IMG/VR virus record: IMGVR_UViG_3300009285_002938
Span: 1-39,245 of that record
Source: a virus
DNA length: 39,245 nucleotides
Strand: one strand, 5' to 3'
Positions 1 through 39,245 of this stretch are shown here, one piece after another (position 1 is the first letter of the stretch; every line of letters starts with the position of its first letter). The notes under the pieces were generated by a model. The model worked only from the letters and a program-made list of their open reading frames with translations, had not been told where the DNA came from and did no database searches. A program made the translations under genes and the position numbers.

Positions 1-3000
1 AAGATTAAACCACAACCAATTATTTTCTCAAGGATAGTAGGTGGTATTTCGGATTCCACAAAAGAATCCATCCTTCCAGATTCAGTTGCTTTTATCCGTA
101 AGGTAGATTACAGGACAGATCCCAGGCATTGGACTATCTTACCTAAGACTGTTAAGGAATCAGGTACTGTTATTACAGATTTACCTGTTTGGGGTGAGAT
201 TGTCGGGAATAATGCCTATATTTATGGTGATGCTGGGAATATTTACCAGAGGACTAATGCTGGATCAGTAACGCTTTTAAGAGCAGTTTCCAATTCAAGC
301 GGTAATGGCATGAAATATTTAGGAGAAGATGGCTATTTATACTACACTTTAGATAAAGTTATAGGTAGATATGGTAGGATTGGATCATCCCCTACTTTTA
401 CTGATGATTTCTTAGGAGCGCAAGGCGGAATACCTACAAATACAGCTGCTTTGGATTTAGAGTTAGGGTCATCTCAATATGCTACAGCTGTTGATTCAGC
501 TTCACTTTCTATTACAGGAGATTTGAGCTTAGAACTACACTTTAAACCGGAAAGCTTGCCGGCTGTAGGAGCAGAAATGGTTTTAATTTCCAAATGGAAT
601 GGAAGTGGTAACCAAAGGGCGTATAAATTCTCGGTGGCTGCCATATCAGGATATTTCGGTGATGGTTCGGATGGAGCTTTGACTATTTCTACTAATACTA
701 CTGAGGCTCCCATAGACTCGTCATGTTCAGGAACAACAGGTACTACATCTTTATCTGCCACTAATGCCTCGTTTGCTGCAGACCAGATTATTTTAATCCA
801 TCAATCCAGGGGTACAGGAGCAGGTACTTGGCAAAGAAACAAGATAGCCTCATATACTGCGGGAACCATAACGTTAGTCGATGCACTAAACGCTACCTAT
901 ACTGATTCAGGAGCCTCACAAGCTCAAGTTAGGGTTTTAAAAGAATATACCAATGTTACTGTTAATTCAGGAATAACCTACACAACTAAGGCTTGGGATG
1001 GAGATATAGGGGGAATTTTGGCGTTTTTGGCATCAGGGACAATTACAGGTACAGGAACAATAACTGCAAATGGTAATAATGGATCTGTTGCTAATTCGAT
1101 AGCTGCAGGAGGGGCGGGTATTGGTTTTTCTGGGGGGGTATCATCTTCTGGTAACAACCAAGCCAGTGCTGGGGAAGGTTCTGCTGGTGCAACAATAGCT
1201 CAAACAACTGCCAATGGTTCAGGGGGAGGAGGAGCTATTGCTAATAGCGCATTGAATTCCGACTCAGGAGGAGGAGGAGGGGGAGGTCAAGCCTCAGCAG
1301 GGAATAATGGCACACAAATAGGATTAGGAACTAAAGGTATCGCTGGTTTAGTATCTGGAACAAGTGATTTAACTACCATGCTTTTTGGTGGAGGGGGTGG
1401 GGGATCGTGTCATGGTTTGGAAACGACTAATGTTAACTCAGGGGGTGGAGGGGGGGGAGGAATTATATTTATTGCTGGGGTTGCTGTAACTATAACGGGT
1501 TCTATTAGTTCTAATGGTGGGAACGGAGGATCAGGGGCAGAAGTCCGAGCCGGTGGTGGAGGCGGAGGTGGGGGGTCAATATTAATCAAGGCTCAAACAG
1601 CAACATTAGGGGCTGCTCTAATAACTGCATCAGGAGGTACGGGGACTGCAGGATCATCTACATCGGGAGGTAATGGATCGGTAGGTAGAATCCACTTAGA
1701 TTACTATACTTCTTATACAGGTACAACTTCACCGACTTTAGATGTACAACAGGATAATTCTTTAGTCACCACCACAACTTATCAATTAAAACTAATGCTT
1801 TCTTCTGATGGAACTGCTGAAGAAAGTTTAGCCAGATCATTAACTACCATTGCTGCCGGTACTTATGGCCATTACGGCGTTTCCTGGGATGCTTCGGATT
1901 CACAGGCTGAATTTTTTGAAAATGGAGTGTCTTTGGGAACAGCAACCGGAGCTGTTACCGCTTTATCCAATACTACAGCCTTACTTGGACTTGGAGCATC
2001 TTTTTCTGCTGCCGGTGCTGCCGAGAGTTTCGCAGATGGAATTGTTGACGAGGGAAGAGTATGGAATAGCGAAAGAACGGCAGCGCAAGTATTAACTAAT
2101 ATGTTAACAGAACTAGTTGGTACGGAATCAGGGCTACAAGCCTATTACCAACTAGATAGCGCTGCTACGGATTCAACAGCCAATGCCAATAATTTAACCT
2201 TGGTTAATGCACCATCCTATACAACAACCGTGCCATTTGCCGGAGCTACCACACGTTTGGATATAGACCAACAGGATACTTCAACAGGTTCTACTTACGC
2301 TTTGGGGACTGCCATATCCGAAACAAATGTCAATAGGCAGACATTTGTACCTGCCAAAGATCCGCAAAAGTCCATCTCGGTAAATATTGATACTGTTGGA
2401 ACCAGCGCTGATTGGACAATTACCGTGCATGATCCGCAAAATAGGGAGATAGTCACTAAAACAGTCACTAATGCTAATTTGAATACAGGTAGTTTTGAGT
2501 TTATTTTTGCTTCAATCTGGCGGCCAATTATAGGGGTAAGCTACCATTTTCACTTGACTGCCACCAACACAACTGGCGCACCCGATATAATAGCTGGAAC
2601 AGTAAATGATTTGGAAACAGGACAGTTTAAGTCATATTTCCAGTTTCTAGTTGAGGATACTTTATTTCATCCAATAGATAATATCCTAAACTTTATAGGT
2701 ATAGGCAACGAAAGATATTTGGCCACTTATGACCCGTCAAAAGATACATATAATCCCCATAGGTTAACTTTCCCCTCGGGTTGGAAAGTACGTTGTTTAG
2801 CCAGGTGGCGGGAATATTATGCCGTAGGTTGCTGGAAAGGCGATGCAGTAACTGATTTTGACCAAGGCATGATCTTTTTCTGGGATGGTATAAAGGATAC
2901 ATATAATTTCTTCGTAGAGGTCCCCGAAGGGGCTATAAACGCCATGTTAGGATCACAGTCCACATTATCTATAATTGCCGGTTATCAAGGCGATTTGCTT

Positions 3001-3675
3001 GAGTACAAAGGCGGAGCAGAGGCAAGAAAAGTTAAAAGGTTGCCTAAGGTAACTGATGATACTTATTTAGAAGTTTTACCAGGGGCTTTAACTAAGTGGC
3101 GGACACTTTTGCATATCGGAGCAGGAGTAACAGATTCTTCGGATTTTGAACAAGGTATTTATTCCTGGGGATCAAGAAATATAAATTATCCTGACAGCTT
3201 ATCCCTAGATCATATTATCTCCACAGGTACATCACAGTCAACAGGAGTAAAAATAGGATTGGTAATGCCAATGCAACAGGAATTATTGATAGGCTGGAAA
3301 GATAATGTGTCTTATGGGTTGGATTCGGTCAACCCTGATAATGATCCGTATTCCGAAGGATCGATCGAATTCCCCATTGTAGATTCCGGAGCGGTGTACA
3401 AAGAAAAGATACCAATGGTTATACGGGCTGATTTTGAACCCTTAGCAGCCTCGGAAAGCGTGGGATTGCAATATAAGTTGGATCGGGCATCCTCTTGGTC
3501 AACGGAAATATTAGAGGATACTGACGATAAAGATAAATTAAGAATACAACCCAGGGATAGTAGACACAAAGAGTTGCAGGTAAGGGTTAACCTTAAGACT
3601 ACCACTACAACCTCTCCTGCTGTTTTATCTACTGTAATTTCAAACGATTTATTAACTGACGAGGAGGTTGTGTAA
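1..3675 (+). CDS. Large structural protein, LamG domain split by polyglycine domain (5' partial)
   Basis: The reading frame is open from base 1, so the ATG at 310 is internal and the gene starts outside the window; 1224 codons are visible. Residues about 1-140 and 800-1224 are beta-rich, with blade-like repeats (NNAYIYGDAGNIY, EDGYLYYTLDKVI) suggesting a propeller. A LamG/concanavalin-like domain begins near residue 150 (ISKWNGSGNQRAYKFSV) and resumes near 594 (YQLKLMLSSDGT, then HYGVSWDASDSQAEFF). About 380 residues between those halves form a serine/threonine/glycine-rich insert with several runs of 6-8 glycines. LamG domains commonly bind carbohydrate, so a virion surface or receptor-contact role is inferred. 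It lies upstream of the small tail-like gene. The exact virion position is unknown. Confidence 0.8.
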   Translation, partial: KIKPQPIIFSRIVGGISDSTKESILPDSVAFIRKVDYRTDPRHWTILPKTVKESGTVITDLPVWGEIVGNNAYIYGDAGNIYQRTNAGSVTLLRAVSNSSGNGMKYLGEDGYLYYTLDKVIGRYGRIGSSPTFTDDFLGAQGGIPTNTAALDLELGSSQYATAVDSASLSITGDLSLELHFKPESLPAVGAEMVLISKWNGSGNQRAYKFSVAAISGYFGDGSDGALTISTNTTEAPIDSSCSGTTGTTSLSATNASFAADQIILIHQSRGTGAGTWQRNKIASYTAGTITLVDALNATYTDSGASQAQVRVLKEYTNVTVNSGITYTTKAWDGDIGGILAFLASGTITGTGTITANGNNGSVANSIAAGGAGIGFSGGVSSSGNNQASAGEGSAGATIAQTTANGSGGGGAIANSALNSDSGGGGGGGQASAGNNGTQIGLGTKGIAGLVSGTSDLTTMLFGGGGGGSCHGLETTNVNSGGGGGGGIIFIAGVAVTITGSISSNGGNGGSGAEVRAGGGGGGGGSILIKAQTATLGAALITASGGTGTAGSSTSGGNGSVGRIHLDYYTSYTGTTSPTLDVQQDNSLVTTTTYQLKLMLSSDGTAEESLARSLTTIAAGTYGHYGVSWDASDSQAEFFENGVSLGTATGAVTALSNTTALLGLGASFSAAGAAESFADGIVDEGRVWNSERTAAQVLTNMLTELVGTESGLQAYYQLDSAATDSTANANNLTLVNAPSYTTTVPFAGATTRLDIDQQDTSTGSTYALGTAISETNVNRQTFVPAKDPQKSISVNIDTVGTSADWTITVHDPQNREIVTKTVTNANLNTGSFEFIFASIWRPIIGVSYHFHLTATNTTGAPDIIAGTVNDLETGQFKSYFQFLVEDTLFHPIDNILNFIGIGNERYLATYDPSKDTYNPHRLTFPSGWKVRCLARWREYYAVGCWKGDAVTDFDQGMIFFWDGIKDTYNFFVEVPEGAINAMLGSQSTLSIIAGYQGDLLEYKGGAEARKVKRLPKVTDDTYLEVLPGALTKWRTLLHIGAGVTDSSDFEQGIYSWGSRNINYPDSLSLDHIISTGTSQSTGVKIGLVMPMQQELLIGWKDNVSYGLDSVNPDNDPYSEGSIEFPIVDSGAVYKEKIPMVIRADFEPLAASESVGLQYKLDRASSWSTEILEDTDDKDKLRIQPRDSRHKELQVRVNLKTTTTTSPAVLSTVISNDLLTDEEVV

Positions 3676-4077
3676 ATGTTTAACGAAGAACAAAAAAGAG
3701 AATTAGAAAAGTTAATTATAGAGATATTGGAAAAAAGGCCAAGGCAGTTTTTACATCAATCTGATTTCGTTCCTGATGTAATTCAGCGCGAGGCTATTAG
3801 TGATAAAGTTATTGTAACGGGTGAGGCAGCCGACAGACCAACCAGTGATTCAACAGGAATATCTGTCTATTTTTCTAGTGATACCAATATTTTTTCTATA
3901 TATGATGGGAGTGAATGGGTGGAGTTTGCCAGGATACCAGCTAGTCCCCAAGTTTATACTATCACAAATTCTCAAATCGATAGAGCGTATGATGCAGACA
4001 CAGTTGTGGTAGCAGAATTAGCTGATACAGTTGCCACTTTGGTGGCAGATTTGAGAAGTATTGGGTTGGTAGATTAA
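3676..4077 (+). CDS. Small phage structural protein, unknown function
   Basis: A 133-residue protein beginning directly after the preceding stop codon, with the Shine-Dalgarno sequence GAGGAGG lying in the end of the upstream gene. The N-terminus is a charged helix (residues 2-20), the middle a small beta domain (VYFSSDTNIFSIYDGSEWVE), and the C-terminus a pattern common in phage virion proteins (YTITNSQIDRAYDADT followed by ADTVATLVADLRSIGLVD). It is translationally linked to the large LamG protein and probably belongs to the same virion substructure. No enzymatic motif is visible. The precise role, such as fibre base or adaptor, cannot be assigned. Confidence 0.75.
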   Translation: MFNEEQKRELEKLIIEILEKRPRQFLHQSDFVPDVIQREAISDKVIVTGEAADRPTSDSTGISVYFSSDTNIFSIYDGSEWVEFARIPASPQVYTITNSQIDRAYDADTVVVAELADTVATLVADLRSIGLVD

Positions 4078-4084
4078 AATGAGG

Positions 4085-4090
4085 TATAAT
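4085..4090 (+). promoter_or_regulatory. -10 box TATAAT, leaderless-type promoter for HNH gene
   Basis: A perfect TATAAT ends 6 nt before the ATG at 4097. This is the spacing seen repeatedly in this window and predicts transcription starting at or next to the start codon. It argues that the HNH gene starts at 4097 rather than at the in-frame ATG at 4079, which lies upstream of the box. Confidence 0.6.
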
Positions 4091-4096
4091 TATATT

Positions 4097-4597
4097 ATGA
4101 AAATTATTAAAAATTGTCAGCTTTGTAAAAAAGAATTTTTGTTTAGACCTTCTCCCTCTAGGCTTACAACAGGTAGAGGAAAATATTGTTCTAGGAGTTG
4201 TAAGGATACTATTCAAAAAGGTAAGCATTTTTCCCCTCAGACTGAAATTAAAAAAGGACAAATATTAGGATCTCTAACTATGTTTAAAAAAGGACAAAAA
4301 GCATGGAATAAAGGCAAGCCAAATACTTGGATGGTTGGAAAGAAAAATCACATCTGGAAGGGTGGAATTCATAAGCACATTATGGGGTATCTACAAGTAA
4401 GCTTGGGTTCAGGAAGACCTAAATTACAACACAGATTAATGTTAGAAGAATTTTTAGGGAGAAAACTAGAATCTTGGGAAATTGTCCATCATATAAACCA
4501 AGACAAAACTGACAATAGACTTGAAAATTTAAGGATTATGAATAGGCGTACTCATGCTAGATTACATATAATGGAAGGAAATTATGCAACCACCTAG
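4097..4597 (+). CDS. HNH homing endonuclease (zinc ribbon + HNH_3 type)
   Basis: A free-standing HNH nuclease of 166 residues from ATG 4097; the upstream ATG at 4079 would place the promoter inside the gene. The N-terminus has a zinc ribbon (CQLCKKEF, then CSRSC). The middle has lysine/glycine motifs of the NUMOD3 kind (FKKGQKAWNKGK). The C-terminal HNH_3 core reads HRLMLEEFLGR, then VHHINQDKTDNRLENLRIM, with the HH pair and the conserved asparagines present. Such enzymes nick or cut DNA and spread themselves. The gene's last 14 bases overlap the start of the next virion gene. It is one of four HNH genes here. Confidence 0.9.
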   Translation: MKIIKNCQLCKKEFLFRPSPSRLTTGRGKYCSRSCKDTIQKGKHFSPQTEIKKGQILGSLTMFKKGQKAWNKGKPNTWMVGKKNHIWKGGIHKHIMGYLQVSLGSGRPKLQHRLMLEEFLGRKLESWEIVHHINQDKTDNRLENLRIMNRRTHARLHIMEGNYATT

Positions 4598-5549
4598 TAA
4601 CATACAAGATGTTTATAGACAACAAGGATGGAATGACGCTGCAGCCATAAATGCCGATATAGCAGCAGGAGGCTGGCAAAGTAAAGTTAGCAGTTCTGGG
4701 GGTTCTTCAGGGGGTGGTGGAGGTGGTACTGCTCCTCTTCCTAACGTTCCCTCAATCGCAGAATATACCGAGAAAGCATATGGTGGGGCTGATGAGGCTC
4801 TTAAATCCTATGTTATGGCATTAAGAGGACAACGACAGCCTTTGGATGTATATGGTGAGCTGGAACAGGCTGTCGGGCTTCCAGGAATGAAGAAAACAGC
4901 CGGTACTTTAAGAGAACAGATAGGGTCTTTAGAGGATACTATCAGAAGGGTTGAACCGCAAGTACAGGCCACTACTAAAGAATCATTAGTTACCCAAGGG
5001 CAACAAGAGGGGATGATAGCTGAAAGACGTAAACCGCTAATGGAAACTTTAGAAAGATTAGGGACTGGTTTAGGACGTATCACGCAAGGTATTACCGCTG
5101 CCGGTGCTGATTTAGGTACAAGGATGCAGCTTTACCTGCAAGGTCAAACACAGGCTTTAAAACCCTTTGAGGTGCAGATGGTGGCTATGAATGATCGGGC
5201 AGCCAGACAGGTGTCGGGATTTTCCGCTGATGTCCAAAATAAATTAACCACACTTATGGCCCAATGGAATAGAAACAACCAACTTGACGATCAATCGACT
5301 GTTCAAGCCTTTGAGCTTTTGAAGCTAGAAAAGAATTATGATAATGAATTGGCAAAGCTGATGAAGCAATCAGAGGTTGAATTATCACAATATAGTGCCA
5401 AACAACCTATTGATTTGGCTACTTATGAAAAACAAAAACAGATAGATTTGAAATATAAACCAGTAGGCACAGGTACGGGTACAGATCAATATTATGGCAC
5501 TCCTTCTAATTATTATGGTAGCAGCAGTGATTGGGAGTTTGCAGGATAA
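4584..5549 (+). CDS. Coiled-coil internal or virion protein, unknown
   Basis: A 321-residue protein not recognised by family. Residues 35-50 are a Ser/Gly-rich linker with six glycines. Residues 60-280 are strongly alpha-helical with coiled-coil character (GTLREQIGSLEDTIRRVEP, LKLEKNYDNELAKLMKQSE). The C-terminus is Gly/Tyr/Ser-rich. It starts inside the end of the HNH gene. Its position between tail-like proteins and the transglycosylase is where short-tailed phages often keep internal (ejection) proteins, so that role is a reasonable but unproven guess. The protein has no signal peptide or membrane segment. Confidence 0.75.
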   Translation: MQPPSNIQDVYRQQGWNDAAAINADIAAGGWQSKVSSSGGSSGGGGGGTAPLPNVPSIAEYTEKAYGGADEALKSYVMALRGQRQPLDVYGELEQAVGLPGMKKTAGTLREQIGSLEDTIRRVEPQVQATTKESLVTQGQQEGMIAERRKPLMETLERLGTGLGRITQGITAAGADLGTRMQLYLQGQTQALKPFEVQMVAMNDRAARQVSGFSADVQNKLTTLMAQWNRNNQLDDQSTVQAFELLKLEKNYDNELAKLMKQSEVELSQYSAKQPIDLATYEKQKQIDLKYKPVGTGTGTDQYYGTPSNYYGSSSDWEFAG

Positions 5550-5553
5550 ATAT

Positions 5554-7194
5554 ATGGCAATACGAAAAATTAGAAATAAAAAAACAGGAGAAGTACGGGA
5601 AATAGATGATAGCCAATTAGGACAATATGGCTTGGCTCCTCAACCACAAACTACTACTTTGTCACCTACTCCATCAGCACAAGAATTTCCTCCTGAATCT
5701 ATAGTAGGTACTCCCGAAAGTCCTTATAAAATGGATATAACCAAACCAGGATTTACTCAGCCAGAACCACAACAAAAGTATATTACAGGGAGAAGTCTTA
5801 AGGAACATACAGAGGCTTTGAGAAGAGCAAGAGCAGCAGGTGATAAAGCGGCAGAAACAGACATTAACGCCGACTATAATAGAGAATTTCAATATCAACA
5901 AACTATTAAACCCGCAGCGCCTTCCGAGGCTATGGAAAAAAGAGAAAGAGGTTTAACAGATGCGGATAGAATTGTCAGTTTGCTTGAGGATAAATATTTT
6001 CAAGGCAATCAAGGTAAAAGTATTGGTTATGGAAAAGGAGGCGGAATTAGTAAATCTTTAGAGTTAACGACAGCTTTTGGAGAAGAAATATCTCCTGAAC
6101 TTGAGGATATATCCTCATATAGAGCGTTAAGGGATTCTGCTAGACCAGCTTTTGCCCGTGCTATGGGGGATGTCGGTAATTTATCGGAGCCGGAGCAACA
6201 GGCTGCCATTAAAAACATTCCTGATATTTTCCAGACCAAAGGACAAGCTCTACAATATTTTAAGGATGTTAGACAAAAGTTAGGGCTTCCAGAAAGAGAT
6301 TTAGATAAAAAAGCTCCTGTTACCGAACAAGTATCGGTTCCTACAGGTCTGGATGTAACTAAACCTGAATTTACTAAACCTGAAGAGCAACCAGGATTCT
6401 TGCAACGGTTTTTACAAAGAGGGCAAGAAGGAGCAAAAAGAGTAACTACTGATATAGGTGAGGCTAATTGGTTAGGCAAAATGTTATTCCCCAGGGCTTC
6501 AGAAGTTCAAAGCAAACAAGCCAGAGGAGAAAAAGTTGGTTTAGGTGAAAGGTTAGGAGTGGCAGGGGAAACAGCATTTAATGTTTTACCTTTTGCAGGA
6601 CCAGGAGGGATAGCCACCAGACTTGCAGTTGGAGGAGCAGCAAAAGGGTTAACTACTCCAGGAGCTGATATTGAAGAAAGATTTAAGCAAGGTGGAATAA
6701 ATGCCATAACAGGATTTTTGGGAGGTAAAGCTCTTAATGTTGTGGGTAAATTAGTAAGACCTTATGCAAACCAAGAAAAGGTTTTACAAAAAATAGCAGA
6801 AACTAAATTTCAAGGTAAACCTATTCGGGATGCAGTTAGAACTTTTATAAAAGAGAATCCTGAGTCTGCCGCATGGGGCAAAAAAGTTTTAGCAGGAATT
6901 AAAGATGAATATAATCCCACAGGTTTAGTAGATAAGTTAAAGATTTGGAATAAAGCATATACTGGTGCAGGGAAAATTGGAGCTTCCGAACGAGCAGCAG
7001 TTTATGATATTGCTTCTAAAGCTGCAAGAGAACAAATAAAATCATTAACACCTGCTTTAACAGCAGCCAGAAAGTTTATAGGGATTAATGAAAGAACAAA
7101 AAGATTGGGTGGAAAATATTTACCTTGGTTAGTAGCTCCAGCAGCTGGAACAATATTAATGAAATGGTTGGGTATTAGAGGTCCCGGAGAATAA
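5554..7194 (+). CDS. Putative internal/ejection-type virion protein
   Basis: The start at ATG 5554 is preferred because AGGA lies 7 nt upstream, just before the previous stop codon; an in-frame start at 5494 would overlap the upstream gene by 56 nt and add an odd hydrophobic tail. The 546 residues begin with a short basic motif (MAIRKIRNKKTGEVREI), continue with a Pro/Gln-rich disordered part, and contain helical segments. Gly/Ala-rich weakly hydrophobic stretches lie near INAITGFLGGKALNVVGK and at the C-terminus (YLPWLVAPAAGTILMKWLG). A long, mostly helical protein with membrane-active-looking segments just before a transglycosylase fits a DNA-ejection protein. This is inference only. Confidence 0.7.
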   Translation: MAIRKIRNKKTGEVREIDDSQLGQYGLAPQPQTTTLSPTPSAQEFPPESIVGTPESPYKMDITKPGFTQPEPQQKYITGRSLKEHTEALRRARAAGDKAAETDINADYNREFQYQQTIKPAAPSEAMEKRERGLTDADRIVSLLEDKYFQGNQGKSIGYGKGGGISKSLELTTAFGEEISPELEDISSYRALRDSARPAFARAMGDVGNLSEPEQQAAIKNIPDIFQTKGQALQYFKDVRQKLGLPERDLDKKAPVTEQVSVPTGLDVTKPEFTKPEEQPGFLQRFLQRGQEGAKRVTTDIGEANWLGKMLFPRASEVQSKQARGEKVGLGERLGVAGETAFNVLPFAGPGGIATRLAVGGAAKGLTTPGADIEERFKQGGINAITGFLGGKALNVVGKLVRPYANQEKVLQKIAETKFQGKPIRDAVRTFIKENPESAAWGKKVLAGIKDEYNPTGLVDKLKIWNKAYTGAGKIGASERAAVYDIASKAAREQIKSLTPALTAARKFIGINERTKRLGGKYLPWLVAPAAGTILMKWLGIRGPGE

Positions 7195-7290
7195 TTTAAT
7201 CTTCTCTTCCCCAATCTGCCCAAATAGCAGCAACTATTAGAAACAGAAATAATAATATAACCCACCACATAATATTATTATACCAAATTG

Positions 7291-7299
7291 TGATATAAT
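7291..7299 (+). promoter_or_regulatory. Extended -10 promoter (TGATATAAT)
   Basis: TGA followed by TATAAT gives a full extended -10 element, and 8 nt separate it from ATG 7308. No good -35 is visible, as is usual for extended -10 promoters. It heads the gene run containing the transglycosylase. The expected transcript is leaderless or has only one or two leader bases. Confidence 0.65.
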
Positions 7300-7307
7300 T
7301 TATCTTA

Positions 7308-7595
7308 ATGGAACCCTCAATTAACGATAAAAGAACTATAGTGCAACAGGAATTTATGAGGAGACAATCTCAACTTGGAGCTTCTAGTGCTGGTATCGGA
7401 GCCGAAACTACTAATAATCCTCAATCTGGTATGCCCAGGGAAGCTATGACTAATCCCCCACAAATACAAGGCGGCGCAGCAGGAACACAATCAGATGGTA
7501 TGGCAACAAGAATGAAAACTGAAAAAGGCGAAAGTAGAGTGCTTATTGATGCAATGATAAACCGCCTTAAAAAACTAACAGAAAGAGGCGAGTAG
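7308..7595 (+). CDS. Hypothetical protein, 95 aa
   Basis: A small hydrophilic protein with a Gln/Gly/Ala-rich centre likely to be disordered (about residues 20-65) and a C-terminal amphipathic helix (VLIDAMINRLKKLTERGE). It is the first gene behind an extended -10 promoter and is followed after one base by the transglycosylase gene, so the two are probably co-translated. It may be a small virion or lysis accessory protein. No family is recognised. Confidence 0.65.
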   Translation: MEPSINDKRTIVQQEFMRRQSQLGASSAGIGAETTNNPQSGMPREAMTNPPQIQGGAAGTQSDGMATRMKTEKGESRVLIDAMINRLKKLTERGE

Positions 7596-7596
7596 T

Positions 7597-8268
7597 GTGG
7601 ATGAAATTAAAAAAAGGCTTTTAGGTTTATTTTCTCCTCAACAACCAACACCTATTGAACGTAGAGCCGAGGGAGGTGGAACTATTATAGGGGATCCCTC
7701 TCAAATGAAATTAACCGTAGGGGTAAGTCCAAATTTTAAAAATGAGTTTACTCCACAAGCCCAAGTTATGGGCGCTAGAGCAGAAAAAATGAATAATCAA
7801 AGCTTAGGCAGAAACCCTGATGTTATAAAGAAAAATCCTAGTCCAGCAGTCAGGTCAGCTATAGAAGGGGCGGCCAAAGAGTTTAATGTGCCTAAAGAGC
7901 TTTTATATGATATTGGGACTTCTGAGAGTGGATTTAGACCTGATGCATCCAATGAAACACCTGAGGGGAGGGCAGTTGGTATTCCCAGAGGATTATTCCA
8001 GTTTACTCCGGGAACTTGGGAAAAGGATGTAGCAAATTATTCAAAAACGAGTAAGACATCATTTAAAGACTGGTTGGTTAATGGGAAAGTACCAGATAGA
8101 AACGATCCAGTGGCTAATGCCAGAGCAGCAGCCTATTTAATTAAATTTGGGCAACTTGGTAGGTGGCAAGCATCCAAGTCAAACTGGAAAAGGTTTTATA
8201 CTGAAGATGAACTTGAGCCATATTATTCACAGACAAAAGGCTACGTAAAAGGGAAAACTTTTAAATAA
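7597..8268 (+). CDS. Lytic transglycosylase (SLT domain)
   Basis: A 223-residue protein starting with GTG one base after the previous stop, with purine-rich GAAAGAGGCGAG upstream. Residues 1-80 look disordered. Residues 84-205 match the SLT lysozyme-like fold: a helix AIEGAAKEFNVPKELLYDI, the catalytic glutamate E110 in TSESGFRPDA, GLFQFTPGTW at 132-141, and the terminal helix ANARAAAYLIKFGQLGRWQ. Such enzymes cleave the MurNAc-GlcNAc bond in peptidoglycan without hydrolysis. Placement next to putative ejection proteins suggests a virion-borne wall-opening enzyme, although a role in lysis with the downstream endolysin is also possible. Confidence 0.88.
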   Translation: MDEIKKRLLGLFSPQQPTPIERRAEGGGTIIGDPSQMKLTVGVSPNFKNEFTPQAQVMGARAEKMNNQSLGRNPDVIKKNPSPAVRSAIEGAAKEFNVPKELLYDIGTSESGFRPDASNETPEGRAVGIPRGLFQFTPGTWEKDVANYSKTSKTSFKDWLVNGKVPDRNDPVANARAAAYLIKFGQLGRWQASKSNWKRFYTEDELEPYYSQTKGYVKGKTFK

Positions 8269-8270
8269 TT

Positions 8271-8279
8271 TGGTATAAT
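8271..8279 (+). promoter_or_regulatory. Extended -10 promoter for groES (TGGTATAAT)
   Basis: TGG plus TATAAT lies just after the transglycosylase stop codon, and exactly 8 nt separate it from the groES ATG at 8288, the same geometry as at 7291-7308. No -35 or Shine-Dalgarno is obvious. It suggests that the co-chaperonin has its own near-leaderless transcript. Confidence 0.65.
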
Positions 8280-8287
8280 TAACTCAC

Positions 8288-8590
8288 ATGAAAATTCAAT
8301 CTAAAATCATACCAGCTAAGAATGTAGTTATATTAACTCCACCTCAAGATCAAAAAACTAAGTCAGGATTATTGATTAGAGATGTCGAAAATAAAACAGA
8401 ATTAGGCGTGGTTTTTTGTATAGGTGAAGGTAAAAGACCTTGTGAGTTTAAAGTAGGTGATTCTATTGTATTCCGCCGCTATACGGACAATAGAGTTTTT
8501 ATAGAAGGAATTGAATTTAATTTTGTTAGGTTCAATGCAAGTGACCCTACGGTTAATGATGTACTCGCAATCGTGAGGATGAAAAAATAA
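8288..8590 (+). CDS. groES: Phage GroES-type co-chaperonin (Cpn10)
   Basis: This 100-residue protein has the length and motif order of GroES. The N-terminal strand and core read IIPAKNVVILTPP. A mobile loop at residues 18-32 contains KTKSGLLIRD, with the hydrophobic tripeptide LLI that docks on GroEL. LGVVFCIGEGKR follows, then a shortened roof hairpin, KVGDSIVFRRY, and a C-terminal strand NDVLAIV. In the family it forms a seven-subunit lid that closes the GroEL folding chamber. A matching groEL lies about 10 kb downstream, so the phage encodes both halves. It sits between the transglycosylase and lysis genes with its own promoter. Sequence divergence from host GroES is high, but the fold assignment is firm. 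Confidence 0.88.
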   Translation: MKIQSKIIPAKNVVILTPPQDQKTKSGLLIRDVENKTELGVVFCIGEGKRPCEFKVGDSIVFRRYTDNRVFIEGIEFNFVRFNASDPTVNDVLAIVRMKK

Positions 8591-8591
8591 C

Positions 8592-8846
8592 GTGTCAACC
8601 AAAAAAGAAGCAGTCTTGGAAGAAAGAATAAATAATATGTTAGAACAAAACTCAAAAGAACATGCTTTGATGAGAGCAGACGATAAATTGTTAATGGAGA
8701 AGGTTGATGAAGTATGTAATAAACTGGAAAAACAGTTTGTTAGTAAGGACAGATTTGGGCCTGTTGAAAAGATTGTGTATGGATTGGTAGGTCTTATTTT
8801 ATCAGGTGTTATAATAGCGGTACTATCTTTAATTATTAAAAGATGA
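8592..8846 (+). CDS. XhlA-like membrane protein, lysis accessory
   Basis: An 84-residue protein starting with GTG one base after the groES stop. Residues 5-50 form a charged coiled coil, and residues 58-82 are one strong membrane helix (IVYGLVGLILSGVIIAVLSLII) ending in KR. This N-terminal coil plus C-terminal anchor matches XhlA/hemolysin-like phage proteins that sit beside holins and endolysins. A role in timing or localising lysis at the cell membrane is inferred from that pattern and from the downstream CHAP enzyme. It is not itself a proven holin. Confidence 0.7.
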   Translation: MSTKKEAVLEERINNMLEQNSKEHALMRADDKLLMEKVDEVCNKLEKQFVSKDRFGPVEKIVYGLVGLILSGVIIAVLSLIIKR

Positions 8847-8885
8847 CACTTGACCATATTATCCAATATATGATAACCTCTAAGT

Positions 8886-9326
8886 ATGCGGATAATAATC
8901 AATTCTCCGACTTATGGGAAGCAAGTGATCATAGTCGACAAGGAGGACTATCTAAAGATCAAAGGGAAAAAGTTATATGTGCACCATGCGGGACAATTTT
9001 TATACGCCAGAATAAACCCCAAAAAAATATCTTTACACCGAATGATTATGAAAGCTCCCAGAGGAATGGTAGTACATCATATAGATCGGAATCCACTAAA
9101 CAATCGCAGAAACAATTTGAGAGTAGTAACTATTCAAGAGAATCTCAGAAATCAGAAAAGGCCAAACAACAAGACAGGGTATACAGGGGTTGCAGTCTTT
9201 CCCCCATATGGGTTTACTGCACAAATAAAAGTCAATTATAAGAAAATACATTTAGGAGTATTTAAAACAATTAAAGAGGCATATAAAGCACGGGAAGAAG
9301 CTGAAAAAAAATATGGATATAACTAA
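8886..9326 (+). CDS. HNH homing endonuclease with C-terminal AP2 domain
   Basis: A 146-residue protein of the common HNH_3-AP2 phage layout. A short N-terminal beta domain (KQVIIVDKEDYLKIKGKKLY) precedes the HNH core: ISLHRMIMKAPRGMVVHHID, then NPLNNRRNNLRVVTIQENLRN. The AP2 DNA-binding module follows (KTGYTGVAVFPPYGFTAQIK, then KKIHLGVFKTIKEAYKAREEAE). All key HNH residues are present, so it is probably active. The gene ends 14 nt inside the endolysin gene, exactly the overlap length seen for the HNH gene at 4097-4597. The reading frame 8843-9241 covering the same DNA is a shadow. Confidence 0.9.
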   Translation: MRIIINSPTYGKQVIIVDKEDYLKIKGKKLYVHHAGQFLYARINPKKISLHRMIMKAPRGMVVHHIDRNPLNNRRNNLRVVTIQENLRNQKRPNNKTGYTGVAVFPPYGFTAQIKVNYKKIHLGVFKTIKEAYKAREEAEKKYGYN

Positions 9327-9984
9327 AATTTTTAATCAATATTTAGGCAAACCAGTTGAAGCTGAAGATCCTGGAAATTTATGGCAATGTTTTGATTGGG
9401 CCTTTAAGTATTGTGATGAGATTGGAGTTCCCAGAAGTGCTATTAGGCATTTAAACGCTTACCAGATATGGACAGAACCTACTGATGAAACTCTCCAGTA
9501 TTTTGATTATATCCCTAATACATTTAGTGGAATCCCCCATCTTGGAGATATAGTTGTATTTTCTACCCTTGTTGGATCATCAGGACACGTGAGTATCGCA
9601 ACAGGAGAGGGAAGTACTACTTCATTTAAGAGTACTGATCAAAACTGGGGCGGTATTAAAAAAGTAGTTTATGTTACTCACAATTATGAAGGAGTTTTAG
9701 GATGGCTTCGACCAATATCTCAAGAGACTGTTTTACCTTGGAATAAAATGCCCCAATATTTAATCGATCTTTTCCATGAAAATAATCTTGATTATACCAA
9801 TGAGGGGCAAATCAGGGAATTTATCCAGAAAGCCAAAGATTATGATGGGATAAAAACTGATTTGTCTAGCTGCCAAAAGGACTTAAAACTAGCGACTAGC
9901 ACGCCTGTAAACGGGGATAATTCGCCCGATAGCTGGTCTAGTGGTATGTTGGTACGTCTTTTATTAAAAAGGTGGCTTTCGTAA
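9313..9984 (+). CDS. CHAP-domain endolysin
   Basis: A 223-residue cytosolic protein with no signal peptide. Residues 1-135 form a CHAP domain: the catalytic cysteine is C26 in LWQCFDWA, the histidine is H92 in SSGHVSIATG, and N111 in QNWGG fits the third polar position. IPHLGDIVVF gives the usual strand before the histidine. CHAP enzymes cut peptide or amide bonds in peptidoglycan. Residues 140-223 are a helical tail of unknown function that may bind the wall. Downstream membrane genes overlap or nearly touch, as expected for a lysis cassette. The start lies in the end of the HNH gene. Confidence 0.87.
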   Translation: MDITKIFNQYLGKPVEAEDPGNLWQCFDWAFKYCDEIGVPRSAIRHLNAYQIWTEPTDETLQYFDYIPNTFSGIPHLGDIVVFSTLVGSSGHVSIATGEGSTTSFKSTDQNWGGIKKVVYVTHNYEGVLGWLRPISQETVLPWNKMPQYLIDLFHENNLDYTNEGQIREFIQKAKDYDGIKTDLSSCQKDLKLATSTPVNGDNSPDSWSSGMLVRLLLKRWLS

Positions 9985-10280
9985 TGGGGAAAACTGAAAA
10001 CTGGATAGAAAAGTTTTTAGATGAGTTTAAGAGGTTGGCAAGAAGGACAGAAAGTACCGAGAAAACGGTTAATATGATCTATCAGGGTCAGGATTTACAG
10101 GAGAAAACAGCCACTAGACAATTGGCAATTGAAGATAGATTGAAAATGTTAGAAGATAGAGTGGCAAGTTTAGAAAAACATTCCAGAGCTGGAATGCAAG
10201 ATGTTAAGAATACCGTAGAAGATAAAATTGACGAGCTTAAAGAAACTATGGACAATATAGAGAAAGGGGGGAAGAAATGA
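9984..10280 (+). CDS. Coiled-coil protein in lysis cassette
   Basis: ATG 9984 overlaps the last base of the endolysin stop and has AGGTGG 8 nt upstream, making it a better start than the in-frame GTG at 9972. The 98 residues are almost entirely heptad-like coiled coil (IEDRLKMLEDRVASLEKH, VEDKIDELKETMDNIEK). It overlaps the next membrane protein by ATGA. A soluble coiled coil placed between endolysin and holin-like genes could be an antiholin or scaffold for the lysis complex, but no family is recognised. Confidence 0.7.
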   Translation: MGKTENWIEKFLDEFKRLARRTESTEKTVNMIYQGQDLQEKTATRQLAIEDRLKMLEDRVASLEKHSRAGMQDVKNTVEDKIDELKETMDNIEKGGKK

Positions 10281-10462
10281 GTAAACAATTTAGCTTGAAT
10301 TTTGGAGATGCTAGAAGTGTCATTATTACGCTTATTTTAGCGGCTATCGCTCAACTGATTGCAGTTTTGCCGACAGTTGATTTTGGACAGAATCAGGAAC
10401 TTACAGCTTTGGTTATTTTAGCTGTGCTTAAATTTGTGCAGAAATTTTTACAAGGTAAGTAA
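10277..10462 (+). CDS. Holin-like small membrane protein
   Basis: 61 residues with two likely membrane helices (SVIITLILAAIAQLIAVLPTV and LTALVILAVLKFVQKF) separated by a short polar turn, and a basic tail. Size, topology and position after the endolysin fit a small holin that permeabilises the inner membrane for endolysin release. Its ATG overlaps the previous stop as ATGA. No sequence motif distinguishes the holin classes, so the call rests on topology and context. Confidence 0.65.
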   Translation: MSKQFSLNFGDARSVIITLILAAIAQLIAVLPTVDFGQNQELTALVILAVLKFVQKFLQGK

Positions 10463-10567
10463 ATGAAAGCAATACTGAAGCTAATTGGGTTACTGGCAGT
10501 TTTCCCCTTTATTGTGGTAGGGCTATTTGTACTTTCTTTTTTAGAGGCAGGAAGGCATGAGTGGTAA
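10463..10567 (+). CDS. Very small single-span membrane protein
   Basis: This 34-codon gene begins on the base after the holin-like stop and ends on the base before the next ATG. It encodes a basic start (MKAILK) and one hydrophobic helix (LIGLLAVFPFIVVGLFVLSF) followed by a polar tail (LEAGRHEW). Its exact fit between two genes and its clean membrane pattern make it likely to be real. It may modulate the holin or act as a second pore component. Confidence 0.55.
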   Translation: MKAILKLIGLLAVFPFIVVGLFVLSFLEAGRHEW

Positions 10568-10849
10568 ATGGAACGTTTACAGGGTTACAGCGAAGAAGTT
10601 TGTACCAGAGCTGAATTATTACAAAGGACAAGTAAAATTGCCCGGATGTTACTTAAATTTGAGGATGCACCTGTCACTATCAGAAAGGCAGGACAGCCGA
10701 CTTTTACTGTAAACTTTGATAGATTGCTCCGGGGTGTATCATATTGTTGCTGGTCAATCTACCGCGACCTGGACAATTTAGGGTTTAAAAGTGTAGCTGA
10801 TGATATTTTAGACAATCTGGAGGAAGAAGATGGAAGAAATTGCACCTGA
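10568..10849 (+). CDS. Hypothetical protein, 93 aa
   Basis: An unrecognised 93-residue, mostly helical protein with a short beta pair (APVTIRKAGQPTFTVNFDRLL) and an acidic C-terminus (ILDNLEEED). It starts directly after the mini membrane protein and overlaps the next gene by 20 nt. It opens a cluster of small, densely overlapping genes typical of early phage regions. Confidence 0.6.
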   Translation: MERLQGYSEEVCTRAELLQRTSKIARMLLKFEDAPVTIRKAGQPTFTVNFDRLLRGVSYCCWSIYRDLDNLGFKSVADDILDNLEEEDGRNCT

Positions 10850-11048
10850 AGATAAATGTGAAATAGATAAAACCTGTGATGGCAAGGCTAACTGGTGGCT
10901 GATTGACCAGGAAGAGAATATAAAATTTAAGGCTTGTGAGGGCCATAAAGACCGTTATTTGACAGGCAGATTCAGAGCAGAGAAAAGGATACTGGGAAGT
11001 GAGTTATCCGAAAAAATCGGACAACTGAAAATGAAAGAATTACAGTGA
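10830..11048 (+). CDS. Hypothetical small cysteine-containing protein
   Basis: 72 residues with Cys/His positions suggestive of a small metal site (CEIDKTCDGKANWWL, then ACEGHKDRYL). The remainder is a charged helix. The start is within the preceding gene (GGAGGAAGA lies just before the ATG), and its TGA overlaps the next gene's GTG. No family is recognised. Confidence 0.6.
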   Translation: MEEIAPEDKCEIDKTCDGKANWWLIDQEENIKFKACEGHKDRYLTGRFRAEKRILGSELSEKIGQLKMKELQ

Positions 11049-11245
11049 TAGAAAAAGAGCTTCAATACAAAAAGCTGGAAAAGGTCTATGGGGAGCGTCT
11101 GGACACCTTTGCTGATCTTTTAGGGAAACTTGATCCTGAGAAAACATATGAGATGTGCTGGGATTTTGACGGCCAAAGACCGTTTGCCAAAGAGATAGAC
11201 TTAAAACCGGAGGTAATTTTTAATGGAGAGGGTGATAGGATATAA
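11045..11245 (+). CDS. Hypothetical protein, 66 aa
   Basis: A GTG start overlaps the preceding stop (GTGA), a coupling arrangement seen throughout this region. The protein has a charged N-terminal helix and a central WDFDGQRPFAKEID segment. Its 3' end carries the GGAGG ribosome site for the next gene. The function is unknown. Confidence 0.55.
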   Translation: MIEKELQYKKLEKVYGERLDTFADLLGKLDPEKTYEMCWDFDGQRPFAKEIDLKPEVIFNGEGDRI

Positions 11246-11459
11246 AAGAGTATGTGTTGATGTAATTATTTCCCGTCCCCAGACAGATGCAGGAGAGGCT
11301 TTGCCTCCAATTAAAGCCAAAAGGACACTTATGAGAGCAATCTATGAGAATTTGGGACCACATACTTTTTGTACAGTAGACAGTGATATATCAGGGATGA
11401 GGGAATTAACTACATGGGGTTCTAATACTGATGACGCTACGGGAAAAAATAAAAAATGA
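11223..11459 (+). CDS. Hypothetical protein, 78 aa
   Basis: A small mixed alpha/beta protein starting 8 nt after a strong GGAGG site that lies inside the upstream gene. It has a first strand VIGYKRVCVDVII and a second part TFCTVDSDISGMRELTTWG. It ends in a basic tail and overlaps the next gene by ATGA. No domain is recognised. Confidence 0.55.
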   Translation: MERVIGYKRVCVDVIISRPQTDAGEALPPIKAKRTLMRAIYENLGPHTFCTVDSDISGMRELTTWGSNTDDATGKNKK

Positions 11460-11650
11460 ATAATGTTGAGCATTGTGAACTGGAACAAAAAACTATAGAA
11501 AGTGCCAAAAAGATGGGGATATCCCATTATGAACTTAATTGTCCACTTAGGGGATCTTGCAGCAAAGGACATTGCCGGTTTGCCTTAACTGAGGATGAGC
11601 TATTATCAGGATTATTTCATAGGCACGATTATGACATCCGAAAAATCTGA
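11456..11650 (+). CDS. Small putative zinc-binding protein
   Basis: 64 residues with a Cys/His-rich centre (HYELNCPLRGSCSKGHCRF) and an additional HCEL near the start, suggesting one metal site. Small zinc proteins are common early phage modulators, but the partner is unknown. It is coupled to its neighbour by an ATGA overlap. Confidence 0.55.
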   Translation: MNNVEHCELEQKTIESAKKMGISHYELNCPLRGSCSKGHCRFALTEDELLSGLFHRHDYDIRKI

Positions 11651-11846
11651 AACAGCACTATATAAAACTATTAAAAGTTTAAGTAAACAACCGAATTTAG
11701 CTGATTATTATGCTGAAAGGCTGGAATTTCACAAAAAATCTTTGGGGTTGGCAGGATACAACCAGTTAGTTTTTAAGCTGGCTCAGATAGATGTGGCTAA
11801 GTGGAAGAAAGGGCTTGACAAGACAATTAACGATGGATTAACATAG
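11595..11846 (+). CDS. Hypothetical helical protein, start uncertain
   Basis: An 83-residue helical protein if started at ATG 11595 (GAGG very close upstream), or 71 residues from ATG 11631, which gives a more usual overlap of 20 nt with the upstream gene. The body reads ETALYKTIKSLSKQP, then LADYYAERLEFHKKSLGLAG. It closes the small-gene cluster and is followed by two tandem hairpins, the second terminator-like. The function is unknown. Confidence 0.55.
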   Translation: MSYYQDYFIGTIMTSEKSETALYKTIKSLSKQPNLADYYAERLEFHKKSLGLAGYNQLVFKLAQIDVAKWKKGLDKTINDGLT

Positions 11847-11850
11847 TCGG

Positions 11851-11905
11851 GCTGTTAGTTTACTAACGGCATCTAAAAGCCATTCGCAAGAGTGGCTTTT
11901 TAAGT
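11851..11905 (+). terminator. Tandem hairpins including a rho-independent terminator
   Basis: The first hairpin (11851-11870) pairs GCTGTTAG with CTAACGGC around a TTTA loop. The second (11875-11900) pairs AAAAGCCATTC with GAGTGGCTTTT, with one wobble pair and a GCAA tetraloop, and ends in a T run. Together they end the small-gene operon 30 nt after its last stop codon. Confidence 0.75.
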
Positions 11906-11919
11906 GGAATTTTTGGTAG

Positions 11920-11925
11920 TTGACA
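11920..11925 (+). promoter_or_regulatory. -35-like TTGACA before the structured HNH leader
   Basis: A consensus TTGACA lies between the terminator and the structured leader at 11958-12048. The expected -10 window (about 11942-11948) holds only TAAGTT, a weak match, so this promoter is possible but incomplete. If used, transcription would begin near 11955 and include the whole RNA switch. Confidence 0.35.
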
Positions 11926-11957
11926 ATTTCTAAATAAAGGCGTAAGTTAAAGATATA

Positions 11958-12048
11958 TATGATCGAAACCTTATTTTTCCCACCTTTTTTTGACCTCCCG
12001 TACAGTGGAACTTCAGGGTTTCGATCATAGCTGTGCGGGAGGTTTTTT
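11958..12048 (+). promoter_or_regulatory. Two-state RNA leader controlling the HNH gene
   Basis: Two long stems interleave. Stem A pairs 11958-11970 (TATGATCGAAACC) with 12017-12029, 13 perfect base pairs. Stem B pairs 11992-12005 (GACCTCCCGTACAG) with 12031-12044, 14 pairs including two wobbles. Only one base separates the 3' arm of A from the 3' arm of B, too short to span stem A, so both stems probably cannot form together. Stem B's 3' arm contains GGGAGG, the ribosome site for ATG 12049, and is followed by a T run. Forming B would hide the site or terminate transcription; forming A would free it. Confidence 0.65.
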
Positions 12049-12561
12049 ATGAGAACTATCTTTTGGACTAAAGAAAAAATTTTAAATTCATTCATTTCAT
12101 ACACTAAGAAATTTGGAATACCTAATTCTAAAAAAATACCACGAAATATAATCCCTTCAAGAAATACAGTTTCACATCATTTTGGGAGTTGGAATAATCT
12201 TATTAAAGAAATTGGTTCAGCTCCTCGTCTTAGGGGTTTTCAAAAAGGACAGATTGTGGGACATAAATTCGAAAAAGGTAATACCTTTTGGAAATTAGGA
12301 AAAAGAATGGGAGGAATAAATAATAAGGGATACTATATTACCAATGGATATAAAAAAATTTGGGTTTACAAAGATAAAAAATATACATTTGAGCATAGGC
12401 TTGTAATGGAAAAAAAATTAGGTCGTAAGCTCTTACCTCATGAAGCAATTCATCATCTTAATGGGATCCGAAGTGATAATAGAGTTGAAAATCTTGAATT
12501 ATGGGTAAAACCACATCTGTCTGGAATTCGATATAAAGATTTAATTAGATTTTATAGCTGA
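12049..12561 (+). CDS. HNH endonuclease with N-terminal HNH-associated repeat
   Basis: A 170-residue protein. Residues 4-56 match the helix-turn-helix repeat often found in homing endonucleases ([18 protein letters not shown], then [14 protein letters not shown]). A lysine/glycine linker ([21 protein letters not shown]) leads to the HNH_3 core: [19 protein letters not shown], then [20 protein letters not shown]. The HH and N residues needed for metal binding are present. ATG 12049 lies 6 nt after GGGAGG, which is buried in the upstream RNA stem. Unlike the other three HNH genes it does not overlap a downstream gene. Confidence 0.9.
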
Positions 12562-12588
12562 GTGGTAACAGCTTGGTAGGGTTTATAT

Positions 12589-12942
12589 ATGAAATATTTG
12601 TGTCATTGCGGGAAAGAGATATCTATTTTAATATTGGGTTGGCAACAATACAAAAATGCTCATAGCGGGGATATTAGACCTTTGTGTATTTACTGTAAAT
12701 TATACTGTCAAGATTGCGGGAAAGAAGAACATGAATTATTGACCAATGACTTAAATGGTTGGATAGATGTGTTCCATATTCACTTAAGTACTGCCACAAA
12801 AGAAAGAGCGTTAACACAACTTTGGATTCAAATATTAAGCTCTGATAGTTATGATTCCATAAAAGGATATTATCTCCCCAAGACTGACTTAAAAAAGGCG
12901 TTAAGTCAAATAAGAAAGGTAAATGATGCCAGCATATCTTAA
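12589..12942 (+). CDS. Zinc-ribbon protein, unknown
   Basis: 117 residues with Cys pairs in the first third (LCHCGKE, then CIYCKLYCQDCGKEEHE), indicating one or two zinc ribbons. The rest is helical (TKERALTQLWIQILSSDS) with a basic C-terminal helix. It overlaps the primase-helicase start by 20 nt, so the proteins are probably made together. A DNA-binding accessory role in replication is plausible but not shown. Confidence 0.65.
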   Translation: MKYLCHCGKEISILILGWQQYKNAHSGDIRPLCIYCKLYCQDCGKEEHELLTNDLNGWIDVFHIHLSTATKERALTQLWIQILSSDSYDSIKGYYLPKTDLKKALSQIRKVNDASIS

Positions 12943-15304
12943 TAATCAGGAATATAAAAATCCACAAGAATATTTACAAAACAAAGGCTATTCACTGGCT
13001 TTGTGCGGGAGTGAATTAAGAATGAGATGTCCATTTTGTCAACACCCGAATGATAAATTTTATATTAACTCATGCAATGGTTTATGGCATTGTTTTCATT
13101 GCATGGAAGGGGGGAACTGGAAGCAGTTGCTTGAAAAATTAAATGATCCAGAGGCACAGGTTGTTTTAGTTGAACCACAACCTCAAGATATTATTTTATC
13201 CGCCATAGATTTAAGTTTAGTTGAAGAACAACATCTTGAGTTTAAAAAACAAACCATGTTAAAGAAATGGCTCAAGGATAAATGGGGGTGGAATGATAAT
13301 AGTACTGAATGGGCCAAGATTGGTTGGACAGGCAGGTATTTGACTATGCCTATTATTAACTGCCGGGGAGAGTGTGTCAACATAAAAAAGCGGCTTGATC
13401 CTACCAGACTTGCCTCAACAGATTTTAAAGGCTTTATCGGGGTTGCGGGGAGGTCAGCTGCTTTATATAACGAGCAGATACTTTATGACAACCCTGACTA
13501 CATTATTATATGCGAGGGTGAAAAAGATTGTTTAATTTTGCACCAGTATGGTTTTAACGCTGTTACGACTACCCAGGGAGCCGGAGGTTTTAAAAGTGAG
13601 TGGCTGGAAATGTTTAGGGAAATACCCAAAATATATATCTGTCTGGATAATGATAAATATGCGGTAAGCGGAAATACAGGACAACTAGCCGCTGATAATT
13701 TAGCTTCCAAGTTTAAAGATATTGATATTAATACTTTTTTAATTCGTTTACCTGATCCTACATACATTGCAAAGAAAATGGATGTTACTAACTTTTTTAT
13801 AGATCAAAAGAAAAAGCGGGAAGATTTTCAGGAATTAATGGCAAATGCCGAAGGGATGTCTTTAACTGAAAATGAGAATTTATTTCAAGTTGGGGGAGCG
13901 GAAACTGAAAACTTTGTAGCAGAGACAGTTTACAATTCTAATGATAAAGAACCGTATAAATTTTGTGTTTTTGACAAAGCGACAGGCAAAGTTAGTTACA
14001 AACTTTCAATAAAGGTTAAAGATGAAACAGTTTATCCTCTGGTTTCTCCCATTGTACACTTGCCGGAAAAGGCAGAATTTGTGGAAGAAGCAGATTTGGA
14101 CAAAGCTATTACAGATTTTATTTCAACTTACTGCTGGATGGAAGACAAGAATCTTTTTTTAGCTACTATATATATTAAGTATTCATGGATATTTGACCAG
14201 TACTCAGTTGTTCCTTATCTTCGTTCCTCAGGGATGCCAGGGACAGGTAAAACGAGGTTCAATGATGCTGTGGGGATTCTCTGTTACCGTCCAGTTATTC
14301 TAAACGGCGGAGTATCTGAGGCAGCGTTATTCAGGATTGTGGATATGTATAAACCCACTCTGGTGATTAATGAATTTGACAGGTTAAATAGTGATGAGAA
14401 GTCATTGTTTACAACAATATTAAATAATGGTTATGAAAAAGGGAAAGAGGTAGTTCGGGTTGAAGGAGAAAAAGTCAGGACACTAAAATTTTTTAAAGTC
14501 TTTTGCCCTAAGATTTTTGCTACTATTGACCGCTTTAAGGACTCAGCGCTGGAGTCAAGAATCATAAGCCTAGAGTCTAAAGAATTCCCGACCGATTTGC
14601 GGAACAACTACCCGGTTATTTTGGACGATGAGTACTTTGAAAAGGCAAAAAAGGTCAGAAATATGCTTTTAGGGTTCCGTTTTGGTCATTTTTGCGAGTC
14701 TGCCGCGAGTCTGCCGCGAGTCTGTAATTTGGATAGTCCAGGCACAAGCTCCACGGCTAACGGATTGTCAGAAAGCTCTAATAACAGACTCGCACCCGAT
14801 TTGATTGTTGTACCAATCCAATCACCTACTTTGCGAGTCTGCGAGTCTGTTATTCCGGAAAGGGGGGGTCTAAAAAAAATATTTTTAGACGTTTTGGAAT
14901 TTTCCGGACGGACTAGACAGACCTTTTATCCATTACTATCGGTCTTAAAACCAGAAGATATTGACCAGTTTATAAAATATGTTAAAGAGTACCAAAACGA
15001 TATTATTTCTTTAAGAGGAACAGAAGATCTGGGAATTATTGCCACTACTATAATTAGATTGTATCAAGATAGTCCTGAAGTGCTGGTCAAGACTTTGCGG
15101 GAAGAGGTGAATTTACAAATAGACAAAGAAATCAGCCCGCAAAAAATGAGGTGGCACTTAAAAAAACTTAAAATAGAAACAGATACGGTAGGACATCAAA
15201 ATATGAAGTTTTTAATTCTTACCCCGGAATGTGTTGCAGAACTATCAAATAAATTTATTCCCAGAGAAGAAGAAGACACTATTCTGGAAGGGTTAAATGG
15301 ATAG
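12923..15304 (+). CDS. Phage primase-helicase (zinc finger, TOPRIM, P-loop ATPase)
   Basis: A 793-residue replication protein. Residues 36-60 hold a CHC2-like zinc finger (CPFCQH, then WHCFHC). TOPRIM motifs follow: ICEGEKD at 196-202 and CLDNDK at 240-245, for metal-dependent primer synthesis. The C-terminal half is a P-loop ATPase with Walker A GMPGTGKTR at 437-445 and Walker B TLVINEFD at 479-486, presumably the helicase motor. It would make RNA primers and unwind phage DNA for a host polymerase, since no phage polymerase is visible. Residues 591-645 are unusually Ser/Pro-rich because the DNA there is made of repeats (see 14694-14890). The start has AAAGG upstream; ATG 12926 is an equal alternative. 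Confidence 0.88.
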   Translation: MMPAYLNNQEYKNPQEYLQNKGYSLALCGSELRMRCPFCQHPNDKFYINSCNGLWHCFHCMEGGNWKQLLEKLNDPEAQVVLVEPQPQDIILSAIDLSLVEEQHLEFKKQTMLKKWLKDKWGWNDNSTEWAKIGWTGRYLTMPIINCRGECVNIKKRLDPTRLASTDFKGFIGVAGRSAALYNEQILYDNPDYIIICEGEKDCLILHQYGFNAVTTTQGAGGFKSEWLEMFREIPKIYICLDNDKYAVSGNTGQLAADNLASKFKDIDINTFLIRLPDPTYIAKKMDVTNFFIDQKKKREDFQELMANAEGMSLTENENLFQVGGAETENFVAETVYNSNDKEPYKFCVFDKATGKVSYKLSIKVKDETVYPLVSPIVHLPEKAEFVEEADLDKAITDFISTYCWMEDKNLFLATIYIKYSWIFDQYSVVPYLRSSGMPGTGKTRFNDAVGILCYRPVILNGGVSEAALFRIVDMYKPTLVINEFDRLNSDEKSLFTTILNNGYEKGKEVVRVEGEKVRTLKFFKVFCPKIFATIDRFKDSALESRIISLESKEFPTDLRNNYPVILDDEYFEKAKKVRNMLLGFRFGHFCESAASLPRVCNLDSPGTSSTANGLSESSNNRLAPDLIVVPIQSPTLRVCESVIPERGGLKKIFLDVLEFSGRTRQTFYPLLSVLKPEDIDQFIKYVKEYQNDIISLRGTEDLGIIATTIIRLYQDSPEVLVKTLREEVNLQIDKEISPQKMRWHLKKLKIETDTVGHQNMKFLILTPECVAELSNKFIPREEEDTILEGLNG
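14694..14849 (+). repeat. Iteron-like repeats GCGAGTCTG within the primase-helicase gene
   Basis: Six exact copies of GCGAGTCTG occur: direct copies at 14694, 14705 and 14716 (11-bp period), an inverted copy at 14785-14793, and direct copies at 14833 and 14841 (8-bp period). The inverted copy and the fifth/sixth copies extend to a 14-bp inverted match (ATAACAGACTCGCA versus TGCGAGTCTGTTAT). Helically phased repeats inside a replication gene resemble the lambda origin in gene O, so an origin or replication-protein binding region is inferred. Confidence 0.6.
14868..14890 (+). repeat. AT-rich palindrome next to the iterons
   Basis: GTCTAAAAA pairs with TTTTTAGAC around a 5-base centre, giving a nine-pair AT-rich palindrome 18 bp after the last iteron and right after a run of seven G. 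A readily melted palindrome beside phased iterons is the layout of many phage origins. The DNA is also coding, so this remains a prediction. Confidence 0.5.
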
Positions 15305-15500
15305 AATAAAAGAAGGTTTTACTAAAATAAAACTGGCTCACGACTGGGCCGCTAGAAACTCCGAAAACAGACAGGCGGACTACCAGACTCTCTTAGAACG
15401 GTTAGAGGTAGTTTTTAAGGAACTTGAAAAAGAGGGAGTCAATAGAGAATACTCGGCGGCTTTATTTGTATTTGGGAATTGCCCTATTGACAACTACTAA
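15297..15500 (+). CDS. Hypothetical protein, 67 aa
   Basis: A small helical protein whose ATG lies 8 nt inside the end of the primase-helicase gene. It reads KIKLAHDWAARNSENRQADY and then LLERLEVVFKELEKEGV, a charged helical hairpin. Its 3' end contains the TTGACA of the promoter for the next gene. The function is unknown; co-translation with the primase-helicase hints at a replication role. Confidence 0.6.
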   Translation: MDRIKEGFTKIKLAHDWAARNSENRQADYQTLLERLEVVFKELEKEGVNREYSAALFVFGNCPIDNY

Positions 15501-15514
15501 AAGTGTGGTAATAT
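15487..15514 (+). promoter_or_regulatory. Promoter for RHH regulator (TTGACA, TGG-TAATAT)
   Basis: TTGACA at 15487-15492 and TAATAT at 15509-15514 are separated by 16 bp, with TG at the extended -10 position. ATG 15521 follows after 6 nt, predicting a leaderless message. The -35 lies within the end of the upstream coding region. Confidence 0.6.
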
Positions 15515-15520
15515 AGTAGT

Positions 15521-15679
15521 ATGAGTAATAGATTTGCAGAGTTAAACGTACAAATAGGTAAAAAACAGATGGAGATGCTTAATAAATTATCTGAAGTGTC
15601 AATGAAACCCAAGGCGGTACTGGTAAGGGAAGCTATTGAACTTCTGTTTAGGAGTCCTGGAGGGAAAATAAATGGATAA
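15521..15679 (+). CDS. Ribbon-helix-helix (CopG/Arc-like) regulator
   Basis: A 52-residue protein with the pattern of an RHH DNA-binding domain: a strand FAELNVQIGKKQMEMLNKLS followed by a helix pair with KPKAVLVREAIELLF, matching the family's strand, turn and two helices. RHH dimers insert paired strands into the major groove and usually repress promoters, often their own. It has a strong promoter of its own and overlaps the next gene by 8 nt. It is the only clear transcription-regulator candidate in the window. Its operator has not been identified. Confidence 0.65.
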   Translation: MSNRFAELNVQIGKKQMEMLNKLSEVSMKPKAVLVREAIELLFRSPGGKING

Positions 15680-15875
15680 ACTTAAACTACAACCCATTTT
15701 AGATTTAATCCACCCGGATAGCCATAAACTGAATGAAGAAACAAAGTATGATCTGGCGATTGCTTTATATGATTATATGATAAATGAAATAGAAAAAGTA
15801 AACATCCCCACTGCCGAAGAATTAGCAGACTTTGAAGCTGAAGCAAGATCAGTTTGTTACGAAGAAGTAATTTAA
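15672..15875 (+). CDS. Hypothetical protein, 67 aa
   Basis: A small acidic helical protein (LDLIHPDSHKLNEETKYDLA, then PTAEELADFEAEARSVCYEE) that starts within the last codons of the RHH regulator, suggesting translational coupling. GGGGGGTGA after its stop serves the next gene. No family is recognised. Confidence 0.6.
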   Translation: MDKLKLQPILDLIHPDSHKLNEETKYDLAIALYDYMINEIEKVNIPTAEELADFEAEARSVCYEEVI

Positions 15876-15902
15876 ACTTGAAGGGGGGTGAACTAAACTA
15901 TT

Positions 15903-16421
15903 ATGTCAACAACAACTATACCGAAAGATTTCCAACCACAATCAGCAAATTCAAATTACCTTAGATTGATCCCTGGTAGCCACCGGATAAGAATATTATC
16001 CAGCGCGCTGACAGGCTATAGTTGGTGGACAGAGGAAAATGATGGATCAAGAAAACCCCATCGGATTCCAATGGACGGCAGACCACCTGTAGAGTTTGCA
16101 GATTCAGTGCGGAAGTTTGTGGTTTTTGTAATCTACAATTATGAATTTTCAAAGATTCAAATTTGGGAGATTACCCAAAGTTCAATTCAGCAGGAGTTGG
16201 TTAAACTGGAAAAAGATAAGGATTGGGGATCTTTATTATCATACGATATTGAGATTGAAAGAACGGGAAGTGATAAAAACACAACCCGCTATCGTGTGAC
16301 TCCCAAGCCTAAGTCTGAACCATCAAAAGAGATAGAAAAGGCAGTTAAGGATGGTTTACCAGCTTTAGAAGCGTTGTATGTAGGAGCTGATCCATTCAGT
16401 TTCAACCCGAACGCAACATAG
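15903..16421 (+). CDS. Probable ssDNA-binding protein (OB-fold)
   Basis: A 172-residue protein preceded by AAGGGGGGTG. Its pattern fits phage single-stranded DNA-binding proteins of the gp32/gp2.5-like OB-fold type: an N-terminal linker, LIPGSHRIRILSSALTGYSW, aromatic-rich FVVFVIYNYEFSKIQIWEIT, IQQELVKLEKDKDWGSLLSY, then DIEIERTGSDKNTTRYRVTP. The tail (YVGADPFSFNPNAT) is flexible rather than strongly acidic. It would coat exposed DNA during replication, which agrees with its place after the primase-helicase. The assignment is from pattern and context, not from a unique motif. Confidence 0.65.
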   Translation: MSTTTIPKDFQPQSANSNYLRLIPGSHRIRILSSALTGYSWWTEENDGSRKPHRIPMDGRPPVEFADSVRKFVVFVIYNYEFSKIQIWEITQSSIQQELVKLEKDKDWGSLLSYDIEIERTGSDKNTTRYRVTPKPKSEPSKEIEKAVKDGLPALEALYVGADPFSFNPNAT

Positions 16422-16455
16422 ATGATAGAAGAAAAGTTACCTATCTAGCTTGTTT

Positions 16456-16486
16456 TAGTTGCTCTGTGCAGACGGCAGAGCAACTA
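16456..16486 (+). promoter_or_regulatory. Strong intergenic hairpin
   Basis: TAGTTGCTCTG pairs perfectly with CAGAGCAACTA (11 bp) around a 9-base loop. There is no T run, so it is not a standard terminator. It ends 4 nt before the GAGG ribosome site for ATG 16499 and could protect the 3' end of the upstream ssDNA-binding-protein mRNA or be a processing site. Confidence 0.6.
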
Positions 16487-16498
16487 AATAGAGGCTAT

Positions 16499-16723
16499 AT
16501 GAAACTTAATCAAATACAGTTATTAGAGGAAATAAAAAAACTACCAGCCATCAATAAATTCCTTTATTTTGGAGTGTATAACGAGATAGAAGGAGAAGAG
16601 ATCGGTGGGACTCTACATCACAAGTTGTGGAATGACGCTATAGACCAAATCCTCGCTTGGCATAAAGCAGAAATGGATAGATGTTTTGAAAATCTTAAAA
16701 GATGTGAAGGAGGAAGAAGATAG
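16499..16723 (+). CDS. Hypothetical protein, 74 aa
   Basis: ATG 16499, with GAGG a few bases upstream, is preferred over an in-frame GTG at 16466 that would translate through the hairpin. The protein is helical (LNQIQLLEEIKKLPAINKFL, then LWNDAIDQILAWHKAEMDRC) with a basic end. It precedes the alanine-repeat gene by a few bases. The function is unknown. Confidence 0.6.
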   Translation: MKLNQIQLLEEIKKLPAINKFLYFGVYNEIEGEEIGGTLHHKLWNDAIDQILAWHKAEMDRCFENLKRCEGGRR

Positions 16724-16729
16724 GAGAAT

Positions 16730-17701
16730 ATGAAAAACAAATATAAGTTTTTAAGATTAAAAGGTAAAAAGATAGTTTCTGATAGTGGGAATCTTGAGTG
16801 GAAACTTAACGTGTGGCAGGTCTTTGAGGGTAATCTTAAAATGTGCGAAGATGGATTTCACTGTTCCAAACAGATCTATCAGGCTTTTTCCTATGTCCAG
16901 GGTGAGATATTAGCTGAGGTGGAGGTTAAGGGTAAACACCAATCTCAAGAGGATGGAGAAGTCTGGTCACAGATGCGGATAGTTCGAGCTTGGAAATGGC
17001 AGAAAAAGGATAGTGTGGCTTTGGCTATATTTGCAGCTGAACAGGTAATAGATATTCATGAAAAACGATATCCTAATGATAATAGGCCGAGAAAAGCGAT
17101 TGAAGCAGCTAGGGAAGTAATGGGAAAAGATACTCTTAAAAATCGGGCTGCTGCTGAGGCTGCTGCTGAGGCTGCGAGGGTTGCTGCTAGGGCTGCTGCT
17201 AGGGCTGCTGCTAGGGCTACTGCTGAGGCTGTTGGGGTTGCTGCTAGGGCTGCTGCTGAGGCTGCTGCTAGGGCTGCTGCTGAGGCTGCTGGGGTTGCTG
17301 CTAGGGCTGCTGCTGAGGCTGCTGCTGAGGCTGCTAGGGCTGCTGCTAGGGCTGCTGCTAGGGCTACTGCTGAGGCTGTTGGGGTTGCTGCTAGGGCTGC
17401 TGCTGGGGCTGCTGCTAGGGCTACTGCTGAGGCTGCTGGGGTTGCTGCTAGGGCTGCTGTTTGGGCTGCTGGGGCTGCTGCTGAGGCTGCTGCTAGGGCT
17501 GCTGCTGAGGCTGCTGCTAGGGCTGCTGCTGAGGCTGCTGCTGAGGCTGCTAGGGCTGCTGCTGAGGCTGCTGCTAGGGCTGCTGCTGAGGCTGCTAGGG
17601 CTGCTGCTAGGGCTGCTGTAATAAGAAAAATATCTAGGTGGATGAATGAGCATATATCAGAGTTAGAGGAGATTAACTCACGAACAACAAAGGTGATATG
17701 A
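16730..17701 (+). CDS. DUF7666-like protein with long Ala-Arg-Glu helix
   Basis: Residues 1-115 resemble the phage N-terminal domain called DUF7666 (KYKFLRLKGKKI, LKMCEDGFHCSKQIYQAFSY, GEILAEVEVKG, then MRIVRAWKWQ). Residues 139-297 are a nearly pure Ala repeat with Arg, Glu and Gly, written as AARAAAEAA-type units, predicted to form one long helix. A 49-residue higher-order copy is visible (ATAEAVGVAARAA at 163 and 212). The C-terminus (ISRWMNEHISELEEI) is an ordinary helix. The role is unknown; similar domain-plus-repeat proteins occur in other phages. The long frames on other strands and frames here are artefacts of the repeat. Confidence 0.8.
   Translation: MKNKYKFLRLKGKKIVSDSGNLEWKLNVWQVFEGNLKMCEDGFHCSKQIYQAFSYVQGEILAEVEVKGKHQSQEDGEVWSQMRIVRAWKWQKKDSVALAIFAAEQVIDIHEKRYPNDNRPRKAIEAAREVMGKDTLKNRAAAEAAAEAARVAARAAARAAARATAEAVGVAARAAAEAAARAAAEAAGVAARAAAEAAAEAARAAARAAARATAEAVGVAARAAAGAAARATAEAAGVAARAAVWAAGAAAEAAARAAAEAAARAAAEAAAEAARAAAEAAARAAAEAARAAARAAVIRKISRWMNEHISELEEINSRTTKVI
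17144..17620 (+). repeat. GCT-rich tandem repeat encoding the alanine helix
   Basis: About 480 bp of degenerate 12-15 bp units built from GCTGCTGCTAGG and GCTGCTGAG, with a larger duplication of about 147 bp. Alanine is encoded almost only by GCT, arginine by AGG and glutamate by GAG. The composition stands out from neighbouring AT-rich genes and indicates recent expansion by slippage or unequal recombination. Confidence 0.85.
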
Positions 17702-17705
17702 AGAT

Positions 17706-18227
17706 ATGAAAAAATATAAATGCAAATCAGCAGTTTATACTTTACTTGCCCTAATTGTGGTAATTGCTTTTGTGGGGTACAAAAGCAGGGTAGTTGAAGT
17801 AAGAGAAGCAGAGGCACGAGTTCTAAATAATATGGCAGATAGTCTACAAAAAGAGAATATGATTTTATCAATCCAGGTTAAGGAGTCAAAAAGTGTCCGG
17901 TTATCTAAAGGACAGATTGAAAAGCTATTGGAGGTACTAATGCCCAAAAAAGATGATAGGAACCGTTTTATGGCCATCCTGGCTTGTGAGAATGGGACAT
18001 ACGACCCTAAAAGGGTAAATGTCAATAAGCCCGGCCTTGGGTACGATTTAGGGATTGCGCAAATTAACAGCCGTTTCCACTCCGATAAAGTGAAGGAATT
18101 TTTTGGGGAGGATTTTAACGCAGCTATGTCCGATCCTGTTAAAAGTCTAGTGTATGCAGTATATTTATATCAAAATAGTGGAAACTTTAGTTTATGGGTT
18201 TGTGATAGAATTGTAGCGTCAAAATGA
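17706..18227 (+). CDS. Membrane-anchored lysozyme-like transglycosylase
   Basis: A 173-residue protein with a basic start and one membrane helix (residues 9-24, AVYTLLALIVVIAFVG), then a coiled stalk and a lysozyme-like domain: FMAILACENGTYDP with probable catalytic E95, YDLGIAQINSRFHSD at 113-127, and a final helix KSLVYAVYLYQNSGNFSLW. The helix would hold it on the outer face of the cytoplasmic membrane, acting on peptidoglycan. It lies in the early/replication region, away from the lysis cassette, so it may remodel the wall or act in superinfection exclusion rather than lysis. That role is a guess. Confidence 0.75.
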   Translation: MKKYKCKSAVYTLLALIVVIAFVGYKSRVVEVREAEARVLNNMADSLQKENMILSIQVKESKSVRLSKGQIEKLLEVLMPKKDDRNRFMAILACENGTYDPKRVNVNKPGLGYDLGIAQINSRFHSDKVKEFFGEDFNAAMSDPVKSLVYAVYLYQNSGNFSLWVCDRIVASK

Positions 18228-18400
18228 AAAAAATAATAAAATTAATTAAGGTTACATTTGAGTACAAAAATGAAATTCATATACTTGAGGATAGACCCCA
18301 AAAATGGATGGATGAGATAAATGGTTATATAGCCCTTCAAGCCTTACGTACAAGTTCAGGCGGGATGAGTAAATATAATTGGAAAATAATAAAAAAATAA
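18224..18400 (+). CDS. Hypothetical protein, 58 aa
   Basis: A small basic protein starting by an ATGA overlap with the lysozyme-like gene. It reads IIKLIKVTFEYKNEIHILED, then WMDEINGYIALQALRTSSGG and a lysine-rich tail. It has a beta-hairpin then helix pattern and no recognised family. It is the last gene before the promoter and RNA region upstream of groEL. Confidence 0.55.
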   Translation: MKKIIKLIKVTFEYKNEIHILEDRPQKWMDEINGYIALQALRTSSGGMSKYNWKIIKK

Positions 18401-18446
18401 AAGAATGAATAAGAAATACTGGGAAAAGAGAAAAATTTGACAATAA

Positions 18447-18476
18447 TTGACAAACTAGAAAATAAAAGGGGATAAT
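18447..18476 (+). promoter_or_regulatory. Sigma70-type promoter upstream of the groEL leader region
   Basis: TTGACA at 18447-18452 and GATAAT at 18471-18476 are spaced by 18 bp; a second TTGACA lies 10 bp upstream at 18437-18442. Transcription would start near 18483 and run through about 120 bases of gene-free, structured sequence before groEL. The duplicated -35 is unusual. Confidence 0.6.
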
Positions 18477-18479
18477 ATA

Positions 18480-18600
18480 TTCACTTATGACTTCTCTTGG
18501 CGATACTAATACAATATTTGACTAAGTAGAAGTTTAAGCGTTTTAACGGGTCCTGCTTTGCCTGTTGAGAACTACGCTGGCGGAAGCTCCCCTAGCTTAA
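18480..18600 (+). ncRNA. Candidate structured non-coding RNA before groEL
   Basis: About 120 bases without a credible gene lie between the promoter at 18447-18476 and groEL's own extended -10. Possible stems: GACTTCT (18489) with AGAAGTT (18528), TTAAGC (18534) with GCTTAA (18595), and AACGGG with CCTGTT (near 18545-18566) around a 10-base loop. The stretch 18546-18596 is distinctly more GC-rich than its surroundings. I do not recognise an RNA family; tRNA, 6S and tmRNA signatures are absent. It could instead be a groEL regulatory leader. Confidence 0.4.
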
Positions 18601-18605
18601 TTTTG

Positions 18606-18614
18606 TGATATAAT
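18606..18614 (+). promoter_or_regulatory. groEL: Extended -10 promoter for groEL (TGATATAAT)
   Basis: TGA plus TATAAT, identical to the element at 7291-7299, lies 24 nt before the groEL ATG. The leader contains AGAAGTTTACAAAACTC ending directly at the start codon, a sequence repeated with one change before the gene at 32899. Its AGTTT/AAACT arms can form a 5-bp hairpin. Confidence 0.65.
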
Positions 18615-18638
18615 CATTTATAGAAGTTTACAAAACTC

Positions 18639-20270
18639 ATGAATACTACTCCTAGAATATTCCTTAAATTTGAAAATGAGGCAAGAGATAATCTAGCCAA
18701 AGGCGTAGCAATTATATACAGAGCAGTTTGCTCTACGCTCTCTCCTAAAGGACGGAATGTAGCTTCTAGTAGACAATTCGGCGCACCTATTGTAATACAC
18801 GATGGAGTTACCGTAGCTTCTAAAGTTCAAGATGCGGACCCGTTTGTAAATATGGGTATCAATTTAGTCCGGGAAGCTGCTCAAAAGACTAATGAAGAAG
18901 CTGGAGACGGGACAACTTCTTCAATCCTTATAGCTTATGAAATAGTTACCAGAGGATTAAAACTAATTGATTCCGGTATTAACCCGATGGTTTTAAGAAA
19001 ACAGCTCTACAAAGCATTAAATGATTGTGTAAAAGCCTTAAATAAACTTTCAAAACCGGCTAAAACTCAAAAGGATTTAGAGCAAGTGGCTACTATATCA
19101 TCCTCGGATGAAGAGTTGGCTAAAATGGTATCAGAGGCAGTCCATAGGGGCGGCGAGGATGGTTTAATTGCAGTTGAAGAGGCTTTCGGTAATGAAACTT
19201 ATATCAGTTATACCGGAGGGCTGACGGTAGATAAGGGATATGCCACCGAGTATTTTATTACCAATACTAAACGCCGGGAAGCAATTATAGAAAAGCCGGT
19301 TATTGCTTTGATAGATAAAGAAATTACCACTCAGCGGGAGATTGTGCCTTTGATTGAAACAATCATCGGATTTTCCAAAAATATAGTTATTATTGGTGAG
19401 GTCAAAGGTGATGCTTTGGGTATTTTAGTCAACAATAAAATGAGAGGTGTTATAAATGTTGTGGTGGTGGAAGCTCCCGGGTATGGATCTAATACTAAGG
19501 ATTATCTGGAAGATTTGGCTGTTGCCACAGGGGGCAAAGTATTTTCAAAAGAATTAGGACTGGACATTCAGGCTTTTGCCAACACATTTGACGCTTCCTG
19601 GTTAGGTTCTGCTGAAAAAGTGGTAGTTAATAAAAAGACTTGTTTAATTATTAAAGGCGATGGCGAGAAAAAAGAGATTAAAAAACAGATTGATAAATTG
19701 AAAGCTCAGAAGGTTAAAGCTAATTCATTGGCTGAGAAAGAAAGGCTGGAAGAGCGGATTGCTAAGTTAACCGGCGGAGTAGCAGTTATTAAAGTTGGTG
19801 CTAAAACTGATGTAGAGGGTAGGGAGAAGTTGGAAAGAGCCAAAGATGCCGTTGGAGCGGCTCAGGCGGCCTTAAAAGAGGGCATAGTACCGGGAGCCGG
19901 TGTAGCCTTCATTCATTTAATTGATGCCATTACGGAAAATAATGATGGTTCAAAATTACTCAAAGAAGTTTTATTACAACCTGCCCGTAAGATTATGATT
20001 AATTCCGGCGAATCTGATAAAAAGTTTTTAGGTTTCCCTTCACAAGTTGATAATTTAATTAAAAAAATACGAAAAGATAAAGATTTAAAGTTCGGATATG
20101 AATGTAACTCTGGCAAACTAGTAAATTTGATTGAAGCAGGTATTATTGATCCGGCTAAAGTAATTAGGTTGTGTCTGGAAAATGGGATAGGGGTGGCTTG
20201 TTCAATTCTTACAACGGATACTTTGATAGAAGTTGACGCAGTTAGCCAGCAGATAGGAAATTCAGCATGA
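18639..20270 (+). CDS. groEL: Phage GroEL-type chaperonin (Cpn60)
   Basis: A full-length 543-residue group I chaperonin. ATP-site motifs are intact: SPKGRNV (35-41), HDGVTVAS with D55, AGDGTTSS with D90, and AKDAVGAAQAAL with D403, aligning to the catalytic aspartates D52, D87 and D398 of E. coli GroEL. The hinge/apical regions (GLTVDKGYATEYF, EAPGYGSNTKDYLEDLAVAT) and RIAKLTGGVAVIKVGA are clear. The usual Gly-Gly-Met tail is missing; the protein ends in IGNSA. It would fold phage proteins in a ring chamber capped by the phage GroES at 8288-8590. It lies just before the terminase genes with its own promoter and is coupled to the next gene by ATGA. Confidence 0.95.
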   Translation: MNTTPRIFLKFENEARDNLAKGVAIIYRAVCSTLSPKGRNVASSRQFGAPIVIHDGVTVASKVQDADPFVNMGINLVREAAQKTNEEAGDGTTSSILIAYEIVTRGLKLIDSGINPMVLRKQLYKALNDCVKALNKLSKPAKTQKDLEQVATISSSDEELAKMVSEAVHRGGEDGLIAVEEAFGNETYISYTGGLTVDKGYATEYFITNTKRREAIIEKPVIALIDKEITTQREIVPLIETIIGFSKNIVIIGEVKGDALGILVNNKMRGVINVVVVEAPGYGSNTKDYLEDLAVATGGKVFSKELGLDIQAFANTFDASWLGSAEKVVVNKKTCLIIKGDGEKKEIKKQIDKLKAQKVKANSLAEKERLEERIAKLTGGVAVIKVGAKTDVEGREKLERAKDAVGAAQAALKEGIVPGAGVAFIHLIDAITENNDGSKLLKEVLLQPARKIMINSGESDKKFLGFPSQVDNLIKKIRKDKDLKFGYECNSGKLVNLIEAGIIDPAKVIRLCLENGIGVACSILTTDTLIEVDAVSQQIGNSA

Positions 20271-20446
20271 AACAAATAACATTAGAAGAGAAGATAATGA
20301 AAAAGTTTGATAGATGGCAAGAAGCATGGGCAGGTCAAAGATTTGAGAAAGGATCATTAAGAGAAGCTAGTTTAAAAGACTTCCTCTGCGATGTCTTAGA
20401 TGATGTAGAAAAGGAAGTAAGAGAGGAAATTGGGTTGAAGGTTTAA
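20267..20446 (+). CDS. Hypothetical protein, 59 aa
   Basis: A charged helical protein whose ATG overlaps the groEL stop (ATGA), so it is translated with the chaperonin. It reads LEEKIMKKFDRWQEAWAGQR, then ASLKDFLCDVLDDVEKEV. Coupling to groEL raises the possibility of a chaperonin-related role, but there is no motif to support one. Confidence 0.55.
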   Translation: MKQITLEEKIMKKFDRWQEAWAGQRFEKGSLREASLKDFLCDVLDDVEKEVREEIGLKV

Positions 20447-20465
20447 ATAGTTTTCCAATTAGAAA

Positions 20466-20720
20466 ATGATTAGAGCGAAAATAGTTAATGTTATAGAGGT
20501 ACAAATGGGGAATGAGATAAGCTATCATACATTAGAAGGAGTTGCTATCGGAGGATTAAATAGCGGTCAAAGAATAGAGCCTATTATAGAAAAAAAAGAG
20601 GTCAAGCCACAAGGAGGAATTGTGGTTGCACCAAAACCACAAGAGGTTAGGCGCGAGAAAGAAATAGAAGTTAGTAAAATGATAGACGCACAAGAAAGGA
20701 TTAGGGATATACCAAGATGA
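20466..20720 (+). CDS. Hypothetical protein, 84 aa
   Basis: An N-terminal beta segment (IRAKIVNVIEVQMGNEISYH) is followed by a Lys/Glu/Pro-rich, probably disordered tail. It is joined to the next zinc-ribbon gene by an ATGA overlap. No family is recognised, and its weak upstream ribosome site suggests moderate expression. Confidence 0.5.
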   Translation: MIRAKIVNVIEVQMGNEISYHTLEGVAIGGLNSGQRIEPIIEKKEVKPQGGIVVAPKPQEVRREKEIEVSKMIDAQERIRDIPR

Positions 20721-20983
20721 TTAAATGCCCGAGATGTCTAAAAGAAAATGCTATCCAAGATCCAACTCTAGGCATACTACCTGGTCTAAATTGTCAATCT
20801 GAAACTGATGTAATAGAAGTATCTAAAATAGTGAGAAGTGGTTATTCTATTTTTGATGGTAGTAATTCTCCAACTATGGAAGATAAGTGTATTGGTCATA
20901 TTTGGAGAAAACGTAAAGATTTACCCAAAGATTGGGTTTGGTGTCCTAAATGTAAAACCGAAAAACATAAGGATAGAGAATGA
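20717..20983 (+). CDS. Zinc-ribbon protein, first of a tandem pair
   Basis: 88 residues. MIKCPRCLKENAIQDPTLG matches the start of the next gene almost residue for residue. Here the second cysteine pair is damaged (GLNCQS instead of a CxxC), but a later WCPKCKTEKHKD offers another zinc pair, so a metal site may have shifted. It ends in ATGA with its paralogue. Likely a small nucleic-acid or protein-binding ribbon. Confidence 0.65.
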   Translation: MIKCPRCLKENAIQDPTLGILPGLNCQSETDVIEVSKIVRSGYSIFDGSNSPTMEDKCIGHIWRKRKDLPKDWVWCPKCKTEKHKDRE

Positions 20984-21273
20984 TTAAATGCCCGCGTTGT
21001 AATAAAGAAAAGGCTATTTTTGATACTATTTTAGGTATACTTCCTTGCGAATTTTGTCAAGCTAAAGATGATGAGTTAGATAAAATAGAAACACCGGAAT
21101 TTTATACTTTAACGAAAGCTGGTAGAATCCAAAAACAAAGAGATGAACATGGGAAAGACATTCTACAACCTTATGCTTTGGGGAAAGATAGTAAGCCTAA
21201 TCTGGATTTCCTTAAAGCATATCCGAATAAAGCAAAAGATTATTTTAAGGAAGAACAGTTAAAAAAAATATGA
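20980..21273 (+). CDS. Zinc-ribbon protein, second of a tandem pair
   Basis: 97 residues starting MIKCPRCNKEKAIFDTILG, then CEFCQA completes a regular C-x2-C, C-x2-C ribbon. The remainder is helical and basic (TLTKAGRIQKQRDEHGKD, then FLKAYPNKAKDYFKEEQL). It is a duplicate of the upstream gene over the first 28 residues only. The ATG of the small terminase gene overlaps its stop, placing it at the head of the packaging operon. Confidence 0.65.
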   Translation: MIKCPRCNKEKAIFDTILGILPCEFCQAKDDELDKIETPEFYTLTKAGRIQKQRDEHGKDILQPYALGKDSKPNLDFLKAYPNKAKDYFKEEQLKKI

Positions 21274-21728
21274 ATGTAGTTAAAGAAAAAAACCTGAATC
21301 CTAAGCAGGAATTATTTTGTCAGTTATATGCAACTGAAAGAGAATTTTTTGGTAATGGGGTGGATAGTTATGTTGAGGCTTACGATGTGGATTTAAGTAA
21401 GAAGAATGCGTATAAATCAGCAGCAGCATCAGCTTCTAGATTGTTAAAAAACGTTAATATAATTGAGAAAATCAACAAGTTATTGGAAGATGCAAATCTT
21501 AATGATATGTTTGTAGATAAACAACTAGGGTTTTTAATAATCCAACATGCTGATTTTAGTACTAAACTTGGGGCTATTAAGGAATATAATAATCTTAAAA
21601 AAAGAATAGTTAATAAAGTGGAAGGTAATTTGCAGGTTGAAACTAAGTCAACTTTAGATGATAGTCAAAAGGCTATAATAGCTGAGATATTTGCAGAAAC
21701 AATGGAAAAATGGACAATTCCAAAATAG
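21270..21728 (+). CDS. terS: Terminase small subunit
   Basis: A 152-residue protein with a typical small-terminase layout: LNPKQELFCQLYATEREFFG opens the N-terminal DNA-binding helices, followed by a variant of the repeated Y-x-A-Y pattern (SYVEAYDVD, then AYKSAAASASRLLKN), NIIEKINKLLEDANL, and the C-terminal oligomerisation helix with GAIKEYNNLKKRI. It recognises phage DNA and loads the motor. It overlaps the large subunit gene by 19 nt, confirming the pair. Confidence 0.85.
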   Translation: MNVVKEKNLNPKQELFCQLYATEREFFGNGVDSYVEAYDVDLSKKNAYKSAAASASRLLKNVNIIEKINKLLEDANLNDMFVDKQLGFLIIQHADFSTKLGAIKEYNNLKKRIVNKVEGNLQVETKSTLDDSQKAIIAEIFAETMEKWTIPK

Positions 21729-23335
21729 ATGAATCCACACCTTTAGGGTTTATTGTAAATAATAATATTCTATCCGAGAATGGCTCGCCTATAGAATTTA
21801 AGGATCACCGTTTTTTAATTAGACCCTATACTGATACGAGCGAAGTTCAGGTGGTGATGAAACCCAGTCAGATCGGATGGTCTGTTTTAGGAATTAACAA
21901 AGCATTATGGCTTGCTAAATATAAAAAGGCAAATGTAATATATACATTACCAAGCAAGAGTGTGGTTAAAGACTTTGTCTCCCCTAAGGTTGACCCAATC
22001 ATCATCCAGAACCCTATTTATCAGTCTTGGATGGGTAAGACTGAGTCTATTGCCTTGAAGTCTGTTGGTGAGAGGTTTATTTACTTTAGAGGTAGCTGGG
22101 AAGAGACAAGTGCGATCTCAATATCTGCTCACATTTTGATCAATGATGAGGCTGATCGCTCTAATCAAAAAGTGTTATCTACCTACCAGACAAGATTAGA
22201 TGATGCTAAACGTGAACGGCCTGATTTGGGATTTATATGGCAGTGGTCTAATCCTTCCATTCCCGGATATGGCGTAGATGAAACATGGCAACATTCAGAT
22301 CAGAAACATTGGTTTATCAAATGTCCACATTGCAATAGTGAGTTTTACTTAAAGTTCCCGGATAATATTAACTTTCAAACAGAACAATATATTTGTACTA
22401 ATTGTCAAAAGACTTTATCTGATGATGATAGGCGATATGGTCGGTGGGTTAAGAAGTTCACCAATAGGGATATATCCGGCTATTGGATCTCACAACTAAT
22501 GGTCCCTTGGATTTCTGCTAAGGATATAATAAAAAAGTCAAAGGGTGACAAGTCTATTTTCCATAATTTCTGTCTGGGTTTGCCATATATATCTGCTGAT
22601 GAGTCAGTATCAAGAAAAACCATTACCGATTGTATTATCCCGACTGTTAATCCCCGGACCCATGTGGTTATCGGTGTTGATAATGGGGTAGTTAAAACTG
22701 TAGTGGTAGGCAATGTGCATGGAATATTTAAGATATATCAGACAGAGTCATGGGAGGATATAGAGGCAGACTTAATCAGATATAACGCCACTATGGTTAT
22801 TGATGCTAACCCTTATCCTACCAGGCCCAAGCAATTGGTGGCTAAGTATCCAGGGCGGGTATTTGTTCACTACTTTGTCCAGGAGCAGAAAGACTTACAG
22901 ATTATCAAATGGGGTGAGGGAGATAAGGATGGAGTGGTTATATCCGATCGGACAAAAATAATAGATATGGTAGTATCGGAGTTAAAAAATCAGGAGATTA
23001 TATTTAATTTAACTTTAACTGAACTTGAGCAATATATTTACGATTGGACTCAGTTATATAGAACTATTGAGGAAAATGCTCAAGGTATTCAGAAACCGGT
23101 TTGGAGGACTATTGAGGATCGGAGAGACCATTATGCATTTGCTCAAATATATTGGCGGGTAGCGTTAGAAAAGGTTTTCGTTTTTGGAGGAGTTGTTAAA
23201 ACACCATCAAAGAAAAAGAGCAGTATATTTAAAGAAGGAGTTTATGTTAGTCCCGACCAAACTATTCCGGCGATTGATGTAAAAGAAGTATTACAGCGGT
23301 CTATTAAAGGCAAAAAAGACTGGCGGACTAAATAA
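21710..23335 (+). CDS. terL: Terminase large subunit (gpA-like)
   Basis: A 541-residue packaging ATPase-nuclease. The ATPase part has the degenerate Walker A MKPSQIGWS (50-58) and Walker B HILINDEADR (141-150), as in lambda gpA-like terminases. A zinc-binding insertion CPHC (205-208) with CTNC (229-232) is also typical of that group. The nuclease part contains VVIGVDNG with D324, then VIDANPYPTRP, and a final DHYAFAQIYW. It cuts concatemers and drives DNA into the prohead through the portal encoded downstream. Its last 8 bases overlap the end of the convergent minus-strand gene. Confidence 0.9.
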   Translation: MDNSKIDESTPLGFIVNNNILSENGSPIEFKDHRFLIRPYTDTSEVQVVMKPSQIGWSVLGINKALWLAKYKKANVIYTLPSKSVVKDFVSPKVDPIIIQNPIYQSWMGKTESIALKSVGERFIYFRGSWEETSAISISAHILINDEADRSNQKVLSTYQTRLDDAKRERPDLGFIWQWSNPSIPGYGVDETWQHSDQKHWFIKCPHCNSEFYLKFPDNINFQTEQYICTNCQKTLSDDDRRYGRWVKKFTNRDISGYWISQLMVPWISAKDIIKKSKGDKSIFHNFCLGLPYISADESVSRKTITDCIIPTVNPRTHVVIGVDNGVVKTVVVGNVHGIFKIYQTESWEDIEADLIRYNATMVIDANPYPTRPKQLVAKYPGRVFVHYFVQEQKDLQIIKWGEGDKDGVVISDRTKIIDMVVSELKNQEIIFNLTLTELEQYIYDWTQLYRTIEENAQGIQKPVWRTIEDRRDHYAFAQIYWRVALEKVFVFGGVVKTPSKKKSSIFKEGVYVSPDQTIPAIDVKEVLQRSIKGKKDWRTK

Positions 23336-23549
23336 TCCTATATATCACTTTGCAAAATTTGCATAGGATATCATGCGGGCGTTTAATTACTTCCCTAACC
23401 TCATCAAAGATAACTATTCTAAGCTCATCATAATATTGGGTAACTATCTTGCCGCAGGTATTGCATCTTAGGTCTTTAAGTGTAGCTGGGGAACTATTGT
23501 CTAATATTACCGTTACTATCTTAACATTTCTTTCCGGTAAAATGGTCAC
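23328..23549 (-). CDS. Minus-strand zinc-binding protein
   Basis: The only convincing minus-strand gene. GTG 23549 starts 73 residues with LRCNTCGKIVTQYYDELRI and a later DILCKFCKVIYRII, two CxxC pairs forming a Com-like zinc ribbon. A minus-strand TATAAT lies 6 nt before the GTG. It is set between terL and portal genes, facing terL, so its mRNA would be antisense to the end of terL. Similar small zinc proteins can be translation or transcription modulators, but the target here is unknown. Confidence 0.7.
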   Translation of the reverse strand: MTILPERNVKIVTVILDNSSPATLKDLRCNTCGKIVTQYYDELRIVIFDEVREVIKRPHDILCKFCKVIYRII

Positions 23550-23555
23550 ATCTTA

Positions 23556-23561
23556 ATTATA
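23556..23561 (-). promoter_or_regulatory. Minus-strand -10 box TATAAT
   Basis: Read on the minus strand, TTG precedes TATAAT, and 6 nt separate it from the GTG at 23549. This is the leaderless spacing of the + strand promoters and is strong support for the minus-strand gene. It is back to back with the portal promoter 30 bp away. Confidence 0.6.
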
Positions 23562-23590
23562 CAATATATTAAAGATCACCGAATTTAGTG

Positions 23591-23596
23591 TATAAT
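23591..23596 (+). promoter_or_regulatory. -10 box TATAAT for portal gene
   Basis: TG directly precedes TATAAT, and 7 nt separate it from ATG 23604. No -35 or Shine-Dalgarno is clear. With the minus-strand box at 23556-23561 it forms a divergent promoter pair in a 54-bp interval. Confidence 0.6.
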
Positions 23597-23603
23597 TAAA
23601 ATA

Positions 23604-25664
23604 ATGCTAACTTCGCCTAATTTCTCCCAGCCACTTTCAAATGATGAAAGGATCGAGGGCCCTCTTGATGAGGGTATGGATGATGAGCCTTTATCCATTG
23701 ATTTATCCGATGAGGATGTCTTGCGTTTGATAAGAAAAACTATTGAACAAGCTGAGATATTTTGGAATAAAGAATTAGAGATAGATAAGGTTAGAGAGAA
23801 GGCGGAAACCTATTATCTAGGGAAAACCCTCAACGAAGAGGATTTATATGAGCATCAAGTGCCATATAAAAACAACCGGATTTTAACCGCTATTGAGATT
23901 TTAGTCCCCTTAATTAACTCGCAATTTGCCCAACCTATTGTTACAGAGGCAGAGGATACAGATGAGTCAAGAGAGTTGGCAAGAGATTTGGAGAATGTGT
24001 TACTCGCTAAAGTTGAGGATCTATATCTTAAGGCTCGGTTTGCCATGTGTGCCAGACATCTATTGATAGGATACAGGAACGCTATCTTAAAGTATCGTTT
24101 TGATCCTAATATTGGCAAAAAGACTCCCGATGGCACCAGAAAAGGCGGGGTAGTAGTTGAGGTAGTTAGACCTGCCAAGGTAGTTTTTTCGGAGGGTGCA
24201 TCAGATCCAGATAACATCCCCGTTATTGCCGAGTATATGGATGATTTAACTAGGGAAGAGATACTATTTAAGTTCCCCGAAAAGAAAGCGGAATTGTTTG
24301 CTCATTGGGGGATAAAAGTAGGTACCAAAGCCCAGCTTGCCAAAAAAGAAGGGTATATAGAGGTTTACTTTACTTACTATGATAGCCAGGGTGAACAACA
24401 GGAAGGCGTGGCCTGGAAGTTAGACGATATATTGCTGGGCAAGCATAAAAACCCCAACTATAACTATGATGAATATCAGCAAATGCCGGATGGTAAGTAT
24501 AGAGCATTAAACTTCTTTGATAAACCCAAAAAGCCCTACATTATTATAAATCATACTAACTTAGGTAAATATGTGATTGATGACACCTCGCTGGCAGAAC
24601 AAGCCCATACTCAACAGGATGTATTGGAAAAACGTGGCAGGCAGATAGTGGAAAATGCGGATCAAGCCTCGGCAGGACTAGTTTTAAACTCCAATATGAT
24701 TTCACAGGATGATGCCAAAAAGATTATTGGTGATCCGTCTGAAAAGTTAATGGTGGCAGGAGATGTCAGGTCGGCAGCAGCCAGGCTTCCATATAATGCT
24801 TTGCCCAACTATGTATTAAATGATAAAGTTGATGCTAGGGGCGAGATTGATAATATCTTCGGCGCTAACGCTCCTGTCCGGGGTGAAAACTCAGGAATTG
24901 AGACATTAGGTCAGGAAGTGATGTCACAACGGGCCAATATGGGTAGGTTGCAGACTGTTACCGATGCCCTGGAGGATGCTGCCGACAAACTTTATAAAGC
25001 CTTCGTCCAGATGATGAAAGTATACATGGATGAGGAGGAAATTATCAGGTTTACACCATCAGAGGGTAAGACTAGGTTTATTAAATGGTCACAGGCTAAA
25101 ATAGAAGATGGAGTACAAGTTAGAGTTAAGGCTGGGTCAGCCTTGCCTAAAGATAAATTTGCCTTAAAGAATGAAACAATACAGGCCATAGCCATTCTTG
25201 ACCCTTTGTCTATAGCCGAAGGGTTAGATAAGCCTAATCCTAAAGAATGGGCTAAAAGATTAGTCTATTACAGATTCTTTATGGATAAGTATTTAGCGGA
25301 GATTTTAGGAGATGAAGGGTCGGGAGGAGTAGATTCTCAGGCTATGGGAGATTTACAGGTTTTGATGAGTGGACAAACTCCGCCAGTGCCGGATGCGCCG
25401 TCTAAAGAATACATTGCTACTATAGAAAAGTTTATGTCCTCTCCCGGGTTCCAGCAATTACAAGATCCTAATATTAAACAGGCTATAGTGGAGTTTGCAA
25501 AAGCGGTAATGGCAAAAGCTCAACAGGGAATGGGAGAGGGTGAGCAGCCAGTTACGCCGACAGAGCAACCACTAGCAGGAGAGGAAGCACCAGTAGAAAC
25601 CCCTACTCCTGGAGGTGGTATAATTAGTAAGTTGAGAGGTTTATTTGGAGGAGGACAAACTTAA
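23604..25664 (+). CDS. Portal protein
   Basis: A 686-residue protein right after terL, of the size of P22-like portals. It begins with an acidic region (DLSDEDVLRLIRKTIEQAE) and contains a central mixed domain (ILKYRFDPNIGKK, VVVEVVRPAKVVFSEGASD), a long helical core (LEKRGRQIVENADQASAGL, RGEIDNIFGANAPV), and a low-complexity Gln/Pro/Gly-rich C-terminus (QPVTPTEQPLAGEEAPVE) typical of portal tails. The portal ring forms the DNA entry vertex. It has its own leaderless-type promoter and is followed by a tiny gene and the capsid gene. Confidence 0.85.
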   Translation: MLTSPNFSQPLSNDERIEGPLDEGMDDEPLSIDLSDEDVLRLIRKTIEQAEIFWNKELEIDKVREKAETYYLGKTLNEEDLYEHQVPYKNNRILTAIEILVPLINSQFAQPIVTEAEDTDESRELARDLENVLLAKVEDLYLKARFAMCARHLLIGYRNAILKYRFDPNIGKKTPDGTRKGGVVVEVVRPAKVVFSEGASDPDNIPVIAEYMDDLTREEILFKFPEKKAELFAHWGIKVGTKAQLAKKEGYIEVYFTYYDSQGEQQEGVAWKLDDILLGKHKNPNYNYDEYQQMPDGKYRALNFFDKPKKPYIIINHTNLGKYVIDDTSLAEQAHTQQDVLEKRGRQIVENADQASAGLVLNSNMISQDDAKKIIGDPSEKLMVAGDVRSAAARLPYNALPNYVLNDKVDARGEIDNIFGANAPVRGENSGIETLGQEVMSQRANMGRLQTVTDALEDAADKLYKAFVQMMKVYMDEEEIIRFTPSEGKTRFIKWSQAKIEDGVQVRVKAGSALPKDKFALKNETIQAIAILDPLSIAEGLDKPNPKEWAKRLVYYRFFMDKYLAEILGDEGSGGVDSQAMGDLQVLMSGQTPPVPDAPSKEYIATIEKFMSSPGFQQLQDPNIKQAIVEFAKAVMAKAQQGMGEGEQPVTPTEQPLAGEEAPVETPTPGGGIISKLRGLFGGGQT

Positions 25665-25810
25665 TGCCTATAGTTAATGGAAAACACTTTGCGTATAATA
25701 AAGAGGGTTACAAAAAAGCCGCGTTAGCTCAAAGAATGAGTATAAAGAAAAAAGAAGTTAGCGGGGATAAAAAACAAATTGCGATGGTTTTAAGGGCAAA
25801 TAAAGCATAA
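25664..25810 (+). CDS. Small conserved phage protein between portal and capsid
   Basis: A 48-residue basic protein whose ATG shares the last base of the portal stop. It reads MPIVNGKHFAYNKEGYKKAA, then LAQRMSIKKKEVSGDKKQIA. Similar tiny basic proteins with a PxVxGKHFxY-type start are often found at this place in phage genomes. The function is unknown; a head-assembly or DNA-contact role is possible. Confidence 0.65.
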   Translation: MPIVNGKHFAYNKEGYKKAALAQRMSIKKKEVSGDKKQIAMVLRANKA

Positions 25811-25819
25811 GTTGGTCTC

Positions 25820-25849
25820 TTGACAGAGGATTTTAGGGTAGTATATAAT
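25820..25849 (+). promoter_or_regulatory. Sigma70-type promoter for major capsid gene
   Basis: Consensus TTGACA at 25820-25825 and consensus TATAAT at 25844-25849 are separated by 18 bp, one of the strongest promoters in the window, as expected for a capsid gene. Transcription should start near 25857, then pass through the hairpins at 25863-25905. Confidence 0.75.
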
Positions 25850-25862
25850 TAACATAGTCAGA

Positions 25863-25905
25863 AGTCTTTAAGACTCAACCGAGAAATCGGTGGGGTCTTT
25901 TTTTT
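25863..25905 (+). terminator. Leader terminator with competing hairpin before capsid gene
   Basis: AAGACTC (25870-25876) pairs with GGGTCTT (25893-25899), enclosing ACCGA-GAAA-TCGGT, and eight T follow. This is a textbook intrinsic terminator between promoter and gene. AGTCT (25863-25867) can instead pair with AGACT (25871-25875) and would break the terminator, as in attenuators. Only 8 nt separate the T run from ATG 25914. Confidence 0.7.
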
Positions 25906-25913
25906 GTACTAAT

Positions 25914-26981
25914 ATGGCATCATTTACACAGAGAGTAGTTTCAATAACACAAGATATGATCGTTCCCAAAGTGTTCGATCAGTTCCTTTCAGATAACCTC
26001 GCAACTTTTCGTTTCATCTCAAATGGTAAAAAGTGGGTAGGTGAAACCATTAAATTCCCGGCCAAGATTGCTAAAAATACCACAGGCGGTTCTTTCTCCG
26101 GTTTGGATACTCACAATGTCGATGCGGTAGAAACTAGACAAACCTTATCTTATGATCTAAGGGCTTATGAGATTCCGGTGGCTATCCCAGGATTGGATAG
26201 ATTAGTTAATGCAACTGAGGCTCAGGTGGTTAATCTAGTCAAGACCGAGATGGAATCCACTGCCCAAGATGGTTTGGATGATGTAGGGACTATGTTTTAT
26301 TCAGACGGGACAGGCAATGCTTCTAAAAACTTCAATGGTTTGGCTAATCTGGCAGATGATGGTACAACTGCCACTAATGTTGGTAATTTATCCAGGACAA
26401 CTTATTCTTCATTAAACGGGGCTGTTAATGCCTCCGGCGGAACTATGACTTTAACAAAACTTGCTACATTACATTCAGATGTGGCAGCCGGATCAGCTAC
26501 CTCACAAAAACCAACTTTGGCTATTTCGGATGAAACGGTCTGGAATCATTTTGAATCCCTTTTGACACCGGCAGTACAGGCAAATTATTCAGCCAATGGT
26601 TTACCGGTTGTGACCAGAACTTCCAGAGGCGCAATGTCAGCAGGAGAATTAAAGGGCGCGGCAGGTTTTACTTCCCTTATCTATAAAGGTATCCCCTGGG
26701 TAGCAGATGAGAAAGCTACAGCTCAAACAGTCTTTATGATTAATGAAAATTACCTAATGTGGTATGGGATTAATGATCCGCAAATGTCACAGCCTAACTT
26801 TGGTGAGAATGTAGAGGGAGTATATATGGATATCCCATCTAAATATTCAGGACTTAACTGGTCCGGGCTTATGAAACCTATTAATCAGTATGGTGAGGTT
26901 GGACATATCTATCTATTTGGAAACCTGGTAACTAACCAACCCAGGAGACAAGGAAAACTAACGGGGGTAACAGGAGTATGA
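25914..26981 (+). CDS. Major capsid protein (HK97-fold type)
   Basis: 355 residues from ATG 25914; the longer in-frame GTG at 25890 lies inside the terminator stem and is unlikely. The N-terminal helix MASFTQRVVSITQDMIVPKV, the extended strand KWVGETIKFPAKIAKNTT, the AYEIPVAIPGLDRLVNATEA helix region and the late VFMINENYLMWYGINDPQ and LFGNLVTNQPRRQGKLTG match HK97-like coat proteins encoded after portal genes. It is the shell subunit. No Shine-Dalgarno is present; expression must rely on the strong promoter and the leader. Confidence 0.82.
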   Translation: MASFTQRVVSITQDMIVPKVFDQFLSDNLATFRFISNGKKWVGETIKFPAKIAKNTTGGSFSGLDTHNVDAVETRQTLSYDLRAYEIPVAIPGLDRLVNATEAQVVNLVKTEMESTAQDGLDDVGTMFYSDGTGNASKNFNGLANLADDGTTATNVGNLSRTTYSSLNGAVNASGGTMTLTKLATLHSDVAAGSATSQKPTLAISDETVWNHFESLLTPAVQANYSANGLPVVTRTSRGAMSAGELKGAAGFTSLIYKGIPWVADEKATAQTVFMINENYLMWYGINDPQMSQPNFGENVEGVYMDIPSKYSGLNWSGLMKPINQYGEVGHIYLFGNLVTNQPRRQGKLTGVTGV

Positions 26982-27706
26982 TAAATCTAGCAGCACAATC
27001 AATATTTGACGAATCAAGCGTAAGACAACACCAGCTGGGTAGTCTGGGAGTTGATAAATATGGTGACAAATACCGCTATGTTCAAGCGGGAGCTGTAGCT
27101 TTAGTTACGGGTAATTTATTACAGGAAGCAGCAGAAGATACTAATTATCGGTCAATGGCTGTTGATACTGCCGCAGCTATTGGTGATACCGTAGTTTCAG
27201 TAACTTTAGGCGGGACAGCAGTTACAGCAAACCAGTTTGAGGAAGGTTTATTAGCTGTTGAGTCAGGGGCAGGAATCGGTCAGCAATTCCATATTAAAGA
27301 ACATGAGGTACAAACATCCACCACCGGATCTTGTAATTTTACACTGGATAGACCGTTAAAGATTGCCTTGACAACTTCATCTCAGGTAACTGTTAGAAAG
27401 AATCCTTATGATGGGGTGATCCAATATCCGGTGACTACTCAAACAGGCGGGGCAGTCGGAGTGGCACTATATGCCCAAACAATTGCCTACTTTGGCTGGA
27501 TTAAATCAGGCGGAGCAACATATTGTCTATTTGACACAGGGGATAATTCCTCAAATGGAGTTGGGGGGATAGTACCAAGTGCAGCAGTAGCAGGTTCAGT
27601 TAAAGTAGCTGCTGAAACTGATGCTTCTCCAAACTACATCGGATTTGCCAGGGAAGTAGCATCAACTGATTCGACAATGGGATTAGTTCATTTGACGATA
27701 GATTAA
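26978..27706 (+). CDS. Capsid-associated protein (decoration or head fibre base)
   Basis: A 242-residue beta-rich protein overlapping the capsid gene by ATGA. It reads DKYGDKYRYVQAGAVALVTG, then VVSVTLGGTAVTANQFEEG and a barrel-like QTIAYFGWIKSGGATYC. Such proteins next to major capsid genes commonly decorate or stabilise the shell. The pattern is common in phages that encode a capsid and this partner as a coupled pair. The exact role is inferred from position. Confidence 0.65.
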   Translation: MINLAAQSIFDESSVRQHQLGSLGVDKYGDKYRYVQAGAVALVTGNLLQEAAEDTNYRSMAVDTAAAIGDTVVSVTLGGTAVTANQFEEGLLAVESGAGIGQQFHIKEHEVQTSTTGSCNFTLDRPLKIALTTSSQVTVRKNPYDGVIQYPVTTQTGGAVGVALYAQTIAYFGWIKSGGATYCLFDTGDNSSNGVGGIVPSAAVAGSVKVAAETDASPNYIGFAREVASTDSTMGLVHLTID

Positions 27707-27728
27707 CTGGTAAAACTTTGTAGACTAG

Positions 27729-27766
27729 GCTCATTGTTAAGGTTTTATCGGGAATGTAGAATGAGC
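27729..27766 (+). promoter_or_regulatory. Hairpin in the 3' region of the capsid operon
   Basis: GCTCATT at 27729-27735 pairs with AATGAGC at 27760-27766. It lies between the capsid-associated gene and the terminator at 27775. It may protect the capsid mRNA or form part of a leader for the DnaJ-type zinc gene. Evidence is limited to pairing. Confidence 0.4.
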
Positions 27767-27774
27767 AAAGAATT

Positions 27775-27797
27775 AAACCTCTTTGCGGAGGTTTTTT
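27775..27797 (+). terminator. Rho-independent terminator after capsid genes
   Basis: AAACCTC pairs with GAGGTTT (7 bp) around TTTGCG and continues into a six-T run. It ends 12 nt before ATG 27809, so downstream fibre genes probably rely on readthrough or on their own promoters. Confidence 0.75.
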
Positions 27798-27808
27798 AAA
27801 AGGAATAT

Positions 27809-27940
27809 ATGCCAAAAGATAAGAGAGAAAAGAAAGTAAAATTAACAATTCAGGATTGTTTAAATTGTGATGGTGAGGGTTCGGTAACAGGGAAGACACC
27901 TTGTGAGCTTTGTAACGGAACAGGCAAGGTAGAAAGATAA
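27809..27940 (+). CDS. Tiny DnaJ-type zinc knuckle protein
   Basis: A 43-residue protein with AAGGAA upstream. Its body holds two CxxCxGxG motifs: CLNCDGEG and CELCNGTG, separated by seven residues. This is the signature of the DnaJ/Hsp40 zinc domain, here with no J domain. In DnaJ the knuckles bind zinc and assist substrate handling. A folding-related role would fit a phage with GroES and GroEL, but such knuckles also occur in small unrelated proteins. Confidence 0.7.
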   Translation: MPKDKREKKVKLTIQDCLNCDGEGSVTGKTPCELCNGTGKVER

Positions 27941-27941
27941 T

Positions 27942-28916
27942 ATGGGAAAAGCTAGAGATCATATTAACGCATTAAAACAAGGACACAAGATTTATCCCGA
28001 AGATTTGGCAGGGATGCTTGGTTTACCCTATGTGGGAGATATTTTCTATGTTGATGCCAATGCCGGATCAGATACTGCCAACTCAGGTACTAGCCAAAAC
28101 AACGCTTTAGATACGGTTGCAGCGGCTTATGTTAAAATGACTACAGGAGAACATGATGTGACAATCATTGCTCCGTCAGGTGGCACAGGCAGAACTTCAG
28201 AAACAACTGCCATTACATGGGGTAAAAGATTTGCTCATTTGATTGGATCGGCTGCGCCTACAGCCCAGGATGCCAGGGCAGGTATTAATTTTGATACAGG
28301 TGGATCGTTAGTTATCTCCGAGAATGGGTGTATTTTTAAGAGCCTTACTCTTACCGGGACAGCAGACATTAATGAGCCAGTTTCAATTTCTGGTGACTAT
28401 AACGCTTTCATCGGTGTTGATTTTAAAGGATCACTCAATGCAACTACAGGAGATGATACAGCTATGCGATGTTTGAACTTAGACGGTGGACAGGAGAACT
28501 ACTTTGTAGGTTGCGCCCTTGGACAAGATACCATTATGAGAAGCGCTGCCAATGCAACTATTGAGTTTGAAAATGCGGCATCACGGAATGTCTTTGAGGA
28601 TTGTAGACTTATAGCAGCAATAGATGCGGCAACTCCTGTCCATATCCTATTTACCGGAACATCTGCTATTGACCGCTGGGTTGAATTCAAAAACTGTACT
28701 TTCTATTCATTCTCGGCTAATGATGTAACGGCGATGACCGCTTGTATGAACCTTTCAGCTCAAACAGCAACAGGCCATGTTCTTGTAACCGGTTTTCCTT
28801 ATCTCCAAGAAGGAATTACTGATTGGGAAGCAACGGCATCAGGCAGGATTTATATGCAAGCATTTACTGCAACAGCCAATATCCTTGGCTTGACTGTTAA
28901 TCCGACAGTGTCTTAA
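27942..28916 (+). CDS. Right-handed beta-helix virion protein
   Basis: A 324-residue protein starting one base after the previous stop. The first 32 residues are a short helical cap. IFYVDANAGSDTANSGTSQN is typical of phage beta-helix spikes and pectate-lyase-like proteins, and the following stretch has regular turns with Asn/Gly/Cys (ENGCIFKSLTLTG, NAFIGVDFKG, NYFVGCALG, RNVFEDCRLI, EFKNCTFYS). It is likely a head fibre or tail spike component that may contact surface glycans. No catalytic residues can be assigned. Confidence 0.7.
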   Translation: MGKARDHINALKQGHKIYPEDLAGMLGLPYVGDIFYVDANAGSDTANSGTSQNNALDTVAAAYVKMTTGEHDVTIIAPSGGTGRTSETTAITWGKRFAHLIGSAAPTAQDARAGINFDTGGSLVISENGCIFKSLTLTGTADINEPVSISGDYNAFIGVDFKGSLNATTGDDTAMRCLNLDGGQENYFVGCALGQDTIMRSAANATIEFENAASRNVFEDCRLIAAIDAATPVHILFTGTSAIDRWVEFKNCTFYSFSANDVTAMTACMNLSAQTATGHVLVTGFPYLQEGITDWEATASGRIYMQAFTATANILGLTVNPTVS

Positions 28917-28927
28917 TCCTACATCTA

Positions 28928-28955
28928 TTAACATAATCAGAAATTGTAGTATAAT
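28928..28955 (+). promoter_or_regulatory. Promoter TTAACA-16-TATAAT
   Basis: TTAACA at 28928-28933 and TATAAT at 28950-28955 are spaced by 16 bp. ATG 28964 follows after 8 nt, again predicting a leaderless or near-leaderless start. Confidence 0.6.
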
Positions 28956-28963
28956 ATTCTCAT

Positions 28964-29215
28964 ATGCCGATTATAGATCCATATACCCATGATTTTATCT
29001 ATAGAATAGGCGATGGCCCATTTATTGTAGGAGAGATAGAATTTAACCACGATAAAAAAGCTTCATTCCGCATAAATGGTATTTCAGAGCCTCTTCCACA
29101 GGATGTTTTAGTGGCTTTTACTGAATTTATAGAAAGAATTAAAAAAAGGTTTGATGATTTCGGGGGCTTAAAACACGTTGAGATTAAAGAAAAAGGTTAT
29201 GTAGAGCCAACTTAA
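28964..29215 (+). CDS. Hypothetical protein, 83 aa
   Basis: A compact alpha/beta protein with its own promoter on each side. It reads RIGDGPFIVGEIEFNHDKKA, then FRINGISEPLPQDVLVAFTE and a basic helix. Independent promoters imply a distinct transcript. No family is recognised; its place among fibre genes suggests a virion or assembly role. Confidence 0.6.
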   Translation: MPIIDPYTHDFIYRIGDGPFIVGEIEFNHDKKASFRINGISEPLPQDVLVAFTEFIERIKKRFDDFGGLKHVEIKEKGYVEPT

Positions 29216-29218
29216 AAG

Positions 29219-29227
29219 TGGTATAAT
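29219..29227 (+). promoter_or_regulatory. Extended -10 promoter (TGGTATAAT)
   Basis: Identical in core to the groES element at 8271. Six nt separate it from ATG 29234. Confidence 0.6.
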
Positions 29228-29233
29228 ATATTT

Positions 29234-29749
29234 ATGGCAAGGATTGCTGAATCACAGTATATAGATGGAAATTACAAGACTATCGGTAACCTCGGTTTAA
29301 TTACCAAAAAAACAGTCACTTTTGCTGGCGGAACGACTAACGCTTGGGGAGATGATGGCGGAACGTTGGATGCTGGTGTATTATTTACAGTAACCGGCTT
29401 AGTCTTTTGTAAGCTCTTAGCCGTTTGTAAGGGGACAAGTTTAACCTCAGATGGCGCAGCTACAATTTCAGTTGGGATTACAGGAGATACCGCAATTTTT
29501 TTGCCTGTTGAAACTGCCACTCAAATAGATGATGGACAAATATGGTTTAATGATGCCGCTAATGCCACTTATGGAATTATTGGTGAGGAAAGTGCGGCAA
29601 TAGACAACTTACCAGAATATGCCCTTAATGGAAATGACATAATTTTGACTGTGGCGGGAGGAGCTAATGTAACGGGTGGAATACTTGATATTTATGCAAT
29701 CTGGAACCCCATTTCTCCAGATGCGAATTTAGTAGACGCAGGTAATTAG
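29234..29749 (+). CDS. Putative virion structural protein, beta-rich
   Basis: A 171-residue protein composed largely of beta strands with Gly/Thr/Asn turns (KKTVTFAGGTTNAWGDDGG, DIILTVAGGANVTGGILDIY). This composition fits small phage capsid or tail decoration proteins. It has its own promoter, and the next gene has a separate box too. The specific function is unknown. Confidence 0.65.
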   Translation: MARIAESQYIDGNYKTIGNLGLITKKTVTFAGGTTNAWGDDGGTLDAGVLFTVTGLVFCKLLAVCKGTSLTSDGAATISVGITGDTAIFLPVETATQIDDGQIWFNDAANATYGIIGEESAAIDNLPEYALNGNDIILTVAGGANVTGGILDIYAIWNPISPDANLVDAGN

Positions 29750-29751
29750 AG

Positions 29752-29757
29752 TATAAT
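29752..29757 (+). promoter_or_regulatory. -10 box TATAAT before coiled-coil gene
   Basis: TATAAT followed by 8 nt and ATG 29766. No extended TG and no clear -35. The geometry matches the other leaderless-type promoters. Confidence 0.5.
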
Positions 29758-29765
29758 TAATCTGT

Positions 29766-30596
29766 ATGCGCGATATATCCTCTATTAAAGACAGGTTAAA
29801 GGATTCTCAACCTCAGATTCATTCTCAAAGAGAAAAAAATATTATCTCAGTTAGATTAGATGAAATTTCCAAAGACCCTATTATAAAGGAAACTAAAATA
29901 TTATCTGCTATGAGGCAGAAATTTAAAGTTAATATACAGGCAAAACAAAAAGAGCTTAATAGTTTAGTTGATACTATTACTAGGAATAGACAACTTGCCT
30001 CGGATGAAATAGAAAAGGTTTTAAAAGAATCCCGGGCTAAGGCCAGTAAACTAATTTCCGAGGCAGAAGCTATCAAATACGAGGCTGATAATTTGTTAAA
30101 AGAGCAGATTAACAGAAAAGAAAAGTTAGATGAGTTAGAACAGGAAGTTACAAAAAGAGAAACCGATAATTCCTCAAAAGAGGTCTATATCAAGCAAATG
30201 ATACAGAAAGCCACTAAACAGGAGGAAACTACCCAAAAAAACCTATTGTTATCAGAAAAACACTACCAGGAGGCCCTAGATTGCTATATTTCGGCTGTTT
30301 CTTTACTTACCCTAGCAGTAGACCATTTAGAAAACATGGCTAAAATTAGAAAAGAGGTATCGGAGGTTATCTATCAGAAACTGGAGAAAATTGGTATAAT
30401 AGAGAAAAGAGTTATCACTTTAATCAAACTAATTGATGGAGATAAACTCTTATTGCAACAGAAAGCCATAGAGCTTCAAGATAAAGAGAAGTTATTAAAA
30501 GACCGCCGGCAACAGCTTGAGCGGGTTGATAAAGAATTGAAACAAAAATGGCAGACATATTCGGACCAACATCTTCACATGGGCAAGGCCACCTAG
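29766..30596 (+). CDS. Long coiled-coil protein
   Basis: 276 residues, almost all helical with heptad-like spacing (IQAKQKELNSLVDTITRNRQ, EQEVTKRETDNSSKEVYIKQ, KEKLLKDRRQQLERVDKELK). One weakly hydrophobic helix near DCYISAVSLLTLAVDHLENM is too polar to be a confident membrane span. Its last 49 bases overlap the next gene in another frame. A second, shorter coiled-coil gene occurs at 32899. Possible roles are a fibre chaperone, a tape-measure-like spacer or an assembly factor; none is proven. Confidence 0.65.
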   Translation: MRDISSIKDRLKDSQPQIHSQREKNIISVRLDEISKDPIIKETKILSAMRQKFKVNIQAKQKELNSLVDTITRNRQLASDEIEKVLKESRAKASKLISEAEAIKYEADNLLKEQINRKEKLDELEQEVTKRETDNSSKEVYIKQMIQKATKQEETTQKNLLLSEKHYQEALDCYISAVSLLTLAVDHLENMAKIRKEVSEVIYQKLEKIGIIEKRVITLIKLIDGDKLLLQQKAIELQDKEKLLKDRRQQLERVDKELKQKWQTYSDQHLHMGKAT

Positions 30597-30982
30597 TAGG
30601 CGGAGTTTCTTCTGCTGAGGATAGAGATCAATTAGTTTTACGGGTTGACCCTACCACAAAAAGACTTTTGGTTGATGCCATTGCAACGGTTGGTCATGAT
30701 ATTACTGAAATTGGACATGGAGTTAAAACGGTTACTACGGCTGGCACAGATGTTGTTTTGGCTAATTCTACGACTTGTAAAAAATTAGATATCCAAGCCC
30801 AAACAGATAATACTGGTTTAATCGCGGTGGGCGCTTCCGGTGTTGATGCTACGGTTGCTACGGGAACTGGGATTATACTTAACCCTGGTGATGTTTACTC
30901 TTTGGAAATTGATAACTTAGCGGATATTTATATTGATGCCACCGTTTCAGGAGACGGAGTTAGGTATACTTATTATACTTAA
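30548..30982 (+). CDS. Putative virion protein, 144 aa
   Basis: A beta-rich protein (MADIFGPTSSHGQGHLVGGV, then TEIGHGVKTVTTAGTDVVLA and a jelly-roll-like GTGIILNPGDVYSLEIDNLA). Its start lies 49 nt inside the coiled-coil gene, a long overlap. The pattern is seen in phage tail or head accessory proteins. It immediately precedes a fibre-like protein, so it may be the fibre's adaptor. Confidence 0.65.
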   Translation: MADIFGPTSSHGQGHLVGGVSSAEDRDQLVLRVDPTTKRLLVDAIATVGHDITEIGHGVKTVTTAGTDVVLANSTTCKKLDIQAQTDNTGLIAVGASGVDATVATGTGIILNPGDVYSLEIDNLADIYIDATVSGDGVRYTYYT

Positions 30983-30985
30983 AAT

Positions 30986-32515
30986 ATGGGAGCAAACAGA
31001 ATAACACCAAATGCGGTAAGGAGAACGGGTGATACTATGACAGGGGATTTGACGCTTCAATCGGCTGATTCTGACAATGGAACAAAGAGATTGAATTTAC
31101 AAACTTACGAGGAAACCGGAACTTCTGATTATACGGAAAATATAAGAATTGATGCTTTAGCAGATTCTGCAAAAGGGGCGATTGCATTTAGAGACAAAAA
31201 CAGTGTCACTCAAACATGGTTACAACAACATGATTATTTGTATTTTTACGACACCAAGACTGTAGATTCGGTAGACGATCCAGGTAATACTTTTGGTGTT
31301 CTTTCTCATGGGTTGCCTACGGGGTGGCAGGTCCAACTTACGACAACGGGGACGTTGCCTACGGGATTGTCGATTTCTACAGATTATTATGTTCGAGCTG
31401 TAAATAGTAATACTTTGACATTTTTTCCGACTTCTGCTGATGCTGTTGCCAACACGAATAAGATAACTTTCACTGGAACTGGAAGTGGCACAATCCAAGT
31501 GGTTCCTGATAACACTTATAATTTTAATCGCCATAAACATTTTGGGATTGAGGTTTCTGATTCTAGTGGTTCAAAGCAGACACGTCTTTCAATCCCTTAT
31601 GGTTTTGATACAACTGAAATGACGGTTTATGATGCTAATCTTAATGTTGCTGGTAATTTTTTAAGAATATGGGGAGATTCAGGAACTAATAGACAAATTA
31701 TTTTTGCAAAAAGTCCAGCAGACCCAGATTCATTTTTACCCCCTTTAGACACCAGCATTTCTCGCTGGTCAATTTTGGCAAATAACACAGCGGAATCTGG
31801 TTCAAATGTAGGAACGGATTTCAAAATTAGTAGGTTTAACGACAGCGGGGCTTTTGTTGATTCTCCATTCTTTATACAACGCTCGACTGGGTACATTGGG
31901 ATTGGGGGACAATCTGCCCCCACCCACGCACTGACACTTTCTTCGTCTTCCACAGGAATAGCTATTTATAATACGGCAGATCAAACAACCAACTATGAGA
32001 GGGGGATTATGGCAATATCGGGAAATGTTATAACTTTTTATTCTCAAAATGCTGGCTCTGGTACACAAAGGAACATTCGTTTTGGGGATAGTACAAATTA
32101 TTTAGAAGATGCTCCCGCAGCGGCGAGTGGTTCTCCCAAGTTTACAATAACAAGGACGGCGACATCTTCAGCAAGTTTGTTATTACTTAATCATGCGGGA
32201 ATGACGGGTAGTTCAGGTGTCCAATATGGACTTAATCTAACACAGGTAGTGAATCAAACAAGTACGGCAGGATATGACGCTATTGCAGTTGCGGTTACAG
32301 AAACTGGGACTGGAAGTGGTGTCAAGACATTAATTAATGCAACTGTGGGTGGAAACTTAAAGTTTCGAGTTAATAATCAGGGTGTGGTGTTTCCAGTAGC
32401 TCTTGCAACAGCTTCGGCTCCAACTTATGTTTTGGGGGGAATGTATTTTGACACCACTCTTAATAAGTTGAGAATTGGTGGTGCGACAGCGTGGGAGACG
32501 GTAACTAGTGTATAA
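30986..32515 (+). CDS. Tail fibre-like protein
   Basis: A 509-residue protein starting three bases after the upstream stop. RRTGDTMTGDLTLQS near the N-terminus is a classic phage fibre repeat; QVQLTTTGTLPTGLSISTDY resembles modular fibre domains, and the remaining sequence is a chain of beta-rich Ser/Thr/Asn/Gly modules ending in GMYFDTTLNKLRIGGATAWE, a motif found at the ends of many fibres. It probably trimerises and meets the host surface. No peptidase or chaperone tail domain is visible. Confidence 0.75.
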   Translation: MGANRITPNAVRRTGDTMTGDLTLQSADSDNGTKRLNLQTYEETGTSDYTENIRIDALADSAKGAIAFRDKNSVTQTWLQQHDYLYFYDTKTVDSVDDPGNTFGVLSHGLPTGWQVQLTTTGTLPTGLSISTDYYVRAVNSNTLTFFPTSADAVANTNKITFTGTGSGTIQVVPDNTYNFNRHKHFGIEVSDSSGSKQTRLSIPYGFDTTEMTVYDANLNVAGNFLRIWGDSGTNRQIIFAKSPADPDSFLPPLDTSISRWSILANNTAESGSNVGTDFKISRFNDSGAFVDSPFFIQRSTGYIGIGGQSAPTHALTLSSSSTGIAIYNTADQTTNYERGIMAISGNVITFYSQNAGSGTQRNIRFGDSTNYLEDAPAAASGSPKFTITRTATSSASLLLLNHAGMTGSSGVQYGLNLTQVVNQTSTAGYDAIAVAVTETGTGSGVKTLINATVGGNLKFRVNNQGVVFPVALATASAPTYVLGGMYFDTTLNKLRIGGATAWETVTSV

Positions 32516-32516
32516 T
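32511..32516 (+). promoter_or_regulatory. -10 box TATAAT before a 51-aa gene
   Basis: TG directly precedes TATAAT, which overlaps the end of the fibre gene. Six nt later is ATG 32523. It supports the short downstream reading frame as a real gene. Confidence 0.55.
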
Positions 32517-32522
32517 CAAAAT

Positions 32523-32678
32523 ATGAAACCGGAAGTCAAAAAGGCGTTGGACTTAATAATTCAAGCCACGGGGATGCTTCAATTAACTAGGGAAAACCAT
32601 TTCCAAATTCAACAGAGTTTGACCATTATAGAAGCAGAGTTAAACCAGAAAAATGACGAGAAAAAAGATAAATCTTAA
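32523..32678 (+). CDS. Small helical protein, 51 aa
   Basis: A 51-codon gene just behind a TATAAT box. It encodes KPEVKKALDLIIQATGMLQL, then TRENHFQIQQSLTIIEAELN and a charged tail, consistent with a helical hairpin. It overlaps the next small gene by 26 nt. The function is unknown; its place between fibre genes suggests an assembly accessory. Confidence 0.6.
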   Translation: MKPEVKKALDLIIQATGMLQLTRENHFQIQQSLTIIEAELNQKNDEKKDKS

Positions 32679-32793
32679 AAGTTGTTGGTGGATTTTTAAC
32701 CATGAATGGAAATACACTGGAAATTATACCCAAGAGTGGTATGGGGAAAAATGCTCTAAATGTCAGAAAAATAGAAGATGTCCGATTTCATAA
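32653..32793 (+). CDS. Tiny cysteine/tryptophan-rich protein, 46 aa
   Basis: ATG 32653 lies in the end of the upstream small gene. The product has CWWIFNHEWKYTGNYTQEWY followed by CSKCQKNRRC, giving Cys residues and a His that could hold one zinc. Tiny Trp/Cys zinc proteins like this are frequent in phages and often go unannotated. The start lacks a clear ribosome site, so expression depends on coupling. Confidence 0.5.
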   Translation: MTRKKINLKSCWWIFNHEWKYTGNYTQEWYGEKCSKCQKNRRCPIS

Positions 32794-32845
32794 CAGTAGC
32801 AGCTGCAAACCTTAGGAGATATACCCTCCCTTTACTTTCAGTTGG

Positions 32846-32875
32846 TTGACAAATACTTTTCTAATAAATTATAAT
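32846..32875 (+). promoter_or_regulatory. Sigma70-type promoter TTGACA-18-TATAAT
   Basis: Two consensus boxes with 18-bp spacing. The leader to ATG 32899 is short and ends in AGAAGTTTATAAAACTC, nearly identical to the groEL leader, including a 5-bp AGTTT/AAACT hairpin next to the start codon. Confidence 0.75.
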
Positions 32876-32898
32876 TAACTAAGAAGTTTATAAAACTC

Positions 32899-33327
32899 AT
32901 GTCAGATCAAACAATCCCCGAAATTATAGAAAATATTAAGTCAATTACTTCTAAATGGTCTGAATTTATACAATATGAGACAGATAAAACTTCAAAAGTA
33001 ATTTCTGATGATCTTCAAAAACTTGTAAATATTGCTAATGAATACCGTAGGAATATTGAAATAAACAAACGTGACTGGGAATTAGTCAAGAATGAAGTTA
33101 ATAAACTCGAAGAAAAAAAAACAGAATTACTTGAAAAAGAAACTAAAGTAGATGATAAGATTAAAAAAGCTAGTGAACAAGAGGAACATTTAGCAAATTT
33201 ACATGATATTTTAGAAAGAAAAAGAAAAGTTTTAGATACTAGCGAACGAGAACTTAATAAAAAACATGAGATGATAAATGAAAGAATCAAGAATTATAAG
33301 ATAGCTCCCCCGATAGTAAATAAGTGA
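32899..33327 (+). CDS. Coiled-coil protein, 142 aa
   Basis: A highly charged, heptad-rich protein (VNKLEEKKTELLEKETKVDD, ASEQEEHLANLHDILERKRK) without membrane helices. It is driven by one of the strongest promoters in the window and shares its leader with groEL, suggesting similar timing or high expression. It may be a scaffold or fibre-assembly factor, or may work with the chaperonin; these are guesses. Confidence 0.65.
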   Translation: MSDQTIPEIIENIKSITSKWSEFIQYETDKTSKVISDDLQKLVNIANEYRRNIEINKRDWELVKNEVNKLEEKKTELLEKETKVDDKIKKASEQEEHLANLHDILERKRKVLDTSERELNKKHEMINERIKNYKIAPPIVNK

Positions 33328-33333
33328 TATAAT
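33325..33333 (+). promoter_or_regulatory. Extended -10 promoter (TGATATAAT)
   Basis: The element overlaps the TGA stop of the coiled-coil gene and lies 7 nt before ATG 33341. It has the same core as the elements at 7291 and 18606. Confidence 0.6.
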
Positions 33334-33340
33334 TTAGTTA

Positions 33341-33676
33341 ATGGCTAATGATTCTTTTTCTCGTGATGGGAATTTTGTACCCGATATTATTACCACCAGA
33401 GGCCGTTCCGTATCTTATGAAGATACCAACTTTCTTACAGGTGATTCGCCTGTTGTTTTAGATATTAATACCGACCTGGAAAGAAATGGGCGGGATGGAT
33501 ATATTGCTAACGATGGGGTGGGAAATTTTACAGTTGAAATATCTAATGACGGGGCTAATTATGGTGGAATCCATACTATTAAAGCAGGAGAAATATTAGA
33601 GTTAGCAGGAGTTAATCTTGATAAAATAAGAATTACCTGGATTTCAAATTCAAGCTACAGGGTATTTATTATTTAA
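33341..33676 (+). CDS. Putative small virion protein, 111 aa
   Basis: A beta-rich protein (VVLDINTDLERNGRDGYIAN, DGVGNFTVEISNDGANYGGI, TIKAGEILELAGVNLDKIRI) with the pattern of a small jelly-roll or phage-fibre accessory domain. It has its own leaderless-type promoter. The next gene starts one base after its stop. The specific role is unknown. Confidence 0.6.
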   Translation: MANDSFSRDGNFVPDIITTRGRSVSYEDTNFLTGDSPVVLDINTDLERNGRDGYIANDGVGNFTVEISNDGANYGGIHTIKAGEILELAGVNLDKIRITWISNSSYRVFII

Positions 33677-33677
33677 T

Positions 33678-33968
33678 ATGGCAGTAAAATTAACACAAGG
33701 ATTATCTTTTATGGATTCCCGTTTCGTCAATATCACAGGCGATACCATGACTGGGGATTTAATCGGTAAGGATTTTGTCCGGACGAGAGACGGTGTGATT
33801 ACAAGAGATGGTAATGGTTATGTGTCTTCTATTGCTTTAACTGGGGGGAGGACTCTAGTAGTTACGAGGGATGGCAATAACTATATTAGTTCTATTACAG
33901 ATGGAACCAGAACTTGGACTTATACAAGGAACGCCAGTAATCAAGTAACAAGCTGGGCGGTAACTTAA
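33678..33968 (+). CDS. Small fibre-like protein with short repeats
   Basis: 96 residues. NITGDTMTGDL is shared with the fibre at 30986, then related strands follow: TRDGNGYVSSIALTGGRTLV, TRDGNNYISSITDGTRTWTY, TRNASNQVTSWAVT. These short repeats resemble YD-type beta units. It could be an adaptor or truncated fibre whose N-terminal motif attaches to the same site as the larger fibre. Confidence 0.65.
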   Translation: MAVKLTQGLSFMDSRFVNITGDTMTGDLIGKDFVRTRDGVITRDGNGYVSSIALTGGRTLVVTRDGNNYISSITDGTRTWTYTRNASNQVTSWAVT

Positions 33969-33982
33969 AGAAAGGAGGATAT

Positions 33983-34204
33983 ATGTATAAAGCGGAAATT
34001 ATATCAATATCAAACGTAGATGCTTCTGGCAATATGGAGGTAGTCTATAAGATTTGGATAGATAAAGAGGTTAAATATGACAATATGCAGGTAAATGGTA
34101 GGCCAGATTCTATAGTGGGAACCATTAAACAACAGATGGCAGAATTGAAAAGGCAGATAGACGAAGTAGGGAAAATAAAAGTGGGAGATGAAATAATTTT
34201 ATAA
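33983..34204 (+). CDS. Hypothetical protein, 73 aa
   Basis: A small alpha/beta protein preceded by AAAGGAGG, the best Shine-Dalgarno in this half of the window. It reads KAEIISISNVDASGNMEVVY, then IVGTIKQQMAELKRQIDEVG. This beta domain plus C-terminal helix is common among small phage structural genes. The next gene begins one base after its stop. Confidence 0.6.
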   Translation: MYKAEIISISNVDASGNMEVVYKIWIDKEVKYDNMQVNGRPDSIVGTIKQQMAELKRQIDEVGKIKVGDEIIL

Positions 34205-34205
34205 T

Positions 34206-36656
34206 ATGGCTTATAAACCCTGTATTGCTTCATCAGCTTATTCAACCGCCGCAACTTGGGGGTCTTTATCCAATACTCCTACTTTGCACGCTACAACCAA
34301 TATCACTGTTACGGCAGGAGGTGTTTTTTCTGCTACGTTTACTGCCCCTAGCATTACCGATTCAGCTATTGGGGTTTGGGTATTTGTTGCGGCAGTAGGG
34401 ACAGCAGGAACGCTTGTGGCTACCCTGCAGGAAAACTCGGTGGATACAACAGCTACGGCTTCAAAGACCATTACTTCTCTAACCGCTGCCAACTGGTACT
34501 ATTTTGTTTTTGGTACACCCTATACTTTTACTTCAATTGCGGCCGGCTATTATCGGATAAAACTCAATACCTCAGGAGCTTCCGGCACAACTTCGGCGGC
34601 TGCTAATTCGGGAGCTACCAACTTTGCTTATATGGCAGTGGACAATAGGACTGGAGTCCCGGCTTCAACTGATAACTTATGGATAGGCGGGTTTACCGTA
34701 ACTATGGACGGCACTCAAACTTGCGGGGCAGGGACAGATACTGTGTTGGCTATTAAAAGAACATTAGGCAACTCAATAAATATTTACGATAATGGTATTT
34801 TGTCTTGGGATACAGCAGCTTCAGCAACTTTAACTAATCTTGGGAATGTTGTAGTCGGGACAACTGGAGAATTGCGGATGGGAACAGTCGCTTCTCCTTA
34901 TCCGACAGGACAGATTGCCACACTAACATTTAACGAGAATGGAACTGATGGCAATCATGGAATGATAATTTTTATAGGTGGGAAGATGACCCTGCAGGGT
35001 GAACCAAAAACATCCACTTCTTTATGGAAAACTAAACTATCCTCTGGAGTTGGTACGGCAGCTTCACCATTAGTAACGGCAGACGCTGTTGATTGGGCAG
35101 TGAATGACGAAATTTTAATTGGGGCTACCTCAGACAATGCCACTAATTACAATGAAACCGAGCAGAAATTCATTATTACCAAAAACTCCTCCACTTCTTA
35201 TGTGTTATCTGATACTTTGGGCGGCGCTGAAGCCGCTTTTACTTATACTCATTCCACTGACGCATGGGTTCTTAATATTACTCGTAATGTAATCATAAAT
35301 ACTTCCAATTCAGCCCAGGGTTGGTATTATCAAAACCTGTCAATCACAGCGGGAAATGTTAATTGCGATTGGTTTACTTTCCAATATGGCAGTGCCAGCT
35401 CCACAACTGGAAAAACTGGGTTATATTTAATTGGGAGAAACACTGCCGGAATAACAGGCAATTACGATTATGGGGTATCAAGGAACGCTTTAGCTGCAGG
35501 GTTTAATATAGACACCTCTGTTTCAACTATTACCTGGACTGGCTTGATTTCCTGTTTGGGAGTTTCAGCTTCTAACGTGGGAGCTTTCAGGTGGACATCG
35601 GGGACTCCAAGCAATAAAACATTTGTGGATTGCTTTGCGATTAAAAACACCAGAGGTGGATGGCAACTCTTAACAGGAGGAGCTAATTATACTTTTACCA
35701 GATGTTATGCTATTTCTTGTAATACTGCGGCTGCTTTTAATGCAGGGATTGATTTAACCAGTATTATTTCTTCCACATTTACAGATTGTGAAGTACACGC
35801 TTGCGGAGTAAGGGGTTTATTCCTGCAGGGAACTACGGCAATTACTTTTAGTAATTTTCTATCAGGTACCAAAGGCAATAACACAATAGATATTGATATA
35901 ACATCGAATACTTACAACGATGTAGTCTTTACCAGTTCTACGCTTTCATCTACTACTTTTATTAATAATTATCTAAACTTAATTACTGGTTCAAAAATTG
36001 CTTTTGACGCTTTATCTGGAACAGCTAATAATCATATTTGGTACACAAACTATGGCATAGCCCGTTCCACAGGTTCAGGGCTTGTAGACACAACTGTGCG
36101 GACAACTGGTTCTTTAGGATTGAGAATAGCGGCGGAAGAAGCAACTACCGGTTTTACATGGGAATTTAACATCCCTCAAAACGCCAGTTCTATTATTAAC
36201 TTTTTCGGCTATTTTCAAAAAAATACCGCCTTTGCGACAAGTGTCTGCACAGTAGAGTTATGGCTTTATGGCTCAACTTCAGCCGATGCTACGGCTAACT
36301 TGACTGATACTACAGGTAGCTGGCAATCGGTATCATTGTCGGTTAATAATACCCAGACAGTAGATAGATTGGCAACCATTAAGGTTATCGCAAAAACTAC
36401 TACCGCAGCCGCCTATATTTATATTGATGATTTATTCAACGCGGGAGACGGCACAACTAACTCCGATAAGGTAACGGGTTTGGATACCTGGGATAAAGGG
36501 AAACCAATATCTATTATCCAGCCTTCGGCTGTTTCTGCCGCCGATATTTGGACATTTTCAACTACGGCTTTAACTACAGCGGATACAACAGGCAATCATC
36601 TTGTTAGAATTAAACAGATAACTGATGATAACCAAGCCTTAATTCTGGCAAAATAG
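34206..36656 (+). CDS. Large fibre/spike protein with G8-like and beta-helix domains
   Basis: An 816-residue protein. Residues 1-160 form a beta-sandwich-like module. Residues about 165-365 resemble a G8 domain: NLGNVVVGTTGELRM, MTLQGEPKTSTSLWKTKL, ADAVDWAVNDEILIGATS, then WVLNITRNVIINTS. A right-handed beta-helix follows to about residue 600 (CFAIKNTRGGWQLLTGGANY, CYAISCNTAAAF, CEVHACGVRGLFLQG). Residues 640-740 look like a carbohydrate-binding jelly roll. G8 plus beta-helix occurs in glycan-binding or glycan-cleaving proteins, so a receptor-binding spike or depolymerase is inferred. Confidence 0.75.
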   Translation: MAYKPCIASSAYSTAATWGSLSNTPTLHATTNITVTAGGVFSATFTAPSITDSAIGVWVFVAAVGTAGTLVATLQENSVDTTATASKTITSLTAANWYYFVFGTPYTFTSIAAGYYRIKLNTSGASGTTSAAANSGATNFAYMAVDNRTGVPASTDNLWIGGFTVTMDGTQTCGAGTDTVLAIKRTLGNSINIYDNGILSWDTAASATLTNLGNVVVGTTGELRMGTVASPYPTGQIATLTFNENGTDGNHGMIIFIGGKMTLQGEPKTSTSLWKTKLSSGVGTAASPLVTADAVDWAVNDEILIGATSDNATNYNETEQKFIITKNSSTSYVLSDTLGGAEAAFTYTHSTDAWVLNITRNVIINTSNSAQGWYYQNLSITAGNVNCDWFTFQYGSASSTTGKTGLYLIGRNTAGITGNYDYGVSRNALAAGFNIDTSVSTITWTGLISCLGVSASNVGAFRWTSGTPSNKTFVDCFAIKNTRGGWQLLTGGANYTFTRCYAISCNTAAAFNAGIDLTSIISSTFTDCEVHACGVRGLFLQGTTAITFSNFLSGTKGNNTIDIDITSNTYNDVVFTSSTLSSTTFINNYLNLITGSKIAFDALSGTANNHIWYTNYGIARSTGSGLVDTTVRTTGSLGLRIAAEEATTGFTWEFNIPQNASSIINFFGYFQKNTAFATSVCTVELWLYGSTSADATANLTDTTGSWQSVSLSVNNTQTVDRLATIKVIAKTTTAAAYIYIDDLFNAGDGTTNSDKVTGLDTWDKGKPISIIQPSAVSAADIWTFSTTALTTADTTGNHLVRIKQITDDNQALILAK

Positions 36657-36659
36657 GTA

Positions 36660-36688
36660 TTGATATATTTTTATTAATCTAATATAAT
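36660..36688 (+). promoter_or_regulatory. Promoter TTGATA-17-TATAAT
   Basis: TTGATA at 36660-36665 and TATAAT at 36683-36688 with ideal 17-bp spacing. The 24-nt leader contains GTTTT/AAAAC, a 5-bp hairpin with a 3-nt loop that ends 2 nt before ATG 36713, the same layout as before groEL and the gene at 32899. Confidence 0.7.
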
Positions 36689-36712
36689 TAAAAAAGAGTT
36701 TTCTAAAAACCA

Positions 36713-37417
36713 ATGAATCCGCAATCCTCTGATCTTTATAATATTGTTACTATTCAAAATATTGATAATGAAGATTTTATTTTTACTGTCAATAAAGAGC
36801 CATATCTAATCAAAGCAGGTGAAACAAGAAATTTCCCTAAATTTATGGTTAATATTGGATTAAAACACTTGATTGATAAAATCCTGCTTAAAAGAGATCC
36901 CGAAGGCAAGTTGCAAAGAAGATTAGACTTAAGGGATGAGTTGGCCTCACAAATTATTATTGAAGAGGTATCTTATCAAAAACCACAAACTCCGACAGAT
37001 GAAGAAATAGTCCAACAGGTAAATAGACCATCAGATTTAGATAGGTTATTACAGAAAAACAAAGAAACTCTTAAAAAGGATGATACTGTGATACCATTAC
37101 CTGTAATTCCACAACCTGAGCCTAATTTGGAAAGAATTAGACCTACTGCCGAAGATATTGGAGGAAGTGGGCAAGATGGAGATTTAACAGTTAATGAACA
37201 ATCGCAAGAAACCTTCCAACAGCTAGAAGAAGAGAAACAAGTTCAACCTATGCCTACTAAAAAACAAATGATAAACTACGCAGTGAATACTCTTAAACTA
37301 ACAATGGATGATAAAACAAAAAAAGCATGGGATAAAATGAAAAACGAAGAATTGTTTACAGCACTCGGCCTGGATAAAGAGGAAGACTTAGAAGGGACCG
37401 GAATCTATGCCTCCTAA
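36713..37417 (+). CDS. Putative virion/assembly protein, 234 aa
   Basis: The N-terminal part is a small beta domain (IVTIQNIDNEDFIFTVNKEP, LIKAGETRNFPKFMVNIGLK) typical of phage structural proteins. The middle is Pro/Gln/Glu-rich and probably disordered. The C-terminus is a small helical unit (KKQMINYAVNTLKLTMDDKT) resembling SAP-like or HeH-like motifs. It has its own promoter and overlaps the scaffold-like gene by 11 nt. A head-assembly role is inferred from this pairing. Confidence 0.65.
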   Translation: MNPQSSDLYNIVTIQNIDNEDFIFTVNKEPYLIKAGETRNFPKFMVNIGLKHLIDKILLKRDPEGKLQRRLDLRDELASQIIIEEVSYQKPQTPTDEEIVQQVNRPSDLDRLLQKNKETLKKDDTVIPLPVIPQPEPNLERIRPTAEDIGGSGQDGDLTVNEQSQETFQQLEEEKQVQPMPTKKQMINYAVNTLKLTMDDKTKKAWDKMKNEELFTALGLDKEEDLEGTGIYAS

Positions 37418-38225
37418 AAAAGACGAAGAGATAACAGAAGAGGGAAGAGAAGATTTACCAGCTTTTACAGAGGATGAAGAAGAAATAATTCCTAAGGAAG
37501 GTGAGATAACTGTTCCGGCCAAAGGCGAGGAAGAAGAAGTAGAAGAGGCTCCTAAATACCAGTTCAAAACCGATGAAGAGTTAGATGAGTTTATAAAATC
37601 CCGTCAACCTGTGGCTCCGATTGCCCCTGAGCCTTCTGTAGTGCCTCAGAAGGCAGAAGCCGAAGAAGAGGATGAATTTAAGGATTTAGAGCTATTTAAG
37701 GGCTATAAAGACCCTAAGACAGGGGAATGGGTAGGTGAGGTTCCTGCTGACTGGAATGACTTTGCCAGGAAAATATTAAAACACGCTTCTCCTAAAACAT
37801 TAACCCCTAAAATACTGGAACAGGTGAGGGAAATGACCCAAAAAGAAAGAGCGGAATTAGAGCAAATTGATAAAGGTTTTGATGCGGAATATGATGCTTT
37901 GGCAACACAAGGATTAGTGCCTCAAAGGAATACGCCGGAGGGGCAGGAAATAAATAAGCAGATTACCAATGTAGGTGCTAGTTGGGGACAATCCAGCATT
38001 ACTAAAGCGCATGAATTATGGAAAAAAATACCTAAAGAGCAAGGTGGAGGATTAGAATATGTTTCCCCTACTAAATCGAAAGTTAATGCCTCAAAAGCAG
38101 TGGCAGCCAAGATGGGATCATCTCAAGGTAGTAGCACTGGAAAGCCTAAAGCAGGTTCTATACCATACAACCGTCTCCATACAGCTCGTGGCGTTGATGA
38201 GTTATTGGAAAGCGAAGATTTATGA
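37407..38225 (+). CDS. Scaffold-like acidic protein, 272 aa
   Basis: The first 100 residues are extremely acidic and disordered (TEEGREDLPAFTEDEEEIIP, EEEEVEEAPKYQ); the middle contains VPADWNDFARKILKHASPKT and a helical DKGFDAEYDALATQGLVPQR. The C-terminus is basic and Ser/Gly-rich. Acidic-to-basic low-complexity proteins with a basic helical end are typical scaffolds or capsid-assembly proteins, but it lies far from the capsid gene on this linear map. The assignment is tentative. Confidence 0.55.
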   Translation: MPPKKDEEITEEGREDLPAFTEDEEEIIPKEGEITVPAKGEEEEVEEAPKYQFKTDEELDEFIKSRQPVAPIAPEPSVVPQKAEAEEEDEFKDLELFKGYKDPKTGEWVGEVPADWNDFARKILKHASPKTLTPKILEQVREMTQKERAELEQIDKGFDAEYDALATQGLVPQRNTPEGQEINKQITNVGASWGQSSITKAHELWKKIPKEQGGGLEYVSPTKSKVNASKAVAAKMGSSQGSSTGKPKAGSIPYNRLHTARGVDELLESEDL

Positions 38226-38464
38226 GTGGACGTACTGAAAAAGCTGCTCGAAAAGCCGAACAGGAAAAACAAAAGGATTTTATAACTCGCAAAGACGCAT
38301 TTTTAAAAATGGTTAAAGAAGCTAGTTTAAAGTATAGATTAGACTTAGTAGGTACACTTCACTATGAATCTAATGGTGCTTTCCCTGCGATTACTATAGT
38401 TGATATTAAAGATAACTTTGGTCAAGTTGTTTCAGGGGTTAAAAAAGATATCCTAGTTAACTAA
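38222..38464 (+). CDS. Hypothetical protein, 80 aa
   Basis: It starts by ATGA overlap with the scaffold-like gene. A very basic/charged helix (RTEKAARKAEQEKQKDFITR) is followed by a small beta domain (YRLDLVGTLHYESNGAFPAI, TIVDIKDNFGQVVSG). The protein probably belongs to the same assembly operon. No family is recognised. Confidence 0.6.
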   Translation: MSGRTEKAARKAEQEKQKDFITRKDAFLKMVKEASLKYRLDLVGTLHYESNGAFPAITIVDIKDNFGQVVSGVKKDILVN

Positions 38465-38471
38465 TTTGTAG

Positions 38472-38477
38472 TATAAT
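38472..38477 (+). promoter_or_regulatory. -10 box TATAAT just upstream of a terminator
   Basis: A perfect TATAAT lies right after the 80-residue gene. A transcript starting near 38484 would reach the terminator hairpin within about 15 bases, giving a short RNA of roughly 45 nt unless it reads through to the HNH gene. There is no clear -35. Confidence 0.45.
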
Positions 38478-38496
38478 TATAGTTAGAGGTTCAATG

Positions 38497-38528
38497 AAAC
38501 CCAGGCGATTTTCGCCTGGGTTTTTTTT
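38497..38528 (+). terminator. Strong rho-independent terminator
   Basis: AAACCCAGGCGA pairs with TCGCCTGGGTTT (12 bp) around a TTT loop and ends in an eight-T run. It is the strongest terminator in the window and closes the scaffold-like operon. The HNH gene starts 14 nt after the T run. Confidence 0.85.
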
Positions 38529-38542
38529 AATAGAAAAAAGCT

Positions 38543-39091
38543 ATGTCATTTACATCAGAAACAGCAAAAATATATGGAATCCAAAAGGGACAAAAGCCTT
38601 GGAATACAGGATTGAAAGGATATACAAATACAGGTTCTTTTAAAAAAGGACAAGTTTCTCCTCGTAAAGGTATTAAATTAACCCAAGAAATAAAAAATAA
38701 ATTATCTTTAAGCCATATTGGAAAAAATATAGGGAAAAAACCAATATGGATAGGAAAAAAAATTAGTGCTTCAAAAATGGGGAAACCACAACCATGGAAT
38801 AGAGGAGAAAAAAATTATTTATGGAAAGGTGGAATTACGCCCATTAATACAGCAATAAGAGAATCTTTAGAATATGAGGAATGGAGAAGATCGGTTTTTG
38901 AGAGAGATAATTATACCTGTCAAGGATGTGGACAAGTTGGTGGCTATTTAGAAGCTGATCATATTAAACCATTTAGTATTTATATAGATTTGAGATTTGA
39001 ATTAAGTAATGGTAGAACTTTTTGTAAACTCTGTCATATAAAACTTGGATGGCGTGGATCACATATAAAAAGGGAGATTCAAAATGCTTAG
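38543..39091 (+). CDS. HNH homing endonuclease (NUMOD3 repeats + HNH)
   Basis: A 182-residue protein. Repeated Lys/Gly motifs of NUMOD3 type fill residues 12-100 (IQKGQKPWNTGLKGYTNTG, SLSHIGKNIG, ISASKMGKPQPWNRG). The nuclease core is WRRSVFERDNYTCQGCG, then YLEADHIKPFSIY, LSNGRTFCKLCHIKLG: a canonical HNH with two zinc-binding cysteine pairs and the catalytic DH. It ends 8 nt inside the next virion gene. It is a different HNH subfamily from the three HNH_3 enzymes earlier in the window, indicating independent arrival. Confidence 0.92.
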   Translation: MSFTSETAKIYGIQKGQKPWNTGLKGYTNTGSFKKGQVSPRKGIKLTQEIKNKLSLSHIGKNIGKKPIWIGKKISASKMGKPQPWNRGEKNYLWKGGITPINTAIRESLEYEEWRRSVFERDNYTCQGCGQVGGYLEADHIKPFSIYIDLRFELSNGRTFCKLCHIKLGWRGSHIKREIQNA

Positions 39092-39245
39092 TTTTCAAGA
39101 TATGTATACTTTAGTTCAGAATCTCACACAAGATACTAATAGCGATGCTTTAACTTTTGCAAAAGCAAATATAAATATTGGTCAGCACATTTTAGAAACT
39201 GAATTAGGTTCCTTTTTTACCGAGGAAACGTTTACAGATTTAACA
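39084..39245 (+). CDS. Neck/head-completion-like protein (3' partial)
   Basis: 54 codons are visible before the window ends. The start MLSFQDMYTLVQNLTQDTNS is followed by FAKANINIGQHILETELGSF, a pattern seen at the N-terminus of phage adaptor or tail-accessory proteins of about 200 residues that attach below the portal. AGGGAG lies upstream, within the end of the HNH gene. The length and true identity cannot be judged from this fragment. Confidence 0.6.
   Translation, partial: MLSFQDMYTLVQNLTQDTNSDALTFAKANINIGQHILETELGSFFTEETFTDLT

Follow-up and report, generated by a model that had tools for sequence, protein, structure and literature searches.

We found that an HNH endonuclease gene in the viral DNA analysed here (an IMG/VR virus record of 39,245 bases, the whole of which we refer to as the window) is preceded by a leader in which two long stems, A and B, are interleaved in the order A-B-A'-B', and that the Shine-Dalgarno (SD) sequence of the gene is buried by stem B in the predicted fold. 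Our preferred explanation, which we consider probable, is that stem B acts in cis as a hairpin repressing this homing-type endonuclease. In transcripts entering from upstream, stem B would pair the SD, GGGAGG, with CCTCCC, resulting in poor HNH translation, and with stem B running into a T6 tract, transcription could also stop at the start codon. Stem A, which is complete before B' is made, would form first and would at most delay stem B or, by stacking with it, give a long H-type pseudoknot; the SD would remain buried whether the B hairpin or the pseudoknot is the final form. Stem A is left unexplained by stem B alone, which counts against this explanation.

The window contains terminase, portal, major capsid, primase, GroEL and endolysin genes, along with four HNH genes. 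The HNH gene downstream of the leader (Table 1) appears to encode an endonuclease of the homing type, as the original prediction had it, judging from its HNH_3 match, a match to the PHROG HNH endonuclease family (E 4e-22) and a weak homing-endonuclease repeat below the cutoff. The leader element lies between this gene and a probable intrinsic terminator belonging to the gene cluster upstream, and this terminator probably sets the element apart from upstream transcription. Since a gene for a 117-aa protein and then a primase/helicase gene follow the HNH gene at short distance, the HNH gene may be the first member of a primase operon. Elsewhere in the window we noted a phage-encoded GroEL (18639-20270), which in other viral contigs has homologues next to relatives of the terminase, and a 323-aa protein of unassigned family (16730-17701) with a long alanine-rich repetitive tail. 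Within the open primase frame, copies of the repeats GCGAGTCTG / CAGACTCGC are clustered in either orientation at positions 14691-14856; among them is a perfect inverted repeat of 15 bp, and the cluster may be an in-frame repeat insertion.

Table 1. Features of the HNH gene leader and its surroundings (positions in the window)
Feature	Position	Strand	Description
Probable intrinsic terminator, upstream gene cluster	11875-11902	+	11-bp stem and T run; AAAAGCCATTC-GCAA-GAGTGGCTTTTT
Possible promoter	11920-11948	+	perfect TTGACA, 17-nt spacer, poor -10 TAAGTT (3/6); under the promoter-scan threshold
Stem A, 5' arm	11958-11970	+	TATGATCGAAACC
Possible leader ORF	11959-12030	+	23 codons, MIETLFFPPFFDLPYSGTSGFRS; read by eye; begins inside A
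Linker L1, A to B	11971-11992	+	pyrimidine-rich, 22 nt; "sensor" of the original prediction; LFFPPFF in the leader ORF frame
Stem B, 5' arm	11993-12006	+	ACCTCCCGTACAGT, i.e., ACCTCCCGTACAG(T)
Inner 6-bp helix and loop extending the B hairpin	12007-12022	+	from the fold; 3' side made of A' bases
Stem A, 3' arm (A')	12017-12029	+	GGTTTCGATCATA
Stem B, 3' arm (B')	12030-12043	+	GCTGTGCGGGAGGT, i.e., (G)CTGTGCGGGAGGT; contains the HNH Shine-Dalgarno GGGAGG, 12037-12042
T6 tract directly after stem B	12043-12048	+	terminator-like tail; also SD-to-ATG spacer
HNH endonuclease gene	12049-12561	+	170 aa; PF13392 HNH_3, E 2.6e-9; HNH_repeat PF18780 sub-threshold

Both stems are real and well beyond chance. 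They are present in the interleaved order and at the place originally predicted, as are the GGGAGG within B', the T tract and the ATG that follows. Stem A comprises 13 bp with 100% complementarity (15 bp counting two further pairs, one of them G-U), and stem B comprises 13 bp, or 14 with the inner T-G pair, G-U pairs included; 0-1 base separates A' from B'. Among stems of at least 11 bp, A/B is the sole interleaved pair in the whole 39-kb window, where the chance expectation per window from 100 first-order Markov resamplings was 0.08 interleaved pairs when stems of 11 bp or longer were counted and 0.01 for a minimum of 12 bp. Folding a 131-nt segment gave -35.9 kcal/mol compared to -25.4 kcal/mol for shuffles (z = -3.0), and 0 of 200 shuffles were as good. 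Another A-B-A'-B' pair, with 11-bp stems and a 1-nt A'-B' gap, was seen in L046 (4165-4215) just 5' of a 515-aa ORF; interleaved pairs of that length are near chance level in the 1.3 Mb covered.

The capacity of stem B to mask the ribosome site was borne out by the folding model. GGGAGG lies wholly in B', six bases 5' of the HNH ATG, which is an ideal spacing, and no other SD is present. In the nested ensemble 13 of the 14 B pairs have probabilities of 0.98-1.00 (inner T-G pair: 0.85), the HNH SD ranks first in completeness of pairing among the 39 genes of the window (pairing probability 1.00), and the HNH initiation region is also the most stable among these genes. As modelled, stem B has the look of a terminator-like hairpin that masks the SD, and it most likely lowers HNH translation. 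Stem B may also end transcription: its GC-rich stem leads immediately into a U tract, in agreement with the original prediction, and the T6 tail makes termination plausible. The short loop of a typical terminator is not present, the outer B stem enclosing ~23 nt with the inner 6-bp helix and a 7-nt bulge; stem B was not listed in a terminator scan with a loop limit of 3-8, and its apical part is long. The core of B, ACCTCCC...GGGAGGTTTTTT, was found in 30 other viral contigs, many of which read as terminator-like hairpins at this sequence, and none was seen as a copy of this leader. A promoter scan of the element returned no TATAAT or sigma-70-like promoter, although the phage's and host's own promoters may differ; as no late promoter was found within stem B, the release mechanism of T4 is not evident here.

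HNH relatives in viral contigs reach identities of at most 71% over the short HNH core, and none of them shares the leader. Distant blastn searches against phages gave short matches to the HNH core only and no homologous leader, and three matches to the stem A pattern in viral contigs were rejected as unrelated sequence. A search for an empty site revealed no relatives of the primase, the 117-aa protein or an 83-aa protein in viral contigs; primase relatives were likewise not found in genomes, and related phages yielded one remote primase match. Judged by terminase, the closest relative is L082 (81%); in this 8.4-kb fragment we found nothing matching the genes that surround the element. Comparing genes at the same loci, RBS-proximal stems of at least 9 bp preceded 12 of 60 HNH relatives and 17 of 243 other genes (p = 0.005), and when only intergenic upstream regions were counted, 8 of 29 and 9 of 85, respectively (p = 0.036). 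This excess is sensitive to which start codons are called; it reaches significance at 8 and 9 bp and disappears once stems of 10 bp or longer are required. The tally of 12/60 grew from an earlier 12/51; the later set (10 loci) brought no further stem of at least 9 bp and so is no replication by itself. The counts are suggestive only of RBS-proximal stems being modestly commoner before phage HNH genes.

A true two-state switch, in which A and B exclude each other, the ribosome site is freed by A and the choice of stem is set by a signal acting at the pyrimidine-rich linker, had been argued from the one-base gap between A' and B'. The four arms of A and B share no bases and their topology is that of an H-type pseudoknot, so mutual exclusion is not required and the gap does not force it; the only direct conflict is between A and the full B hairpin, whose inner six pairs use A' bases. 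The proposed opening of the ribosome site by A did not hold up either: in folding without pseudoknots stem B wins, with stem A at an occupancy of ~0.3% (pairs 0.003), and when A was enforced the SD was still 80-98% paired, in weaker local structure. A switch would nevertheless agree with two strong interleaved stems, with the bases shared by A' and the inner helix of B, and with the order of synthesis, as stem A in the growing RNA is complete at 12029, ahead of B', and holds -22 kcal/mol until about 12041. This order would give A a possible kinetic role in the model, in which A could delay B and favour read-through. An antiterminator would share bases with a terminator arm, whereas here only the inner helix of B overlaps A'; a search of Rfam 15 with the element gave no gathering-score match and nothing relevant at E <= 5, and no homologues were found. 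A two-state switch is not established, and we regard it as unlikely. The same interleaved segments, with linkers of 22, about 10 and 0-1 nt, could instead form a long H-type pseudoknot as the functional fold, with A and B coexisting, perhaps bound by a protein (e.g., the endonuclease itself), and the SD shut as in T4 gene 32 or S15 mRNA. We hold this as a possibility, if a doubtful one. By reasoning, the geometry looks feasible, L2 passing across A and L1 bridging the two stems, and stacking energies of -21.3 and -31.5 together with a generic pseudoknot penalty place both stems at ~-42 kcal/mol vs. -34.0 kcal/mol for the best nested fold, a crude estimate that would favour both stems at once but uses one generic initiation penalty and leaves out loop geometry and winding of more than one turn with polymerase attached. 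Topology may in fact hinder stems exceeding one helical turn for as long as RNA polymerase stays bound. The pseudoknot and our preferred explanation share masking by stem B, and the explanations weighed here are not all exclusive.

If stem B were an intrinsic terminator only, ending either a short RNA (about 11955-12048) or read-through transcription, its overlap with the HNH ribosome site would be incidental. The GC-rich stem with T6 and the terminator-like hairpins with the same core in the 30 viral contigs agree with this, as does another HNH gene of the window (38543-39091; its protein weakly matches an IscB model), which follows shortly after a strong terminator-like hairpin and T run at 38496-38524 and has its SD outside that hairpin. 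We nevertheless think it rather doubtful, given the ideal spacing of GGGAGG to the HNH ATG with no alternative SD, and the terminator already lying upstream. A leader-peptide attenuator, which we find quite unlikely, would have a ribosome on the possible leader ORF disrupt A and, at the stop codon beside B', also B, with a stalled or absent ribosome allowing B to form and the linker being read as codons (L-F-F-P-P-F-F). The ORF begins in A and its stop (TAG, 12028-12030) directly precedes the 13-bp B' arm (12031-12043), and the weak candidate promoter, by the spacing of its TTGACA, might start RNA at ~11955, just 5' of stem A and just before the ATG. Several phage genes, mostly without SD, have TATAAT 6-8 nt 5' of their ATG (8274-8288, 23591-23604, 29222-29234, 29752-29766 and 33328-33341), which suggests a class of phage promoters whose mRNAs have little or no leader; unlike these, the leader ORF ATG at 11959 is preceded by TTGACA-17-TAAGTT only. 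Translation of the ORF is possible, but it has no strong SD, the -10 is poor, an open frame of this length is fairly often expected by chance, and it is hard to see why a phage endonuclease would be controlled by phenylalanine. It is also improbable that the inverted repeats act at the level of DNA, as protein binding sites or scars of HNH insertion and not as RNA structures. T4 intron endonucleases are described in PMC2988022 as binding operators at their own promoters, and a direct repeat, TATATATGA, at 11954-11962 and 12584-12592 (the latter copy holding the start codon of the 117-aa gene) flanks the leader and the HNH gene as a possible, weak insertion footprint; however, a 9-bp AT repeat is weak evidence, only on the coding strand does stem B end in the SD and T6, and the empty-site search gave no relative.

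A broader reading, offered tentatively, is that of a dedicated homing endonuclease leader in which the first-forming stem A times or tunes stem B, itself both terminator and ribosome-site lock, through a kinetic switch, a protein-bound long pseudoknot or translation of the leader ORF. The literature that we found holds no description of such multi-state control for homing endonucleases; what is novel here lies in stem A, and stem B is most likely a repressive hairpin of a known kind. If stem A is functional, it would represent a new timing-control layer for selfish genes, and if only stem B matters, the leader would be an ordinary if clean example. Repression by stem B would extend hairpin control of homing endonuclease translation, mainly worked out in T4-like phages, to an uncultured phage unrelated to these, and there is a hint that RBS-proximal stems precede phage HNH genes more often than they precede other genes.

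Among known systems, leader-peptide transcription attenuators resemble this leader in having a short ORF, alternative stems and a terminator-like stem 5' of a gene, but here the first stem shares no bases with the terminator arms and the leader ORF is putative. H-type pseudoknot regulators (T4 gene 32, S15/rpsO, SAM-II and preQ1) have the same A-B-A'-B' arrangement 5' of a gene. Several of these regulators have the SD on the 3' strand of their second stem. The stems described here are, in contrast, far longer (13-14 bp), with no Rfam match and no ligand or protein known, and T4 gene 32, presented in PMC3014915 as a pseudoknot regulator, is a different gene. The terminator that PMC2988022 reports within T4 mobE offers a likeness, in that a terminator-like hairpin limits transcripts of an HNH homing endonuclease gene; that terminator falls within the 5' part of the coding sequence, whereas stem B overlaps the ribosome site. 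The original prediction had called such an RNA device unusual for a homing endonuclease, and in this it was mistaken, as burial of the RBS in a hairpin is established for I-TevI, I-TevII, I-TevIII, segB and Aeh1 mobE in the accounts given by PMC2988022 and PMC3014915. For I-TevI, these accounts have a late promoter produce RNA without the 5' arm, with the others arranged similarly. The portions of the two reviews drawn on here contain no counterpart of stem A. Compared to the T-even hairpins, the phage and the endonuclease are different, no late promoter was found in the stem, and stem A and the T6 tail are additional. Common to both is a stable stem that, on upstream transcripts, holds the endonuclease SD in its 3' arm (PMC2988022, PMC3014915), which for the leader described here is GGGAGG in B'. 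By this analogy, stem B fits the kind of control known from I-TevI and Aeh1 mobE.
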